DNA from: Robertmurraya dakarensis
GTDB lineage: Bacteria; Bacillota; Bacilli; Bacillales; Cytobacillaceae
DNA: 64,000 nt
Assembly: GCF_900156875.1 (NCBI RefSeq)
Contig: NZ_LT707409.1
Span: 2,098,244 to 2,162,243 of the forward strand
Direction: 5' to 3'
The notes under the pieces were generated by a model. It was given only the letters and a program-made list of their open reading frames with translations. It made no database searches and had not been told where the DNA came from. This document shows, one piece after another, positions 1 through 64,000 of this stretch. Each line of letters opens with the position of its first letter. Position 1 is the first letter of the stretch. Position numbers and translations under genes: made by a program.

Positions 1-533
1 TATCTGGTAAGCATGGCCATATCGTATGCCGTAGAATAATGTTCATTTGAATCATCCAAACCATGTGGGTTTGCAAAATGAGTGTTCGTCATGCCAATCT
101 CATCTGCTTTTTGGTTCATTAAAAAGACAAAGCCCTCCAAACTGCCGCCAACATGCTCCGCTATGGCAACAGCTGCATCATTACCAGACCTTAACATCAA
201 CCCATAAACCAAATCCTCAAGCTTTATTTTCTCCTTGGCTTTTAAATACAGTGACGAACCTTCTGTCCCTTCTGCACGGCTGCTAATCGTTACGGTATCA
301 TTAAGCTTGTCTGATTCAATCGCTAAGATAGCAGTCATAATTTTTGTGATACTGGCAATCCTTCTTTTTTCATGAGCAGCTTTTTCGAATAATACTCTCC
401 CAGAATCTTGTTCGATTAATATGGCGTTTCTCGCACTCACTGAAGCATTCATTGCTTCTGCCCTGTTTGGGATATTCGTTAATAATAGGGGAATGCACAT
501 CATGATCATAATAAGCTTCCGATAGATATTCAT
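1..533 (-). CDS. dacB: D-alanyl-D-alanine carboxypeptidase DacB (spore PBP5*), N-terminal part; runs off the window
   Basis: Low-molecular-weight penicillin-binding protein that trims stem peptides of spore cortex peptidoglycan. The 177 visible codons begin with a signal peptide of about 27 residues ending in AEA. The catalytic motif S-I-T-K lies at residues 61-64 and the S-G-N motif at 116-118, in the spacing of the S11 peptidase family. The KTG motif lies beyond the window. In B. subtilis dacB precedes spmA and spmB, which would lie to the left. The ATG at 533 is supported by the signal peptide. A sigmaE-like promoter is at 566-593. The paralogue dacF is at 13479, so two S11 enzymes occur in this window. 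Confidence 0.93.
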
Positions 534-565
534 TATGCAAAACCTCGCACTTTATTGTTTGTACA

Positions 566-593
566 AGTTTATGCAAGAGAAGGATCGTTATGA
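566..593 (-). promoter_or_regulatory. Putative sigmaE promoter of dacB
   Basis: On the minus strand TCATAAC (-35) and CATAAACT (-10) are separated by 13 bases. The -10 matches the mother-cell sigmaE consensus CATACANT at 7 of 8 positions; the -35 is weaker and the spacer one base short. B. subtilis dacB is known to be sigmaE dependent, which fits. Confidence 0.42.
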
Positions 594-599
594 CAAAAA

Positions 600-630
600 G
601 TGAACAATCAAATAGCAGCTGATTGTTCAC
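600..630 (-). terminator. Rho-independent terminator of the superoxide dismutase gene
   Basis: Perfect 10-bp stem GTGAACAATC/GATTGTTCAC with an 11-base loop, followed on the minus strand by TTTTTG. It lies just downstream of the sod stop at 686 and separates it from dacB. Confidence 0.8.
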
Positions 631-685
631 CATTCACATCCTTTTGATTTACTGTTTTACGGCTTCAGAGCGGGCCCTCACTCCC

Positions 686-1582
686 TTAAAAGGGCTTCCA
701 TTTCAAGTGAAATGCTTGCTTGAATCGACTTTCCACATCATTCCAATTAACTACACCCCACCAATTATTGACGTAATCTCCCCGGTTGTTCTTGTACTGT
801 AAGTAATAGGCATGCTCCCAAACATCTAAGACTAATAGCGGAATGGTATCCCATTGTGTTAGAAGCATATGACGTTCTGATTGGAGAATTTCTAAATGGC
901 GTGATCTTGGGGCCCAAACTAATATCGCCCAACCAACACCTTCAACCGCCTTGGCAGCTTCAGAAAAATGTTTTTTAAATGCTTCAAAACTGCCAAAATA
1001 GCGTTCTATTTCCTGTAACAGCTTACCAGAGGGTTTGCCTCCGCCATTAGGAGTCATATTATTCCAAAATATTGTATGCAGATAATGTCCCGATCCATGG
1101 AAGGCCAATTCCCTCGACCAATGTTTGACAAGTGAGAAATCACCTGATTTTCTGGCATCCACAAGGTTCTTTTCTGCCTTATTAAGACCATCTACATATG
1201 ATTGATGATGCTTTGTATGGTGGAGCTCCATGATTTCTGCAGAAATTGCCGGTTCAAGTGCATCATAAGAGTATGGCAGAGGAGGTAAAGAATGTTCCCC
1301 AGCTTTTACATATGGATGATTTACATAAATGGAACCGATTGACTGTCGTTTCTGATAATAATCTTCCATTTCACGATGAAGTTCCTCCACCTTTGATTGC
1401 AGATTATACAATTCGGTTTCATTAAGATTATCAGGCTGTTTTAATCCTTCAACCATATCAGTCATTCCGTCAAGCTTTGACCATATTTCATCATTCCGAT
1501 CGACTCCGTCCGATTGAAGGAATTTTTGCAGCTCTTCATTCCAATACATCACATCTTTAATATAATTTTCAAAACGACCCAT
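686..1582 (-). CDS. sodF: Fe/Mn-family superoxide dismutase with N-terminal extension (SodF-like)
   Basis: Predicted to convert superoxide to hydrogen peroxide and oxygen. The SOD domain fills about residues 97-298. It opens with L-P-P-L-P-Y-S-Y-D and carries the metal-binding signatures: H121 in HHTKHH, a second His near L-H-T-I-F-W, and D-V-W-E-H-A-Y-Y late in the protein. About 95 charged, helical residues precede it; standard SODs lack them, and B. subtilis SodF has a similar extension. No signal peptide is evident. It has its own terminator (600-630) and lies between ypuI and dacB. Some SodF-type proteins are of uncertain activity, so the enzyme role is a family inference. Confidence 0.88.
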   Translation of the reverse strand: MGRFENYIKDVMYWNEELQKFLQSDGVDRNDEIWSKLDGMTDMVEGLKQPDNLNETELYNLQSKVEELHREMEDYYQKRQSIGSIYVNHPYVKAGEHSLPPLPYSYDALEPAISAEIMELHHTKHHQSYVDGLNKAEKNLVDARKSGDFSLVKHWSRELAFHGSGHYLHTIFWNNMTPNGGGKPSGKLLQEIERYFGSFEAFKKHFSEAAKAVEGVGWAILVWAPRSRHLEILQSERHMLLTQWDTIPLLVLDVWEHAYYLQYKNNRGDYVNNWWGVVNWNDVESRFKQAFHLKWKPF

Positions 1583-1684
1583 CTTTCACCCTCACTCCCT
1601 AAATGATTCCTTTTTATCGTATGAGGCCTAAGCTTGGTTGTTTCTAATACGAAGGAATGACTAAGGGATATTAATACAAAAGAA

Positions 1685-1715
1685 AACGGTCTCATCACGC
1701 TGGACAAGACCGTTC
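1685..1715 (-). terminator. Rho-independent terminator downstream of ypuI
   Basis: Stem AACGGTCT/AGACCGTT with a loop of about 14 bases, followed on the minus strand by TTCTTTTG, 13 bases after the ypuI stop. Confidence 0.72.
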
Positions 1716-1727
1716 TAGCTCAAATAT

Positions 1728-2225
1728 TTACTGAGATTGAATCATTTTTGTGCGGTAATCTGTTTCATAATACTCCAATTCTTCTCTAATTCGCTGGAAT
1801 TCTCCTTCTAGCCTCTTCATTAAAGTTGAAATACTTTCAGGAACTTCTTTTTGCCATTTTATTGAATTTTTCCCTGTATAAGCAGCACGGCTATCTTCAA
1901 ACCACGCATCATTCTTTGGTGAGAAAAACTCTTCAATGCACTGGTGGTAAATCCGATATAAAGTTTTTTCAGCTGCTCCTTTAGGGAAAGGTTCGGCTTG
2001 TAAAATAACGTTACAGGCATCCAACCCTTCATCACAAAATACTGACAACTTGCGAAGATTAGAAAGAATCGTTCGATAGTAGCCCTCATCCCCCGTTTTT
2101 TCATCGATCAAAGAAGCTAAAGTAGATTGATTTAAAAATGTCTCAAACTCTGTAACCGCAGTTGATAAAAACTTCTTTACCTCTTCAATTTGTGATTTCA
2201 CCATTGAATTTCCCACTTCATACAC
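1728..2225 (-). CDS. ypuI: YpuI-like protein (DUF3907 family), function unknown
   Basis: 165 residues, soluble, acidic and helical, with no signal peptide or membrane segment. It is identified as YpuI by position, between scpB and dacB as in B. subtilis, and by general sequence character. The start is uncertain: GTGTATGAAG at 2225 has AGGGG almost touching it, and the downstream Met at 2204 (M-V-K-S-Q) is an alternative. A terminator follows at 1685-1715. The role is not known; in B. subtilis the gene lies in a sporulation-linked neighbourhood. Confidence 0.72.
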   Translation of the reverse strand: MYEVGNSMVKSQIEEVKKFLSTAVTEFETFLNQSTLASLIDEKTGDEGYYRTILSNLRKLSVFCDEGLDACNVILQAEPFPKGAAEKTLYRIYHQCIEEFFSPKNDAWFEDSRAAYTGKNSIKWQKEVPESISTLMKRLEGEFQRIREELEYYETDYRTKMIQSQ

Positions 2226-2284
2226 CCCTATAAGATAATTGTGACAACAAAAATCTTGATCATTTATTTCGTTTAAATAATCTC

Positions 2285-2704
2285 CTAGCTTGGTTGGGCG
2301 ATGAACTCTAATGGAGATTTAAGCTCATAGCCTGTTCCTCCGTCTAATCCTTGAAAGATCGACTTCAATTTTTCATAATCAATATCCTGGAAGATTGACG
2401 CAAACTCTGAAATTGAATTGATATACACTCTTTTCCGCTTTCTATTACTAGGGTTTTTTATTAAACAAATAAGGGCGACAATTTCTTTAAAACAAATAGA
2501 CCGTCCATTAACTTCAAATATCGGATCTTCTTTAAATGGAGTAAACTCCTCTATCTGTTCATCAAAATAGCGCACATACAAAACATGTAAAGTTTTTTCA
2601 GAGCCATCTTCTATGAAGGTTACTTCACTTTGATTAAAAAAATCTTCAGATGTATTTGGCTTTGCTTTTTCTAACTCATACCCTTTGCATTGTTTAATAA
2701 ACAT
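2285..2704 (-). CDS. Unrecognised 139-residue protein between scpB and ypuI
   Basis: I do not recognise this protein. It is soluble with mixed charge, a basic patch (N-R-K-R-K-R) near residue 92, and no signal peptide or transmembrane segment. It has the window's normal codon style and a plausible Shine-Dalgarno AAAGGGATG upstream of the ATG. A 162-base gap separates it from scpB, and 59 bases separate it from ypuI. From memory B. subtilis has no gene here, so it looks like a lineage-specific insertion. Confidence 0.6.
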   Translation of the reverse strand: MFIKQCKGYELEKAKPNTSEDFFNQSEVTFIEDGSEKTLHVLYVRYFDEQIEEFTPFKEDPIFEVNGRSICFKEIVALICLIKNPSNRKRKRVYINSISEFASIFQDIDYEKLKSIFQGLDGGTGYELKSPLEFIAQPS

Positions 2705-2866
2705 ATGAACATCCCTTTCAATTTCAATTTAGCATATTCAGAAATTTCCATAGAAACATCCATCAAATGATGGGTTACAGGGAATAAACGCATTCATGAA
2801 TGCATAAAATATTTTATTTTATAAGTAATATTTTACCACAATCTTTTTTAGAATGTGTCAGAAAAC

Positions 2867-3454
2867 TCAAGAATCTATTGTTTCTTGAAACTTTTCAAAA
2901 AACAGGTCCGCCTCTTCTTGTTCGTACTCCTCCTCCACTCTCTCAGGGAGAGGAGGGAGCTCCTTTAAGCTCCTTAAGCCAAAATAATCCAAGAACTCTT
3001 TTGTTGTACCATATAAGATAGCCCTTCCCGTACCTTCAGCCCTTCCTACTTCCTTAATAAGGGCTTTAGCCACCAAAGTTTGAATTGGGCGGTCCGTCTT
3101 AACCCCTCGAATTTCTTCCACTTCGATTCTAGTAATAGGCTGTTTATAGGCGATTATTGCTAATGTTTCCAGTGCCGCTTGAGATAAAGTCGCGGTATGA
3201 GGCGATTCAACCAGCTTCTTTAAGTATGGAGAGTTTTCCTTCTTCGTCGCAAGCTGGTAGGTTTCTCCAAATTGTACAACTGTTATTCCTCTATTGGGAT
3301 CAGAATTGCAATTCTCCTTATACAAATTGACGATTTCAACAGCATGAATTTGATCAATTTCTAAAACTTGAGAAATTTGTTTTAGCGAAAGTCCCTCATC
3401 ACCCGCAGCGAAAAGAAGACTTTCCAAAATCCCATTCCAATGAACAATTTCCAA
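2867..3454 (-). CDS. scpB: Segregation and condensation protein B
   Basis: 195 residues, the usual ScpB length. ScpB is a winged-helix dimer that binds the kleisin ScpA and, with Smc, forms bacterial condensin at origin-proximal DNA. The family signature is clear: [12 protein letters not shown] near the N-terminus and [16 protein letters not shown]-x-E-V-E-x-I-R-G-V in the middle. Translation starts at a TTG, with AAAGGAG nine bases upstream inside the 3' end of scpA. The two genes are six bases apart and surely co-translated. Confidence 0.95.
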
Positions 3455-3460
3455 ACTCTA

Positions 3461-4201
3461 CTACTCCTTTCCCATTACATAAATATCTGCAAAATTCCCC
3501 TCCTGCTCAACGAGAATTTCACTCCGTTTCATTAATTCCAGAATTGCTAAAAAAGTCACGACAATATGCTCCTTTTCATGAATAGGGAATAAATCAAAAA
3601 ACTTCTTTCTCCTCCCCGCTTTCTTTAATTCACGAACAATTTCCTGCATTCTTTGTTCAATAGGAATTTCTTGCCTAGAGATTCTCGTTGATAAAGGTTT
3701 TTGAAGCTTTCTTCTCCGTAAAAGCTTTTGTAATGCTCCGAGCATATCATACAAAGATACATCCAGATTACTTTTATCAGCCGTTTGCTCTTTGGAATAA
3801 TCTGACATATCACTTGGAGGCTTTGTAAAAATAAGCCCTCTTTCTTCTTCTAAATGTTTTAAATCTGTGGCAGCTTCTTTATATTTTCGATATTCAATTA
3901 ATCTTTCAACAAGTTCATTTCTTGGGTCCTCTTCCATCTCAAACTCTAATTCTTCCTCAAGATTCTCGTCATGCTGAGGGAGAAGCATTTTACTTTTAAT
4001 CGCGAGCAAGGTAGCGGCCATCACTAAATATTCACTGGCCACATCCAGCTCCAGCTCTTTCATGGTATGTATAAAGGATAAATACTGCTCAGTTATACTT
4101 GCAACCGGAATATCATAAATATCAATTTCCAATGAGTTTATGAGATGTAAAAGAAGGTCTAAAGGGCCTTCAAATGCATCAATTTTAACATTATACTGCA
4201 T
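3461..4201 (-). CDS. scpA: Segregation and condensation protein A (kleisin)
   Basis: 246 residues. Kleisin bridging the Smc heads in bacterial condensin. The N-terminus has the diagnostic [12 protein letters not shown]. An acidic linker rich in Glu lies around residues 80-95, and a C-terminal winged-helix-like end ([11 protein letters not shown]) is present. The ATG at 4201 is the first gene of the scpAB pair. In B. subtilis scpA follows ribT directly; here ypuF, a YjcZ-type mini-gene and a shared ribT terminator lie between. Confidence 0.95.
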
Positions 4202-4340
4202 ATTTCCACCAATGTTTCTTTCTTATAAGTCATTTAACAACTATATTAAGTATAGAGGATTCATCTGCGCTGTCCAATAGAAAATTGTACTTTCTAGAAA
4301 CTGACATACATGATAAAGACAGAACTTTAGAAACTGGGCT

Positions 4341-4370
4341 GACCATCAATGTCCATTCGCCCATACACTT
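4341..4370 (+). promoter_or_regulatory. Putative late mother-cell (sigmaK or sigmaE) promoter of the YjcZ-type gene
   Basis: GACC, 17 bases, then CATACACTT. CATACACT also matches the sigmaE -10 fully, but no good sigmaE -35 lies upstream, so sigmaK is slightly favoured. A perfect inverted repeat CTACAT-AGG-ATGTAG follows at 4381-4395, in the likely 5' untranslated region. Confidence 0.4.
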
Positions 4371-4432
4371 TGCTGCAGGCCTACATAGGATGTAGTGTAA
4401 AGCAAAAGATAAACATTTAGGAGGTATTCTAT

Positions 4433-4525
4433 ATGTCTGATAAAAACTATGGGTATGGAACTGGATTTGCTTTAATCGTTGTTCTGTTCATTCTATTAAT
4501 TATTGTAGGTGCTTCTTGGTTCTAA
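4433..4525 (+). CDS. YjcZ/SscA-family sporulation mini-protein
   Basis: 30 residues. A short Tyr/Gly-rich head (D-K-N-Y-G-Y-G-T-G-F) is followed by one hydrophobic helix A-L-I-V-V-L-F-I-L-L-I-I-V-G-A-S. This is the hallmark of the YjcZ/YhzK-type family found in spore formers, several of whose members are spore-assembly proteins such as SscA. A strong TAGGAGGT lies eight bases before the ATG, and a perfect terminator follows at 4552-4575. Monocistronic. The family is clear; the precise role is not. Confidence 0.88.
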   Translation: MSDKNYGYGTGFALIVVLFILLIIVGASWF

Positions 4526-4551
4526 AGCGAATAAATTGGAAGTTACTAATC

Positions 4552-4575
4552 AATGCCCAGGTTAACCTGGGCATT
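4552..4575 (+). terminator. Terminator of the YjcZ-type gene
   Basis: Perfect 24-base palindrome with half-site AATGCCCAGGTT, followed by TTCT. It sits 26 bases after the stop. Confidence 0.75.
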
Positions 4576-4684
4576 TTCTACGTGTAAGAGGTAAATTGCC
4601 TGCCCTTTTGCTTTCATCTTAGTCGACCTACTCCGTCATCTGTTGTAAACTAAGGTTTAATACGATGGGATGGGGAGGAAATTT

Positions 4685-5198
4685 ATGTATCCACAGGAGT
4701 ATATAGACTATTTAGTGCATTTTCACGGAGATCGTGATTACTTTGAGTGTCATGAGGTTTTGGAGGAATATTGGAAAAAGGTTGATAATAAGAATAAAGA
4801 GTCTATTCTTGTTGGTTTTATTCTGTTAGCCGTTTCAAATTATCATCACCGAAGAAACAACTTTACTGGAGCGAAGAGAACATTAAAGAAGGCACTCGCG
4901 ATCTTTATAAAACAATCTGATGAGTTAACTTCCTTCGGATTCACTCCGAATGTTTTTATCAACTTTATCAAGGGCAGACTTGACTATGTAGAAAATCATA
5001 AAAAATATAAAAGCATCAACTTGCCGTTAGAAGACAGCAGCCTCATTAGAATTTGTGAACAACTGTGCAGTACTAAAGGATTAATTTGGTGTGATGAAAG
5101 CAATTTGTCAGATGATCAGCTCATTCATAAGCATATAAAAAGGGACCGCAGTGAAGTGATGCTGGAAAGAAAAATTGCCATAAATGCAAGAAAAAATA

Positions 5199-5212
<14 letters not shown>
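4685..5212 (+). CDS. ypuF: DUF309 family protein YpuF
   Basis: 175 residues from the ATG at 4685. That ATG is chosen because GGGGAGG sits six bases upstream; a GGATGGGG-embedded ATG at 4670 would overlap its own ribosome site. The DUF309 signature G-D-R-D-Y-F-E-C-H-E-V-L-E-E-Y-W lies at about residues 15-30, and A-V-S-N-Y-H-H-R-R-N-N-F-x-G-A-x-R-T follows. The function of this helical family is unknown. It is transcribed toward ribT, and its last codons form half of the palindrome at 5199-5231. Confidence 0.9.
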
Positions 5213-5598
<386 letters not shown>

Positions 5599-5829
5599 TC
5601 ATTAATAAAAATAGACCTATAAAATTTATTTTTTCCAAATTTTTTATATTTTAATCTAATTTCTCTATTGAAATATCGCATTAATGCTATAACGTCTACA
5701 TCACAGTGTAAGTGAAAGCCATAATATTTTAATATTATATGTCATCCATTATTTTTTGTTCTTTCTGCAATAGTTAGCTGAAGCATTTTTTATTTATCGT
5801 TATAATCATACAAGATTCATAGAAATTCT

Positions 5830-5943
5830 TCAATGAGTTATCATTGATTCGTGACCCGGAGCAAAAAATAGCCAGTACGCTACTCCCCAAAGAAGTCCAA
5901 TCACTATCATCAAAATGAAAAGCAGCCAATTATTTTTTCTCAT
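5830..5943 (-). CDS. 37-residue single-span membrane peptide
   Basis: M-R-K-N-N-W followed by a hydrophobic span (L-L-F-I-L-M-I-V-I-G-L-L-W-G-V-A-Y-W) and a short polar tail. The shape is positive-inside with one transmembrane helix. A GGAGGGTAAA ribosome site sits directly before the ATG at 5943. The strong Shine-Dalgarno and membrane-protein composition support a real gene. The family is not recognised. Confidence 0.6.
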   Translation of the reverse strand: MRKNNWLLFILMIVIGLLWGVAYWLFFAPGHESMITH

Positions 5944-6139
5944 TTTACCCTCCAACTAGATTACCTTCTTCAACTTATTACATTCTACACGAAAGAACGT
6001 CTTTCTTCCATTCCTTCCCCATAAAATTTCATTCATACCTGAAACTTTTCTTGCCCTTATTCCGTCTATATGAGGTACTCTTTACAGCATGAAGAGGGAT
6101 AAATTGGATATAATAAGAAATGCGTAGGAGGTATAAAAC

Positions 6140-7012
6140 TTGAAGAAATTAAAATTGATTGCTTGTCTAGTACTTACATTGTTCATTTTATCTCCACTTC
6201 ATATTCTTGCGGATATGGCAGAAGGCGATATGATTATTACATTGGGTGAAAATTTAACAGAAGAACAAAAAAATATGCTTCTTTCTGAAATGAATGCACC
6301 TGAAAATGCACAAATCATTACTGTTTCAAATGAAGAAGAACATAAATATTTAGGTAATTATATTGCTAAACCACGAATCGGAACTAGAGCTATTTCCTCC
6401 TCAGCCATTACCATTGGTGCACCGGGGTCTGGGCTTGAAGTAGAGACGAAAAATATCGATTGGGTTACTGATGAGATGTATATTAACGCACTAATTACAG
6501 CAGGCGTAAAAGATGCCAAGATTTACATTACTGCGCCTATCACCGTTTCAGGGACAGCTGCGTTAACAGGGTTAATTAAGGCTTATGAAGTATCAACAGA
6601 TCAGATTATACCAGAGGATGTAAAGCAGGCTGCCAATGAGGAAATGGTCGAGACAGCTGAACTTGGTGAATCTATAGGTAACGAAAACGCTGCAGCGCTT
6701 ATTGCAAAAATTAAAGAAGAAATAGCACAAAATGCTCCAAAAACAGATGCTGATTTAAGAGCTCTTATTGAACAAGCAGCAAATGAATTAGGAATAACCT
6801 TAACAGAACAAGAAATACTGAGCTTAATCGACCTTTTCAATAAACTTAAAGACTTAAATATTGACTGGAGTCAAGTCGGCGAGCAGATTAACATCGCTAA
6901 GGACAAAATAACGAAATTCCTCGAAAGTGAAGAGGGTCAAGGATTTCTTGAAAGCCTGAAACAATTCTTTGCAAGCTTGATTGATGCTATAAAAGCTTTT
7001 TTTTCTAAATGA
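6140..7012 (+). CDS. ypuA: YpuA, exported DUF1002 protein
   Basis: 290 residues, as in B. subtilis YpuA. A signal peptide (K-K-L-K-L-I-A-C-L-V-L-T-L-F-I-L-S) ends near residue 25. The DUF1002 domain follows, with the recurrent G-E-N-L-T-E-E-Q, A-I-T-I-G-A-P-G-S-G-L-x-V-E-T-x-N-I and Y-I-N-A-L-I-T-A-G-V-K-D-A features. The C-terminal 100 residues are charged and helical. The start is TTG with TAGGAGGT eight bases upstream. Predicted cell-surface protein; reported in B. subtilis to be cell-wall-stress responsive. Function unknown. It converges on lysA across a bidirectional terminator. Confidence 0.9.
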   Translation: MKKLKLIACLVLTLFILSPLHILADMAEGDMIITLGENLTEEQKNMLLSEMNAPENAQIITVSNEEEHKYLGNYIAKPRIGTRAISSSAITIGAPGSGLEVETKNIDWVTDEMYINALITAGVKDAKIYITAPITVSGTAALTGLIKAYEVSTDQIIPEDVKQAANEEMVETAELGESIGNENAAALIAKIKEEIAQNAPKTDADLRALIEQAANELGITLTEQEILSLIDLFNKLKDLNIDWSQVGEQINIAKDKITKFLESEEGQGFLESLKQFFASLIDAIKAFFSK

Positions 7013-7020
7013 TCAATAAA

Positions 7021-7052
7021 GAGGGTGTCCCGTAAAATTACGGGACACCCTC
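7021..7052. terminator. Bidirectional terminator between ypuA and lysA
   Basis: 15-base perfect stem GAGGGTGTCCCGTAA/TTACGGGACACCCTC with an AA core. T-rich or A-rich flanks serve both strands (TTTATATAA on plus; the ypuA side gives TTTATTG on minus). Confidence 0.9.
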
Positions 7053-7061
7053 TTTATATAA

Positions 7062-8381
7062 TTAATTATTCACCTTTTGTATTAACGGCAGATCATATCG
7101 TACTAAATCCTCAAAAGTTTCACGTCTAACGACCAATGTAGCTTCACCGTTTTCTACAAATACAACTGGCGGTCTTGGAATTCGATTATAGTTATTAGCC
7201 ATAGAATAGCCATAAGCACCTGTACAGAAAACAGCTAATACATCTTCAGACCCAGCCTTAGGCAGAGGAAGGTCCCAAATTAGCATGTCCCCAGATTCAC
7301 AGCATTTACCGGCAATTGAAACCGTTTCTTCTGACTCTTCTAAAGGTCGATTAGCCAAGACCGCATCATATTTTGCTTCATATAACGCAGGGCGAATATT
7401 ATCTGTCATCCCGCCATCGACTGCTAAATAATTTCTAACGTTTGGAACTTCTTTTCTAGATCCAACTTTATAAAGGGTTGTTCCTGCATCCCCCACAAGT
7501 GATCTTCCTGGTTCAATCCAGATTTCTGGTATTTCCATCCCGAAAACTTTTGATTGTTCTTTTACCTCTCCAATAATTTCCTCTACATACTTAGAGGCAG
7601 GAATAGGTTGATCATCTTCTGTGTAACGAATTCCAAATCCGCCGCCGAGGTTTAACACTTTTGATTGAAATGAGAATTTCTCTTTCCACTCGTTCAGCTT
7701 GGAGAAAATCTTTCTTGTTGCTAATAGAAATCCTGTTGTATCAAAGATTTGTGAACCTATATGACAGTGAACACCTAGCAGCTCAACCGCATCTGACTCA
7801 AGAGCTAATTTAACTGCTGAAGCAGCTTGTCCATTTTGAAGGTCAAAGCCAAACTTAGAATCTTCTTGACCAGTCAAGATATAGTCATGGGTATGTGCTT
7901 CTATTCCAGGTGTTACTCTTAATAGGATTTTTGCTTTTACCTTTTTCTCTTCACATATTGAACTCAAAAGCTGTAACTCATAAAAGTTATCAACAACAAA
8001 GCAGCCAATCTTGTGGTCCAAAGCCATTTCTATTTCTTCACGACTCTTGTTGTTGCCATGGAAATGGATTCTTTCAGCAGGAAATTCAGCCGCAATCGCC
8101 GTATACAATTCTCCTCCTGAAACCACATCAAGTGATAGCCCTTCTTGCTCTGCTAATTGAATCATAGCCACTGTAGAGAAGGCTTTGCTCGCATATGCAA
8201 CTTGTGCTTTAATCCCCATTTGATCAAAAGTTTGCTTAAAGCCTCTTGCTCTTTCCCGGATTAATGCTACATCATATACATATACTGGTGTACCATATTC
8301 CTTCACAATTTCTATCGTGTCTACTCCACCAATCTCTAAATGACCGAGATCATTAACCCTGGATGTTCCGTGTAAGTACAT
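7062..8381 (-). CDS. lysA: Diaminopimelate decarboxylase
   Basis: 439 residues. PLP enzyme of the alanine racemase/ornithine decarboxylase group 4 fold; the last step of lysine synthesis, meso-DAP to L-lysine. Visible features are the PLP lysine in Y-A-S-K-A-F (K66), the glycine-rich phosphate loop L-N-L-G-G-G-F-G, E-P-G-R-S-L, and the C-terminal C-C-E-S-G-D active-site motif. GAGGGGAATG precedes the ATG. As in B. subtilis it lies directly downstream of the spoVA operon. Confidence 0.97.
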   Translation of the reverse strand: MYLHGTSRVNDLGHLEIGGVDTIEIVKEYGTPVYVYDVALIRERARGFKQTFDQMGIKAQVAYASKAFSTVAMIQLAEQEGLSLDVVSGGELYTAIAAEFPAERIHFHGNNKSREEIEMALDHKIGCFVVDNFYELQLLSSICEEKKVKAKILLRVTPGIEAHTHDYILTGQEDSKFGFDLQNGQAASAVKLALESDAVELLGVHCHIGSQIFDTTGFLLATRKIFSKLNEWKEKFSFQSKVLNLGGGFGIRYTEDDQPIPASKYVEEIIGEVKEQSKVFGMEIPEIWIEPGRSLVGDAGTTLYKVGSRKEVPNVRNYLAVDGGMTDNIRPALYEAKYDAVLANRPLEESEETVSIAGKCCESGDMLIWDLPLPKAGSEDVLAVFCTGAYGYSMANNYNRIPRPPVVFVENGEATLVVRRETFEDLVRYDLPLIQKVNN

Positions 8382-8509
8382 AGTTCATTCCCCTCAATCC
8401 CCGAGGTTAAATAATAAGATGCAATTATTTTATTATTCAATCACCCTCTAAATGTAAAAAATACTTTATCATAAATGGGGAAAAACATCAATTCCATAAT
8501 TTTTGATTT

Positions 8510-9991
8510 TTAAGAATTTGCTGGCTGTTTACGTTTATTTTTAGGCTGCACAATGCTTGGCCGAATTTTGGAACCAGGAGCTGAGCTGCGGATAAGGATT
8601 TGAAAAAATGCTCTCGGGCTAAATGGTAGTAATGGCCATAGATATGGAGTGTTAAGAGATCGAATACTCGAAATGATTAAAATATATAGTGTCGTTGCAA
8701 TGATAAACCCTGGTACATGCCAAATTGCAACCGCTACTAAAATCGCTAATTTAGATATTGTGTTGGCAATTCCTAATTCATAGCTTGGCGTCGCAAACGT
8801 ACCCATTGCAGATATCGCTGTATACAGGATTACTTCAGGAACAAACAGTCCTACGTCGATCGCAATTTGTCCAATTAACACAGCGGCAATTAAACCCATT
8901 GCGGATGCTAAGGCCGTTGGCGTATGAATAGCAGCCATTCTTAAAAAGAGGATTCCAAATTCCCCTAGGAAAATTTGTACAACAACTGGTATATTTGTTT
9001 TTTCATTCGGACCTATAAATTTAAGCTGTTCTGGCAATGCCGTTGGTTCTAAAACAAATAATAGCCATAAAGGCAATAAAAATAATGAGAAGATTACCCC
9101 AAAATACCTAATCCACCTAATAAAAGTCCCCACAGCTGGCGATTGTCGATACTCTTCCACATGCTGCAGATGGTGAAAATAGGTGGTTGGTGTGATAATC
9201 ACACTAGGAGAAGTATCAACATAAATAATGACATGCCCCTCCAAAAGATGAGTAGCTGCAATGTCTGCACGTTCTGTATATCTCACGAGCGGGTACGGGT
9301 TATAACCTTGTTTAACAATAAACTCTTCCACTGCCTTATCAGCCATCGTCAATCCGTCTATTTCAATAGCATTTAGCTCTTTCCTTATAATATTGATTAA
9401 ATCAGGATTTGCCACATCTTTAATATAAGCAATGGCAATATCTGTTTTTGATCTTTCTCCGACCTTTAAGATTTCAAAGCGAAGCCGTTCATCTCTAATT
9501 CGTCTTCTGGTTATTGCTGTATTGATAATGATGTTTTCGACAAAGCCATCCCTCGAGCCTCTTATGACCTTTTCCGTATCTGGTTCTTGCGGCTGTCTTC
9601 CTGGATAACTTCTGACATCAACAATAAACGCTTCTTCTTCTCCCTCGATCACAACGGCGATTAAGCCTGAAAGTACTTGGTCAACTACTTCATCAAGAGT
9701 TTCCACTGGGGACACGGATTGATGAAGCAATCGATTTTCAATGATTTTCTTTATGTTAACAGATAGTTCTTTTTTATCATTAATTTGAACTAATTCTTTT
9801 ACAATTTGAATAATGTATGCTGTGTCACATAATCCATTTACATAATAAACATGAACATCTTTTTTTAGAATCTTGAGCTTCCTGACACCTAAGTCAAAGC
9901 TTTCATTTAATCCAATGCGGTCCTTCATATATTTCTCAACTGCATCTGGATTCGTTGGAATCGGTCTTTTCTGTTGTGTGCTACTGCTCAT
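8510..9991 (-). CDS. spoVAF: Stage V sporulation protein AF
   Basis: 493 residues. Member of the GerA/SpoVAF family: a large hydrophilic N-terminal domain (about 1-285) followed by four to five transmembrane helices and a basic tail (K-N-K-R-K-Q). It is an inner spore membrane protein associated with germinant receptors and the SpoVA dipicolinic acid channel. It overlaps spoVAEa by 11 bases, the last gene of the reduced spoVA operon, and is followed by lysA as in B. subtilis. Expected to be sigmaG controlled from the promoter at 11673. Confidence 0.93.
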
Positions 9992-10553
9992 AAAAGCCGC
10001 TCCTTTCTAGGATGATTTCAATCGCTTTTTTAGTTATAGGGGCTCCAGATTCATAATGATCTTTCTTTGACATCTTTCCTATATCCCCTATACCTACTAT
10101 GATCGGAACATCAAGCTCATCGAGACAATAAACTGTATCTCCGTATAATTTCCCCACTTCTAATTCCTGAATTCCATGCTTATCAACGCCATATGGTGTC
10201 AGTTCAGCCTCTCTATCAACACTAATGTCAATTTTCGTCCATTCTGCCTGCCTTGTTTTAGCGGCAACGGCGAGGACTCCTAAGACTTTAATGTCTGGGT
10301 GCTGCGCTACATATTTTAATGCCCTTTCACCGTATCCTTCTCCAACAAAGCCGCTATCATCAAACATCACTAGCACAGGGTCATGATGGGCTTTTTTTAT
10401 CAACTTCACAATTTCTGCACCTGATAACACCGTTGGATTTCCATGGGACATAGTGATGCAGCGTCCGCCAATTTCTGCTGCTACATGTTCGATGGCCTTT
10501 CTGGCATATTCGTCACCATCCGTTATAATAATGATGCGTCGGCGTTTATCCAT
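9981..10553 (-). CDS. spoVAEA: Stage V sporulation protein AE, soluble subunit AEa
   Basis: 190 residues, a soluble alpha/beta protein. It begins [16 protein letters not shown] and contains [14 protein letters not shown] and V-G-I-G-D-I-G-K-M, typical of the AEa family. It has no membrane segment, unlike AEb, which is missing here. It follows spoVAB after 40 bases, whereas in B. subtilis AC, AD and AEb come between. The role within DPA transport is not defined. Confidence 0.9.
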
Positions 10554-10593
10554 ACATTAATTCCTTTCTCAGTTGTCATCTCCTCCAAGCTTG

Positions 10594-11019
10594 TTAATCT
10601 ACGATAAAAAAGATCCATTGATACAAAGACCCGAATATCTTCCCAAAAACTAGTGCCATCATTAAAGTAATAATCTTTTCTTGAATTCCTATTCTTTTCG
10701 CTAATATTGGAAATACATTCAATACTTCTGTTAATGCCGCTGCTAACATTCCTATAAATATTCCACCTGCTGTCCCTAAAGGGATCATGACTAGTGGCGG
10801 AAGATGGAACATCGGATTCAATAGATAGCCTAATCCACCTGCTACGGCTCCCGCTACAACCGCCCATTCATACCAATGAATCATTTTCATTGTTTTTGAT
10901 AATTGTGTAAGCCTTGGAATGATTCCGAGCACGGTTAAAAATGCAACAAATCCTGAACCAACTGCAATTCCTCCTGCAAAACCAATAAAAATCACAAATA
11001 TGATGTTAATCGTCGTCAT
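10594..11019 (-). CDS. spoVAB: Stage V sporulation protein AB
   Basis: 141 residues with four hydrophobic helices, an integral membrane protein of the inner spore membrane. The conserved G-F-A-G-G-I-A-V-G-S-G-F-V-A-F-L-T-V-L-G-I-I-P-R motif is at about residues 13-36. It overlaps spoVAA by 14 bases, so translation is coupled. In B. subtilis SpoVAB is part of the DPA uptake machinery. Confidence 0.93.
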   Translation of the reverse strand: MTTINIIFVIFIGFAGGIAVGSGFVAFLTVLGIIPRLTQLSKTMKMIHWYEWAVVAGAVAGGLGYLLNPMFHLPPLVMIPLGTAGGIFIGMLAAALTEVLNVFPILAKRIGIQEKIITLMMALVFGKIFGSLYQWIFFIVD

Positions 11020-11635
11020 GCAGGCGTGTAATACTTTCTTTGTTTTCGTTCATGATTACATATTGATCCAGGTCTTGTTGATAATTGAACATTTCTATTT
11101 CCAATGGACTAGGCTCTTCATTAAGTCTTTTGCGGAATACATGGTTAAAAAAGATAATCATTCCAAGACCTAATCCAACGGAGTACGGAATTTGAAATAA
11201 CAGTGGTTTTTCCTCAACCTTCCCTGTAATAATGGTATATAGGCGCTCATGAACTTCATGCATGCTAACATCCTCATGAAAATTCATAATTGCCAGCGCA
11301 GATCCGAAAAATAGCAGGAACCAGATTAGTAAAAAGAGAGGTATTGACACTCCTTTCTTTTTAAAAACAACTTCAATAATGGTTTGGGATGGACCTATTG
11401 CCTGCACCTCTACATCTTTCATTACTTTTGTAATCATTTTGATTACTTGCATCAAATCAATAATGATAATGTTATTGGAGTTATCACTTTCGGAAACATG
11501 ATAAATCGGAAGATCTTTTAGCTCGTTGTAAATTTCGGCATCCCCAATAATTTGAGCCAAATTATGTAAATAAACCGTATCCTTTGGATGCACTTGGACT
11601 CGATGACGCATCCGGATATAAACGGTCTTTTCCAT
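11006..11635 (-). CDS. spoVAA: Stage V sporulation protein AA
   Basis: 209 residues from the ATG at 11635 (M-E-K-T-V-Y-I-R-M-R-H-R-V), which matches the B. subtilis N-terminus. An in-frame GTG at 11653 has GAGGAAA before it but would lie almost at the predicted 5' end of the sigmaG transcript. The N-terminal soluble domain is followed by two membrane helices, with the conserved A-I-M-N-F-H-E-D-V-S-M between them and I-P-Y-S-V-G-L-G-L-G-M-I-I-F-F-N-H in the second. First gene of the spoVA operon. Confidence 0.93.
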   Translation of the reverse strand: MEKTVYIRMRHRVQVHPKDTVYLHNLAQIIGDAEIYNELKDLPIYHVSESDNSNNIIIIDLMQVIKMITKVMKDVEVQAIGPSQTIIEVVFKKKGVSIPLFLLIWFLLFFGSALAIMNFHEDVSMHEVHERLYTIITGKVEEKPLLFQIPYSVGLGLGMIIFFNHVFRKRLNEEPSPLEIEMFNYQQDLDQYVIMNENKESITRLHDDD

Positions 11636-11672
11636 CAGATTCACTTCCCACACATTAATTTCCTCGTATCAA

Positions 11673-11702
11673 TAGTATGAGTAACAGCTATTTGCTTCAT
11701 GA
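11673..11702 (-). promoter_or_regulatory. sigmaG promoter of the spoVA operon
   Basis: On the minus strand TCATG (-35) and CATACTA (-10) are separated by 18 bases. CATACTA fits the sigmaG -10 CATNNTA completely and the -35 GNATR at four of five. It lies between the sigF terminator and spoVAA, which fits the known forespore expression of spoVA. Confidence 0.72.
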
Positions 11703-11728
11703 ACACCAATAAATGGGAAACAAAAAAA

Positions 11729-11764
11729 TGAAAGACCAATGGATTAAGTATCCATATGGTCTTT
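11729..11764 (-). terminator. Terminator of the spoIIA operon, overlapping the sigF stop
   Basis: Long stem GAAAGACCATATGGAT/ATCCATTGGTCTTTC with a short loop around ACTTA, followed on the minus strand by ATTTTTTTG. The last codons and stop of sigF lie inside the upper arm. Confidence 0.9.
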
Positions 11765-12502
11765 CATTTGCTGAAGGATTTTCTTTTCTAATCTAGAAAC
11801 TTGAACTTGAGAAATTCCTAATCTCTCCGCTACCTCTGATTGTGTCTGGTCTTTATAATAGCGCAAATAAACGATTAACCTTTCCCTTTCATCAAGTTCG
11901 CGGATTGCTTCTTTTAAAGCAATTTTATCAAACCATTTTCCTTCATTGCCATCATCGATTTGATCGAGCAAAGTAATGGGATCCCCATCGTTTTCATACA
12001 CGGTCTCGTGAATCGACGAAGGGGTTCTGCTTGCATCTTGCGCAAGGATAATATCTTCAGGAGGAATCTCCAAATATTCGGAAACCTCATTTATCGTCGG
12101 CGTTCTGCCTAGACTCTTCGACAGCTCATCCTTCGCTTTGCGAATTTTATTGCCAAGCTCTTTAAGTGAACGGCTCACTTTCACAGTGCCATCATCTCGG
12201 ATAAAACGTTGAATTTCTCCAATAATCATTGGAACAGCGTATGTTGAAAATTTAACATCATAAGACAAATCAAATTTATCAACAGATTTTAATAAACCAA
12301 TGCAGCCAATTTGAAAAAGATCATCTGGCTCATATCCTCGATTAAGAAAACGCTGAACAACCGACCAAACAAGGCGCATGTTTTTTTGAACAATTAAATC
12401 CCGAGCATCTTGGTCTCCATCCTGGCTTTTTTTTATTAAATCCTTGACTTCATGGTCTTTTAAGTACACTTGACTTTTTCCAGTTTTTACCTCCACATCC
12501 AT
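11744..12502 (-). CDS. sigF: RNA polymerase sporulation sigma factor SigF
   Basis: 252 residues. Forespore-specific sigma factor, held inactive by SpoIIAB until asymmetric division. The region 2 core is F-Q-I-G-C-I-G-L-L-K-S-V-D-K-F-D with F-S-T-Y-A-V-P-M-I-I-G-E-I-Q-R-F-I-R-D-D; the region 4 helix-turn-helix is T-Q-S-E-V-A-E-R-L-G-I-S-Q-V-Q-V-S-R-L-E-K-K. It begins 13 bases after spoIIAB and ends within the operon terminator. Confidence 0.98.
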   Translation of the reverse strand: MDVEVKTGKSQVYLKDHEVKDLIKKSQDGDQDARDLIVQKNMRLVWSVVQRFLNRGYEPDDLFQIGCIGLLKSVDKFDLSYDVKFSTYAVPMIIGEIQRFIRDDGTVKVSRSLKELGNKIRKAKDELSKSLGRTPTINEVSEYLEIPPEDIILAQDASRTPSSIHETVYENDGDPITLLDQIDDGNEGKWFDKIALKEAIRELDERERLIVYLRYYKDQTQSEVAERLGISQVQVSRLEKKILQQMKDHMDT

Positions 12503-12515
12503 AGGCGAGACTCCC

Positions 12516-12956
12516 TTAATTGCACAGCATCTTACTCTTTGCTAAGTGCTTTCTTAATCGAATTTCTGTACCTTGTCCAACCGCAGAGTTAACCTCTAAT
12601 TCATCCATAAAGTTTTCCATGATCGTAAAGCCCATTCCAGACCTCTCCAATTCAGGTCTTGTTGTAAAAAGAGGCTGCCGCGCTTCCTCAACATCCCCTA
12701 TTCCTTTGCCTTTATCTTTAATACTTATCTCAATATAGCCATCCTCTGTTTTAACGGAGATATAAACAATTCCATCAGGATTACTGTCATAGCCATGGAT
12801 AATGGCATTCGTCACCGCTTCAGATACAACTGTTTTAATTTCTGTTAATTCATCCATGGTTGGATCCAGTTGAGCAATAAAGGATGCCACAGTAACCCTT
12901 GCAAATGATTCATTTTGGCTAAGCGCCTTAAATTGAAGCTGCATTTCATTTTTCAT
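12516..12956 (-). CDS. spoIIAB: Anti-sigma F factor / serine kinase SpoIIAB
   Basis: 146 residues, GHKL-fold ATPase. It binds and inhibits SigF with ATP and phosphorylates SpoIIAA. The N-box [11 protein letters not shown] is at about residues 45-55, the G1 box D-K-G-K-G-I at about 81-86, and the G2 region G-M-G-F-T-I-M near 107-113. One base separates it from spoIIAA and 13 from sigF, so the three are translated at matched levels as the switch requires. Confidence 0.98.
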
Positions 12957-12957
12957 A

Positions 12958-13308
12958 TTACGCTACCCCCAATCTTTCCAAAGCAAATTGTTCAGTCGGC
13001 TCTAAGCGAATTATTTTAAATAAACCCGACATATCGAATAATCTTTGGACACTTGGGGAAATTGCACATACGACCATTTCTCCATGCAGCTGTTTGATTT
13101 GTTTATATCTGCCTAGAATTACACCAAGTCCTGAACTATCCATAAAGGTGAGAGATTCTAAATTCAGGACAATGTGATGAATATTGTTCTCTACTATTGC
13201 TTTTGAAGCCTGTTCACGCAATGCATCTGCTGTATGGTGATCCAGTTCACCACTAAGACGTATACACAAGACATCCCGTTTAATTTCCAATTCAATGTTA
13301 AGACTCAC
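12958..13308 (-). CDS. spoIIAA: Anti-sigma F factor antagonist SpoIIAA
   Basis: 116 residues from a GTG at 13308 (V/M-S-L-N-I-E-L). AAGGAGGG lies nine bases upstream, and the length and N-terminus match B. subtilis SpoIIAA. A longer reading frame to 13344 would begin inside the sigmaH -10 element and is rejected. STAS domain; the phosphorylated serine falls at S58 in F-M-D-S-S-G-L-G. Dephosphorylated by SpoIIE, it frees SigF from SpoIIAB. First gene of spoIIA. Confidence 0.97.
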
Positions 13309-13341
13309 TATCCATAGCCCTCCTTGTCTGGTATAGTGAGT

Positions 13342-13371
13342 CAATTCGATATCTGCAGTCCAACTTCCTTC
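13342..13371 (-). promoter_or_regulatory. sigmaH promoter of the spoIIA operon
   Basis: On the minus strand GAAGGAAGT, 12 bases, then ATCGAATTG. This agrees closely with the sigmaH consensus RNAGGAWWW-N11/12-RNNGAATWW. The start site would fall near 13333, about 25 bases before the spoIIAA GTG. It fits the known SpoIIA regulation by sigmaH; no clear Spo0A box was identified by eye. Confidence 0.75.
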
Positions 13372-13478
13372 TCCTTGGACAAAACTAGTGACCTTTCGCT
13401 AAAAAAAGTAATCATAAAGTAGGTTTCGACAATTCTTTTTAAAGTTTTACGATCACTTCAGATCTATGACACGGGAAA

Positions 13479-14654
13479 TCAGTTTTTCTCACCAGATTTA
13501 GTAAACATACCAAAGGACCGCTTAAATAAAGTCCACCAGCCGGCTTCTTCCACCTTTTCCTTGGCTACTAGAGGACTCTCGACGATGGTAATTCCATCTT
13601 TCACTAGTTTAATGCTTCCAATTTCGTCGCCCTTTTCGATTGGAGCTTTTACGTCCTTCTTAAACGCTACTTTTTGCTTTACCTCATCAACATTCTCGCC
13701 CTTTTTGGTTAAAAGGGAGATCGGTTCACTCGTTAAGGCTTCCACTGTTTTCTTATCGCCCTTGCTGATTTTGACTTTTCCAACAGAAACATTTCTCTCA
13801 TACATCGGATGTGTTTCATATTGACTAAATGCATAATCAAGCATTTTTGTGACTTGTGCATTTCTGGATTTAGAAGTAGGAGCACCAAACACAACTGCGA
13901 TGACCCTCATACCATTTTTTTCTGCTGTAGCTGTTAAACAATACTTCGCTTCGCCTGTATAGCCTGTTTTTAATCCATCTACCCCGGAATAAAAACGAAC
14001 AAGGCGGTTGGTATTTACCAGCCAGAATTTTTTATCGGTATTTTCACGTAAATACGCTTCATACGTGCCGGTAAACTTCGTAATGTCTTCATATTTTAAT
14101 AGTTCCTTGGCGATTACAGCCATATCGTTTGCCGTGCTGTAATGATTATCTGCAGGCAATCCAGTCGTATTTTGAAACAATGTATTCTTTAACCCTAATT
14201 CTTTTACTTTCTTGTTCATCATTTCAACAAATGCTTCTTCAGACCCGGCTATTCTTTCAGCCATCGCTACTGAGGCATCGTTGGCGGAACCAATTGCAAT
14301 GGCCTTTAGCATTTCTTCAGTGGTCATCTCTTCTCCAGGCTCAAGGAAAATTTGCGACCCACCCATCGATGCAGCATATTCACTGGTACGAATTTTTTCG
14401 TCCTTTTTTAATTTACCACTGTCGATTGCTTCCATAATTAATAGCATCGTCATGATCTTAGTCATGCTTGCAGGGGGTAACTGTTCATTGCTGTTTTTGT
14501 CGTACAATACTGTTCCTGTATCTCTTTCAATCAAAATAGCAGATCCTGCATCATTTGCTAGTTCAACGCCAGTTTTTTCCTCTGCCAATGCAGCTGGAGC
14601 CGTTGCTGAAGTGACTAACATTGCTAAAAGTAATAAAGATACAAATCTTTTCAT
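13479..14654 (-). CDS. dacF: D-alanyl-D-alanine carboxypeptidase DacF
   Basis: 391 residues, S11 family, forespore-expressed in B. subtilis, adjusting cross-linking of spore peptidoglycan. A signal peptide ends near A-L-A (about residue 24). Catalytic motif S63-M-T-K66, then S-A-N (G-S-A-N-D-A-S) and the K-T-G motif in D-G-L-K-T-G-Y-T-G. The C-terminal beta domain ends in an amphipathic stretch (W-W-T-L-F-K-R-S-F-G-M-F), a typical membrane anchor. It lies upstream of spoIIAA; read-through into spoIIA from its sigmaF promoter is known in B. subtilis and possible here. Confidence 0.96.
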   Translation of the reverse strand: MKRFVSLLLLAMLVTSATAPAALAEEKTGVELANDAGSAILIERDTGTVLYDKNSNEQLPPASMTKIMTMLLIMEAIDSGKLKKDEKIRTSEYAASMGGSQIFLEPGEEMTTEEMLKAIAIGSANDASVAMAERIAGSEEAFVEMMNKKVKELGLKNTLFQNTTGLPADNHYSTANDMAVIAKELLKYEDITKFTGTYEAYLRENTDKKFWLVNTNRLVRFYSGVDGLKTGYTGEAKYCLTATAEKNGMRVIAVVFGAPTSKSRNAQVTKMLDYAFSQYETHPMYERNVSVGKVKISKGDKKTVEALTSEPISLLTKKGENVDEVKQKVAFKKDVKAPIEKGDEIGSIKLVKDGITIVESPLVAKEKVEEAGWWTLFKRSFGMFTKSGEKN

Positions 14655-14703
14655 GACACTAACCCTCCATTCTATTATCTAGCTGCGGCTCCTCTAGTGA
14701 CAC

Positions 14704-14738
14704 AATTCTCGCCATTCTCTATTGAAACTTAAAAAAAG
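14704..14738 (-). promoter_or_regulatory. sigmaF promoter of dacF
   Basis: GGCGAGAATT on the minus strand fits the sigmaF/sigmaG -10 GGNRANANTW at every position. A TTTTA/TTTAA -35 about 15-16 bases upstream is only a partial match to GYWTA. It lies about 50 bases before the dacF ATG. Confidence 0.55.
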
Positions 14739-14942
14739 TATTCTTCATGGCATAGGTACCCCTTTTTTATATTCTGCAGGGATCGGTACACAACAGTCGC
14801 CTTAGCACTCTTATAAAAACCATTTTTCACCAATAGATAAAAAATTATACAATTATTTACTTTTATTTATTTATTAGGTTATTAGTACTCATATAATTCA
14901 TTAGCTTCCTGCAAGTCTCCTAAAACGTAAAACAAAAACATA

Positions 14943-14974
14943 CAAAAAAGCCAAGGTTTTCACCCTTGGCTTTT
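14943..14974 (-). terminator. Terminator of the drm-pupG-pdp operon
   Basis: Stem AAAGCCAAGG/CCTTGGCTTT with loop GTGAAAA, followed on the minus strand by TTTTG, just after the pdp stop. Confidence 0.85.
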
Positions 14975-14981
14975 TCCCAGT

Positions 14982-16286
14982 TTACTCTGTAATTTCTTCA
15001 TATATTAATGTTGGCGGATTTACTTTCGATTCAGAAATCATGATATTGTTGTACAGTTTTACTTTCACCTCTTCTACGTCTTCGAAGTTGCTGTAAAGCG
15101 TAACTAATGATTCCCCTTTTTTCACTGGATCCCCCACTTTTTTATTTAAAACAAGTCCTACAGCTAAATCAATTTCTGATTCCTTCGTTGCCCGGCCCGC
15201 TCCAAGAATCATCGCGGCTGTGCCAATTTCATCAGCAACCATTTCTGACACATAACCATCTTGCTTTGCTTCTAATTCAAAAGTGAATTTTGCTTGAGGC
15301 AGATTGGATGGATCATCCACAACAGAGGGGTCTCCGCCTTGCGAGCTCAAGAAGGTCTTGAATGTTTCTAAAGCTTCTCCGTTATTTATGACTGTCTCAA
15401 GCATTTGTCTAGCTTGATCCAGACTTTCTGCCTTCTTTGCTAGATAAACCATATAGCTGCCTAATGTTAAGCATAGCTCCGTTAAATCCTTCGGTCCTTG
15501 ACCTTTTAGTGTATCAATCGCTTCTTTTACTTCCAACGCATTCCCGATAGCAAAACCTAAAGGCTGGCTCATGTCAGATATAACAGCCATTGTTTTTCTC
15601 CCGACATTGTTGCCAATCTGGACCATCGCATGCGCAAGTTTTCTCGAATCCTCAATACTTTTCATAAAAGCCCCAGCACCAGTTTTCACATCCAATACAA
15701 TCGCATCGGCACCAGCAGCAATTTTTTTACTCATGATTGAACTGGCAATCAAGGGAATGCTGTCAACAGTTGCGGTAACATCTCGAAGAGCATATAACTT
15801 TTTATCTGCAGGCGTTAAATTTCCGCTTTGCCCTATAACAGCTACCTTATTTTTATTAACAAGGTTTATGAATTCCTCTTTTTCAAGTTCAACATGAAAG
15901 CCTGCTACAGATTCAAGCTTATCAATTGTTCCTCCTGTATGCCCTAATCCACGTCCTGACATTTTAGCAACAGGAACCCCTACTGAAGCAACTAATGGCC
16001 CTAGAACAAGCGTTGTTGTATCTCCCACTCCGCCCGTGGAGTGTTTGTCCACTTTAATTCCTTCAACTGCGGACAGGTCGATTCTATCACCCGATTCAAC
16101 CATTGCCATCGTTAAGTCAGCTCTTTCCTTGTCGGACATTCCTTGAAAAAAGATCGCCATCGTTAAGGCACTCACTTGATAATCTGGAATACTTCCGTCA
16201 GTATAGCCATTTATAATAAACTGAATTTCTTCCGTTGTTAATTCTAATCCATCTCGCTTCTTTTCAATCAAGTCTACCATTCTCAT
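14982..16286 (-). CDS. pdp: Pyrimidine-nucleoside phosphorylase
   Basis: 434 residues from [18 protein letters not shown] lies seven bases before this ATG, and the upstream in-frame starts have no site. Cleaves uridine, thymidine and deoxyuridine with phosphate to base and (deoxy)ribose 1-phosphate. Signatures are [15 protein letters not shown] (phosphate/pyrimidine site), [16 protein letters not shown] and [10 protein letters not shown]. Last gene of drm-pupG-pdp, 15 bases after pupG. Confidence 0.97.
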
Positions 16287-16301
16287 CAAACACACCACCT
16301 A

Positions 16302-17123
16302 TCAAATCCCGATTTCTTTGACAATGCTTTTAACAAAGCGTAGGAAGTTTTCTTTTACTTTTTCTGTTGTTTCAATTACCTCTTCATGATTGAGAGGCTG
16401 ATCAAGTATTCCTGCTGCCATATTTGAAATACAGGATATGCCTAGCACCTCCAGGCCGCTGTGACGCGCAACAATTACCTCCGGAACGGTAGACATTCCG
16501 ACTGCATCACCGCCCATAGCCCTAATCATTCTCACCTCAGCTGGAGTTTCATATGTAGGTCCAGTATTCCCAACATAGACACCTTCTCTTAAGGAAATGT
16601 TCAGTGTTTGTGCGACAGATTTTGCTTTTTGAAGTAATTCTTTCGAGTATGCTTCTGACATATCTGGAAATCTAACACCCAGTCTTGAATCATTCTTGCC
16701 TATTAAGGGATTAGAACCCATATTATTTATATGATCTGTAATTAGCATTAAATCACCCGGAGAAAAACTTTCATTTACGCCTCCAGCTGCATTTGTGACG
16801 ATCAATGTCTCTACTCCAAGTTCTTTCATGACCCTTACAGGGAAGGTGACTTGTTCAAAGTGATAACCTTCATAATAATGAAATCTTCCTTGCATAGCGA
16901 CTACTTCCACACCATTTAGATTCCCAAATACTAGCTGTCCTGCATGTCCCTCAACGGTTGATACAGGAAAATCCGGAATTTCTTCATAAGGTGTTTTAAC
17001 AGGTGCTTGAATTTCTTCTGCGAGCACACCTAAACCGGACCCAAGAATCAGCCCAATTCTAGGTTTCGTATTTGTTTGACCTTTCAAGTAGTTAGCTGCG
17101 GCTTGTATTTTTTCGTAGTTCAT
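16302..17123 (-). CDS. pupG: Purine-nucleoside phosphorylase (PNP-I)
   Basis: 273 residues from M-N-Y-E-K-I; GGAGGGG precedes this ATG at 17123, so the longer frame to 17168 is not used. Trimeric-type PNP acting on guanosine and inosine and their deoxy forms. Visible motifs are L-G-S-G-L-G-V-L, the H-Y-Y-E-G-Y phosphate-site region, T-N-A-A-G-G, G-P-T-Y-E-T-P-A-E and M-S-T-V-P-E-V. Works with drm, which converts its pentose 1-phosphate product. Confidence 0.96.
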   Translation of the reverse strand: MNYEKIQAAANYLKGQTNTKPRIGLILGSGLGVLAEEIQAPVKTPYEEIPDFPVSTVEGHAGQLVFGNLNGVEVVAMQGRFHYYEGYHFEQVTFPVRVMKELGVETLIVTNAAGGVNESFSPGDLMLITDHINNMGSNPLIGKNDSRLGVRFPDMSEAYSKELLQKAKSVAQTLNISLREGVYVGNTGPTYETPAEVRMIRAMGGDAVGMSTVPEVIVARHSGLEVLGISCISNMAAGILDQPLNHEEVIETTEKVKENFLRFVKSIVKEIGI

Positions 17124-17175
17124 TATATGATTCCCCTCCATTATGGCGAAGTTATTATACTTATTCATCGTGATA

Positions 17176-18357
17176 TTACTTCAATTCGTTCAAGAAGCTT
17201 TTTCCGAAATTAGGCATTTTCACTTGAAAATTATCCGCAACAGTTGCGCCAATATCGGCAAAGGTATCTCTTAGAGGTAATCCCTTCCCCTCTGTGAAGG
17301 CTTTTGAAAATACTAGAAGCGGCACATATTCACGCGTATGATCCGTTCCGTGATGAATAGGATCGTTCCCATGGTCAGCAGTAATAATTAGAAGATCATC
17401 TTCCTTCAGCTTATCAAAAACTTCTGGTAAGCGCTGATCATATTCCTCCAGAGCTTTCCCATAACCTATAGGATCACGTCTATGTCCATACAGTGCATCA
17501 AAATCAACTAAGTTTAAAAAGCTTAATCCCGTAAAGTCCATATCTAATGATTGTAAGAGCTTATCCATGCCGTCCATATTCGAAACGGTTCTTAATGATT
17601 TTGTGACGCCCTCGCCGTCATATATATCTGAAATCTTCCCAATTGCAATTACATCAAGACTGGAGTCTTTCAATTCATTCATTACAGTTCTATCAAATGG
17701 TTTTAAAGCGTAATCATGGCGATTTGCTGTTCTGGTAAATTCCCCAGGTTTTCCAACAAATGGTCTCGCAATCACCCGGCCTACCATGTACTTTTCATCT
17801 AATGTAAGTTCGCGGGCAATTTCACAAATTTTGTATTGCTCTTCTATAGGTATGATCTCCTCATGTGCAGCAATTTGCAAAACAGAATCAGCAGAAGTGT
17901 AGACAATTAATGCCCCAGTTTCCATATGCTCTTCCCCTAATTCGTCTAGAATCGCTGTACCGCTGGCAGGTTTATTTCCAATTACTTTTCTTCCTGTCCG
18001 TGATTCAAGCTCTGAAATTAATTCATCTGGAAATCCATCTGGAAATACTCTAAATGGCGTGCTGATATTTAACCCCATGATCTCCCAATGTCCTGTCATC
18101 GTATCTTTTCCGCTAGATGCTTCCTGCATTTTCGTATAGAATGCCTGCGGCTGTTCTGCCCGATCAATCCCTTTTATTTGCCGGATATTACTTAAGCCGA
18201 GTTTTCCCATATTCGGCATCTTAAGCCCATTCATTCTTTCGGCAATATGCCCTAATGTGTCAGCTCCCTTGTCACCAAACTTTTCAGCATCTGGAGCTTC
18301 TCCAATTCCAACAGAATCCATCACAATTAAAAAAATTCTTTTAAAACGATAGCTCAT
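17176..18357 (-). CDS. drm: Phosphopentomutase
   Basis: 393 residues (DeoB/Drm). Interconverts (deoxy)ribose 1-phosphate and 5-phosphate, linking nucleoside breakdown to central metabolism. Alkaline phosphatase superfamily metal sites are visible: [12 protein letters not shown] at the N-terminus, the phosphorylated Thr region [10 protein letters not shown], and A-D-H-G-N-D-P near the C-terminus. AGGAGGGG lies before the ATG. First gene of the salvage operon. An inverted repeat GTCAGA-AG-TCTGAC at 18482-18495 lies about 125 bases upstream. Confidence 0.97.
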
Positions 18358-18531
18358 CCTAACCCCTCCTAGTAAAGTATGTATACAATTTCAAGAGCCG
18401 CATTACATTTTATACAGTCATTCTACTGTTATTTATTTATACAATTTTAGAGTACCCTAAAAATTAGGAATCAATAGATTGGTCAGAAGTCTGACATCTT
18501 TATAGTACAAAATTTCACCCTTTAAATACAA

Positions 18532-18561
18532 GAAAAAGTTGCCTGGACAGGCAACTTTTTC
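18532..18561 (-). terminator. Terminator downstream of xerD
   Basis: 12-bp stem GAAAAAGTTGCC/GGCAACTTTTTC with a six-base loop, ending in T-rich sequence on the minus strand. Confidence 0.85.
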
Positions 18562-18588
18562 CTAACTCTATTATTCTATTATAAAAGT

Positions 18589-19482
18589 TTATGCTCTTGG
18601 ATGAAACTGGCTATAAACATCCTTCAATCTCGTCTTTGTTACATGTGTGTAAATCTGTGTAGTGGAAATATCAGCATGTCCGAGCATCTCCTGAACTGCT
18701 CTTAAATCTGCTCCATTTTCAAGAAGATGTGTGGCAAATGAATGTCTGAGTGTATGAGGTGTTAGTTCCTTTTCAATTCCAGCCTCCTGTGTAAGGCGCT
18801 TAAGAATTTTCCAGAATCCTTGTCTAGTTAATCTTTTACCATGATGATTTAAAAATAAAGCTTCATCTTTATATTTTTTTGATACAAACTTAGGTCGTCC
18901 CTTATCGATATAATTTTGTATTGCTGCACTTGCGGAGTTGCCCAGCGGGATGATCCGTTCTTTATTCCCTTTTCCAATACAGCGAATAAACCCCATCGTT
19001 AAATGGACGTCCCCCATATCCAAGCTTATCAATTCACTTACCCGAATGCCTGTAGCATAAAGCAGCTCTAGCATCGCCTTATCACGAAGCCCAAAATGAT
19101 CACTCGATTTTGGGGAATCTAGCAACCGTTCCACTTCTTTTAAGCTTAAGACCTTTGGCAATGACCTCTCCATCTTCGGAGTATCAACATGTACGGAAGG
19201 GTCATGATCAACAGTTTTTTCTCGGAGCAAAAACTGGTGTAAAGCCCTTATCGATGCAACATGTCTAGCCAAAGTCTTAGACGATTTCCCTTGTTCTTTC
19301 AGGAATCCTAAAAAATGAACAATTTGGACTCGTCCTGTCTCTTGAAATGTACTGATTTTCTCTACGGTCTGTAAATAATGAATATAGCTCTTCAAATCTC
19401 TCTCATATGAAACAATCGTATTCCGAGCCAATCCTTTTTCTACTACTAAAAAGTGTATAAAATCTTTGAGTTGATACTCCAT
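18589..19482 (-). CDS. xerD: Tyrosine recombinase XerD
   Basis: 297 residues from the ATG at 19482, eight bases after GGGGAG inside the end of yqzK. With XerC (CodV) it resolves chromosome dimers at dif. The N-terminal SAM-like DNA-binding domain is at residues 1-90; the catalytic domain has A-T-G-I-R-V-S-E-L (first Arg), [13 protein letters not shown] (His and second Arg), L-G-H-A-D-I-S-T-T and the Tyr nucleophile in Q-I-Y-T-H-V. Downstream of fur-yqzK as in B. subtilis. Confidence 0.96.
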
Positions 19483-19487
19483 TATCA

Positions 19488-19715
19488 TTACTCCCCATTT
19501 AAGTAAAACAATATTAGCCTATCAAACCACGTAGGGTCTTCGTCTACTCCATTCCCTGAAACCTTAACGGCTGTGCCGTTTGGTTCGTCATAACGATGAT
19601 AATCCTGGTACTCTTCATTTACCCACATAATACCATAGTAAAATAGAATTGTGCAGCCAGTAAAAAGAAGGAAAACCTTTAGTGTTTGAAATAGTACTTT
19701 AAACCATGTTTTCAT
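19488..19715 (-). CDS. yqzK: YqzK, DUF4227 small membrane protein
   Basis: 75 residues from M-K-T-W-F-K, with GGAGGACAG upstream of the ATG at 19715. One hydrophobic helix ([21 protein letters not shown]) is followed by a hydrophilic tail with D-P-T-W-F-D-R-L. Matches the DUF4227/YqzK family by position between fur and xerD. Function unknown. The stop overlaps the xerD start region. Confidence 0.85.
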
Positions 19716-19792
19716 ATGCCTGTCCTCCAAAACCATCCTTTATAGTAAAGGTATGCCAAATAGGACAGTAAATATACATTGGACTTATGTAA

Positions 19793-19820
19793 AAAACCTT
19801 TTCTTCTTAGAAAAGGTTTT
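19793..19820 (-). terminator. Terminator of fur
   Basis: Near-perfect inverted repeat AAAACCTTTTCT/AGAAAAGGTTTT with a four-base loop, directly after the fur stop at 19823 and followed by TTTTTT on the minus strand. Confidence 0.88.
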
Positions 19821-19822
19821 GG

Positions 19823-20281
19823 CTATTCTTCATTCTCTTTTTCTTTTCCCTGACAACGATAGCATACTCCATGAAAGGTTAAGCGGTGATCCTTAATTTT
19901 AAAATTCCAGTCACGTTCAACAATCGCTTCAACGTCCTCTAGTAAATCTTCCTGAATTTCATCCACAGCTCCACATTCAATGCAAACTAGGTGATGGTGG
20001 AAATGCGCTGCACCCTCTTGTCTTAGGTCATACCGTGATACGCCATCACCAAAATTAATTTTATCTACTATTTTCAATTCGGTCAGTAGTTCAAGTGTTC
20101 TATATACAGTTGCTAGTCCAATTTCAGGCGATTTTTCTTTAACTAGGAGGTACACATCTTCAGCGCTTAAATGATCCTCTTCATGTTCTAAAAGCACTCT
20201 TACAGTTGATTCACGCTGAGGTGTTAGTTTGTAGCTTGATGAATGTAAATGCTTCTTTATTCTCTCAATTCTGCTTTCCAT
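19823..20281 (-). CDS. fur: Ferric uptake regulator Fur
   Basis: 152 residues. Fe(II)-dependent repressor of iron uptake genes. N-terminal winged helix (Y-K-L-T-P-Q-R, A-T-V-Y-R-T-L-E-L-L), then the regulatory metal site H-F-H-H-H-L-V-C-I-E-C-G with the structural zinc CxxC and a second C-Y-R-C pair at the C-terminus. Among Fur/PerR/Zur paralogues the yqzK-xerD linkage and the E-E-N-E-E tail favour Fur. The upstream region has PerR/Fur-type boxes. Confidence 0.93.
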   Translation of the reverse strand: MESRIERIKKHLHSSSYKLTPQRESTVRVLLEHEEDHLSAEDVYLLVKEKSPEIGLATVYRTLELLTELKIVDKINFGDGVSRYDLRQEGAAHFHHHLVCIECGAVDEIQEDLLEDVEAIVERDWNFKIKDHRLTFHGVCYRCQGKEKENEE

Positions 20282-20383
20282 TACGTTTGTCCTCCCTCGC
20301 CACTGTCACTATACATTATAACAAATGATCGAGTCTTTTCAAAATGAAATTATTATAAATAATAGATTATATTTAATCTTACC

Positions 20384-20398
20384 TAATAATTATTATAA
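20384..20398 (-). promoter_or_regulatory. PerR/Fur-type operator upstream of fur
   Basis: TTATAATAATTATTA on the minus strand matches the PerR box TTATAATNATTATAA at 14 of 15 positions. It lies about 100 bases before the fur start, in an array of related repeats spanning 20350-20416. B. subtilis fur is known to be repressed by PerR. Confidence 0.6.
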
Positions 20399-20522
20399 AT
20401 TGTTATTATAAATAATTATTCTATCTTTTCCCTTTAATTATATACCAAATTCAGCATATATTTAGAAAAAAATGTGAAAAATAAGCGAAGTTTTTTCAGA
20501 TTATTGAAATGGTTCCCTTTCT

Positions 20523-21164
20523 CTATTGAACAGCGTTTACTACCATTTTCATGAGAGCTGGGGATACGTAAGCTTCAATTCCAGCCGCGGCAACTAACAA
20601 CAGAGCAGCTGCCATAAAAGCAAGCGCATATCTTCCCACCAATGGCAGCATTGGCTGCGTCATCTTTTTCATAAATTGCCTGCGAATCATTGTGATAGAA
20701 AAAGAAACTGATAGAGTTGCGGCAAATATAAAAATCGGGATGATGATCAAATTTTGAGGAAGAACAGACACAAAGGACATCAAAAATCCTTCCCACTGCA
20801 TTTGATTAACAAGAAACCCTACAGTAAAACCAACGACTAAGCCCTTTATAAAAAGCAGGATTAAGATAACAGGCAAACCGATAATTGAAATTCCCAAAAT
20901 CCACATAAGGCCAATAAATTTACTGTTATGAAAGAAGCTTTGTAAAAATAAATCATTCGAGGCTGCTACCTTTCCATCAGATACTTGTCCAAAAAATTGT
21001 GATAAATAATAAAACAAATCTTCTTTTTGTGTCAGGCTCAAGCTATTCACGACAATGGCTCCAAATATAACTCCCATTAAAAATAACGTAATCACAAACA
21101 AATAAATAGAAGAATGGTCACGAAAATGTGATGTTATCACGCTCTGGTACATTTTTTTCTTCAT
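20523..21164 (-). CDS. spoIIM: Stage II sporulation protein M
   Basis: 213 residues from the ATG at 21164, six bases after AGGGGG. Polytopic membrane protein with five predicted helices; with SpoIID and SpoIIP it forms the mother-cell complex that thins septal peptidoglycan and drives engulfment. Family features include F-L-M-G-V-I-F-G-A-I-V-V-N and the F-F-H-N-S-K-F-I-G-L-M-W-I-L-G region. Preceded by a sigmaE promoter, as expected. Confidence 0.94.
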   Translation of the reverse strand: MKKKMYQSVITSHFRDHSSIYLFVITLFLMGVIFGAIVVNSLSLTQKEDLFYYLSQFFGQVSDGKVAASNDLFLQSFFHNSKFIGLMWILGISIIGLPVILILLFIKGLVVGFTVGFLVNQMQWEGFLMSFVSVLPQNLIIIPIFIFAATLSVSFSITMIRRQFMKKMTQPMLPLVGRYALAFMAAALLLVAAAGIEAYVSPALMKMVVNAVQ

Positions 21165-21241
21165 CATTATCCCCCTAAAACTCCAATCTATTAGCAGTAT
21201 CAGCTGCATTACAAAGGGTCCTATACTAAAACTTATACTGT

Positions 21242-21270
21242 AATGTATGTTGTTCTGTTCTTCTATATGA
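21242..21270 (-). promoter_or_regulatory. sigmaE promoter of spoIIM
   Basis: On the minus strand TCATATA, 14 bases, then CATACATT. The -10 fits CATACANT at all eight positions and the -35 fits KMATATT at six of seven. About 75 bases before the spoIIM start. Confidence 0.78.
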
Positions 21271-21305
21271 CAATCAAATCTAGTAAAAGTTTTACTAGAT
21301 TTAAA

Positions 21306-21347
21306 AAAGCAAAAGGCTGTTTCATACCTGAAAGAGCCTTTTGCTTT
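21306..21347 (-). terminator. Terminator of the nudF-yqxK unit
   Basis: 13-bp stem AAAGCAAAAGGCT/AGCCTTTTGCTTT with a 16-base loop, ending TTTTTTAA on the minus strand, 22 bases after the yqxK stop. Confidence 0.88.
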
Positions 21348-21368
21348 CTGTTGCTGGGTTTTGTTTGT

Positions 21369-22535
21369 TTACGATTCCGTTACTTTTCCGTATATGCCTC
21401 CCCCGCCTGCCTGGAAGGATAGTGCCCCTTTTCTAGCATTGATAATAAGGTTAGCAATTTTTATCGGAATGACTTCCTTTAATGCTTCTTCTGGCACTTC
21501 ATGAAGAATGGCCATTTCCGTTCCAAAATGGTGGAGCAGTTTTTCCATCAGCTTCGGACCAATTCCTGGGATAAACTGTAACGGCACTTGATGGATATAA
21601 GGAGGCCTGTTATCAGGACCATGAGAAGCTGTCGCTAATTCTGTTATTCTTTCTGCCACACCTTTAACAAATTTTTCATGACCGCAATTTTGACATCGAC
21701 TTATTTCAAGATTAGCTGGTTCACTACACTCAGCACATACAGTTTGATGATATTTTCCTAACAGCGGATCAAGCCCATAATTTGCGATTATCCTTTGGCC
21801 GGCTTTTTCCTCTAGCGATTCTAGTAAATGGTTAAAGGTTAATTTCTTCATTGCAATTATTTGATATTCCCTGGCAATTTTCCCTAGGGAATGGGCATCA
21901 GAATTGGTCACATAAGGATATCTATGAATTTCCCCGATTACATCTGCCATGTTTGTATTAGAACTTAAACCAAGCTCTATTCCATCTATTAAATCTGGGT
22001 CAAATACTTCTGCTAACGAGCGTTCCACACCTCGTCCAAACAAGCTTTTGAATGGTGTAAAAACATGAGCTGGAATGAATATTCCTCCAAGACTCTTTAC
22101 TTTTTTCTGAAGTTCGCGGCCTGTTACATATAAACGCTGTGAGCTTAGATGAATATTTTTCAAATGCTGCGTCAGCCAGTTTGAGAATTCCTTCATAATC
22201 GTTAAATTAGGAAAATAGGCCAGAACATGGATTGGACCTTTACAGTCTTCATCATAAATTTCGAGTTCGGAGCCTGGGATGATCGTTAATCCATCATAAT
22301 ACAGACCGCCCTCTTCCTGCTGGATAAGCTCTCCTGCATTCAGTAAATTTTCCATCTCGATGATAACCTCAGGGGAATGACAATCGATGATTCCAATCAT
22401 ATGAAGACCTTTTAAATCCCTGGCGTGTTCAATGATATTGGAAAAGGTCAGCGTCTTAGCTCCTGTTATTTTCACAGCTCTTCCGGTATACGTTCGCCCG
22501 ATATGAATATGTAAATCAACATAATATTGGTTCAC
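21369..22535 (-). CDS. yqxK: YqxK, PHP-domain endonuclease Q-like protein
   Basis: 388 residues. N-terminal PHP phosphoesterase domain with metal-binding D-L-H-I-H-I-G at the start and N-S-D-A-H-S-L-G near residue 205. A zinc ribbon (C-A-E-C and C-Q-N-C) lies around residues 265-285, and a helix-hairpin-helix I-P-G-I-G-P-K-L-M-E-K-L near residue 330. This is the endonuclease Q/YqxK architecture: likely a structure- or lesion-specific DNA nuclease. It overlaps nudF by four bases. Older annotations call it a helicase, which the motifs do not support. Confidence 0.9.
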   Translation of the reverse strand: MNQYYVDLHIHIGRTYTGRAVKITGAKTLTFSNIIEHARDLKGLHMIGIIDCHSPEVIIEMENLLNAGELIQQEEGGLYYDGLTIIPGSELEIYDEDCKGPIHVLAYFPNLTIMKEFSNWLTQHLKNIHLSSQRLYVTGRELQKKVKSLGGIFIPAHVFTPFKSLFGRGVERSLAEVFDPDLIDGIELGLSSNTNMADVIGEIHRYPYVTNSDAHSLGKIAREYQIIAMKKLTFNHLLESLEEKAGQRIIANYGLDPLLGKYHQTVCAECSEPANLEISRCQNCGHEKFVKGVAERITELATASHGPDNRPPYIHQVPLQFIPGIGPKLMEKLLHHFGTEMAILHEVPEEALKEVIPIKIANLIINARKGALSFQAGGGGIYGKVTES

Positions 22536-23083
22536 TTTTTAACATCCTCTTGTAATTGTAAGTATTGAATGGCATATGCTGTCTTGGCATCATAAATTTT
22601 TTGTTCTTGTATGTATTGCAATGCTTCTGATAACGTCAACTCCACTACATTGACGAATTCATCCTCATCTAATCCCAAAGCGTTCTCTTTCTTAAAAAGC
22701 CCCTTCGCTACATATAAATGAACAATTTCATCAGCAAAACCCGGTGAAGTATAAAAGGAGATCAGCCATTCTAGCTGCTTGCAATCATAGCCTGTTTCTT
22801 CTTCTAATTCCCGTTTCGCAGAATGAGCGGGTTCCTCTCCTTTCTCCAGCTTTCCTGCAGGAATTTCTATAATCGTTCTCTCTAATGGCTTACGGAATTG
22901 TTCCACCATGACTATTTTATTTTCTTCTGTAAGAGCTATAACGGCAACCGCCCCAGGATGTTTAACGATTTCGCGCTTTGATGTATTCCCATTCGGAAGC
23001 ATCACATCATCCACCTGCAAACTGATGACCTTTCCTGAAAAAATCTTTTCTGATTGTATCGTTTTCTCTTCTAGTTGTGCCAT
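22532..23083 (-). CDS. nudF: ADP-ribose pyrophosphatase (Nudix)
   Basis: 183 residues from M-A-Q-L-E-E-K-T; AGGAGTGA is eight bases upstream, and a longer frame to 23176 would run through the mciZ promoter. Hydrolyses ADP-ribose to AMP and ribose 5-phosphate. The Nudix box G-K-L-E-K-G-E-E-P-A-H-S-A-K-R-E-L-E-E-E-T-G is complete near residues 75-97. The N-terminal dimerisation beta-sheet and Y-D-A-K-T-A-Y-A-I-Q-Y-L at the C-terminus match NudF/YqkG. Divergent from mciZ. Confidence 0.95.
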   Translation of the reverse strand: MAQLEEKTIQSEKIFSGKVISLQVDDVMLPNGNTSKREIVKHPGAVAVIALTEENKIVMVEQFRKPLERTIIEIPAGKLEKGEEPAHSAKRELEEETGYDCKQLEWLISFYTSPGFADEIVHLYVAKGLFKKENALGLDEDEFVNVVELTLSEALQYIQEQKIYDAKTAYAIQYLQLQEDVKK

Positions 23084-23100
23084 TTCTTTTGTCACTCCTG

Positions 23101-23130
23101 TTCTATTCTCTGCTTCTTTGTACATATAGT
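23101..23130 (+). promoter_or_regulatory. Putative sigmaE promoter of mciZ
   Basis: TTCTATT, 15 bases, CATATAGT. The -10 fits CATACANT at seven of eight and the -35 fits KMATATT at five of seven. It lies 28 bases before the mciZ ATG; B. subtilis mciZ is sigmaE-controlled. Confidence 0.55.
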
Positions 23131-23158
23131 TTAGCATATTACATTTGGAGGAGTAGGA

Positions 23159-23290
23159 ATGAAAGTATATGTGCATGACAAAGGAATTATTTTAGTGGGG
23201 AAAGCTTGGGAAATCAGAATGAAATTAAAAGAATATACCAAAGAATATTATTACCTTTCTGACTGGCTGAAAACCGTAAAGGAGCAATAA
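23159..23290 (+). CDS. mciZ: MciZ, mother-cell inhibitor of FtsZ
   Basis: 43 residues (B. subtilis MciZ has 40). The core G-I-I-L-V-G-K-A-W-E-I-R-M-K-L-K-E-Y aligns almost residue for residue with MciZ as I recall it (V-V-L-V-G-K-A-W-E-I-R-A-K-L-K-E-Y), and a Tyr-rich strand and D-W-L follow. MciZ caps the minus end of FtsZ filaments and blocks Z-ring formation in the mother cell during sporulation. Strong GGAGGAG before the ATG. It sits next to nudF and yqkF. Too short for standard gene callers. Confidence 0.9.
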   Translation: MKVYVHDKGIILVGKAWEIRMKLKEYTKEYYYLSDWLKTVKEQ

Positions 23291-23342
23291 TTTGTTTTCC
23301 TCTGCTTTCTTTCTATAGAATAAGACAGTAGAGGTGAAGGAA

Positions 23343-24266
23343 ATGAAAAAGCGAAAACTAGGACAATCCGATTTATTCGTAAGCGAATTGGGACTAGGCT
23401 GTATGTCTTTAGGCACGGATGGAGTGCAGGCACAACAGATTATTGAAGCGGCTTTAGAAGAGGGAATTAACTATTTTGATACTGCAGACTTATATGATTT
23501 TGGCATCAACGAAAAAATCGTCGGCTCTTCTTTAAAAAACGTTAGAGACAAAGTTGTGATTGCCACAAAAGTAGGAAACCGTCCAAATCAAGAAAAAAAC
23601 GGATGGAGCTGGGATCCTTCAAAGCAATATATTAAAGAAGCCGTTAAGCAAAGCTTAAAACGACTCGGGACCGATTATATCGATTTATATCAGCTTCATG
23701 GCGGGACCATTGAAGATCCTATCAGCGAGACGATTGAAGCATTTGAAGAGTTAAGGGAAGAGGGATTTATCCGTTATTATGGAATTTCCTCTATACGTCC
23801 TAATGTCATTCGAGAGTATGTAGAAAAAGCTAATATTGTTTCAGTGATGATGCAATACAGCATTTTAGACAGACGGCCTGAAGAAGAAATGCTGCCCCTC
23901 CTATCCGAAAATGGAATCAGCGTTGTCAGTCGAGGCCCTCTAGCGAAAGGGCTGCTAAGCGAAAAAATGCTGACAAAAGCATCAAAATCTGTAATGGAAT
24001 CCGGTTATTCAGATTACAGCTACGATGAATTATCTGAGCTAATCCCTGCTTTAAAAGAAAAGATTGCTAAGGATCGTTCCTTAACAGAAATTTCTCTTCA
24101 ATATATTCTTTCCGGGCCAGCTGTTTCTTCTGTTATCGCTGGAGCCAGCTCTGTCAAACAAGTAAAAGAGAATGCTCAAGCTGTCAAGACAAACCCTTTA
24201 ACGAAAGAAGAGTTGGATTTTATTCGTACCGTATCGAAAGCCAATCGATACGCTTCGCATCGTTAA
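23343..24266 (+). CDS. yqkF: Aldo/keto reductase YqkF
   Basis: 307 residues from the ATG at 23343, five bases after GAGGTGA; a GTG at 23334 overlaps that site. NADPH-dependent TIM-barrel oxidoreductase. Catalytic tetrad candidates: Asp in Y-F-D-T-A, Tyr in D-L-Y-D-F-G, Lys in A-T-K-V-G-N, His in Y-Q-L-H-G-G. The C-terminal A-G-A-S-S-V-K-Q-V-K-E-N is the NADP-binding signature. Substrate unknown. A bidirectional terminator separates it from yqkE. Confidence 0.92.
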   Translation: MKKRKLGQSDLFVSELGLGCMSLGTDGVQAQQIIEAALEEGINYFDTADLYDFGINEKIVGSSLKNVRDKVVIATKVGNRPNQEKNGWSWDPSKQYIKEAVKQSLKRLGTDYIDLYQLHGGTIEDPISETIEAFEELREEGFIRYYGISSIRPNVIREYVEKANIVSVMMQYSILDRRPEEEMLPLLSENGISVVSRGPLAKGLLSEKMLTKASKSVMESGYSDYSYDELSELIPALKEKIAKDRSLTEISLQYILSGPAVSSVIAGASSVKQVKENAQAVKTNPLTKEELDFIRTVSKANRYASHR

Positions 24267-24289
24267 AATTGAAGTCCATATAAAAAAAC

Positions 24290-24323
24290 AAAGCAATCGG
24301 CTAAAAAATGAGCCGATTGCTTT
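24290..24323. terminator. Bidirectional terminator between yqkF and yqkE
   Basis: 13-bp stem AAAGCAATCGGCT/AGCCGATTGCTTT with an eight-base loop; TT follows on plus and TTTGTTTTTTT on minus. Confidence 0.88.
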
Positions 24324-24330
24324 TTATCTG

Positions 24331-24576
24331 CTATTTATAATCCTTCCAGTTCATCGAGCTTTCATTAAAAAGCTCCTCAAAGGATTTATTTTTTTCCTTT
24401 AAACGTCTTTCTTCTCGCTTCTTCTGTTCTTCTGCCTCTTTTTTAAGCTCTTCTTCTGCTTTTAACTCCTGCTTTGTATCCTTTAGCTTTTTCATTAAAT
24501 CTTCGTTTAACATATCTCCTAAAGTAACAGGCTTATCAGTTTGTTTCTTGGCTGGAGTTTGTTTCTTTTTTTTCAT
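24331..24576 (-). CDS. yqkE: YqkE, DUF3886 coiled-coil protein
   Basis: 81 residues, almost entirely charged. The N-terminus is K-K-K-K-Q-T-P-A-K-K and a Lys/Glu-rich coiled coil spans about residues 25-70, ending S-F-E-E-L-F-N-E-S-S-M-N-W-K-D-Y-K. It matches B. subtilis YqkE (DUF3886) by composition and place next to yqkF. Function unknown. Confidence 0.82.
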   Translation of the reverse strand: MKKKKQTPAKKQTDKPVTLGDMLNEDLMKKLKDTKQELKAEEELKKEAEEQKKREERRLKEKNKSFEELFNESSMNWKDYK

Positions 24577-24666
24577 CTTGATCCCTCTCTGCTAAGTTTG
24601 TGAAACTATTATAACATTAGAAAAAGAGATTGTTTACTTTTTCAAAAGCTAGCCGCAGCCTGCGGT

Positions 24667-25857
24667 TTATTTTGCTAATTCTACAACCGTCGCAACTCCT
24701 TGGCCGCCGCCAATGCAAAGCGTTGCCAGTCCCTTCTCAGCATTTCTTCGTTTCATCTCATGAATTAAAGTGACCAATATTCTTGCTCCGCTTGCTCCAA
24801 TAGGATGCCCCAGGGCAATGGCTCCACCGTTTACATTTAATATATCTCTATTAAAATGGAGTTCCTTATCTACAGCCAAGCTCTGACTTGCAAATGCTTC
24901 GTTCGCCTCAATAAGATCCAGTTCATCCATGGATATAGATGCCTTTTCTAAAGCTTTTTTAACAGCTTGAACCGGGCCTATTCCCATAATACTTGGATCA
25001 ACCCCTGCACTGGCATTTCCCTTTATCGTGACAAGCGGAGTTATTCCTAACTCCTCTGCTTTTTCTTTGCTCATCACAACCAGAACGGCTGCCCCGTCAT
25101 TTATTCCTGAGGCGTTTCCAGCCGTAACACTTCCATCCTTTTTAAAAGCAGGCTTAAGCGCTTTCAGCTTTTCCGCTGTTGTCCCTTCTTTAGGGTATTC
25201 ATCTCTATCAAATATAACCGGCTCCCCTTTACGCTGAGGAATCTCTACCGGAACAATTTCTTCTTTAAATTTCCCCTGCTGGGTCGCGTTCACTGCTTTT
25301 TCTTGACTCCAAGCTGCAAACTCATCCTGCTCTTCTCTCGTAATCCCATACTTGTCACAAAGATTTTCGGCTGTTACTCCCATATGATAGTCATTGAATG
25401 CACACCATAGACCGTCTGTAATCATGCTGTCAATTACCTTTTGATCTCCCATTCTAAAACCATTTCGAGCATTTTTCAACAGATATGGAGCTTGACTCAT
25501 ATTCTCGATTCCGCCTGCTACGACAATTTCGGAATCTCCTGCCATAATTGCCTGTGCCGCTAAATGCACAGCTTTTAGTCCAGATCCGCATACCTTATTA
25601 ATTGTAAAGGCAGAAGCACTTTGCGGAAGTCCTGCTTTTATCGCAGCCTGCCGCGCTGGATTTTGTCCAATACCAGCCTGGAGAACATTTCCTAAAATCA
25701 CTTCATCTACCTGTTCCGGTTTTAATCCTGCTTTCTCAAGAGCTCCTTTAATCACAATCGCGCCTAGGTCAGGTGCTGAAATGTCTTTTAAACTTCCATT
25801 AAAACTACCAATTGCTGTTCGAACTGCGCTGACAATTACCACTTCTGTCGCTGTCAT
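24667..25857 (-). CDS. Acetyl-CoA acetyltransferase (thiolase II)
   Basis: 396 residues from M-T-A-T-E-V-V; an ATG nine bases further upstream (25866) is possible but touches its AAAGGG. Condenses two acetyl-CoA to acetoacetyl-CoA, or the reverse. The active-site triad is visible: Cys in [10 protein letters not shown], His in [14 protein letters not shown] and Cys in C-I-G-G-G-Q-G. Biosynthetic AtoB/MmgA/PhaA type by length. It appears monocistronic and is not at this place in B. subtilis. Confidence 0.93.
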
Positions 25858-26025
25858 TCTTTTCATCCCTTTCTATTTCCACTCCTATTTATAGTTCGAT
25901 TTGGAATGAAAAAATCCTTTTATTTCAGCAAAACTTCTCTTCTTCAGCAGCTCTCTCGGGCGTGCATAATGAAACAATGATTAACCCATGTTATTAGAGA
26001 TGTTACTTTTAAGGAGGGAACAATC

Positions 26026-26157
26026 ATGTCTCAAAAACGAGAAAAGGGTTATAGCCAAAAAGGAAAGCCTAATGGAGACAATGTAAAGCAAATGATCGCG
26101 GCGGAGGAATTGGAACAAGCCGTCCAGCCAACCAAAAGGCAAAATTCACAGCAATAG
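26026..26157 (+). CDS. 43-residue hydrophilic peptide of unknown function
   Basis: S-Q-K-R-E-K-G-Y-S-Q-K-G-K-P-N-G followed by a short predicted helix (Q-M-I-A-A-E-E-L-E-Q-A). Highly charged and Gln-rich, with no membrane segment. A very strong AAGGAGGGAAC lies before the ATG, and an intrinsic terminator follows within ten bases. The compact unit and composition resemble minor small acid-soluble or YfhD-type sporulation peptides, but I cannot assign a family. Confidence 0.68.
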   Translation: MSQKREKGYSQKGKPNGDNVKQMIAAEELEQAVQPTKRQNSQQ

Positions 26158-26166
26158 GAAACCTAG

Positions 26167-26193
26167 GACTCGGCATGCCCGAGTCTTATTTTT
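26167..26193 (+). terminator. Terminator of the 43-residue peptide gene
   Basis: GC-rich stem GACTCGG/CCGAGTC around CATGC, followed by TTATTTTTTT. Confidence 0.85.
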
Positions 26194-26250
26194 TTAAAAT
26201 TTTCGTTAAAATGCTAAAATGAAGAAAATAACACTTTTGGAGGGATATTC

Positions 26251-27162
26251 TTGAAGCGAGCCTTCCGTTACTTCCTTTCTATCCTGCTTCTTTTTGTTTC
26301 CATCGGCGTCTATTTTTCGAACCGAATTATGTATATGAAAAAGAAGGATGATCTTTTTATTTTCAATCGTGAAAAAGAAGCAGGCCGCTTAAACCCTGAT
26401 GAGTTTGACAATATGCCAAAAAGAGAAATCTTAATCCCCTCTTCCTTTGGCTATCATCTGAAAGCAGTTGTTGTCGAACCTCATGACACCAATCAATACA
26501 TGATCTTTTGCCACGGTGTAACCGAGAACAAACTTAATTCAGTAAAGTATATGAATCTTTTTATCCAAAGAGGCTTCAACGCGGTCATTTACGATCACCG
26601 CAGACACGGTGAATCTGGAGGAAAAACAACGAGCTACGGATACTATGAAAAATTCGACTTAAAAACAATCGTTGACTGGCTGAAGCTGGACAGAGGTCCT
26701 AACCTTTTACTTGGAATTCACGGGGAATCGATGGGAGCCGCGACGATGCTTTTATATGCTGGAATGCTTGAAGATGGGGCAAATTTTTATATTGCTGATT
26801 GTCCTTTTTCGGATTTTAGAGAACAGCTCGCTTACCGCTTAAAAGCTGAAATGAGACTTCCTCCAAAACTTTTCCTGCCTGTTGCTGATTTGTTTATCAA
26901 AATGCGGCAAAAGTATTCTTTGCGCGACGTTGCTCCAATTACCGTTATTGAACATATTACAAAGCCCATTCTTTTTATTCATAGCAAGAAAGATGACTTC
27001 ATACTACCATCAATGACAGAAGCTCTTTACGATAAAAAAAAGGGACCCAAAAAGCTTTATATGGCAGAGAATGGGGTTCATGCGCAATCATTAAATGAAA
27101 ATAAAGAGGACTATGAAAAGGTCATTGATGAGTTTTTAGAGAGTTATGTCTATCGAAAATAA
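26251..27162 (+). CDS. yqkD: Alpha/beta hydrolase YqkD
   Basis: 303 residues, TTG start with GGAGGG nine bases upstream. One N-terminal membrane anchor (residues 8-22, F-L-S-I-L-L-L-F-V-S-I-G-V-Y-F), then an extracytoplasmic alpha/beta hydrolase. Oxyanion region C-H-G-V-T-E-N-K, nucleophile elbow G-E-S-M-G, acid in K-K-D-D-F-I and His in N-G-V-H-A. Resembles BEM46/YqkD serine hydrolases; substrate unknown. The stop lies inside its terminator. Confidence 0.9.
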   Translation: MKRAFRYFLSILLLFVSIGVYFSNRIMYMKKKDDLFIFNREKEAGRLNPDEFDNMPKREILIPSSFGYHLKAVVVEPHDTNQYMIFCHGVTENKLNSVKYMNLFIQRGFNAVIYDHRRHGESGGKTTSYGYYEKFDLKTIVDWLKLDRGPNLLLGIHGESMGAATMLLYAGMLEDGANFYIADCPFSDFREQLAYRLKAEMRLPPKLFLPVADLFIKMRQKYSLRDVAPITVIEHITKPILFIHSKKDDFILPSMTEALYDKKKGPKKLYMAENGVHAQSLNENKEDYEKVIDEFLESYVYRK

Positions 27163-27193
27163 AGAAGGCGCTATGTTCGATGCCTTCTTTATT
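27158..27193 (+). terminator. Terminator overlapping the yqkD stop
   Basis: Stem AATAAAGAAGGC/GCCTTCTTTATT with a 12-base loop. The TAA stop of yqkD is part of the left arm. It can also serve yqkB on the minus strand. Confidence 0.82.
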
Positions 27194-27198
27194 ACTTT

Positions 27199-27525
27199 TT
27201 ATACGACTTTATTATAAAAACTCATGCGAGGATTTAAGTATTCATTGGGGCTTTTTAATTGAAAGGTGTTACTAGACTCAGAGAAATCAATGGTAAGCTT
27301 ATCAGCTAAAAAAACGACCTTTGATTTTTCTACATAAATGGAACCTGCATTTGTTTGAACTTCTTCGTCATCTTGTTCTAATTCCTTTACAAGCCATAGG
27401 GCGGTTACACCGCTTACCACACACCCGCAGCCTTCCGTATCATATTTCAATTTTAAAAACCCTTGATTTTCGCCTGTTTTTTCTTCTATCTTTCTTGCTG
27501 CTGCATCTGTTAAGGTGATTTCCAT
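27199..27525 (-). CDS. yqkB: YqkB, HesB/IscA-like iron-sulfur domain protein
   Basis: 108 residues, an IscA/HesB-type beta fold. Only a C-G-C pair near residues 33-35 is seen; the C-terminal Cys pair of true A-type carriers is absent, as in the YqkB/YneR group. A role in iron-sulfur assembly is therefore uncertain. Convergent with yqkD across the terminator at 27158. Confidence 0.85.
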   Translation of the reverse strand: MEITLTDAAARKIEEKTGENQGFLKLKYDTEGCGCVVSGVTALWLVKELEQDDEEVQTNAGSIYVEKSKVVFLADKLTIDFSESSNTFQLKSPNEYLNPRMSFYNKVV

Positions 27526-27604
27526 CTGTTATTCTCCTTCCCGTAATATATCTCATTGTAGCATAGTTTTTTACCAGCCCTCTTCTCTTATGCTTAAAGA
27601 GAGG

Positions 27605-27940
27605 CTACTCTTCCGTCAAGCGGACATCTGCAATCGCAGAAAGGGGAATTCGGTGGACTTCCTCAAAGCGGTCAACAATATGCAGCTTTTGACTAAGGGG
27701 ATCCCAATAATGAATATCCCCTATGACCAGTTTGTACTGTTTTTGCACGTAATGAGTGACCGTGACCCTTTTTCCAAATTCCATTGCTTCAAAAATCACT
27801 TCGTTCATCACTTCTAAATACTGTTCATCTAGTTCTTTGCTGTCTTCAAAGGCATCTTCTTTCGCCCAATCCCGCAAGAGCTTAACATGCTCAGGCAGCA
27901 TCATCGATGTCCATTTCATTTTCCCGCGGTCTCGAATCAT
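27605..27940 (-). CDS. yqjX: YolD-like protein (YqjX)
   Basis: 111 residues. YolD-like family: opens with D-R-G-K-M-K-W-T-S-M-M-L-P-E-H-V and carries I-G-D-I-H-Y-W-D-P and I-P-L-S-A-I-A-D-V-R. These small proteins are usually encoded with Y-family polymerases of the UvrX/YqjW type, as here, 14 bases downstream of yqjW; they are thought to assist or regulate them. SOS induction is expected through the yqjW promoter. Confidence 0.9.
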   Translation of the reverse strand: MIRDRGKMKWTSMMLPEHVKLLRDWAKEDAFEDSKELDEQYLEVMNEVIFEAMEFGKRVTVTHYVQKQYKLVIGDIHYWDPLSQKLHIVDRFEEVHRIPLSAIADVRLTEE

Positions 27941-27954
27941 TGACTTTATCCTCC

Positions 27955-29214
27955 TTACATTTTATGTCCGCCAACCAGCTTAGCTCGGTGCTTCGCTGTT
28001 CCCGCATTGGTATAGGAGACAGCCCTAAGCAAAGAGCCCGGTCCAAAACGTTTGCGAATATCATCAACCGTGTAGCCAAGCTCTCTCTTTTTCCAGCCAT
28101 CTAAATCAAATAAGTTCAGCTGAAAATCTTTGTCATCGACAACATTACCGAGCGAAATCATAATTTGCCTAACCGTCTTTCCATCATAATGCTCACGAAA
28201 AAGCTCTAAGCACACGCGGTAAAGGTCCATCGTCACATTTGTCGGCGTATCGATCGTTCTTGAACGGTAAAAACCGCCGCCAAACTCATCCTTACTGTAG
28301 CCAAGACCAAAGCTGATCGTTCTTCCTGCTTTCCTTCCTGTACGGGCACGCCTTGCCACCTCTTCACACATTTCCAATATGACATGCTTGATTTCCTCCT
28401 CTTCCTTATAGTCCCGGAGTAAAATCTGGCTCTTTCCAAAGCTGATTTGCCCTTCCATTAGCGGAGCTCCCATTTCAGAAAGATCGACTCCCCATGCATG
28501 GTAATACAACTGATTTCCCATAACCCCAAATTTCTTCTCCAGCATTTTTAAATCATAATGAGCCAGCTGCCCTACCGTAAAAATCCCCATGCTGTTTAAA
28601 GTTTTTTCAACGCGGCGGCCAATTCCCCACATTTCTCTTAGCGGTGAAACATTCCACAATTTTTCCGGGACGTCCTCATACGTCCACTCGGCAATGCCCT
28701 TCTTTTTTGCCTCTAAATCAAGGCAAAGCTTTGCCAGCAGCATATTCGGTCCAATGCCGACCGCACACGGAAGCTGGAATTCTCTCTCAATATCATCTTT
28801 GATTTTTCGCGCAATCGTTTTCGCATCGCCCCAAAGCTTAACCGCTCCGTCCACGCCGATAAAACTTTCATCTACACTATAAGTATGAATGGCTTCTTTC
28901 GGAACGTAGCGGTGAAATACACGGGTAATTTCCAACGAAACTCTTAAATACGTCGCCATTTTCGGTTCCACTACTAGAATTCGTGGATCATTCGGAATTT
29001 CAAACCTGCGAGACCCTGTTTTAATGCCAAATTCTTTTTTTAATTTCGGTGAAGCTGCAAGCACAACACTTCCCTGGCGTTCCTTTTCCCCAACAACGGC
29101 CAAATAGCACTCAAGCGGGTCCAGCCCTAACATAACAGCGGAACAGCTGGCATAAAAGCTTTTCATATCAACACATAAAATTTGATTGTGCGGCATCTTG
29201 CTGTAATCAATCAT
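27955..29214 (-). CDS. yqjW: Y-family DNA polymerase YqjW (Pol Y2/UvrX type)
   Basis: 419 residues from M-I-D-Y-S-K-M-P, with AAGAGGTGG upstream of the ATG at 29214. Translesion polymerase. Palm catalytic residues are in V-D-M-K-S-F-Y-A-S-C (Asp) and Y-S-V-D-E-S-F-I-G-V (Asp-Glu); the HhH region is W-G-I-G-R-R-V-E. The little-finger domain and C-terminus fit YqjW/UvrX rather than DinB1 (48219). The QLNLF-like stretch near the C-terminus (F-Q-L-N-L-F) is a canonical beta-clamp-binding motif. Two LexA boxes lie upstream. Confidence 0.95.
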   Translation of the reverse strand: MIDYSKMPHNQILCVDMKSFYASCSAVMLGLDPLECYLAVVGEKERQGSVVLAASPKLKKEFGIKTGSRRFEIPNDPRILVVEPKMATYLRVSLEITRVFHRYVPKEAIHTYSVDESFIGVDGAVKLWGDAKTIARKIKDDIEREFQLPCAVGIGPNMLLAKLCLDLEAKKKGIAEWTYEDVPEKLWNVSPLREMWGIGRRVEKTLNSMGIFTVGQLAHYDLKMLEKKFGVMGNQLYYHAWGVDLSEMGAPLMEGQISFGKSQILLRDYKEEEEIKHVILEMCEEVARRARTGRKAGRTISFGLGYSKDEFGGGFYRSRTIDTPTNVTMDLYRVCLELFREHYDGKTVRQIMISLGNVVDDKDFQLNLFDLDGWKKRELGYTVDDIRKRFGPGSLLRAVSYTNAGTAKHRAKLVGGHKM

Positions 29215-29243
29215 GCCTTCTCCACCTCTTCTTATCACCAAAA

Positions 29244-29257
29244 GGAACATTTGTTCT
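29244..29257. promoter_or_regulatory. LexA (DinR) box, proximal copy
   Basis: GGAACATTTGTTCT against the B. subtilis SOS consensus CGAACRNRYGTTCG: both GAAC and GTTC cores are intact. It lies 30 bases upstream of the yqjW start. Confidence 0.62.
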
Positions 29258-29281
29258 TATTATTATACTTTTAATATTAAG

Positions 29282-29295
29282 CGAATATACGTTCT
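29282..29295. promoter_or_regulatory. LexA (DinR) box, distal copy
   Basis: CGAATATACGTTCT fits CGAACRNRYGTTCG at 12 of 14 positions. Centre-to-centre distance to the proximal box is 38 bases. It lies between yqjW and the divergent yqzH. Confidence 0.65.
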
Positions 29296-29383
29296 GTTTC
29301 AATGGAAATTTTTATGGTTTGAGAAAAGCCTGAGATGATTCTTTTATGAAGAATGAGTATAATCATCGGTGAGGTGCGTGCAA

Positions 29384-29581
29384 ATGGACAAAAAATTCAT
29401 CTATAAAATGGTGCGAAATTGCTTCAAGCAATATCACAATGAACACGAGGATTTCCCAATAAAAGAAGGCGATTATGAACGATTATATAAAAAAATTATT
29501 ACCGCAAAGGAAAAAGATCACGAAAGCACACTGCATGACATTATTAATGATATCGTCTATGAGTTTATAACAAATGAATAA
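29384..29581 (+). CDS. yqzH: YqzH-like small protein
   Basis: 65 residues from the ATG at 29384; GAGGTG sits seven bases upstream, so the GTG at 29369 is not needed. Soluble and highly charged (K-F-I-Y-K-M-V-R-N-C, then alternating Lys/Glu helices). Matches B. subtilis YqzH by size and its divergent position next to yqjW. Function unknown; the LexA boxes in the shared upstream region may also affect it. Confidence 0.8.
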   Translation: MDKKFIYKMVRNCFKQYHNEHEDFPIKEGDYERLYKKIITAKEKDHESTLHDIINDIVYEFITNE

Positions 29582-29618
29582 AGAAAAATCACTTCCCCTT
29601 GTGAAAGTGATTTTTCTT
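29581..29618. terminator. Bidirectional terminator between yqzH and narI
   Basis: Stem AAGAAAAATCACT/AGTGATTTTTCTT with a 12-base loop; serves yqzH on plus and ends the nar operon on minus. Confidence 0.85.
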
Positions 29619-29634
29619 ATAAAAAGCCAAGCCT

Positions 29635-30330
29635 TCAAGGGCGGCTATTCTTATATCCATCACGGCTCCGATATTGCTGAGGAGCTCTTGCCGGATATCT
29701 TACTGGAAAGCTGAACATATGCACGAGCTGGGTAAAAGGGATGGCCGCAAACAGAATAAAGGAAAAGATGACATGTAACTGAAATAGGAACGGCACTCCC
29801 TCCATAAGCTGAATATCTGGTTGAAGGGTAAATAAGCTCCGAAACCACGGTCCTATGCTCACCCGGTACTCATAAGCTACAACAGTTGTATTATAAATAA
29901 TGGTCATGTATGTCCCTAACCCGGCGACCAGCAAAAGCCAAATAACAGTAAAATAATCAGCAAACGACGCATGAACACTGACTTTTGGATTAGTCATTTT
30001 ACGGATCAGAAGTACAATTAAACCTAAAACAACCATTAAACCTGCAGCTCCACCACCTGCAATAGCAAAAACATGGTACATATGGTCGCTTACTCCCATC
30101 GCCTCATAGACACTGATGGGAATTAGCACCCCCATTACATGACCAAAAAAGGCAAAGATAATCCCCCAATGGAAGAGCAAAGAACCAACCCTTAACCATT
30201 TTTTTTCAAAAATTTCAGTTGAAGGCGCGTGCCAACTAATCCCGCGAAAGACAATCCGATAAACAGCCGCTACTACTAGGATCGTCCCACATATATATGG
30301 AAAAATCCCCCACCAAAAAAATCCACTCAT
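29635..30330 (-). CDS. narI: Respiratory nitrate reductase gamma subunit (cytochrome b)
   Basis: 231 residues from M-S-G-F-F-W-W-G; AGGAGGAC precedes this ATG, and the longer frame to 30351 lacks a site. Five membrane helices. Carries the two b hemes that take electrons from menaquinol to NarH. Conserved heme-ligand regions: L-F-H-W-G-I-I-F-A-F-F-G-H-V-M-G early and Q-L-H-V-I-F-S-F near the end. Last gene of narGHJI. Confidence 0.96.
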   Translation of the reverse strand: MSGFFWWGIFPYICGTILVVAAVYRIVFRGISWHAPSTEIFEKKWLRVGSLLFHWGIIFAFFGHVMGVLIPISVYEAMGVSDHMYHVFAIAGGGAAGLMVVLGLIVLLIRKMTNPKVSVHASFADYFTVIWLLLVAGLGTYMTIIYNTTVVAYEYRVSIGPWFRSLFTLQPDIQLMEGVPFLFQLHVIFSFILFAAIPFTQLVHMFSFPVRYPARAPQQYRSRDGYKNSRP

Positions 30331-30400
30331 GTCAGTCCTCCTAAAAAGCAATTTGATGGTTCAACTAGAAAAATAATCTCGGAACAAGCAGCAAGCAGGC

Positions 30401-31012
30401 CTATTGTTCATTAATATAGGTCATTGGATAAGGAAGCGGGTCTAAATCAGCGGCTTCCCAACTGTTTTCCAACAGTTTTATTTCTTCTGGCTTTGGCGCT
30501 TCAAATACATGGGTCATCAGTAAATCAAAAAAAGCATGATAGTGATTTTCCTTAGGCAGATGGTTCAAAATCCGGTGAAGGCTGTAGGCCAAACGGCGTT
30601 TAAGCAAAGAAACACTGTCTCCTTCAGGTGCTGCCGCTAAAAGTTCTAACAGCATCGGAATATAATCCGCCAGTTCATCCCCCTGTCTCTCAAATCCTAA
30701 GTCAGAAATTAATCTTTGTAATTCTATTAACGCCCCTCCACGCTTGCGGCTGTCACCTAATTCCTGTGCAGTCAGGTAGAGTCCCGTCTTTTCTTTATAA
30801 TCGAAAGTTTCAACATAAAGCTCCTGCAGGTCCTTTAATGGCACCGAAAATAATGGCTTGACACAATTGAGCAATGCTGTTCGCAGTTCCTCTGATGGAA
30901 GGATTTCCGTCAGTTCCTTTTCTAAATCTGACCATTCTTCAAAAAAGGAGTCCTCTGGGTACTCTAAAAATCGTGACACCAACACTAACGTTGCTGCAGT
31001 TTCCAGGTTCAT
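30401..31012 (-). CDS. narJ: Nitrate reductase assembly chaperone NarJ
   Basis: 203 residues, all-helical TorD/DmsD-type chaperone that binds the NarG N-terminus and helps insert molybdenum cofactor and FS0. Typical L-Y-V-E-T-F-D-Y-K-E-K-T-G-L-Y-L-T and D-Y-I-P-M-L-L-E-L-L-A motifs. The ATG overlaps the narH stop by four bases (ATGA type). Confidence 0.94.
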   Translation of the reverse strand: MNLETAATLVLVSRFLEYPEDSFFEEWSDLEKELTEILPSEELRTALLNCVKPLFSVPLKDLQELYVETFDYKEKTGLYLTAQELGDSRKRGGALIELQRLISDLGFERQGDELADYIPMLLELLAAAPEGDSVSLLKRRLAYSLHRILNHLPKENHYHAFFDLLMTHVFEAPKPEEIKLLENSWEAADLDPLPYPMTYINEQ

Positions 31013-32511
31013 CCGTTTTCACTTCTTCCATACGGATAAGTGACCATGCCTTCCGGCGGTGCCAACTCCTCAATGCTGCAAGCTCCATAACGGTAATGGA
31101 GATCATCATCCATTTCCCGTCTGCCAGTTGGAATCACAAACCGCTCGTTATATTTCGCCACTCCAAGCAAGCGGGCCATATCCTCTAATTCTTCAACGGT
31201 TGTGTGCGCTTCTTTTAGAAGCTGGCTTTTTTTCATTTCATCAATGCCTCCAACGGTTTTCGCACGCATATGCACGCGCATCGCCGCCATTTTCAATAGC
31301 ACCCGGCGAATGACACTCGTGTCGTCAGCAGAAAGAATCGAAGCTAGATACTCCATCGGGATTCTCATTTGGTCAACTGCTGGAATATAGCCCTCAACGC
31401 TTAATTCCTGCTCATTCGTGATATGATTCATGATCGGACTAAGCGGCGGTACATACCAAACCATCGGAAGTGTTCGATACTCTGGATGAAGCGGCAAGGC
31501 TATTTTCCACTTCATTGCCATTTTATAAATAGGTGATTCCTGAGCACTTTTAATCCAGCTGTCATTGATCCCAGCTTCACGGGCTTTCTCAATCACTTCG
31601 GGATCATTTGGATCTAAGAAGACAGAAAGCTGCGCTTCATACAAATCCTTTGGATCCTCAACAGATGCGGCTTCCTTCACTTTATCGGCATCATACAGGA
31701 CTACTCCGATGTAACGGATTCGGCCAACACAAGTTTCAGAGCATACAGTAGGAAGTCCCGCTTCTGTTCTTGGATAACAAAAATTACATTTCTCTGCTTT
31801 ATGGGTGTTCCAGTTATAATACACTTTGTGATATGGACAGCCATTCATGCAGAAACGCCAGCCGCGGCAAGAATCTTGATCGACCAGAACAATGCCATCT
31901 TCATCGCGCTTATACAATGCTCCAGAAGGACAGGAAGCCACACAAGAAGGGTTTAAGCAATGCTCACAAATACGCGGCAGATACATCATGAACGTCTTCT
32001 CATATTCAAGAGCAATATGCTCCTGCAGCTTTTGAACATTAGGGTCCATCGGGACAATCTCACTGCCGCCAGCAAGATCATCATCCCAATTTGATCCCCA
32101 TTCAGGCTTGTCTATATACTTACCCGTAATCATCGAAACCGGACGGGCAACCGGAATATTGTCTTTCTTCGGACTTTTATGAAGATGTTCAAAATCATAA
32201 GTCCAAGGTTCATAAAAATCGTCCATACTAGCCATATTCGGGTTATAAAAAATATTAGCCAGCTTAGAGACCGGACCGCCTGCTTTTAAATGAAGCTGTC
32301 CATTTCTTAACGTCCAGCCGCCTTTATAGCGGTCTGTATTTTCCCATTCTTTCGGGTAACCTGGTCCCGGTCTTGTTTCGACATTGTTATACCACACATA
32401 TTCCATACCAGGGCGGTTTGTCCATGTGTTTTTACATGTCACCGAACAAGTGTGACAGCCAATACATTTATCCAAATGCATGACCATCGCTACTTGGGCT
32501 TTAATTCTCAA
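31009..32511 (-). CDS. narH: Respiratory nitrate reductase beta subunit (iron-sulfur)
   Basis: 500 residues. TTG start at 32511, nine bases after AAGGAGG located inside narG. Ferredoxin-like subunit with one [3Fe-4S] and three [4Fe-4S] clusters carrying electrons from NarI to NarG. Cys groups: C-I-G-C-H-T-C-S-V-T-C at the N-terminus, C-E-H-C-L-N-P-S-C-V-A-S-C, C-R-G-W-R-F-C-M-N-G-C (the Trp marks the 3Fe cluster) and C-N-F-C-Y-P-R. Overlaps narG and narJ. Confidence 0.97.
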   Translation of the reverse strand: MRIKAQVAMVMHLDKCIGCHTCSVTCKNTWTNRPGMEYVWYNNVETRPGPGYPKEWENTDRYKGGWTLRNGQLHLKAGGPVSKLANIFYNPNMASMDDFYEPWTYDFEHLHKSPKKDNIPVARPVSMITGKYIDKPEWGSNWDDDLAGGSEIVPMDPNVQKLQEHIALEYEKTFMMYLPRICEHCLNPSCVASCPSGALYKRDEDGIVLVDQDSCRGWRFCMNGCPYHKVYYNWNTHKAEKCNFCYPRTEAGLPTVCSETCVGRIRYIGVVLYDADKVKEAASVEDPKDLYEAQLSVFLDPNDPEVIEKAREAGINDSWIKSAQESPIYKMAMKWKIALPLHPEYRTLPMVWYVPPLSPIMNHITNEQELSVEGYIPAVDQMRIPMEYLASILSADDTSVIRRVLLKMAAMRVHMRAKTVGGIDEMKKSQLLKEAHTTVEELEDMARLLGVAKYNERFVIPTGRREMDDDLHYRYGACSIEELAPPEGMVTYPYGRSENG

Positions 32512-35500
32512 GCCAATCAACCTCCTTCAATGGACGGATAATCGTTAGCGTATCACGCTGACTTCCAGTCGGCCCATAATAGTTAAATCCATAGCTAAGC
32601 TGAGAATAACCGCCAATCATATGGGTTGCCTTCGGATAAATTCTCGTAACACTGTTATGTGTGCCGCCCCGTTTCTTATTAATATTATTTCCAGGAACCC
32701 CCATCGTACGATCCTGGGCGTGATGCATATAAGCTACTCCTCTAGGCATCCGATAGGTTAGAACGGCTCTTGCAGCAACCGCGCCATTTCGGTTATATAC
32801 TTCAATCCAATCATTATCTTTAATGCCGATGGATGCCGCATCTTGTTCATTTAACCAGACCACCTGCCAGCCGCGGAACAATTGCACCATATGATTGGTA
32901 TCGGTGAACATCGTGTGAATGCCCCACTTCTGGTGAGGAGTCATGTAACGGAGAGTCAATGACTTCCCAGTATTCTCCACTTCTTTTTCACCTTTTAAAA
33001 ATGGCCCCTTATTTATAGGCGGCAAATAAAGCGGCAGTCCTTCACCATAATCAAGCATGACCTCATGGTCGAGATAAAAGCTTTGCCTTCCAGTGAGCGT
33101 ATGCCATGGAATGTTGTACTCTTTATTGACTGTAAATGGAGAATAACGGCGATTATCCTTTTCAAGACCGCTCCAAACCGGTGTCGAAATGGTTTGACGA
33201 GGCTGAACCGTCAGAGCATCTAATGTATAATCTTCCTCTTCTCGTTCTTTAGCCAAGTGCTCCAGCTTCTTCCCTGTCTTTTCCTCCATTGATTTCCAGC
33301 CTTCAACAGCACGTTTTCCATTGGACGCCCCTGACATGAGCAAGATAGCATTGATCGCTTGTTTATCTGAAATAAGGTCTGGATGGCCCTGCCCTACCCC
33401 TTCACGCTTAGAAACACCAAGCCGATCAAGAAGCTGCTGGTATGCCTTTTCTCCATCTACCTTGACACCTTTAGTACCATAGCCATTGCGGATATTCGGA
33501 CCAATCGTTGACCACATATTAAAGACATTCGGATAATCTCTTTTTACAATATTGAGGTTTGACATTGTTTTTCCTGGAATAACATCTGTCTCGCCTTTTC
33601 TCCAGTCCTTTACTTTGCCAAATGGCTGCGCAATTTCGTTAATCGTATCGTGAGCAAGCGGTGCCATGACAACATCTTCGGCAGCTGGCAGATGCTCTTT
33701 GGCAAGCTCCGAAAAGACCTTTGCCACTTCCCTAAAGGCATCCCAATCACTCTTCGTTTCCCACGGCGGGGAAATAGCAGCATTGAACGGATGGATAAAC
33801 GGATGAAGATCGGTTGTACTAATATCAAATTTTTCATACCATGTTGCAGCAGGTAATAAAATGTCAGAAAACAATCCAGAGCTTGTCATACGGAAATCCA
33901 TCGCCACAAATAGATCTGTTTTACCTTCAGGCGGTTTCTCATCAATATGCACATCCTCTGGCTGCCATGAGTTCTCTGTATCTGTCAGCACAGAGTCAGT
34001 CGAACCAATGAGATGTTTGACAAAGTATTCATGACCTTTCCCGCTATCTCCTAATAGATTGGAACGCCAGTTAAAGAAGATGCGCGGGAAATTTCGTGGA
34101 TCATTTGGATTCTCAATCGCATACTGAATCTTTCCGTCTTTAATTTGATCAGCAATATCCTTAATAATGGCTTGATCGTCATCCTTTAAGCGCTTACGGG
34201 CATCCTCCATGACATCAAGGGAATTTTGTGACCATTGCGGGAAGCTCGGCAGCCAGCCAAGGCGAGCTGACATCGCGTTAAAATCAGAAGGGTGCATATT
34301 GCGATATTTATTGCTCCAGGCATTTTTTTCCTCATCCGCCTGATACTCATATCGGAACTGTTCTGTCGCAAAATAGAAAAACGATGTTCCATTCATAAAC
34401 CTTGGCGATTTCGTCCAATCATTAGCAAAAGCAATTTGTGAGAAGCCTTCAATCGGACGGACTTTTTCCTGGCCAACATAGTGAGCCCATCCGCCGCCAT
34501 TTACACCTTGAGATCCTGTAAGCAAAATAAGATTCAAAATGGCTCGATAAATTTGATCACTATGGAACCAGTGGTTTGTACCTCCCCCCATCGCTATCAT
34601 TGATTTTCCATTTGTGCGGGCAGCATTATCAGCAAATTCTCTTGCCACTTGAATGACATGATTACGGTTTACTCCTGTAATGCTTTCCTGCCATGCAGGT
34701 GTGTACGGCCGGTCGCTGTCATTATAATCTGTAGGGTAATCCCCCTGAAGACCACGGCTTATTCCCGTATGAGCCATCATAATGTCATAAATCGTTGTGA
34801 CGGTTAGTTCATTACCAGATACGCCTTGGATCTTCTTAACCGGTACTCCGCGGCTAACCTTACCGCCATCTTTCTCAGCAAAATAAGGAAAATCAACCAT
34901 TGCGATTTCATCTGCTTCATTAAGGAAACTAAGCTTAGGATTAATATCATTTCCGTCCGCATCTTTTAAATCTAAATTCCACTTTTGGCCATTGTCCCAG
35001 CGAAATCCTTGACTCCCGACCGGAATAGCCATTTTATTAGAATTTTCATCCCAAACAATCGTCTTCCATTCACCTAACTCCTGCTGCTGCTCGATATCCG
35101 AAGCTCGTAAAAAACGATCTGTTCGATAGTTGCCGCTTTGATTATCCAAAATGACTAAAAACGGTAAATCCGTGTATTGCTTTGCATAATCAATAAAATA
35201 AGGCGTCTGTTTATCAACGTAAAATTCTTTTAAAATCACATGAGTCATCGCCATTGCAAGAGCCCCATCTGTACCAGGCTTTGCCGGCAGCCAGATATCA
35301 GCAAATTTCTCATATTCTGCGTAATCAGGGCTTACCCCCACAACCTTCGTCCCGTTATAACGGGATTCGACCATAAAATGGGCGTCAGGTGTTCTTGTTT
35401 GCGGGATATTGGTTCCCCAAATGATGAAATATTTCGTGTTGTACCAATCACCGCTTTCAGGAACATCTGTCTGATCTCCCCAAACTTGCGGTGAAGCAGG

Positions 35501-36184
35501 AGGTAAATCTGCATACCAGTCATAAAAACTAAGGATTGTTCCTCCTATTAAAGATAAAAAGCGGGCTCCGCCTGCATAACTGATCATGGACATAGCAGGG
35601 ATCGGACTAAACCCAACAATACGATCAGGACCGTATTGTTTGATCGTATAAATAATCGACGCCGATATTAATTGGCAAAGTTCCTTCCATGTTCCACGGA
35701 CAAATCCGCCCCGGCCGCGTGCTTTTACATATTTCGCCCGTTTCTCTGGATCAGTCACGATGTTTTCCCAAGCCTGAACGGGGTTATCAGCTGTTTTCAT
35801 TTCGCTTTTCCACAGCTCATATAAATCTCCTCGTATATATGGATGTTTCACCCGAGTTGGGCTGTATGTATACCAGGAAAAGCTGGCTCCGCGCGGACAG
35901 CCTCGAGGTTCATAATCAGGAAAGTCATCTCCCGTTGACGGATAATCTGTTTGCTGTGTTTCATATGCAATAATTCCATCTTTGACATGAATTCTCCAGC
36001 TGCAAGATCCGGTACAATTCACTCCATGTGTAGAACGAACGATCTTATCATACTGCCAGCGTTTGCGATAAATTCCCTCTGAGTTACGCGGACGGGGGCT
36101 TTCTTCCGTCCAGCCTTGATTGATCCGTTCACCGCGTTTTAAATATTTTAGTGTTTGCAAAAGTTTATTCTGCTTTTTCTCCAT
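32501..36184 (-). CDS. narG: Respiratory nitrate reductase alpha subunit (Mo-bisMGD)
   Basis: 1227 residues from M-E-K-K-Q-N; AGGAAAGG lies nine bases before this ATG at 36184, and a start three codons upstream is less well placed. Catalyses nitrate to nitrite at the membrane's cytoplasmic face. FS0 ligands are in T-H-G-V-N-C-T-G-S-C-S-W and R-G-C-P-R-G-A. The Mo-coordinating Asp sits in Y-A-D-L-P-P-A-S-P-Q-V-W-G-D-Q-T-D-V-P-E-S. No Tat motif is needed for NarG and none is evident. It overlaps the preceding small gene by 20 bases. Confidence 0.97.
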   Translation of the reverse strand: MEKKQNKLLQTLKYLKRGERINQGWTEESPRPRNSEGIYRKRWQYDKIVRSTHGVNCTGSCSWRIHVKDGIIAYETQQTDYPSTGDDFPDYEPRGCPRGASFSWYTYSPTRVKHPYIRGDLYELWKSEMKTADNPVQAWENIVTDPEKRAKYVKARGRGGFVRGTWKELCQLISASIIYTIKQYGPDRIVGFSPIPAMSMISYAGGARFLSLIGGTILSFYDWYADLPPASPQVWGDQTDVPESGDWYNTKYFIIWGTNIPQTRTPDAHFMVESRYNGTKVVGVSPDYAEYEKFADIWLPAKPGTDGALAMAMTHVILKEFYVDKQTPYFIDYAKQYTDLPFLVILDNQSGNYRTDRFLRASDIEQQQELGEWKTIVWDENSNKMAIPVGSQGFRWDNGQKWNLDLKDADGNDINPKLSFLNEADEIAMVDFPYFAEKDGGKVSRGVPVKKIQGVSGNELTVTTIYDIMMAHTGISRGLQGDYPTDYNDSDRPYTPAWQESITGVNRNHVIQVAREFADNAARTNGKSMIAMGGGTNHWFHSDQIYRAILNLILLTGSQGVNGGGWAHYVGQEKVRPIEGFSQIAFANDWTKSPRFMNGTSFFYFATEQFRYEYQADEEKNAWSNKYRNMHPSDFNAMSARLGWLPSFPQWSQNSLDVMEDARKRLKDDDQAIIKDIADQIKDGKIQYAIENPNDPRNFPRIFFNWRSNLLGDSGKGHEYFVKHLIGSTDSVLTDTENSWQPEDVHIDEKPPEGKTDLFVAMDFRMTSSGLFSDILLPAATWYEKFDISTTDLHPFIHPFNAAISPPWETKSDWDAFREVAKVFSELAKEHLPAAEDVVMAPLAHDTINEIAQPFGKVKDWRKGETDVIPGKTMSNLNIVKRDYPNVFNMWSTIGPNIRNGYGTKGVKVDGEKAYQQLLDRLGVSKREGVGQGHPDLISDKQAINAILLMSGASNGKRAVEGWKSMEEKTGKKLEHLAKEREEEDYTLDALTVQPRQTISTPVWSGLEKDNRRYSPFTVNKEYNIPWHTLTGRQSFYLDHEVMLDYGEGLPLYLPPINKGPFLKGEKEVENTGKSLTLRYMTPHQKWGIHTMFTDTNHMVQLFRGWQVVWLNEQDAASIGIKDNDWIEVYNRNGAVAARAVLTYRMPRGVAYMHHAQDRTMGVPGNNINKKRGGTHNSVTRIYPKATHMIGGYSQLSYGFNYYGPTGSQRDTLTIIRPLKEVDWLEN

Positions 36185-36470
36185 AATCGTCATCCTTTCC
36201 TCTTATTAGGTGACTTCTGAGTGGATTAAAGTCTTCTCCTACAATGCGAAACGAATGTTCACTCGCCTGCAGCTCCTCTAAAAACACCTCTTTGCTAGCA
36301 GCATTTGCAGCAGCTAAAATCAACCGGTGCAGTGTATTCATATCGTTAATTTGGTAGATTTTCTGAATCATTTCTCCGGAAATAGAACCAAATCTCATTC
36401 TAGTAATATTAATTAAGTCTTCTCTATCTTCGACAAGCATGGCATCCGATTCGTATGAAAACATGAGCAA
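36165..36470 (-). CDS. Unrecognised 101-residue protein translationally coupled to narG
   Basis: I cannot assign this protein. It is soluble and mostly helical, with a stretch L-I-N-I-T-R-M-R-F-G-S-I-S-G-E-M-I-Q-K-I at residues 19-38 and L-H-R-L-I-L-A-A-A-N-A later. That pattern loosely resembles the helical DUF4351/Rpn C-terminal repeat, with low confidence. It overlaps the narG start by 20 bases, which implies coupled translation and a role tied to nitrate reductase. No Cys, hence not an iron-sulfur protein. Confidence 0.75.
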   Translation of the reverse strand: MLMFSYESDAMLVEDREDLINITRMRFGSISGEMIQKIYQINDMNTLHRLILAAANAASKEVFLEELQASEHSFRIVGEDFNPLRSHLIRGKDDDYGEKAE

Positions 36471-36480
36471 TATCCTTCCT

Positions 36481-36789
36481 TTACAATTTGATCATTTTAT
36501 AATAATCAGCAATTAATTGATTCTTACACTCATCAGCAGCTCGTTCAAAAAACAGCGTAACTTCATCATCAGGGTCCTTAGCTTGACTACTACTTATTTG
36601 AGTTTGGACTGTCTTTGAAAAACCATTAGAGAATTTTAAAACAATTTCAATCCCTTTTTCCTTTTTGATGACCGTTCCTTGGGCATCGTACGGATGGATA
36701 TTATATCGTGAAAATGTTTCGATCATTCTGTCATATACGGCAGGTGCTTCTACACGAAGCGACCCTTCTGAAAGCTGATATTCTCCCAT
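36481..36789 (-). CDS. Unrecognised 102-residue protein in the nar operon
   Basis: Soluble, mixed alpha/beta by appearance. N-terminal strand G-S-L-R-V-E-A, helix V-Y-D-R-M-I-E-T-F-S-R-Y, then strands I-E-I-V-L-K-F and a C-terminal helix. No signal peptide, membrane span or Cys-rich motif apart from one Cys. Ten bases upstream of the 101-residue gene and 37 bases after the hemerythrin-like gene, so it is in one transcript with narGHJI. Family unknown to me. Confidence 0.75.
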   Translation of the reverse strand: MGEYQLSEGSLRVEAPAVYDRMIETFSRYNIHPYDAQGTVIKKEKGIEIVLKFSNGFSKTVQTQISSSQAKDPDDEVTLFFERAADECKNQLIADYYKMIKL

Positions 36790-36826
36790 TTTTGATAACT
36801 CCTTACTGAATTTCCATATTTCACGG

Positions 36827-37252
36827 TTATTTTCCGCTAGTTCCCAGTAAATTATTCATCTCATCTTCATTATGTATTTCATCAACCAGTATCAAGCCAT
36901 CCATCAACTTCAACAGCTGCTCATCAGTCTTTTTTTCTTCGAGAAGAGATTTCATATTGTTGACCATTTTTCTCATGATATTATGATCGCGAGTCAGCTC
37001 AATCACTACCTCTTTTAATGAAGAATTTTCTTCCACCATTTCCTTGTATAACCCTTCTTCTTCGGACTCTGCATGCTTCAATGTCCTCGTTTCCCAATGC
37101 TCAATCGTAACTTCTGCAACTTGAAGCGCTTTGTCCAGCTCTTTATTTTCTAAACATTTGCTATATAATTCCCTCAATTCGCGGGCTTCATTTAGAGAAG
37201 CATCATGAATGGAAGAATGTGAATCCTGTTTTTTTAAGCTTGGTCCTGTCAT
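36827..37252 (-). CDS. Hemerythrin HHE-like protein, first gene of the nar operon
   Basis: 141 residues, four-helix-bundle character. Candidate di-iron ligands: H52 (I-E-H-W-E), H60 (L-K-H-A-E-S-E-E-E), E64, H90 (T-R-D-H-N-I-M-R), H127 (D-E-I-H-N-E-D-E-M) and nearby Glu. Such proteins bind oxygen or nitric oxide or repair iron-sulfur clusters (YtfE/ScdA type, though no ScdA N-terminal Cys domain is present). AAAGGAG precedes the ATG. Being first in the operon fits protection of NarGHI iron-sulfur centres or O2/NO sensing; this is inference. Confidence 0.75.
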   Translation of the reverse strand: MTGPSLKKQDSHSSIHDASLNEARELRELYSKCLENKELDKALQVAEVTIEHWETRTLKHAESEEEGLYKEMVEENSSLKEVVIELTRDHNIMRKMVNNMKSLLEEKKTDEQLLKLMDGLILVDEIHNEDEMNNLLGTSGK

Positions 37253-37319
37253 TAAATACCCAACTCCTTTATGATTGTTTCATTGTTAAACATCATAACC
37301 ATTAATCGTCCTGATAAAC

Positions 37320-37352
37320 GAAAAGAGACCGTCTAATTAGACAGTCTCTTTC
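37320..37352 (-). terminator. Terminator of narK
   Basis: Long stem AAAGAGACTGTCT/AGACGGTCTCTTT with loop AATT and one G-T pair, then TTCGTTT on the minus strand. It lies just after the narK stop and upstream of the hemerythrin-like gene, so narK and the nar operon are largely separate transcripts. Confidence 0.88.
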
Positions 37353-37361
37353 ATTTAGTCA

Positions 37362-38867
37362 TTAACTTTTCTTTGGGTCATTACTTAAGTCGCTGAATGA
37401 TCCAATATAATATTTAGCCGTTCCACCTTCATCATTAATTTCGGAAATGGTTAAATATTCTTTGTAAATTTCTCCATTCTTGCGTTTATTCCAAATCTCA
37501 CCCTGCCAGAACCCTTTTTCGCGAATCATTTCCCACATTTCCTGATAAAATTCTTTTCCATGACGGCCAGACCTAAGGACACTCGGAGTCTTTCCAACCA
37601 CTTCATCATATTGATAGCCAGTTAACTTTGTAAATGATGAATTGACTTTTTGAATCGTCCCATTTGGATCCGTAATCATCATACCTTGTGCTGTATGATC
37701 GAAAATTTTTGACTCTAGGCTTAATTTTTCCTGATAATACATCCAAACAACGATGATAAAGCTTGCCAGAGCAAATTCGGACAGAGCCATAAAACCAATT
37801 GCATAGTGGCCTGTAATTCCAAACACGATCGTTAAAACGATTGGCGGGAAGAATCCCCCCAAACCTCCAATAGCCGAGACAATTCCATTCACAATTCCAG
37901 CTTGTTTTGAAAAATAGAGAGGCACTAGCTTAAATACTACTCCGTTACCTATTCCAGCACAAAAAGCAATCGATAAACAACCCACCGTATAAAGCTCAAT
38001 GTTTGGCGAAAAGGAAAGAAGAGCCCCAGAGGCGGTCAATCCTGCAAAAACAAACATGAGCATAAAAAATGGATTGAATCTGTCTCCCAGCCAACCTCCG
38101 ACCGGCCTCATTAATGTAGCTAATGTTATAAATCCGGCTGTCCGCAGTCCAGCATCAACCGTATCGAGTCCGAAATGATTGACCAAAAAGTTCGGCAAAT
38201 AAACGGTCAAAGCAACAAAGGAGCCAAACGTTATAAAGTAAAATAATGAAAGAAACCAGATTTTCTGATCCTTATATACCCCTTTTATCTGATCTGTTAA
38301 CGAAGCATGTACCTTCGGCTCTTTGCGATCCCCAAAAAGGAAATTTAAAACCGCAAATAAAATGAGAATGATTAAAAACATTCGAACAGCTGTATTCCAT
38401 CCATATGCATTTGCAATAACAGGTGCTGCAAATGCAGTAATCGCTGTTCCGATGTTACCTGCTCCATAAATACCGTTCACAAATCCATGCTTTTCCTTTG
38501 GATAATACTTCGGAAGTGATGTAACACCGATCGAAAAAACGGCACCGCCAATCCCAAGGAAAAGACCTCCAATGACTAAGTCCGCAAATGAATCCGCAAT
38601 ACTTATATAAAATACCGGAAAAAGCAAAGCAATAAAGCTAATCGTGAACAGGTTTCTCGCACCGATTTTATTAGTCCAAAAGCCTAAAAAGACCCGCAGT
38701 ATCGATCCTAACACAACAGGAACGGCTGTTACGATTGAAACTTGGCCCTCTGTTAATTCAATGTCTGCTCTCATATTGGCGATAAGAGAAGAGATAATAA
38801 CCCACACCATGAAACCAACAACAAGGCTGGCTGTCTGCAGCGGCAATTGCCATTTAGTGACTTTCAA
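37362..38867 (-). CDS. narK: NarK-type nitrate/nitrite MFS transporter with C-terminal PAS domain
   Basis: 501 residues. Start TTG at 38867, eight bases after AAAGGAG; a TTG at 38885 overlaps that site. Residues 1-380 form a twelve-helix nitrate/nitrite porter: R-V-F-L-G-F-W-T-N-K-I-G-A-R early, and the nitrate signature in G-A-G-N-I-G-T-A-I and G-x-G-G-F-F-P-P. Residues 385-495 are a PAS domain (I-F-D-H-T-A-Q-G-M-M-I-T-D, F-T-K-L-T-G-Y, V-L-R-S-G-R-H, G-F-W-Q-G-E-I-W-N-K-R-K-N-G-E) of the type usually in sensor kinases or diguanylate cyclases. No kinase, GGDEF or DNA-binding module follows. A nitrate transporter fused to a sensory domain is unusual. Confidence 0.93.
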   Translation of the reverse strand: MKVTKWQLPLQTASLVVGFMVWVIISSLIANMRADIELTEGQVSIVTAVPVVLGSILRVFLGFWTNKIGARNLFTISFIALLFPVFYISIADSFADLVIGGLFLGIGGAVFSIGVTSLPKYYPKEKHGFVNGIYGAGNIGTAITAFAAPVIANAYGWNTAVRMFLIILILFAVLNFLFGDRKEPKVHASLTDQIKGVYKDQKIWFLSLFYFITFGSFVALTVYLPNFLVNHFGLDTVDAGLRTAGFITLATLMRPVGGWLGDRFNPFFMLMFVFAGLTASGALLSFSPNIELYTVGCLSIAFCAGIGNGVVFKLVPLYFSKQAGIVNGIVSAIGGLGGFFPPIVLTIVFGITGHYAIGFMALSEFALASFIIVVWMYYQEKLSLESKIFDHTAQGMMITDPNGTIQKVNSSFTKLTGYQYDEVVGKTPSVLRSGRHGKEFYQEMWEMIREKGFWQGEIWNKRKNGEIYKEYLTISEINDEGGTAKYYIGSFSDLSNDPKKS

Positions 38868-38894
38868 TAGAACTTCTCCTTTCAAAGATCTGTA

Positions 38895-38924
38895 GACAGA
38901 AAAAGTGACAAATCACTTTCTGTC
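38895..38924 (-). promoter_or_regulatory. Leader hairpin/operator upstream of narK
   Basis: Inverted repeat with left arm GACAGAAAAAGTGA and right arm TCACTTTCTGTC around CAAA. As minus-strand RNA it gives a 12-bp stem with a UU bulge. It ends about 16 bases before the narK ribosome site and no T run follows, so it is not a standard terminator. The GTGA-N4-TCAC core differs from the Bacillus Fnr site, which has N6. Confidence 0.5.
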
Positions 38925-39006
38925 TTCTGCACTGAACGGTTAGTCAGCTTTTCAGATTTCTTCGACCTTTTTATTATGAGGAGAATTACGTAAAGTCATG
39001 CGAATT

Positions 39007-39804
39007 CTATTTTTGATTTATGAATCGCTTCCCAACCACCTCAAAAAGCCTCGGGAAAAGGGCATACACAACACTTCCAGCATTCATCCAACGGGGAAGA
39101 TTGATTTCTCTAGTTGGTGTTAACATCGCTTTTACGACTTTTGCAGCAACATAATCTGGCTGCAGCATAAATCGCTGTACATTTTTTACATAAGTGCCTT
39201 TTTCATCGGCAATCGTAAAAAAATTAGTTGCAATCGGTCCAGGGTTTACCGCCGTAACAAACACATGATAATCAGACAGCTCCATTCTCAAGCTGTTCGT
39301 ATATCCAAGAACAGCATGCTTCGTAGCCGAATAGACACTTGACTTCGGTGTGGCCAATTTTCCCGCTTGTGAGGCAATATTAATGATATGGCCTTCCCTT
39401 TGTTTTCTCATGACTGGCAAAACCATTGATGTACACGCCATCAGTCCGATGACATTCACATTGAACATCCCTTTTATTTCATCAATAGCTGCCTCATGCG
39501 CCTCTCTAAAAACCCCGAAACCTGCATTATTCACAAGTACATCGACTGTGTTAACTTTTTGAATGACCTCTGAAAAGGTCGTTTTAATACCATCAGTATC
39601 AGAAACATCAAGTCTAAAAACCTCGATGTTTACAGAGTAACGTTTACTAATGTCCTCCTTAAGCCGGGTAAGCTTATCAAGGCTTCTCGCAAAAAGATAA
39701 AGGTTCGCACCCTTTGCTGCAGATTGGCGGGCAATCTCTGCCCCAATGCCTCCGGATGCTCCTGTTATGAAAATATTCTTTCCTGTCAAACTTTGCTGCG
39801 TCAT
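39007..39804 (-). CDS. yqjQ: Short-chain dehydrogenase/reductase YqjQ
   Basis: 265 residues, classical SDR. Cofactor loop T-G-A-S-G-G-I-G near residue 15, N-N-A-G, catalytic Ser-Tyr-Lys in I-A-S-Q-A-G and Y-S-A-T-K, and N-P-G-P-I. NADP preference is likely from F-A-R-S. The C-terminal hydrophobic stretch (V-V-Y-A-L-F-P-R-L-F) is typical of DltE-like SDRs. Twelve bases after yqjP, so co-transcribed. Substrate unknown. Confidence 0.92.
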   Translation of the reverse strand: MTQQSLTGKNIFITGASGGIGAEIARQSAAKGANLYLFARSLDKLTRLKEDISKRYSVNIEVFRLDVSDTDGIKTTFSEVIQKVNTVDVLVNNAGFGVFREAHEAAIDEIKGMFNVNVIGLMACTSMVLPVMRKQREGHIINIASQAGKLATPKSSVYSATKHAVLGYTNSLRMELSDYHVFVTAVNPGPIATNFFTIADEKGTYVKNVQRFMLQPDYVAAKVVKAMLTPTREINLPRWMNAGSVVYALFPRLFEVVGKRFINQK

Positions 39805-39816
39805 CCCTTCACCTCA

Positions 39817-40776
39817 TCATGCATAGTAACGAATCGTTCCTCCCTCATTCGTCATATTAATTTCCTTTAAATCTATTAGATAATCAAATTGAGCAACTGT
39901 TTCTGAAATTGTAAGTGATAACTCCTTTTTATAAGCCTTTGGAAAAAGGCGCTGACATGCTTCAAAAACCGTTAACGATTCAGATTCTAACCACTTTTTC
40001 ACTTTATGTGCCCTGGCATGCTGCTGCTTTAGATTCATATGAATAGAATCATTCACATGATAAACCTCTTTTCCGTGTCCTGAATAAACAAATTCAATTG
40101 GAATGTCAAGTAATTTTTTCAGTGAGCGATTATATTGAAGCAGCGATTTTGGCCGTTCTGTTTCTCCTGGAAGCGGCGGTTCAATAATTGGGTTTGGAGT
40201 GATATGAGCAAGAAGATGGTCTCCGCCAATATAAATTCCATCCTTTTCACGATACAAACCAATATGGCTCTGTGCATGCCCTGGTGTCTCCACTACCTTC
40301 CAATCGGACAGCCCAACTGGGATATCTCCTTCTGCTAAAAAGCCAGTAAGTGAACGATCGCATGTAAATCTTCGGTCCTCTTTCATGACATCAATAAATT
40401 TCTGATACTCAGCAGGAATTCCAAATTCAATAAAGAGTTTTTTAAAAAAAGTATGCTGCTTTTCCGTAAAAGCTTCAGACGGACTTAACCATCTTTCATT
40501 AATCGAATGCCCATAGACTTCTAAATCTTTTGAAAAATAATCCAATAATCCGGCATGGTCGGCGTGGTGATGTGTGAGAATAACCTGCTCTATGTCAGAA
40601 GGTGCCAAATTCAATTGTTTTAGCTGGTCACAAAATGCATGCCATGCTTCCTCCGTTTTTGGTCCAGCATCAATAAGCGTTAAACGTTCACCTTTTACTA
40701 TATATACATTTACATCACCCACAGGAAAAGGGGTTGGGATCGTGAATTTGGCAATTCCATTCTTCCATTCTGTCAT
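39817..40776 (-). CDS. yqjP: Metallo-beta-lactamase fold hydrolase YqjP
   Basis: 319 residues. Zinc ligands in L-T-H-H-H-A-D-H-A-G (HxHxDH), the later E-T-P-G-H-A-Q-S-H, G-G-D-H and S-G-H-G. A winged-helix-like C-terminal part (A-C-Q-R-L-F-P-K) is typical of the LACTB2/YqjP glyoxalase-II-like group. Precedes yqjQ. Substrate not known. Confidence 0.9.
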   Translation of the reverse strand: MTEWKNGIAKFTIPTPFPVGDVNVYIVKGERLTLIDAGPKTEEAWHAFCDQLKQLNLAPSDIEQVILTHHHADHAGLLDYFSKDLEVYGHSINERWLSPSEAFTEKQHTFFKKLFIEFGIPAEYQKFIDVMKEDRRFTCDRSLTGFLAEGDIPVGLSDWKVVETPGHAQSHIGLYREKDGIYIGGDHLLAHITPNPIIEPPLPGETERPKSLLQYNRSLKKLLDIPIEFVYSGHGKEVYHVNDSIHMNLKQQHARAHKVKKWLESESLTVFEACQRLFPKAYKKELSLTISETVAQFDYLIDLKEINMTNEGGTIRYYA

Positions 40777-40982
40777 TAAAAACTCTCCTTTATCATTAAG
40801 TATTCAGTATATCTATATAAGTTTTTTCCTACAAATTTTGATAGCAGCATCATTAATAGCAAGAACTAAGGCCGAATATAAATCATATTTAGCTTTATGT
40901 TTTTTATATAATTTTAACCTGTTATTTAAAAATTGTCACTATATTCAGTAAATTCACCTTCCCTAAAGGAACCCAGTTTATC

Positions 40983-41011
40983 TTGACAGATATTTAAAAA
41001 ATCCGGATAAT
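40983..41011 (+). promoter_or_regulatory. sigmaA promoter of proI
   Basis: TTGACA, 17 bases, GATAAT: full consensus -35, five of six in the -10, ideal spacing. The start would fall near 41018, giving a leader of about 113 bases. Confidence 0.8.
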
Positions 41012-41055
41012 CACTTTAATACAATAGTCCGATAAAGGTGATTAAAGGTAGTCGC

Positions 41056-41090
41056 AACCGTTCGTCCTTTACGGGATGAAGGTTTTTTAT
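41056..41090 (+). terminator. Leader terminator (attenuator) of proI
   Basis: Stem AACC-G-TTCGTCC/GGATGAAGGTT (one bulge, one G-U pair), then TTTTTATTTT, located between the promoter and the proI ribosome site. Its position inside the leader implies control by premature termination. Confidence 0.68.
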
Positions 41091-41130
41091 TTTAACTAGA
41101 AACTTAGCATAGTAATAAGGGGGATATACA

Positions 41131-41985
41131 ATGACAAAACTAACATTTATCGGGGCCGGATCGATGGCAGAAGCTTTACTATCGGGAATGATTCAAAAAG
41201 AACTGTTTGATAAGAATCAAATTTGGCTCACAAATCGCAGCAATAAACAAAAACTGACGGAACTGCAAAATCAGTATGGAGTTAACATTTCGTATGACCA
41301 AAAAGAACTTCTTGAACATGCTGATATGGTCATTTTGGCGATGAAACCAAAGGATGTAGTTTCAGCATTTGATCAAATCAAGCCTTACTTAACCGATAAG
41401 ACGATGATTGTTTCATTGTTGGCAGGGGTATCCATTAGTAGTATTGAATACCTTGCAGAAAAGCAGGTTCCGATTGTTAGAGCGATGCCAAACACTTCTG
41501 CTGCGATTGGTCAATCAGCTACAGCAGTGGCCACAAATAGTAAAGTTTCAGATGAGCAGTTAGAACGTATTAGAAATATGTTTGATACAGTAGGTTTAAC
41601 CACTTTTGTTGAGGAAAAACAAATTGACGCTGTCACAGGTTTATCCGGAAGCGGTCCCGCTTATATCTACTACATAGTTGAGGCAATGGAAAAAAGTGCT
41701 GCTGAAATCGGCCTTGAGAGGGAATTGGCGCAAGAGCTGATTGTACAGACACTTATTGGTGCAGCGCAAATGGTCTCAAAATCTAATAAAGCCCCCGAAC
41801 AGCTTCGTAAGGAGGTAACAAGTCCTGGCGGTACAACGGAAGCAGGAATTAATACACTAGAATCATACGGAGTACAAGAAGCATTTGTAAATTGTATAAA
41901 AGAAGCAACAGCGCAATCAAAAAGACTTGGAACAGCTTTATCAGAAGAAATCACAAAAAGCAAAGAAAACATTGCTAGTCATTAA
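41131..41985 (+). CDS. proI: Pyrroline-5-carboxylate reductase
   Basis: 284 residues. Final step of proline synthesis, P5C to proline with NADPH. N-terminal Rossmann G-A-G-S-M-A, A-M-K-P, and the C-terminal signature G-S-G-P-A-Y-I-Y-Y with L-R-K-E-V-T-S-P-G-G-T-T-E-A-G. AAGGGGG lies before the ATG. Preceded by a strong promoter and a leader terminator; in B. subtilis proI is under T-box control, but a canonical T-box sequence is not seen here. Confidence 0.96.
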   Translation: MTKLTFIGAGSMAEALLSGMIQKELFDKNQIWLTNRSNKQKLTELQNQYGVNISYDQKELLEHADMVILAMKPKDVVSAFDQIKPYLTDKTMIVSLLAGVSISSIEYLAEKQVPIVRAMPNTSAAIGQSATAVATNSKVSDEQLERIRNMFDTVGLTTFVEEKQIDAVTGLSGSGPAYIYYIVEAMEKSAAEIGLERELAQELIVQTLIGAAQMVSKSNKAPEQLRKEVTSPGGTTEAGINTLESYGVQEAFVNCIKEATAQSKRLGTALSEEITKSKENIASH

Positions 41986-41994
41986 ACTTTTTAT

Positions 41995-42024
41995 TTCCGG
42001 AAAGAATTTTTCCGGAATTTTTTT
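41995..42024 (+). terminator. Terminator of proI
   Basis: Stem TTCCGGAA/TTCCGGAA extended by A-T pairs, loop of about seven bases, then TTTTTTT. Confidence 0.85.
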
Positions 42025-42089
42025 CAGTATGACGGAAATCCCCCGCAAAGAGTCCAGTCTTTCTCATTAATCTACTATAGTTAAAATCT

Positions 42090-43016
42090 TTATTTTTGCA
42101 GTGGAATAGATATTTCTTTAAAATCTTCAGCCATTTCCGTTGTTGGAAATACTGTTCTTGCTTCATTCACTAACATCTTCCACGATTCTCTATCATAACG
42201 AGAACTAATATGTGTTAAGCAAAGTGTCTTAACATTAGCGTCTTTTGCAAGCTGCGCAGCCTGCAGTGTTGTTGAATGATAATATTCATGTGCTAGTTGA
42301 TCATCTTTTTGTGAAAAGGTAGCTTCGTGTACAAGCAGGTCTGCGTCTTCGGCAAGAAGTCTGCTTGCCTCGCAAACTCTAGTGTCCCCAAGAATTGTGA
42401 CAATTCTTCCCCTTTTAGGCGGTCCAGTGAACTTTTCTGCTTCAACAACGGTACCATCCTCAAGCGTTACGGATTCGCCATGTTTAATTTTTTTATAAAC
42501 AGGACCTGGCGCTATTCCCGCTTTTTGTAACTCTTCAACCAATAATGTACCAGGATGATCCTTTTCGACCACTCTGTAGCCGTAAGATGGTATCCCGTGC
42601 TCCAGCAATCTCGCTTCTACAATGAATTTTTCATCTTCAAAGATCCTGCCTTCTTCCACTTCCACAAAATGGAGACGATATTTCACATATGTTTGACTGA
42701 TCGATAGACTGCTTCGTACATAGTCCTCTATCCCTTTTGGTCCGTAGATCGTGACATCCGTTTCTCCGCCCTGAAACGATCTGCTCGATAAAAAACCTGG
42801 CAATCCATAAATATGATCTCCATGAAGATGAGTAATAAAAATTTTTTCAATTCTTCTAGGCTTAATTGATGTATGTAAAATTTGATGCTGTGTGGCCTCT
42901 CCACAATCAAATAGCCACACAGTTCCGTTTTCCTCTAGTAATTTCAAAGCAATTGAAGTTACGTTTCTTAGCTTAGCAGGAACTCCGGCTCCAGTTCCTA
43001 GAAATAAAAGCTCCAC
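42090..43016 (-). CDS. rnz: Ribonuclease Z
   Basis: 308 residues, RNase Z/ElaC. Endonuclease that removes the 3' trailer of tRNA precursors lacking encoded CCA. N-terminal L-G-T-G-A-G-V-P, zinc motif [13 protein letters not shown], the flexible-arm region [19 protein letters not shown] and L-T-H-I-S-S-R-Y. Divergent from zwf as yqjK is in B. subtilis. Confidence 0.96.
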
Positions 43017-43331
43017 CGTAACACCCCTTTTCCCTAAGACAATTTTTTATGTAGAAGACTAAAGTCTTGCTCAATGCATTTACTATACCATAATGCCCCC
43101 CTCTACTTTCTATAAAATTGTTTATATTCTTGGATAGTCACATGAAATTCGAACAAAAATAATAAATGTATTCACGTTGTTAAAGGCTGAATTAGAGATT
43201 TTGAAAAATACTTTCCCCATTTAAAAGCTATATTTTATCCTTAATAATTGTTTTCTAAACGATAACATTTTATAGTTGTATGAGTAAGATTTTAAAATAC
43301 ATATTTGAAACGCGAAAAGAGGTTCATAACC
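43017..43331. other. 315-base divergent region rnz-zwf
   Basis: AT-rich. On the plus strand TTGTTT-N17-TATAGT (43248-43276) is a plausible sigmaA promoter for zwf. Nothing else supported. Confidence 0.5.
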
Positions 43332-44831
43332 GTGAAAAACAACGAAACACCAACATCTTTGATTATCATATTTGGGGCAACGGGAGATTTAGCAAAGAGA
43401 AAGCTTTTTCCTTCTCTTTATAAACTATATGAAAAAGGAAGGCTCACCGATCGATTTGCCGTTATTGGCGTAGCACGAAGATCAATATCAAATGATGAGT
43501 TCCAGGAAAGTATTCAAGAATCCGTGAAGAGTGCAGCCGGAAAAGAAGAGCATGTGCAGGAATTTGCTTCCCATTTTTATTATCACTCACATGATGTGAC
43601 GGATTCTGATTCCTATTCGGCTCTAAAAAAACTTGCAAGTGAGCTGGACGATCATTATGGTCTGAATGGCAATCGAATCTTTTATTTAGCGATGGCTCCG
43701 GAGTTCTTCGGAACAATTGCACTTCACTTAAAAAAGGATGGTTTAACGGAAGTAGACGGGTTCAAACGTCTCGTGATCGAAAAACCGTTTGGACATGATC
43801 TTGATTCAGCAAAGGAACTTAATAATCAAATTAGAACCGCCTTTCAAGAAGACGAAATTTATCGTATTGACCACTACTTAGGAAAAGCAATGGTTCAAAA
43901 CATTGAAGTAATCCGTTTTGCGAATGCCATATTTGAGCCGCTGTGGAATAATCGCTATATTTCTAATATTCAAGTGACGTCCAGCGAAATATTAGGAGTA
44001 GAGGAAAGAGGACGTTATTATGAAAAAAGCGGTGCACTGCGTGATATGGTTCAAAACCATATGCTGCAAATGGTTTCACTGCTGGCAATGGAACCGCCTA
44101 TAAAGTTAAATACGAAGGAAATTCGTTCAGAAAAGGTAAGGGTGCTGAGAGCACTAAGGCCGATTGAAGGTGAAGACGTTCATAACTTCTTTGTCCGCGG
44201 GCAATACGGTGAAGGTGAAATCAACGGTGAGCATTTACGCGGATATCGGCAGGAACCAATGGTCGAAGAAGACTCGAATACCGAAACATTTGTTGCCGGA
44301 AAACTATTAATAGATAATTTCCGCTGGGCAGGAGTGCCGATTTATATCCGAACAGGAAAAAGAATGGGGACAAAGTCAACAAAAATTGTCATCCAGTTTA
44401 AAGATATTCCTATGAACTTATACTATCAAACCGAAAAAACTTTAAATCCCAATCTTTTAGTTATTCACATCCAGCCTGAAGAAGGGATTACTCTCCACTT
44501 AAATGCAAAAAAAGCTGGAGAGAACATGGATGCAACTCCTGTGAAATTGAATTTTTCAAACAAAGAAAGCGATGGAATTAACACACCCGAAGCATATGAA
44601 AAGCTCCTTTATGATTGCATGCGGGGAGACGCAACAAACTTTACTCATTGGGATGAAGTAGCTCTATCTTGGAGCTTTACCGATAAGATTTCAGCAGTAT
44701 GGGAAAAGACAAAAGAAAATTTCCCTAACTACCCTTCTGGAACAACTGGACCCAAAAAAGCAGACGAACTTCTTGAAAAAGATGGATTCTTTTGGTGGCC
44801 AATTACTGATTTAGAAGTGACAAACTGTTAA
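43332..44831 (+). CDS. zwf: Glucose-6-phosphate 1-dehydrogenase
   Basis: 499 residues from a GTG at 43332, nine bases after AAGAGG; a TTG at 43305 has no site. Oxidative pentose phosphate entry, G6P to 6-phosphogluconolactone with NADP. Rossmann I-F-G-A-T-G-D-L-A-K-R-K, active site R-I-D-H-Y-L-G-K, and I-R-T-G-K-R. With gnd (46695) it provides both oxidative dehydrogenases, as in the yqjJ-yqjI pair of B. subtilis. Confidence 0.96.
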   Translation: MKNNETPTSLIIIFGATGDLAKRKLFPSLYKLYEKGRLTDRFAVIGVARRSISNDEFQESIQESVKSAAGKEEHVQEFASHFYYHSHDVTDSDSYSALKKLASELDDHYGLNGNRIFYLAMAPEFFGTIALHLKKDGLTEVDGFKRLVIEKPFGHDLDSAKELNNQIRTAFQEDEIYRIDHYLGKAMVQNIEVIRFANAIFEPLWNNRYISNIQVTSSEILGVEERGRYYEKSGALRDMVQNHMLQMVSLLAMEPPIKLNTKEIRSEKVRVLRALRPIEGEDVHNFFVRGQYGEGEINGEHLRGYRQEPMVEEDSNTETFVAGKLLIDNFRWAGVPIYIRTGKRMGTKSTKIVIQFKDIPMNLYYQTEKTLNPNLLVIHIQPEEGITLHLNAKKAGENMDATPVKLNFSNKESDGINTPEAYEKLLYDCMRGDATNFTHWDEVALSWSFTDKISAVWEKTKENFPNYPSGTTGPKKADELLEKDGFFWWPITDLEVTNC

Positions 44832-44850
44832 TTAAATAGGATTCACATAG

Positions 44851-44880
44851 ACCCTTTGCATGCTGCAAGGGGTTTTTTTT
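44851..44880 (+). terminator. Terminator of zwf
   Basis: Stem ACCCTTTGCA/TGCAAGGGGT (one G-U pair), TGC-type small loop, then eight T. Confidence 0.88.
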
Positions 44881-44985
44881 AGATAAAAGCCAAATAAATA
44901 AAGAATAATTAAAATATTCATACTTATCAAAGCGTATTTATACTACAATAAAACTATCTATTGGTAAAAAGGAGTGATATAGAAA

Positions 44986-46329
44986 ATGAAAAAAGTTCGC
45001 ATTGGGGCTGGGTCTGGCTATGCTGGGGACAGAATTGAACCAGCCATTGAGCTGCTTGAGAAAGGGAATATTGATTATTTAGTATTTGAGGCATTGGCGG
45101 AGAGAACGATTGCTCGTGAAAATTTAGATAAACTAAAGGACTCTAGCAAAGGCTTCAATCCTCTGCTTGAAGAGAGAATGATGAGGAGTCTGCCGATCGC
45201 AAAGAAAAAAGGAATTCCTATTATTACAAATATGGGAGCAGCTAATCCAGAATCTGCTGGGGAGCTTATTTGCAAGATCGGTGAAAAACTGGGGCTGAAC
45301 AATTTAAAGATTGCGGTGATCATCGGTGATGATGTCATGGAGACGATCAACGGATATAATACGAATTTACTCGAAACAGATGAACCATTACATACGATTG
45401 AAGACAAAATTGAATCTGCAAATGCCTACCTAGGTGCTGATATCATTGCAAAAGCGTTAACGCTAGGTCCGGATGTTGTTATAACAGGCCGAGTTGGTGA
45501 TCCATCATTATTCCTTGCACCAATGATGCATGCTCTGAACTGGAGCTACGATGACTATGACAAGATTGGGCAAGGTTCTGTCATTGGACATCTAATGGAA
45601 TGTGCCGGGCAAATCACCGGCGGTTATTTTGCTGACCCTGGCTATAAAGATGTTCCCAATCTCGAGCGGTTAGGATTTCCGATCTGTGAAGTGTATGAGG
45701 ATGGCAAAGCTTTTATCACAAAAGTGGAAGCTTCAGGAGGCACAGTAACAACTGCTACATGCAAAGAACAAATGCTATACGAGATTCATGATCCTTCTGA
45801 ATATATTACTCCTGATTGTGTTGTTGATTTTACGAATGTCACGTTCAAAGAAGTTGCTAAAGATAAGGTTGAAGTCATTGGCGGACGAGCTAAACCTAGG
45901 ACTTCTACTTATAAGGTAAGCATCGGGTATCGTAATGGCTTCATCGGCGAAGGACAAATGAGCTACGGTGGACCTGGTGCGGTATCTCGGGCAAAGCTCG
46001 CTGGAGATATTGTTAAAAAAAGACTCTCACTAAGAAACGTACGTACAAACCATTTACAGGTTGATTACATCGGAATTGCGTCGCTGCACCAAGAGGCAAG
46101 TGATTGGCTTGAGAATGAACCATATGAAGTCAGGCTTCGAGTAGCGGGTATTACCCCTCAGTATGATGATGCTGTAAAGATCGGGCAGGAGGTCGAGACG
46201 TTATTAACGAACGGACCTTACGGGGGCGCTGGTGACTTTAAAAGTGTCAGAGAAATTATTGCCGTACTGTCCATTCTCCTTCCCCGCGATATGGTGAAGA
46301 CGGATATTGTTATAAAGGAGTTGAACTAG
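44986..46329 (+). CDS. AtuA-like protein, DUF1446 domain
   Basis: 447 residues. DUF1446 (acyclic terpene utilisation AtuA family) signatures: I-G-A-G-S-G-Y-A-G-D-R, D-Y-L-V-F-E-A-L-A-E-R-T, T-N-M-G-A-A-N-P and I-T-G-R-V-G-D-P-S-L-F. The biochemical role is unresolved; in Pseudomonas AtuA is linked to citronellol/geraniol degradation. Typical AtuA proteins carry an extra C-terminal ferredoxin-like domain of about 100 residues; here it is encoded separately by the next gene. AAAGGAG lies before the ATG. It separates zwf from gnd. Confidence 0.88.
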   Translation: MKKVRIGAGSGYAGDRIEPAIELLEKGNIDYLVFEALAERTIARENLDKLKDSSKGFNPLLEERMMRSLPIAKKKGIPIITNMGAANPESAGELICKIGEKLGLNNLKIAVIIGDDVMETINGYNTNLLETDEPLHTIEDKIESANAYLGADIIAKALTLGPDVVITGRVGDPSLFLAPMMHALNWSYDDYDKIGQGSVIGHLMECAGQITGGYFADPGYKDVPNLERLGFPICEVYEDGKAFITKVEASGGTVTTATCKEQMLYEIHDPSEYITPDCVVDFTNVTFKEVAKDKVEVIGGRAKPRTSTYKVSIGYRNGFIGEGQMSYGGPGAVSRAKLAGDIVKKRLSLRNVRTNHLQVDYIGIASLHQEASDWLENEPYEVRLRVAGITPQYDDAVKIGQEVETLLTNGPYGGAGDFKSVREIIAVLSILLPRDMVKTDIVIKELN

Positions 46330-46330
46330 G

Positions 46331-46645
46331 ATGAAACTTCGAGAAATAGCGCATTGCCGTGCAGGAGATAAAGGCAACACATCAAATATATCAGTGATTC
46401 CTTATGATGAAAATCATTACGAGTATCTCAAACAAAATTTGACGATTGAGACGGTTAAGGCTGCATTTAAGGATATTGTTCAAGGAGACATCGTCCGTTA
46501 CGATTTACCCAATATTCATGCCTTCAATTTTGTTTTATACGATGCACTCGGCGGCGGTGTTACGACGACGTTAAGTATGGATATCCATGGAAAAAGCCTC
46601 AGTTCGATCATGTGTAATATCAACCTTCCTGATATCAGGGATTAA
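46331..46645 (+). CDS. AtuA-like ferredoxin-fold C-terminal domain protein (separate subunit)
   Basis: 104 residues. Opens L-R-E-I-A-H-C-R-A-G-D-K-G-N-T-S-N-I-S, the signature of the domain normally fused to the C-terminus of DUF1446 proteins. The gene begins one base after the AtuA stop and is surely co-translated, so the two likely form one enzyme complex. Ends L-G-G-G-V-T-T-T-L-S-M-D-I-H-G-K-S-L-S, also typical. No independent function known. Confidence 0.85.
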   Translation: MKLREIAHCRAGDKGNTSNISVIPYDENHYEYLKQNLTIETVKAAFKDIVQGDIVRYDLPNIHAFNFVLYDALGGGVTTTLSMDIHGKSLSSIMCNINLPDIRD

Positions 46646-46651
46646 ACATCA

Positions 46652-46682
46652 AAATCCGCTTCGGCTGGTCCGAAGCGGATTT
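46652..46682. terminator. Bidirectional terminator between the AtuA locus and gnd
   Basis: 13-bp perfect stem AAATCCGCTTCGG/CCGAAGCGGATTT with loop CTGGT, flanked by T-rich sequence on both strands. Confidence 0.92.
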
Positions 46683-46694
46683 CTTTAATAAAAA

Positions 46695-48104
46695 TTAATC
46701 TAACCATTCTGTATGGAAGATTCCCTCTTTATCTACTCTCTGGTACGTATGGGCGCCAAAATAGTCTCTTTGTGCCTGAAGAAGATTAGCAGGCAGATTA
46801 GCCATTCTATAGCTGTCATAATAAGATAATGCTGCCGAGAAACATGGAACAGGAATTCCTCTTTGGACAGCTACTCCGATAATTTCCCTTAAAGCAGATT
46901 GATAACTCTCGACAATTTCCTTGAAATAAGGATCAAGAAGGAGATTATTAAGCTGTGGATCACGATCATAGGCATCTTTAATTTTTTGTAAAAATTGTGC
47001 TCTAATAATACAGCCCCCTCGGAAGATCATCGCAATGTCACCATATTGCAGGTCCCAATTATATTCATTGGAAGCTGCTCTCATTTGGGCAAATCCTTGA
47101 GCATACGAGCAGATTTTACTCATATACAAGGCTTTACGAACAGACTCGATGAACGCCTCCTTATCTCCATTAAAAGCAGATGTGCTTGGGCCGCTCAAAG
47201 ACTTACTTGCATGTACACGTTCTTCCTTCATCGCTGAAATAAAGCGTGCAAATACAGATTCCGTAATAATTGGCAGCGGGACACCTAAATCAAGTGCACT
47301 TTGACTTGTCCACTTCCCCGTACCTTTCTGGCCGGCCGTATCCAGGATTACATCCACTAAAGGCTTTCCGGTTTCTTCATCCATTTTCGTGAAAATATCG
47401 GCTGTTATTTCAATTAAATAACTATCTAATTCGCCTTTATTCCAATCCGCGAAGACATGATGAAGCTCTTCGGCAGATAAACCTAGGACATTTTTTAATA
47501 AGAAGTATGACTCTGAAATCAACTGCATGTCACCATATTCGATCCCATTATGAACCATTTTTACATAATGACCTGCACCATCTGGACCAATATAAGTCGT
47601 ACAAGGCTCTCCATTTACCTTAGCTGAAATATCTTTAAAAATTGGAGCAACTAGCTCATATGCCTCTCTTTGCCCGCCTGGCATGATTGAAGGTCCTTTT
47701 AAAGCCCCTTCTTCACCTCCAGAAACACCTGTCCCAATAAAATGGATCCCAAGCTCACTTAGTTCATGATTGCGGCGCTGTGTATCTACAAAGAATGCAT
47801 TCCCGCCATCAATTAAGATGTCACCTTTTTCAAGATGAGGCTTTAACTGTTCAATTGTTGCATCGGTAGGACCGCCCGCCTTTACCATCAGCATAATTTT
47901 GCGCGGCTTTTCCAGTGAGTCTAGAAACTCTTCAATGCTGTATGTACCAACAAAATTCCTGCCAGCTACTTCTTTTAACATTTCATCTGTCTTTTCACGA
48001 GATCGATTGTACACTGCAACGGAATATCCTCTGCTTTCAACATTCATAGCAAGGTTTTTTCCCATTACTGCTAATCCGATCACACCAAATTGTTGTTTTG
48101 TCAT
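46695..48104 (-). CDS. gndA: 6-phosphogluconate dehydrogenase, decarboxylating
   Basis: 469 residues from [11 protein letters not shown] (same length as B. subtilis GndA); GAAGGGAAG precedes the ATG, and the longer frame to 48179 is rejected. 6-phosphogluconate to ribulose 5-phosphate, CO2 and NADPH. N-terminal [19 protein letters not shown] (NADP), G-G-N-A-F-F, and the 6PGDH signature [14 protein letters not shown]. Confidence 0.97.
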
Positions 48105-48218
48105 GTTTTTACTTCCCTTCCAGCTAGTCATCCAAAAACTCTTGCAATATTTATAATTCTGCAAGACGTTCAAATACAAACTTAATCTTAGTTTTTCAAT
48201 AATTGCAAGAAAAAAACA

Positions 48219-49505
48219 TTACTTACCGTCATTTTTATTATTTTTGTTCTTTCTAACTTGGAGAAAATCTTTACTAAAGCTAGTTTCTGTACCAATTTCC
48301 GATGTTTTTGCATTTGTTGGTACATCACTGGCTTTTTCTATAATATGTTCTCCAAATTTCTTTTTAAGTTTCGAAACTGTATCGAAAAGCGGTTCTTTCT
48401 TCGCATCATTCTCAAATGTGAATAAATCAAGCTGTTTGACAGCCCGGTTTTGATCTACAAGATCACTTCCTGTAATCCCTAATAATCGAATAGCTTCTCC
48501 AGACCAATGCTTAAAAAATAACACTTTTGCTATTTGCAACAGCTCATCTTGGCTGGATACCGGATTATTGAGCTTCTTACTGCGGGTTACCGTTTTTCGA
48601 TCACTATAGCGTATTGTAATTCCAAGTGTTGTGGCTAAGACCTTTTTTCTTTTAAGTCGAACGGCCACCTTCTCAGCTAACATCGCCAGAACCTTTGATA
48701 ACTCCTGCTGATTAGAAACGTCTCTAGGGAGTGTGGTGGAATTTCCAATACTTTTAAAATCAAAGACAGAATCAGGATCCACCATTCGTGGATCAATTCC
48801 ATTGGCTCTCTCTTTGAGCCGCAGCCCGTTAATCCCTAACATCGCTTTTAGTTGATGCTCATTCGCTTTTGCCAGATCAGCAATTTTGGTAATATTAACC
48901 TCTCTCAGTTTTTCAGCCGTTCTTTTTCCGATCCCATGCATCTCTTCCACATCTAAAGGCCACAGTACTCGTGGAATATCTCTTTTTCTTAAAATCGTAA
49001 TCCCCAATGGTTTTTTCATATCAGAAGCCATTTTCGCTAAAAATTTATTAGGAGCAATTCCAATACTTGATGGAAGATCGAGCTCACTGACTAAATTCTT
49101 TTGGATCAAATGCGCAATTTCAATGGGGGAACCCAGTTCATAGCTGTCTGTTATATCAACATACCCTTCATCGATCGATACTGGTTCTACTATCTTGGAA
49201 TAACGCCTTAAAAGGTCAAACATCGCTATTGACACAGCACGATAGCGATCAAAATTCGGCTTTCGAATAATTAAATTTGGACACAATTTTTTTGCTTCCC
49301 ACAACGGCATGGTTGTTTTTACTCCGTAGCTTCTCGCCTCATAGCTGCATGTAACGATAATTCCTCTTCGTTCATCAGGATTTCCTGCTATTGCTAGCGG
49401 CTTTCCCTTTAAGGATGGATCAAAAGCCATCTCGACCGAAGCATAGAAACTGTTCATATCAACATGGAGAATCACTCTTCCGCTTTTCGGGTACATATTT
49501 TTCAT
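48219..49505 (-). CDS. dinB: DNA polymerase IV (DinB1/YqjH)
   Basis: 428 residues. Y-family translesion polymerase. V-D-M-N-S-F-Y-A-S-V-E with the first catalytic Asp and S-I-D-E-G-Y-V-D-I-T with the Asp-Glu pair; HhH M-H-G-I-G-K-R-T-A-E. A Q-L-D-L-F clamp-binding motif lies near residue 368, followed by about 60 residues including a polar tail. AAGGAAGTGA upstream of the ATG. No LexA box is visible here, unlike yqjW. Confidence 0.95.
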   Translation of the reverse strand: MKNMYPKSGRVILHVDMNSFYASVEMAFDPSLKGKPLAIAGNPDERRGIIVTCSYEARSYGVKTTMPLWEAKKLCPNLIIRKPNFDRYRAVSIAMFDLLRRYSKIVEPVSIDEGYVDITDSYELGSPIEIAHLIQKNLVSELDLPSSIGIAPNKFLAKMASDMKKPLGITILRKRDIPRVLWPLDVEEMHGIGKRTAEKLREVNITKIADLAKANEHQLKAMLGINGLRLKERANGIDPRMVDPDSVFDFKSIGNSTTLPRDVSNQQELSKVLAMLAEKVAVRLKRKKVLATTLGITIRYSDRKTVTRSKKLNNPVSSQDELLQIAKVLFFKHWSGEAIRLLGITGSDLVDQNRAVKQLDLFTFENDAKKEPLFDTVSKLKKKFGEHIIEKASDVPTNAKTSEIGTETSFSKDFLQVRKNKNNKNDGK

Positions 49506-49619
49506 GCCGATTCACTTCCTTAGAAAATCACGATTTGCTGCCAAAAATGGCGGAAATCGATGTTTTTCTCTAAAGTTAAAAAAACGCTTAACACCAAAAA
49601 AGCAGCCATTATCGATAGG

Positions 49620-50093
49620 CTACTCCTGCACACGAGTTTTCATGTATTCTTGAATCTCTTTTATTCCTTCTAAAGATTGTACCAAAAGGCTGGGATCAAT
49701 CATAGTAATAAGTCTAGTTTCAATATTTGCGACGCCTGTAAAATAACTTGTTTTGTGATAGCCTGCTAAACCCAGCTGTTTTATTTTATCAGAGGGAACA
49801 TCGATAATTTCTTTCGCCTCATTAACGAGTATTCCATACGACATTACTTCTGTTTGAAGCACAATCATACGGATGGACTCTTTTTCTTCCATAGAGCGAT
49901 CATAGAGTATTTTTTCAAGATCCATTGTTGGAACCAAATCCCCTCTAATTTTGACAATCCCTTTAACGTATTGTGGTAAATGTGGAATGGGGGTGATTCT
50001 TTCCATTTTCTCAATTGATAGAACAAATTCGATCGATATGGCATATTCTTCATCCCCAACCTTAAACACAATCACTTTATTCGAATCCGGCAT
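49620..50093 (-). CDS. CheW-like protein
   Basis: 157 residues, a single CheW domain: V-I-V-F-K-V-G-D-E-E-Y-A-I-S-I, I-P-H-L-P-Q-Y-V-K-G-I-V-K-I-R-G-D-L-V-P, and F-T-G-V-A-N-I-E-T-R-L-I-T-M-I-D. It would couple chemoreceptors to CheA. It stands alone between dinB and a peptidase gene, far from any che genes in this window, and is not at this position in B. subtilis from memory. It could be an accessory CheW or regulatory scaffold. Confidence 0.9.
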   Translation of the reverse strand: MPDSNKVIVFKVGDEEYAISIEFVLSIEKMERITPIPHLPQYVKGIVKIRGDLVPTMDLEKILYDRSMEEKESIRMIVLQTEVMSYGILVNEAKEIIDVPSDKIKQLGLAGYHKTSYFTGVANIETRLITMIDPSLLVQSLEGIKEIQEYMKTRVQE

Positions 50094-50223
50094 ATCTTAT
50101 CCTCCTGAACAATTATCAATTAACATCGTCTGTTACTATCGTACTAGTCCAATATAGGTATTGTCCATGAGATTGCTCACAAAACCGAAAGCGGAAGCAC
50201 CATCCTAGGGACAAATGATTTAA

Positions 50224-50258
50224 AAAATGAAGAAAACCTTGGCAGTTTTCTTCATTTT
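50224..50258 (-). terminator. Terminator of the PepT-like gene
   Basis: 14-bp stem AAAATGAAGAAAAC/GTTTTCTTCATTTT with a seven-base loop, just after the stop at 50278. Confidence 0.88.
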
Positions 50259-50277
50259 CTCATCAATCTATTGGGCC

Positions 50278-51399
50278 TTATGATGCAGTTACTTCTTCAA
50301 TAATAGCAATGACCATCTCCGCAAGTTTATTTAACTCTTCAATTGGCATTCTTTCACTTTTAGTATGTATCTCTTCATAGCCGACAGCTAGGTTGACAGT
50401 TGGAATACCAAACCCAGCGATCACGTTCGCATCACTGCCGCCGCCGCTTCTTTGTAACTCACAGCTGCGTCCAATTTTTCCTGCAGCCTTTTTGGCGATC
50501 TCAACAACATGATCTCCTTCACCAAACTTGAAACCAGGGTACATGACTTCAACGTTAACTTCTGCTCTCCCGCCCATATCATTTGCAACAGATTCAAAAG
50601 CTTCCTTCATTTTACGAACTTGCTCTTCCATTTTTTCTGGAACAAGTGATCTAGCCTCAGCAAGTATCTCAACAGTATCACAAACAATATTCGTCGGACC
50701 AACACCTTGAAATGCACCGATATTAGCAGTTGTTTCTTCATCAATTCGTCCTAATGGCATTTTTGCAACGGCCTTTGCAGCCATTGTAATAGCGGAGATT
50801 CCTTTTTCCGGCGCTACACCTGCATGTGCTGTTTTTCCGTGAATGGTTGCCTTTACTTTTGCCTGAGTAGGTGCTGCTACAATGATGTTCCCTACTTTTC
50901 CATCACTATCAAGCGCGTAGCCAAATTTTGCCGTGATTAATGATGAATCTAGGACTTTTGCTCCAACTAAACCTGACTCTTCGCCGACTGTAATAATAAA
51001 TTGAATAGTCCCATGAGGGATATTCTGTTCTTTTAACACAGTGACCACTTCAAGCATGACCGCTAAGCCCGCTTTATCATCAGCACCTAAGATGGTCGTC
51101 CCGTCTGTGACAACATATCCGTCTTTGATTGATGGCTTAATCCCTTTACCAGGTACCACCGTATCCATATGGGATGTGAAATAAATCGTATCCACGCCTT
51201 CTTTTGTTCCTGGCAACGTACAAATTAAATTTCCTGCACCATGTCCCGTTTGTGAAGTCGTATCGTCCTCAAACACTTCTACCCCAAGATCTTGAAACTT
51301 TTTCTTTAACACTTTCGCAATTTCAGTTTCATATTTCGTTTCAGAATCAATTTGAACAAGCTCTAAAAATTCATTTAATAATCGGTCTTGATTGATCAT
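50278..51399 (-). CDS. yqjE: M20-family tripeptidase-like protein (YqjE)
   Basis: 373 residues. Zinc-dependent M20 peptidase related to PepT. Metal ligands in F-T-S-H-M-D-T-V-V-P-G (His, Asp), G-A-D-D-K-A-G-L-A (Asp), V-G-E-E-S-G-L-V-G (catalytic Glu and ligand Glu), with a C-terminal His in E-I-H-T-K. A dimerisation domain lies at about residues 175-285. The natural substrate is uncertain. Confidence 0.93.
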   Translation of the reverse strand: MINQDRLLNEFLELVQIDSETKYETEIAKVLKKKFQDLGVEVFEDDTTSQTGHGAGNLICTLPGTKEGVDTIYFTSHMDTVVPGKGIKPSIKDGYVVTDGTTILGADDKAGLAVMLEVVTVLKEQNIPHGTIQFIITVGEESGLVGAKVLDSSLITAKFGYALDSDGKVGNIIVAAPTQAKVKATIHGKTAHAGVAPEKGISAITMAAKAVAKMPLGRIDEETTANIGAFQGVGPTNIVCDTVEILAEARSLVPEKMEEQVRKMKEAFESVANDMGGRAEVNVEVMYPGFKFGEGDHVVEIAKKAAGKIGRSCELQRSGGGSDANVIAGFGIPTVNLAVGYEEIHTKSERMPIEELNKLAEMVIAIIEEVTAS

Positions 51400-51520
51400 T
51401 CTATACCCTCCTTCACAGTATTCTTTCTTAACTAGTATATCTTTAATAGAACCAGTAGAGCAAACAAAAGCAAACTAAAGAAGAGGCCCGGTAATAAGGA
51501 CCTCTCTTCAGTATACTATC

Positions 51521-53068
51521 CTACAATGGAATATTTCCGTGTTTTTTGTGTGGACGTGATTCCTGTTTGTTACGAAGCATTTCTAATGATTGAATAATTT
51601 TTATTCTTGTTTCCCTTGGATCGATAACATCGTCAACCATTCCCATGCTGGCAGCTACATAAGGATTTGCGAATTTCTCGCGATATTCCTCAATCTTTTG
51701 CGCCCTTGTTTCCTCAGGGTTCTCGCTATTATCAATTTCCCTTGCAAAAATGATGTTAGCTGCACCTTGAGGCCCCATTACAGCAATCTCTGCATTTGGC
51801 CACGCATAGACTAGATCTGCACCAATTGATTTACTGTTCAATGCCACATAGGCACCGCCATAAGCTTTTCTCAAAATGATCGTTAGCTTTGGAACAGTCG
51901 CTTCAGAATACGCATACAAAATTTTTGCTCCATGACGGATGATTCCGCCATGCTCCTGTTTTACACCAGGGAAGAACCCTGTAACATCTTCAAAGGTGAT
52001 GATTGGGATGTTAAAAGAGTCGCAGAATCGAATAAATCTTGCTGCCTTATCTGAAGAATCAATATCAAGACCCCCAGCCATAAACTTTGGCTGATTGCAG
52101 ACTAATCCTACTACTTCCCCTTTTACTCTTGCTAGACCTACAACGATATTTTTAGCAAAATCTTTATGAACTTCTAAAAATGATCCCTGATCCACCACTT
52201 GGTCAATAACAACTCTTACGTCATATGGACGAATAGCATCAAATGGAATGACATCCGTTAAATCCGGACGGTAATCATCTTCTTCGTCTTGATCCTGCAT
52301 TGGCGGCTTTTCTTCGCTATTTTGCGGCAGGTAGCTTAATAATTCTCTCACCTGCTGAATCACTTCTTCTTCAGTTTCGGCGCGGAAATGCGCGTTACCG
52401 CTGATCGAGTTGTGAACCTTTGCTCCGCCAAGATCTTCTGGGGAAATCTTTTCACCCGTTACCGTTTCAATAACTTTCGGACCTGTGATAAACATTTGAC
52501 TTGTTTTTTCTACCATGAACACAAAGTCTGTGATGGCTGGTGAATAAACAGCTCCGCCGGCACATGGTCCCATGATAACGGAAATTTGCGGAATAACTCC
52601 AGAATAAATGGAATTACGATAGAAAATCTGTCCGTATCCATCTAAAGAAACAACGCCCTCTTGAATTCTCGCACCACCAGAGTCATTCAAGCCTACAAAT
52701 GGAGCACCATTTTTTGCCGCTAAGTCCATTACATTAGCAATCTTAAAGGCATGCATCTCACCAAGCGCACCGCCAAAAACGGTAAAGTCCTGTGAAAAAA
52801 GGTAGATCGGTTTTCCATTTACCTTTCCATATCCTGTTACTACTCCGTCTCCAGGCCCTTTTTGATTCTCCAGCCCAAAATCACGGGAACGATGCTCAAT
52901 AAAAGGATTTAATTCAACAAAAGTACCAGGATCGACTAATAAATCAATTCTTTCTCTTGCTGTTAATTTTCCCTTTTCATGCTGTTTTTCGATCCTGTCA
53001 TCTCCGCCCCCTAGTTCTACTTCTCTTCTGCGATCATAAAGCTCATTAATTTTTTCATAGATGTCCAT
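51521..53068 (-). CDS. yqjD: Acyl-CoA carboxylase beta subunit (propionyl/methylmalonyl-CoA carboxyltransferase, YqjD)
   Basis: 515 residues, biotin-dependent carboxyltransferase. Crotonase-type folds with G-D-G-V-V-T-G-Y-G, A-P-F-V-G-L-N-D-S-G-G-A-R-I-Q-E-G, M-G-P-C-A-G-G-A-V-Y-S-P-A and G-G-A-Y-V-A-L-N-S-K. Most similar to propionyl-CoA carboxylase beta. Three bases after mce, pointing to propionyl-CoA to (S)-methylmalonyl-CoA. No biotin carboxylase (alpha) subunit is in this window. Confidence 0.94.
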   Translation of the reverse strand: MDIYEKINELYDRRREVELGGGDDRIEKQHEKGKLTARERIDLLVDPGTFVELNPFIEHRSRDFGLENQKGPGDGVVTGYGKVNGKPIYLFSQDFTVFGGALGEMHAFKIANVMDLAAKNGAPFVGLNDSGGARIQEGVVSLDGYGQIFYRNSIYSGVIPQISVIMGPCAGGAVYSPAITDFVFMVEKTSQMFITGPKVIETVTGEKISPEDLGGAKVHNSISGNAHFRAETEEEVIQQVRELLSYLPQNSEEKPPMQDQDEEDDYRPDLTDVIPFDAIRPYDVRVVIDQVVDQGSFLEVHKDFAKNIVVGLARVKGEVVGLVCNQPKFMAGGLDIDSSDKAARFIRFCDSFNIPIITFEDVTGFFPGVKQEHGGIIRHGAKILYAYSEATVPKLTIILRKAYGGAYVALNSKSIGADLVYAWPNAEIAVMGPQGAANIIFAREIDNSENPEETRAQKIEEYREKFANPYVAASMGMVDDVIDPRETRIKIIQSLEMLRNKQESRPHKKHGNIPL

Positions 53069-53071
53069 TCT

Positions 53072-53485
53072 TTACTCTCCCTTTTCTTTTTTCTCACATA
53101 ATTCAACTAATACACTTCCAGTAGACTTCGGGTGCATGAAAGCAACCTCGGCACCAGCAGCACCGATTCTAGCTTCATCATCTATCATTCTGATGCCTTT
53201 TGTTTTTATTTCATTGATTCGCTCTTGAATATCGTCTACCGCTAAGGCCATATGATGGATGCCTTCTCCGCGCTTTTCTATAAATTTCGCAATCGTACTT
53301 TCTTCAGTAGTAGGTTCTAGTAATTCTATTTTTGTCTCCCCTGCTTTTAAAAAAGCGACTTTAACTTTTTGGCTTTCAACCACTTCTGTTCCTAGATACT
53401 TTAAATTTAATACCTCTGTATAAAAAGGTAATGTTTCTTCTAGTGATTTAACTGCAATCCCAATATGATCTACTTTTTTGATCAT
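53072..53485 (-). CDS. mce: Methylmalonyl-CoA epimerase
   Basis: 137 residues, VOC fold. Interconverts (S)- and (R)-methylmalonyl-CoA, linking the carboxylase to MutAB. Metal ligands fit V-D-H-I-G-I-A-V (His), G-E-G-I-H-H-M-A-L (His) and L-V-E-L-C (Glu). AGGGGGA lies before the ATG. In B. subtilis (yqjC) no mutase exists; here the mutase is 5 kb away, so the pathway is coherent. Confidence 0.93.
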   Translation of the reverse strand: MIKKVDHIGIAVKSLEETLPFYTEVLNLKYLGTEVVESQKVKVAFLKAGETKIELLEPTTEESTIAKFIEKRGEGIHHMALAVDDIQERINEIKTKGIRMIDDEARIGAAGAEVAFMHPKSTGSVLVELCEKKEKGE

Positions 53486-53635
53486 GATTGTCCCCCTTAC
53501 CGCGTGTTGAAATTTTTTATCATCTTTTAATATTCGATAAAATTGTCGAAATTCCTTCCAAAATCGAACGGTTGTTGATTTTTCCTGAACCTAGTAAAAT
53601 AAGAGAGAGTTGTTTGAAATAGGAGGTAAAAATAG

Positions 53636-53731
53636 ATGAATAATAAAAAGGCTAGGAAAATAATCGTTTATTTAATGATTTTTGCTATGTTGGCTTCCAC
53701 TCTGTTAATTGGACTTTCAATGTTCATTTAA
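53636..53731 (+). CDS. prli42: Prli42, stressosome-associated membrane mini-protein
   Basis: 31 residues, the same length as Listeria Prli42. Basic head M-N-N-K-K-A-R-K followed by one membrane helix I-I-V-Y-L-M-I-F-A-M-L-A-S-T-L-L-I-G-L-S-M-F-I; the V-Y-L-M and A-S-T-L-L-x-G segments are typical of the family. Prli42 anchors the stressosome to the membrane by binding RsbR. A strong TAGGAGGT lies eight bases upstream, and a terminator follows at 53767. Confidence 0.85.
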   Translation: MNNKKARKIIVYLMIFAMLASTLLIGLSMFI

Positions 53732-53766
53732 TCCTGATATCATCCTCTATGTCATATCCCAACATT

Positions 53767-53798
53767 AAAAAACCTGAATATTTCTATTCAGGTTTTTT
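53767..53798. terminator. Bidirectional terminator between prli42 and the L,D-transpeptidase
   Basis: 14-bp stem AAAAAACCTGAATA/TATTCAGGTTTTTT with loop TTTC; works for both strands. Confidence 0.9.
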
Positions 53799-54315
53799 CT
53801 GTGGATTTAATTGCACCATATTGCTTGCCCAGACTCTCAAAATCCTTGGGTGAGGAGGTCACCAAAATCCTTGTTCCAATGGGGATTTTTTCAAATAATG
53901 ATTCAACTGCATCATTTTGCATTCTTATACAGCCTTGTGAAATATATTTGCCAATTGAGGACGGGTTGTTTGTACCATGGAGTCCATAAATTCTCCCGTC
54001 TGTTCCATCAGCATTAAATCCAATCCATCTTGTGCCTAGTGGGTTTTCCGGGTCTCCTCCAGGTATATCCTTCTTTCGGTAATAGGGATTCTTTGCTTTG
54101 ACCGTAATCGTAAATAAACCTTCAGGGGTTAAATGATATTCCTTGCCAGTCGCAACTTTTACAACTGTCTCAACTTGGTTATCATGGATGAAAGCCAGTT
54201 CATTCGTTGTTTTATTCACAATAAGCAATGGGTCACCGGGCAGCGGGTTCTGACCTAGGGGCCATACTGGTGATAAAGAAAAAAGCAGCATAAATGCTGA
54301 AATGAGCTTGACCAT
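53788..54315 (-). CDS. yqjB: L,D-transpeptidase (YkuD domain)
   Basis: 175 residues. Signal peptide (L-I-S-A-F-M-L-L-F-S-L-S-P-V-W-P). The YkuD catalytic motif H-G-T-N-N then S-x-G-C-I-R (I-S-Q-G-C-I-R-M) is complete, with the nucleophile Cys near residue 130. Forms 3-3 cross-links or modifies peptidoglycan outside the cell. No LysM domain. The stop lies inside the shared terminator. Position corresponds to yqjB in B. subtilis. Confidence 0.9.
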   Translation of the reverse strand: MVKLISAFMLLFSLSPVWPLGQNPLPGDPLLIVNKTTNELAFIHDNQVETVVKVATGKEYHLTPEGLFTITVKAKNPYYRKKDIPGGDPENPLGTRWIGFNADGTDGRIYGLHGTNNPSSIGKYISQGCIRMQNDAVESLFEKIPIGTRILVTSSPKDFESLGKQYGAIKSTEKT

Positions 54316-54341
54316 TTAGAATCGAACCACCTTGTTTTCAA

Positions 54342-55340
54342 CTAGTTTAATTCTGCTCTGCCCTTTTTATACTGCTTCTGTTCTTTTTTCAGGTTCTTAA
54401 AAGATTTTTTTAATACCAAGTATAATTCAATTTCCTTTGTTAACTGTAATAGTGAAGCACGAACTTCAAATTCCTCCCTTGTCTTCGGAAGCGGCATGCT
54501 TTCAAAGACTTGTCTCATTTCCAACAAGCTGTCAAGAAAGTTTATTGGCACTTCACCTGGACTTACATAGTCAGACAGCTCTTCAATAAAAATCGCAATC
54601 ATTTTACTTTGGATTACTGTCACAGGCAAAGATGCGACAAGTTGTAAAACACGTTCAATGACTTCAAACTGCTTCTCTCTCATTTTAAAATAATGATAGT
54701 GAAGGTTTTCATTTCGCAGAAAGTGGTTTTCCACGTCACGGAATGCTAAGGTCTTTGCTTCTTCAATTAACTTTGCTGTTTCAGTAAGCTCTTTTCCATC
54801 CCAACTATTATCACTTGTTCTCAAGTAAATCACGATTTCATTTAGTATTCTCCTAAAGTTATCCTCAATTTGCTGCTGATAGGTCAGCAGTCTGTTTTCA
54901 AGGCTTGGCATGTATAAATTCATGATCAGAGCCACGCCGACTCCAATAAAGATAATGCCTAATTCGTTCCACAAAAGCTCAAGGCTGAACTTTCCAGCAG
55001 AATAAATATGTAAAATAATAACAGTACTTGAAACGATCCCCTCCTGTGCTTTTACCATCACGGCTGAGGGTATAAAAAAGATCAGCAGCAATCCGATGAT
55101 GATCGGATGATAAGTTAGTCCTTCAAAAAATAGAACAGAAAATACTATTCCAATGAGGCATGCAAGAATTCGATCCCAAGAAGCCCTGATTGATTTCTTT
55201 TTTGTAACTTTTATACAAAGAATCGTCAAAATACCTGCAGAAACGTAATTGTCTAAACCAGCATACAGAGCCAGTAAAATAGCGATTGTTGTTCCCAATG
55301 CTGTCTTTACGGTACGATAACCGATTGTAAACTTTTTCAT
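54342..55340 (-). CDS. yqjA: YqjA, aromatic acid exporter family (DUF939) membrane protein
   Basis: 332 residues from M-K-K-F-T-I-G-Y-R; TAGGTGATG precedes this ATG. Four to five N-terminal membrane helices (G-T-T-I-A-I-L-L-A-L-Y-A, A-G-I-L-T-I-L-C-I) and a cytosolic helical half from about residue 150. Matches the ArAE_1/DUF939 proteins such as YqjA. The substrate is unknown. 26 bases upstream of the transpeptidase gene, so probably one transcript. Confidence 0.88.
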   Translation of the reverse strand: MKKFTIGYRTVKTALGTTIAILLALYAGLDNYVSAGILTILCIKVTKKKSIRASWDRILACLIGIVFSVLFFEGLTYHPIIIGLLLIFFIPSAVMVKAQEGIVSSTVIILHIYSAGKFSLELLWNELGIIFIGVGVALIMNLYMPSLENRLLTYQQQIEDNFRRILNEIVIYLRTSDNSWDGKELTETAKLIEEAKTLAFRDVENHFLRNENLHYHYFKMREKQFEVIERVLQLVASLPVTVIQSKMIAIFIEELSDYVSPGEVPINFLDSLLEMRQVFESMPLPKTREEFEVRASLLQLTKEIELYLVLKKSFKNLKKEQKQYKKGRAELN

Positions 55341-55381
55341 GTCATCACCTAAGTTACTTTCATTAAGTAATAAAAACAAAA

Positions 55382-55406
55382 AGATGATCAGAAGGCGATC
55401 ATCTCT
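55382..55406 (-). terminator. Terminator of the bacilliredoxin gene
   Basis: Stem AGATGATC/GATCATCT with loop of nine bases, followed by TTTTTG on the minus strand. Confidence 0.82.
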
Positions 55407-55469
55407 TTTAAGAATATACTTTATATTTATTTTTTAGCAAGTATCTTTGACTGGCAAATTTCTTATTGT

Positions 55470-55907
55470 TTAAACTTCATCACAATATTGATCAAATGCC
55501 TGCTGTAGTTTTTGAACAACAGCCATTGGTTCATGACCTTCAATATCATGTCTTTCAATCATTGTACAAATCTTTCCATCTTTTAAAAGCGCAAATGATG
55601 GTGAGGATGGCGGATATCCTGTGAAATATGAACGCGCTTTTTCTGTTGCCTCTTTATCTTGACCAGCAAACACCGTCACTAGCTGATTAGGCAGTTTATC
55701 ATAATGTAGTGAATGAGCAGCTGCAGGCCGAGCAATTCCTCCCGCACAACCGCAAACAGAATTCACCATTACTAGTGTGGTACCCTTTTGATTTATTGCT
55801 TCATCTACTTCTTCTTGCGTTGTTAACTCTTTATATCCAGCAGCCACAATCTCTCGGCGAGCTTGGCGGACAACATCATTCATGAATAAATTAAAATCCA
55901 TGCTCAT
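55470..55907 (-). CDS. brxB: Bacilliredoxin (YqiW/BrxB type)
   Basis: 145 residues from [13 protein letters not shown], which matches B. subtilis YqiW/YphP; the frame upstream to 55943 is not needed. Thioredoxin-like fold with the CxC motif [10 protein letters not shown]. Removes bacillithiol from S-bacillithiolated proteins after oxidative stress. Neighbour yqiW in B. subtilis supports the YqiW (BrxB) name, but BrxA/BrxB naming depends on alignment. Confidence 0.92.
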
Positions 55908-55966
55908 CTTTAAATCGCTCCCTTTATATAAGTCTAAGTACATAATATCAATAGTTGAACATGGTT

Positions 55967-55995
55967 TTCAAATTAAATTAACTGAAAGGTTTAAT
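55967..55995 (+). promoter_or_regulatory. Possible sigmaA promoter of a small RNA
   Basis: TTCAAA, 17 bases, TTTAAT. The -10 is five of six, the -35 four of six. It points at the hairpin-terminator unit at 56007-56091. Confidence 0.35.
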
Positions 55996-56001
55996 ATTGT
56001 T

Positions 56002-56091
56002 CCAGCCGGGTATAGAAGTAACATAGCAAGTTTCTATCCCGTATTACTCCTTTTATCTCTCTATCGTCAATTTTGACGATAGCTTTTTTTT
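56002..56091 (+). ncRNA. Putative small regulatory RNA (about 90 bases)
   Basis: Two stacked hairpins with a pyrimidine-rich linker. Hairpin 1 is CGGGTATAGAA/TTCTATCCCG (56007-56041, one bulge). The linker TATTACTCCTTTTATCTC (56042-56059) contains ACTCCTTTT, which can pair with AAAAGGAGT Shine-Dalgarno sequences. Hairpin 2 (56061-56082, CTATCGTC/GACGATAG) ends in eight T on the plus strand, an intrinsic terminator with no plus-strand gene upstream. The layout resembles Gram-positive C-rich sRNAs. No known Rfam family recognised. Confidence 0.5.
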
Positions 56092-56099
56092 CTCCAAAA

Positions 56100-56126
56100 A
56101 AGAGCTCCCTTTTTATGGGAGCTCCG
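56100..56126 (-). terminator. Terminator of the mutA-mutB-meaB operon
   Basis: Stem GGAGCTCCC/GGGAGCTC around ATAAAAA, followed on the minus strand by TTTTTTGG. The meaB stop TAA lies in the loop. Confidence 0.9.
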
Positions 56127-57249
56127 TTTGTTTTGATTGATAGTATTGCTGAAAGAGAAGTTCAACAGCGGATGTTACCGTTCTCCCTCCAGCAATTACT
56201 TCATTCTCATATTTTGGCAGTTGTTCCTTGACAACAGGATGATGGAAAAAGTTAACTTGCAGCTGGTCGATAATCATGGACGTCATCCATTCTTTTGTTT
56301 GCCTTCTTCTTCTCTCATCGAATATTCCAGTACCTTTCGTACCTTCTTCAAAGGATTTAATAACTTCCCACACATGGTCAATTCCCTCTAGAGTTAGAGC
56401 TGAACATGTATAAGCTTTTGTTTGCCATCCTTTTGTAGCTGGTTGAAGGAAATGAAGAATCCGATTATATTCTGCCTTTGTCTTTTCTGCGTTTCTCTTA
56501 TTTTCTCCATCCGCTTTATTAACAAAGACCCCGTCTGCTAGCTCCATAATGCCCTTTTTCATCCCCTGCAGCTCGTCGCCAGCTCCTGTTAAAACAAGAA
56601 GCATGAAGAAATCAACCATATCCCTGACAATAACTTCACTTTGACCAACACCGACTGTTTCAATGAGAATAACATCGAATCCGGCCGCTTCACATAGAAG
56701 CATCGTTTCTCTCGTTTTCCGATGAACTCCGCCCAACTTACCTCCAGAAGGAGAAGGACGAATAAAGGCACGAGGATTTCTAGAAAGCTGCTCCATTCTT
56801 GTCTTATCACCCAGTATGCTGCCCCCACTTAAAGAGGAACTTGGATCAACGGCAAGAACAGCGACTTTTAAGCCTTGTTCACAAAGGTATGTACCAAACG
56901 CCTCAATAAATGAACTTTTCCCTGCACCTGGAACACCGGTAATTCCAATTCGAATGGATTTACCAGAATGCGGGAGCAGCTTTTGGAGCAGCTCCTGCGC
57001 TTTTCTGAAATGCTGTTCTGCATTGCTTTCAATTAAGGTAATCGATCGAGCTAAAATGGATCGATCACCTTGAAGAACACCTGTATACAATTCGTCAATC
57101 GAAGGTCCTGAACCAGCCTTCTTTTGAAACCGCACTTTATTCTTATCAAATGTTTGATCAGATTGAAGCTCAACCCCTTTACGAACTAAGGTCGAAAAGT
57201 TCTCCAGTTGACTTGGATCGGTCCATTCTGGTCTTTTATCCTTTGTCAT
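56113..57249 (-). CDS. meaB: Methylmalonyl-CoA mutase-associated GTPase MeaB
   Basis: 378 residues, G3E-family GTPase that loads and protects the B12 cofactor of methylmalonyl-CoA mutase. Walker A G-V-P-G-A-G-K-S-S near residue 105, D-P-S-S-S-L-S-G-G-S-I-L-G-D-K-T-R-M, E-T-V-G-V-G-Q-S-E (switch III region) and N-K-A-D-G-E base-specificity motif. An N-terminal extension of about 45 residues precedes the usual start of homology. One base after mutB. Confidence 0.94.
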   Translation of the reverse strand: MTKDKRPEWTDPSQLENFSTLVRKGVELQSDQTFDKNKVRFQKKAGSGPSIDELYTGVLQGDRSILARSITLIESNAEQHFRKAQELLQKLLPHSGKSIRIGITGVPGAGKSSFIEAFGTYLCEQGLKVAVLAVDPSSSLSGGSILGDKTRMEQLSRNPRAFIRPSPSGGKLGGVHRKTRETMLLCEAAGFDVILIETVGVGQSEVIVRDMVDFFMLLVLTGAGDELQGMKKGIMELADGVFVNKADGENKRNAEKTKAEYNRILHFLQPATKGWQTKAYTCSALTLEGIDHVWEVIKSFEEGTKGTGIFDERRRRQTKEWMTSMIIDQLQVNFFHHPVVKEQLPKYENEVIAGGRTVTSAVELLFQQYYQSKQTELP

Positions 57250-57250
57250 T

Positions 57251-59440
57251 TTAATCAGCTACTTCCACATAACCAAGACGTTCATAAATGGAACGAACAA
57301 CCTTTTGCGCCGCCACAGGAATAACGGTTCCCGGACCAAAAATGGCTGCAGCTCCTTTGTCATATAAATACTGATAATCCTGAGCAGGGATAACACCGCC
57401 AGCAACAACCAGGATATCTTCACGGCCAAGCTTCTTTAATTCCTCTATTAATTGAGGAAGCAGCGTTTTATGGCCGGCTGCTAATGAACTCATACCGATC
57501 ACATGAACATCATTTTCAACAGCCTGAAGAGCCGTTTCTTCTGGAGTTTGGAACAATGGGCCGATATCTACATCAAATCCTAAGTCAGCAAAGGCAGTTG
57601 CTATGACCTTCGCCCCGCGGTCATGTCCATCCTGACCCATTTTGGCAATTAAGATCCTTGGACGACGGCCTTCATTTTCTAAGAATTCGTCGGTCATCTT
57701 CTTTACTTCTGCGATTTCTTCTTCATTGGAGAATGCAGTGCTATATACTCCGCTAATTGAACGGATGACAGCTTTATGGCGATTCGCTACTTTTTCAATT
57801 GCAGCGGAGATTTCACCTAGAGTGGCTCTTACCCTAGCAGCATTAACAGCAAGCTGGAGCAGGTTTCCTTCTCCTGTTTCGGCAGCCTTTGTAATCGCTT
57901 CAAGGGTTTCTTTAACTTTGTCCTCATCACGGTTGGCCTTTAATTCCTGAAGCTTCTCAATCTGGCGCAGGCGGACAGCGGTGTTGTCGATATCCAGAAT
58001 ATCGATTGGATCTTCTTTATCAAGTCGATATTTATTCACACCGATAATCGTTTCTTTTCCAGAATCAATTTGAGCCTGGCGTTTTGCAGCTGCCTCTTCA
58101 ATCCGCATCTTTGGAAGACCAGTTTCAATAGCCTTTGCCATACCGCCCAGGTTCTCGATTTCTTCAATATGCTCCCATGCACGTTGTACTAGCTGATCTG
58201 TAAGAGCTTCTACATAGTAAGAACCAGCCCATGGGTCGATCACATTCGTTATCCCTGATTCTTCTTGTAAATATAATTGTGTGTTACGTGCAATTCGTGC
58301 AGAGAAATCAGTCGGGAGGGCAATCGCTTCATCCAATGCATTTGTATGAAGAGATTGTGTGTGTCCCATTGCCGCTGCATGTGCTTCAATCAATGTTCTT
58401 ACAACGTTATTGAACGGATCCTGCTCTGTTAAACTCCAGCCGGATGTTTGCGAGTGCGTTCTGAGCGCCATTGATTTTTCATTTTTCGGATCAAAAGTCT
58501 TCATCATTTTTGCCCAAATGAGGCGTGCTGCACGCATTTTGGCAACTTCCATAAAATAATTCATTCCGATTGCCCAGAAGAAAGATAATCTTGGCGCAAA
58601 AGAATCAATATTAATACCAGCTTTTAAACCTGTTCGAACATATTCCAAACCGTCCGCTAATGTATAAGCTAATTCAATATCTGCTGGCGCTCCAGCTTCC
58701 TGCATATGATAACCAGATATACTGATGCTATTGAATTTTGGCATATATTTGGACGTATATTCAAAAATGTCGGCAATAATTTTCATTGACATTTCTGGCG
58801 GATAAATATATGTATTACGAACCATATATTCCTTTAAAATATCATTTTGAATCGTGCCTGAAAGCTTTTCTTGTGAAACACCCTGCTCTTCAGCTGTTAC
58901 GATATAAAATGCCATTACTGGAAGGACAGCACCATTCATTGTCATCGAAACGGACATTTGATCAAGCGGGATGCCATCAAATAATGTTTTCATGTCTAGA
59001 ACTGAATCAATGGCAACTCCAGCCTTTCCGACATCCCCAACCACCCTTGGGTGATCAGAGTCATAACCGCGGTGTGTCGCTAAATCAAATGCGACAGATA
59101 ACCCTTTCTGCCCCATTGCTAAATTTCTGCGATAGAAGGCATTACTCTCTTCTGCCGTTGAGAAACCAGCATATTGGCGAACTGTCCATGGACGATTTAC
59201 ATACATGGTTGGGTACGGACCTCTCGTAAAAGGAGGAAGACCGGGTAGGTGGCCTAATTGCTCCAAATCCTTCCTGTCCTCTTCTGTATACAAAGGTTTT
59301 ACTTGTATTTGTTCATTTGTTTCAAAAAGTAGATCATCAATGTTTTGAGTTACTTCTTCTGCTGCTTTTTGTTTCCAATCTTCTTCAGATCTTGTTTTTT
59401 CAGAAAATAGAGAGATGTTTTTAAAATTCGGCTTATTCAT
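57251..59440 (-). CDS. mutB: Methylmalonyl-CoA mutase, catalytic alpha (large) subunit
   Basis: 729 residues from [17 protein letters not shown] lies before this ATG, which overlaps the mutA stop by eight bases. Adenosylcobalamin-dependent isomerisation of (R)-methylmalonyl-CoA to succinyl-CoA. TIM barrel with [10 protein letters not shown] and active-site [11 protein letters not shown]-terminal B12 domain with [11 protein letters not shown] (base-off His) and S-S-L-A-A-G-H-K. Confidence 0.97.
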
Positions 59441-61328
59441 CTGCTCCCACCTCCATTGCATTTAGTAGAGAAGATAGGATTTCATAACAATTACTGCGTA
59501 CATGGATAAAGTCTTCTACTCCATTGTTACGCCAATCCTCCTGCTCATCTTTAGCCGGCAACCCAGCCAAATAAAGATGAATATTCGGATACTTCTCTTT
59601 TATTTGCCCAACAAATTTGGGTCCTGCCTCTTGATATTGATCGTTAGAACCGCAAATAAAGAAATGCTTTAGTCCACTTTCACTTATAAATGCTGATGCA
59701 TCATCAAAAGAATGAATCTCTTTGCTTAAAACAGACTCAACCCCGCCAGGAGTTAAAAATCCTGTCATAAAGTCAGTACGAGCTTTATGGTCTTTAAGAC
59801 TGCCTAAAGTTAGCAGACCGACAGAAGGTGTTTTCCCGCTTTCTTTTAGTGCATTCGCTTGAGTTCTCAACGCCTCATAAGACTCGGAAAGTCTCGTACT
59901 GCGAATAGGTTTAATCGCCCATGTTTTTTCATTCTTCTGTTCTGCTTGTTTTAAAGAAACGTTAAGAGGCTCGTCTGCTGGATTAGCATATTTGTTCGTT
60001 CCTACAACAGTTTGTTTTCTTGTATTGACAGCTTCTGCTCGCTGAACTCTTATTTCTTCAATTTGCTCCTGAATATAGCCTTGTTTTAAAGCTTGAATGA
60101 ACCCGCCCTTTTCTTCAATGTCTAGGAAGAGGTTCCAGCTCTGTTCAGTAAGTTCATCTGTTAATTTTTCAACATACCAGGAACCGCCAGCAGGATCGGC
60201 TGTTTTCGTTAAATGTGCTTCTTCTTTTAAAATCAGCTGTGTATTTCGTGCAATTCTATTTGAAAACGCTGAAGCCTGCCCTTCTGGCTCATTAAAAGGA
60301 CTAACATGCAAATATTGAACGCCGCCAAGAACAGCAGCAAAGGCTTCATTCCCAGCACGAAGCATATTCACATATGGATCATAGACGGTTTTTGTGAAAC
60401 TTGATGTTACCGCCGAAATGACCATTCCTTGATTTGTCACATCTGCTCCATACGCTTCCGTAATTTTAGACCATAGTATTCTTGCAGCTCTTAATTTTGC
60501 AACTTCCATAAAAAAGTTTGCACCTACTGCGAACTGAAAAACTAGTTTTGAAAGGATCGTTTCAAGCGATAGACCTCTTTCTAGCAGCTCCTCGATATGC
60601 GTGACTCCTGTACTAATGGCAATGGCCAATTCTTGAACTGCATTAGCTCCGCCATTATGGTAAGGAATGGTATTCACTAGAATTGTCTTAATTTCTGGTA
60701 GAGTTTGACTAGCTTTTTCTACACAGCGAGATAATTCATTATAGTCTTCTTCAATGCTATCATTTTCAGATCCATTTTCTATGAGCACTGCAATCGGGTC
60801 ATTCCCTATATAACCGGACCCTTCATTAGCCGCCGAAAACTGTGATAATTGGTCTAAAATGTCTGCTTGAAGTTTTTTAGCATTTAAGCTATACGGATAT
60901 TTAGCATGCAGTTCCTCAAGAGCAGCAATCTCCGAGACTACCGACTCTTTCACCTCGAATGAAATAGCTGTTTGTCCCTTTTCAAGTGAAGTTAGCAGCG
61001 ACTGCTTTAATTCTTCTCCAGATTGCGCTGATAGCGTTTGGCTGACTCTCCAGTCATTTCCAATGTATCCAAGCGCATTAAGACCTCTTCTAAAATCTTG
61101 CTGTCCAGGGTATTGTGATAAATTTACGAGCTGTTGATCCTCTTTGGAGTAAAGCGGTTTCAACTTGATCTTCTCATAGGTATCATTAGCTAGCGTGCTG
61201 ACTGGTTTTCCTTTAAGTGATTCTTCAGCTTTCTTCTCCCAATCCTGATTAGTTAATACAGGAAATGTGGTATTTAACATCTCGTTCATACTCATTGCGC
61301 AGCTGCTGTTTATGAAAAAAAACAGCAT
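59433..61328 (-). CDS. mutA: Methylmalonyl-CoA mutase, beta (small) subunit
   Basis: 631 residues. Non-catalytic partner of MutB with the same fold; the C-terminal cobalamin domain lacks the D-x-H-x-x-G motif, as expected. The ATG at 61328 has AAGGA eight bases upstream; it adds 12-13 residues ([11 protein letters not shown]) before the usual M-S-M-N-E-M start, and that segment can form a hairpin (GCTGTTT/AAACAGC). A sigmaE-like promoter lies at 61378. First gene of mutA-mutB-meaB. Confidence 0.93.
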
Positions 61329-61377
61329 TCCTCCCTTCCTTATAGTAAATAAGGTGAATTATATTAAAATTCAAAAT

Positions 61378-61407
61378 TCTTTATGTACCATCTTTATTTT
61401 AATATAC
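61378..61407 (-). promoter_or_regulatory. Putative sigmaE promoter of the mutA operon
   Basis: On the minus strand GTATATT, 15 bases, CATAAAGA. The -35 is six of seven to KMATATT, the -10 six of eight to CATACANT. About 43 bases before the start site of mutA translation. Confidence 0.4.
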
Positions 61408-61542
61408 GATTAATAATCTAGCAATGAGAGAAACAAACAATATTAGAAAAACACGATGATTTACCGCCGCTAATGACTAACAGATATCTTTTCTTACACT
61501 TCAATCCTTTTGAGAAGCTAAACTTTTTTTAAGTATAAAAAA

Positions 61543-61563
61543 ACCGCTGCCTTCGCAACGGAA
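61543..61563 (-). terminator. Terminator of the bkd operon
   Basis: Stem CCGTTGC/GCAGCGG around GAAG with one G-T pair, then seven T on the minus strand. It lies 42 bases after the bkdB stop. Confidence 0.85.
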
Positions 61564-61604
61564 TTCATATATTTTCCCTTATTGATTTTTCAACTTGATA
61601 TTTA

Positions 61605-62897
61605 CTAATAGATTGATGTATTTTCTTTCGATGTCGACTCGAGGATCTCTTTTAGACGCTGTAGAAAACGTCCGCATACGAGGCCGTCTAAAATACGATG
61701 ATCGAGGGATAAGCAAAGGTTTACCATATCACGAACGGCAATCATTCCATTATTCATCACAACAGGACGCTTCACAATAGATTCAACCTGCAAAATAGCA
61801 GCTTGTGGATAATTAATGATGCCCATTGATTGAACAGAACCGAACGCACCTGTGTTATTAACCGTAAAGGTGCCTCCTTGCATATCTTCTGACCTTAATG
61901 TACCATTGCGAGTTTTGGCAGCCAGTTCAGATATTTCCCGTGCTATTCCTTTTATCGTTTTTTCATCCGCCATCTTAATGACCGGAACAAATAAAGCCTC
62001 TTCCGTTGCGACGGCTATGGATAGATTAATGTCTTTTTTCTGTATAATTTTGTCGCCCGCCCAAATAGAATTTAATTGAGGAAACTCTTTCAGTGCCTGT
62101 GCGACTGCTTTTACAAAAAAGGCAAAGAATGTAAGGTTAAACCCTTCTTTAGTCTTAAACTCTTCCTTTAGAGAGTTCCGGTACTCCACCAATTCAGTAA
62201 CGTCTACCTCCACCATAGTCCATGCATGTGGAATTTCCTGCTTACTTCTAAGCATATTTCCTGCTATGGCTTTTCGTATACCTGTAACAGGGATTTCGAT
62301 ATCACCTGCAACAACCGAAACTTGAGGTGCTGTTGGTCTTGGTTTTTCAGCGCCAATTCCTTCATTCTTAACCGTTTCCTTTTGTTCCCTTACTACTCTT
62401 TCGTTTGCAGCATGCTCTTTAGGAATATCGCCACTCTCAATTATACTCAGCAAATCTTTCCTCGTGATTCTGCCGCCGGCGCCCGTGCCATTTACTTGTT
62501 TCAGGTCAATTCCATGCTCTTGGGACAGCTTTAAAACCGCAGGAGAATACCTGGTTTTATTGGATTGATTTTGATCTTCACTTTTTTCATTTGTTGGTGT
62601 TTTCTTTTCCTGAGAGATCTGCTCTGGATCACGGTCAGAGAGTTCCGCCCCGCTCTCCTCTGCTTCAATGCTGCAAATAATTTCTCCAACCTCAAGTGTA
62701 TCGCCTTCTTCAGCAATTAATTCCTTTATGATGCCCGTAAAAGAAGAAGGAATCTCCGCATTTACCTTATCTGTCATTACTTCCGCAAGAGGGTCATATT
62801 TATTTACCTTATCACCCGGTTTGACAAGCCATTTACTGATCGTTCCCTCTGTTACACTTTCACCTAACTGAGGCATTGTTATTTGCTGTATGGACAT
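61605..62897 (-). CDS. bkdB: Branched-chain 2-oxoacid dehydrogenase E2 (dihydrolipoyl acyltransferase)
   Basis: 430 residues. N-terminal lipoyl domain with modified Lys in V-M-T-D-K-V-N-A-E; peripheral-subunit-binding domain Y-S-P-A-V-L-K-L-S-Q-E-H-G-I-D-L near residue 120; C-terminal catalytic domain with L-D-H-R-I-L-D-G. Transfers branched acyl groups to CoA. 51 bases after bkdAB. Products (isobutyryl-, methylbutyryl-CoA) lead to propionyl-CoA, which the mut/mce/yqjD genes here can use. Confidence 0.95.
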   Translation of the reverse strand: MSIQQITMPQLGESVTEGTISKWLVKPGDKVNKYDPLAEVMTDKVNAEIPSSFTGIIKELIAEEGDTLEVGEIICSIEAEESGAELSDRDPEQISQEKKTPTNEKSEDQNQSNKTRYSPAVLKLSQEHGIDLKQVNGTGAGGRITRKDLLSIIESGDIPKEHAANERVVREQKETVKNEGIGAEKPRPTAPQVSVVAGDIEIPVTGIRKAIAGNMLRSKQEIPHAWTMVEVDVTELVEYRNSLKEEFKTKEGFNLTFFAFFVKAVAQALKEFPQLNSIWAGDKIIQKKDINLSIAVATEEALFVPVIKMADEKTIKGIAREISELAAKTRNGTLRSEDMQGGTFTVNNTGAFGSVQSMGIINYPQAAILQVESIVKRPVVMNNGMIAVRDMVNLCLSLDHRILDGLVCGRFLQRLKEILESTSKENTSIY

Positions 62898-62948
62898 CTT
62901 ATCCCTCCTTTTTCCTATCCGCTTAGACTAGAACAATTCCTCTATTCC

Positions 62949-63932
62949 TCAAAATTCGGCCAATTCTCTCATTGCCTGTTCAACCTTTTCAGGATTGACC
63001 ATAAAAAACTTTTCCATCGTCGGCGCATACGGCATCGCTGGTATATCTGGACCTGCTAACCTCTGAATTGGAGCATCTAATTCAAACAAACAATGTTCAG
63101 CAATGATTGCTGAAACTTCACTCATAATGCTCCCTTCTTTGTTATCCTCCGTGATAAGCAGTACTTTCCCCGTTTTGGCAGCTGCCTCTATAATTGCTTC
63201 CTTATCTAATGGATAGACCGTTCTTAAATCCAAAATATGTGCAGAAATTCCATCAGCCGCTAATTTTTCAGCAGCTTGCAGGGCAAAATGTACACAAAGG
63301 CCATAAGTAATGACCGTGATATCTTCTCCTTTTCTCTTTACATCGGCCTTGCCAATAGGCAGCACATAGTCATCATTAGGGACTTCTCCTTTTATCAATC
63401 GATATGCGCGTTTATGCTCGAAAAACAAGACCGGGTCGTCATCTCGAATCGCCGCTTTCAAAAGCCCCTTCACGTCATAAGGAGTGGAAGGCATGACAAT
63501 CTTCAAACCTGGCTGATTGGCAAATACAGCCTCAACAGATTGGGAATGATATAGTGCACCGTGAACTCCCCCTCCATATGGGGCCCGAATCACGATTGGA
63601 CAATTCCAATCATTATTGGAACGATAGCGAATCCTAGCTGCTTCTGAAATAATTTGGTTTACGGCCGGCATGATAAAATCAGCAAACTGCATTTCTGCTA
63701 TTGGACGCATACCGTATAACGCAGCCCCAATTCCAACACCCGCGATGGCAGATTCTGCAAGAGGCGTATCAATAACTCTTTGTTCTCCGAATTGCTCATA
63801 TAAACCTTGAGTCGCTTTAAAGACCCCTCCTTTTCTTCCCACATCCTCTCCAAGAACAAATACTTTTGAATCTCTTTCCATTTCTTCACGAATTGCCATT
63901 GTTACGGCATCGATATAAGAAATTACAGCCAT
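62949..63932 (-). CDS. bkdAB: Branched-chain 2-oxoacid dehydrogenase E1 beta
   Basis: 327 residues, transketolase-like beta subunit forming the E1 heterotetramer with BkdAA. V-L-G-E-D-V-G-R-K-G-G-V-F-K-A-T and D-T-P-L-A-E-S-A-I-A-G-V-G-I-G-A-A are characteristic of E1 beta; V-F-F-E-H-K-R-A-Y-R in the middle fits the branched-chain rather than pyruvate enzyme. AAGGGGGAAG before the ATG; 12 bases after the E1 alpha stop. Confidence 0.95.
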   Translation of the reverse strand: MAVISYIDAVTMAIREEMERDSKVFVLGEDVGRKGGVFKATQGLYEQFGEQRVIDTPLAESAIAGVGIGAALYGMRPIAEMQFADFIMPAVNQIISEAARIRYRSNNDWNCPIVIRAPYGGGVHGALYHSQSVEAVFANQPGLKIVMPSTPYDVKGLLKAAIRDDDPVLFFEHKRAYRLIKGEVPNDDYVLPIGKADVKRKGEDITVITYGLCVHFALQAAEKLAADGISAHILDLRTVYPLDKEAIIEAAAKTGKVLLITEDNKEGSIMSEVSAIIAEHCLFELDAPIQRLAGPDIPAMPYAPTMEKFFMVNPEKVEQAMRELAEF

Positions 63933-63944
63933 TGTTCTTCCCCC

Positions 63945-64000
63945 TTACTGTTCAGCATAAACATGCTTCATCGCATATTCTGGTGGAGCATATGGAGCAT
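63945..64000 (-). CDS. bkdAA: Branched-chain 2-oxoacid dehydrogenase E1 alpha, last 18 codons
   Basis: Only the C-terminus is in the window: A-P-Y-A-P-P-E-Y-A-M-K-H-V-Y-A-E-Q then TAA. Identity rests mainly on its position before bkdAB; the sequence is consistent with an E1 alpha tail. Confidence 0.75.
   Translation of the reverse strand, partial: APYAPPEYAMKHVYAEQ

Follow-up and report, generated by a model that had tools for sequence, protein, structure and literature searches.

The narK-PAS locus

The window analyzed here, a stretch of 64,000 nucleotides from the genome of Robertmurraya dakarensis (contig NZ_LT707409.1, positions 2,098,244 to 2,162,243), carries on the minus strand a gene in which a NarK-type porter is followed by a PAS domain (Table 1). 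The frame is uninterrupted over the whole gene, from the TTG codon at 38867 to the stop codon at 37362, and the single continuous frame described in an earlier note made from the sequence alone is therefore borne out, with exactly the same coordinates. In the Pfam search of the 501-residue product, MFS_1 spans residues 14–340 (7e-41) and PAS-type models span about residues 387–495 (PAS_9, 3e-16). These were the only kinds of domain found in this search, in agreement with the C-terminal PAS devoid of any output domain that had been proposed in the same note.

Table 1. Features of the narK-PAS gene and of the nar genes that follow it (positions in the window)
Feature	Position	Strand	Basis
narK-PAS gene, 501 residues and stop codon, TTG start	37362..38867	minus	Frame, Pfam domains
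NarK (MFS) part, residues 1–379; R58 and R254 invariant	37731..38867	minus	
Unbroken helix, residues 355–391, from TM12 into the PAS N-cap	37695..37805	minus	AlphaFold2, alignment
PAS domain, residues 389–496	37380..37703	minus	Domain search, PDB match, PAS model
Trp445 codon, F-alpha Trp of the FAD-PAS signature	37533..37535	minus	
Asn460 codon, counterpart of NifL Asn102 and Aer Asn85	37488..37490	minus	
Ribosome-binding site AAAGGAG, spaced eight bases from the TTG start	38876..38882	minus	
Strong hairpin directly after the narK-PAS stop, with U-rich tail	37315..37358	minus	-22 kcal/mol, z -7.5
Hemerythrin-domain protein, next gene after narK-PAS; same neighbor in other loci	36827..37252	minus	Pfam
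Small nar-linked ORF, 102 residues, no Pfam match	36481..36789	minus	
Small nar-linked ORF, 101 residues, no Pfam match	36165..36470	minus	
narG, respiratory nitrate reductase alpha subunit	32501..36193	minus	
narH	31009..32520	minus	
narJ-like gene	30401..31012	minus	Name based on its position and sequence; NCBIfam search at 1e-30 without match
narI	29635..30351	minus	

The strong hairpin located after the stop codon is a possible terminator, which suggests that narK-PAS may be transcribed alone; the consensus terminator scan listed none at 37315..37358. On the other side of the gene, between narK-PAS and the upstream short-chain dehydrogenase gene, there is an inverted repeat (GACAGAAAGTGA..TCACTTTTTCTGTC, window 38895–38924), which could be either a regulator site or a terminator.

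The porter part

The top NCBIfam match of the product is the NarK family TIGR00886, with a score of 224 bits, which lies under the naming cut-off of 311.7; a relative devoid of the PAS (locus L146) reaches the same score (223.8 bits). The AlphaFold2 model of the full protein, built from 72 aligned sequences, shows 12 membrane helices and a folded PAS, with a mean pLDDT of 86.5. The blocks of residues 391–490 reach pLDDT values of 87–92, and the weakest stretch belongs to the porter (residues 311–330, pLDDT 62–64). The top ten PDB matches obtained with Foldseek all belong to NarK or NarU of E. coli, and the complete twelve-helix NarK porter announced in the earlier note was thus confirmed. The E. 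coli proteins (4jr9, 4u4t, and 4iu8) share with the present one the 12-helix MFS fold, an equivalent pair of arginines and a nitrate reductase context, but their solved chains, 466–475 residues long, match the porter part only, and the identity in the fold alignment amounts to 21–23%.

To compare the PAS-bearing proteins, 129 full-length ORFs and the query were aligned, and once the duplicates had been dropped 122 distinct sequences were left; a copy interrupted within the PAS (L031) and a 244-residue fragment (in L069) were left out. R58 and R254, which are aligned with NarU, are present in all 122 sequences, and we take them to be the two arginines of the anion site. The mutant table given in PMC3445494 fits this role of the two arginines. 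The product of narK-PAS would be a respiratory NarK-type nitrate porter, which probably works by nitrate/nitrite exchange.

Distribution of the fusion

The genome containing the window carries a second full copy of the gene, which is 65% identical and has a CRP/FNR-type gene and a further narGHJI set as neighbors; in this region (L161:3168-9494), the narK-PAS gene is divergent from the CRP/FNR-type gene and the second narGHJI operon. In the family to which the host belongs, matches at E 1e-60 or better were obtained in 135 of the 193 genomes, PAS-bearing and PAS-less proteins being pooled in this count. The candidates scored per genome were the best 8 in the family, the best 5 in the order and the best 3 in the phylum, so that extra copies may have been missed.

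The order-wide draw, with its best 5 candidates per genome, yielded 108 matches in 83 of the 299 genomes. Among the 69 matches showing at least 60% identity, 54 (78%) reach through the PAS, including the interrupted L031, and 15 lack a full PAS, in one case due to a contig end. None of the 39 matches below 60% identity reaches the PAS. One stop inside the match was flagged in 3 of the 54 (G300, G082, and G454): G082 is the interrupted L031, and G300 (L038) has a full-length frame. The view taken in the earlier note that known NarK proteins have nothing beyond the membrane part therefore fails in this order. The fusion of two genes by a frame-joining or assembly error, which had also been considered, is ruled out by these 54 relatives and by the second full copy in the same genome; nor is the PAS missing from all close relatives or devoid of a folded core. 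In the phylum-wide draw, 11 of the 398 genomes have a match at 1e-50, and the five full-length matches found outside the order all come from one other family of the same class.

A set of PAS-bearing loci was also collected by means of a peptide-pattern search, which is a non-random sample, one of the patterns spanning Trp445. The best 80 of the 215 loci obtained are all full length, and they come from Bacillaceae, Paenibacillus, Brevibacillus, Cohnella, Sporosarcina, Planococcus, Gracilibacillus, and others. In Gracilibacillus ureilyticus (L071:3574-9491), two narK-PAS genes stand in tandem behind narHJI.

The PAS domain and its putative cofactor

The top five PDB sequence matches of the PAS are MmoS, NifL, NifL in the NifL-NifA complex, a flavin LOV protein and Aer: four of these five are FAD-PAS proteins, and LOV proteins make up most of the remainder. 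In the NCBIfam search of the PAS stretch, the top profile is that of the phosphodiesterase DibA (138 bits), followed by that of NifL (78 bits). The domain was also modeled separately (pLDDT 88), and the first match of this model is NifL 2gj3 (1.1 A, TM 0.89, 31% identity). NifL occupies ranks 1–3 of the fold ranking, rank 4 is the PAS of CPS_1291, the title of which mentions no ligand, and the lower matches are mostly FMN-binding LOV proteins.

FAD-binding PAS domains are recognized by the presence of at least two of three residues, namely the F-alpha Trp, which is the main mark of FAD binding, and an Asn or a His, which are second marks (PAS superfamily survey, PMC10468136). Trp445 and Asn460, i.e., two of these marks, are both kept in 121 of the 122 sequences, as well as in all 41 sequences obtained without peptide patterns. 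Among the 122 sequences, no LOV-type flavin-binding Cys was found (Cys occurs in at most four of them at every PAS column), nor any heme His of the FixL or DosP type (no PAS column has His in more than 90% of the sequences; residue 436 has it in 67/122), and the NreB-type set of Cys residues for [4Fe-4S] is not conserved in the PAS. The lack of conserved Cys and His argues against LOV photochemistry, heme and an NreB-like Fe-S cluster. The earlier note gave as an example the closing of nitrate uptake in the presence of oxygen or nitric oxide; direct sensing of O2 or NO by means of a heme is therefore unlikely, and the FAD-PAS signature makes the redox state the better guess for the signal perceived.

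The FAD-PAS domains of NifL (2gj3), MmoS (3ewk), and Aer (8dik) resemble that of NarK in their fold and in the Trp and Asn of the FAD site, but in those proteins the PAS drives a kinase-like module or a chemoreceptor. They also differ in the vicinity of the flavin. The NifL side chains described as forming hydrogen bonds around the flavin are Ser39, Glu70, Asn102, Tyr110, and His133; in the alignment with NifL, Asn102 and Tyr110 are kept as Asn460 and Tyr468, whereas Ser39, Glu70, and His133 are replaced by Met397, Pro428, and Phe491. Counterparts of the NifL-type switch residues Glu70 and His133 are thus absent, as are those of His53 and Arg115 of Aer, which characterize the Aer/MmoS-type redox PAS, the residues found instead being Pro428 (120/122) and Phe491 (117/122). 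Since these flavin-tuning residues are replaced, the redox chemistry may differ from that of NifL and Aer, or the flavin may be structural. Taken together, the signature and the fold suggest that the PAS of NarK probably binds FAD. The Trp and Asn residues are also present in all 44 non-NarK PAS domains matching the NarK-PAS profile in the loci fetched, so that the signature marks a PAS subfamily rather than a role specific to NarK.

The junction and selective constraints

No indels were found in residues 360–400, nor in the PAS core (residues 400–493), in any of the 122 sequences, although their pairwise identity goes down to 58% in the MFS part and 36% in the PAS; as these sequences were picked as full length, large truncations are absent from the set by design. 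In the AlphaFold2 model, the helix leading from TM12 to the PAS shows no break, and its blocks have pLDDT values of 80–94. The dN/dS ratio of the PAS has a median of 0.064 and a maximum of 0.34 in 65 non-independent pairs, and the median for the MFS part is 0.039 in 65 pairs. The distances in the MFS part and the PAS co-vary (Mantel r 0.75, none of the 2000 permutations being as high), which is what shared descent predicts.

The PAS is under purifying selection, and the fixed length together with the low dN/dS indicates that it is a selected part whose register relative to the last membrane helix is fixed. It is nearly certain that the fusion is genuine and under selection. This anatomy, as modeled, would fit a gating of the porter in cis.

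Gene neighborhood

The flanks examined around the 20 PAS-less loci extend over about 6 kb per side, and are shorter on one side in L142, L149, L150, L154, and L159. In raw counts, uncorrected for kinship or for the unequal flanks, narG was found near 35 of the best 80 of 215 PAS-bearing loci vs. 12 of the 20 PAS-less loci, a NasC-like molybdenum reductase near 32/80 vs. 2/20, and a gene of a PAS histidine-kinase family near 36/80 vs. 2/20. A LuxR-type regulator occurs in 25 and a GAF protein in 21 of the same 80 PAS-bearing loci. In the 64-kb window, no gene of the PAS histidine-kinase family and no other PAS of the NarK-PAS subtype was found.

The two small ORFs located in the window between the hemerythrin gene and narG (36165–36789) recur in this position in 8 and 7 of the best 80 of 215 loci. 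In L089 (14630-17170), an MHYT-PAS-histidine kinase is encoded near narK-PAS, and its three PAS domains match the NarK-PAS profile; similar kinases lie near narK-PAS in L063, L097, and L105, the MHYT and kinase parts having been scanned in L089 only. A family of 365-residue proteins, represented by L077:2864-3958, which has no Pfam (1e-5) or NCBIfam (1e-10) match, is present in 20 of these 80 loci, often adjoining the NasC-like reductase with its Fe-S and Rieske partners.

Probable gain and loss of the PAS

A tree was constructed from the MFS part alone, using the 122 PAS-bearing rows and 26 PAS-less rows, the latter including five outgroup rows and the interrupted L031. On this tree, the presence or absence of the PAS changes 12 times, and at least six of these changes are forced by well-supported branches, L031 being counted in. 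The set used for the AU test contained 72 rows and did not include L031, seven rows having been left out and the PAS-bearing rows thinned to 53. In this reduced set, parsimony gives nine changes, and a topology holding the PAS-bearing rows together was rejected (AU p 5e-10). In a tree based on the PAS alone, which has few columns, the 120 NarK-PAS rows and the 44 other PAS domains require two changes, one of which is forced, and this result is compatible with a single origin of the fused PAS. As the PAS-less relatives are nested in the PAS-bearing tree, the PAS has probably been lost repeatedly, and the simplest reading of these trees would be one gain followed by repeated losses.

In two PAS-less proteins (L141 and L160), the C-terminal tail retains a resemblance to the beginning of the PAS. 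Downstream of the PAS-less genes, the search for PAS remnants gave a clear match only in L031 (1633-3156), where the narK-PAS copy is broken inside the PAS, either by natural decay or by a sequencing error. When the 20 PAS-less loci were searched with the NarK-PAS profile for a separate PAS gene beside the porter, the only one found was the PAS kinase in L160.

In three PAS-less loci (L145, L146, and L148), the genes occur in the order narK, CRP/FNR, ywiC, narG, which we take to be that of B. subtilis. These loci would therefore belong, judging by gene order, to relatives of B. subtilis, and the loss of the PAS has apparently also affected the B. subtilis type; fnr is co-transcribed with narK in B. 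subtilis (PMC8139620). The apparent repeated losses of the PAS, many of them beside narG (12 of the 20 PAS-less loci), imply that it is dispensable for nitrate respiration in some lineages.

A possible redox control of the porter

Oxygen inhibits the activity of hypoxic nitrate porters by way of the redox state of the cell (PMC3445494), and reports that it blocks nitrate uptake at the level of the porter go back to the 1980s (references 18–21 in PMC3445494). For M. tuberculosis, the point of control was located in NarK2 itself, with a mechanism and a sensor described as unknown (PMC3445494). The fusion described here suggests how such a control might be exerted: the flavin-PAS may modulate its own NarK in cis depending on the redox state of the cell, which we consider to have a roughly even chance of being correct. 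The cytoplasmic C-terminus of NarK would carry a NifL-like, FAD-type PAS, the flavin of which would be reduced in vivo when electron acceptors run short and oxidized once oxygen returns. This change would twist or reposition the helix connecting TM12 with the PAS, so that the transporting state would be favored under reducing conditions and an arrested state under oxidizing conditions, and no nitrate would be taken up during oxygen respiration. The direction of the effect (open when reduced) is more tentative than the modulation itself. In its fullest form, the proposal is that NarK-PAS may be a self-contained redox-gated anion porter, in which the flavin locks or frees the transport cycle via TM12, and which was ancestral in Bacillales and was later lost in several lineages; this is conceivable, with a likelihood falling short of even. 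Redox control of the porter's own activity is a feature shared with the M. tuberculosis NarK2; that protein differs in being modeled as a 12-helix porter, no PAS being mentioned in the relevant parts of PMC3445494, and the existence of redox control in porters described without a PAS counts against gating by this domain.

Some of the same data can be read in other ways. The genes often adjoin nitrate reductase genes, and the PAS might be a docking or dimerization module serving to assemble a NarK dimer or to bind a nearby partner such as nitrate reductase, with no switching of transport. PAS domains often dimerize, as is known from the family at large, and the replacement of the redox-tuning residues of NifL and Aer would be in line with such a role. 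A loose tether, however, has no need of a junction of fixed length (0/122 indels); the Trp and Asn of the ligand pocket are kept in 121/122 sequences, and the PAS-bearing porter accompanies two different reductases. A mere docking role is on the whole rather unlikely. It is hardly more than marginally probable that the PAS gates NarK in response to some other bound ligand, such as a small metabolite or quinone-like molecule: PAS domains bind many ligands, a range well known in this family, and three of the five flavin-contact side chains of NifL are changed, but the closest relatives of the domain in both fold and sequence are flavin PAS domains, and it retains the FAD signature.

The frequent presence of histidine kinases with PAS domains, LuxR-type regulators and GAF proteins in the best 80 of 215 loci, along with the fact that the PAS domains of some of these kinases are close to that of NarK, raises the idea of a transceptor, in which the transport cycle would alter the PAS, which would then signal in trans to the kinases encoded nearby. 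We also consider this improbable: in 44 of these 80 loci the available flank is devoid of such a kinase, the window itself contains neither a kinase of this family nor a second PAS of the subtype, the PAS of NarK has no output part, and the shared PAS subtype may reflect only common ancestry. That the PAS is a functionless passenger, or the fusion an assembly error, is very improbable. The repeated emergence of PAS-less relatives (at least six forced changes including L031, and nine by parsimony without it) would be in keeping with a passenger, whereas purifying selection, the fixed length, the wide recurrence of the fusion and the second copy in the genome all run counter to both possibilities.

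If the flavin-PAS does modulate its own porter, NarK-PAS would add a bacterial case in which a PAS acts directly on a transport protein, with no enzyme or DNA-binding output, and the apparent loss of the PAS in the B. subtilis type would explain why this model organism never revealed a redox-gated NarK. The presence of a flavin-type PAS on NarK makes the question of oxygen control directly testable through a single domain, and bears on the control of nitrate respiration and denitrification across many Bacillales.

Previous descriptions of related proteins

MFS porters with fused C-terminal regulatory domains, including PAS, have been described as possibly regulatory in a 2023 review (PMC10710835), which cites Willson et al. 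(2019) for these fusions. The MFS-PAS architecture as a class is therefore not new, and NarK-PAS may already be present in the survey by Willson et al. (2019). The general architecture is the same, but in the section of the review dealing with the PAS case, no substrate, cofactor or mechanism is named. The CbrA-type proteins (SLC5-STAC-PAS-kinase; PMC7918813) are likewise transporters joined to a PAS; they differ in having a kinase output and belonging to another transporter family, and transport is independent of the sensor part in their case.

As far as the literature was searched, no account of NarK-PAS, its cofactor or its role was met with, and the passages with NarK and PAS wording in PMC8139620, PMC3655542, PMC7438415, PMC8862662, PMC8199190, and PMC2628731 do not present the fusion. 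Within the literature covered, the following points are new: how the fusion is distributed, its invariant junction, the assignment of the PAS to the FAD type, its probable repeated loss, and the proposed link with redox-controlled nitrate uptake.

The narK3 gene of N. bataviensis and narK of B. azotoformans were described as plain NarK in PMC3475470, where the nar-linked NarKs are assigned to the NarK2 nitrate/nitrite antiporters and the word PAS is absent from the main text. The narK3 gene of N. bataviensis has the same start on the contig as narK-PAS of locus L083 (contig126, running downwards from 47642), and at least one narK-PAS gene has thus already been published as a plain narK.
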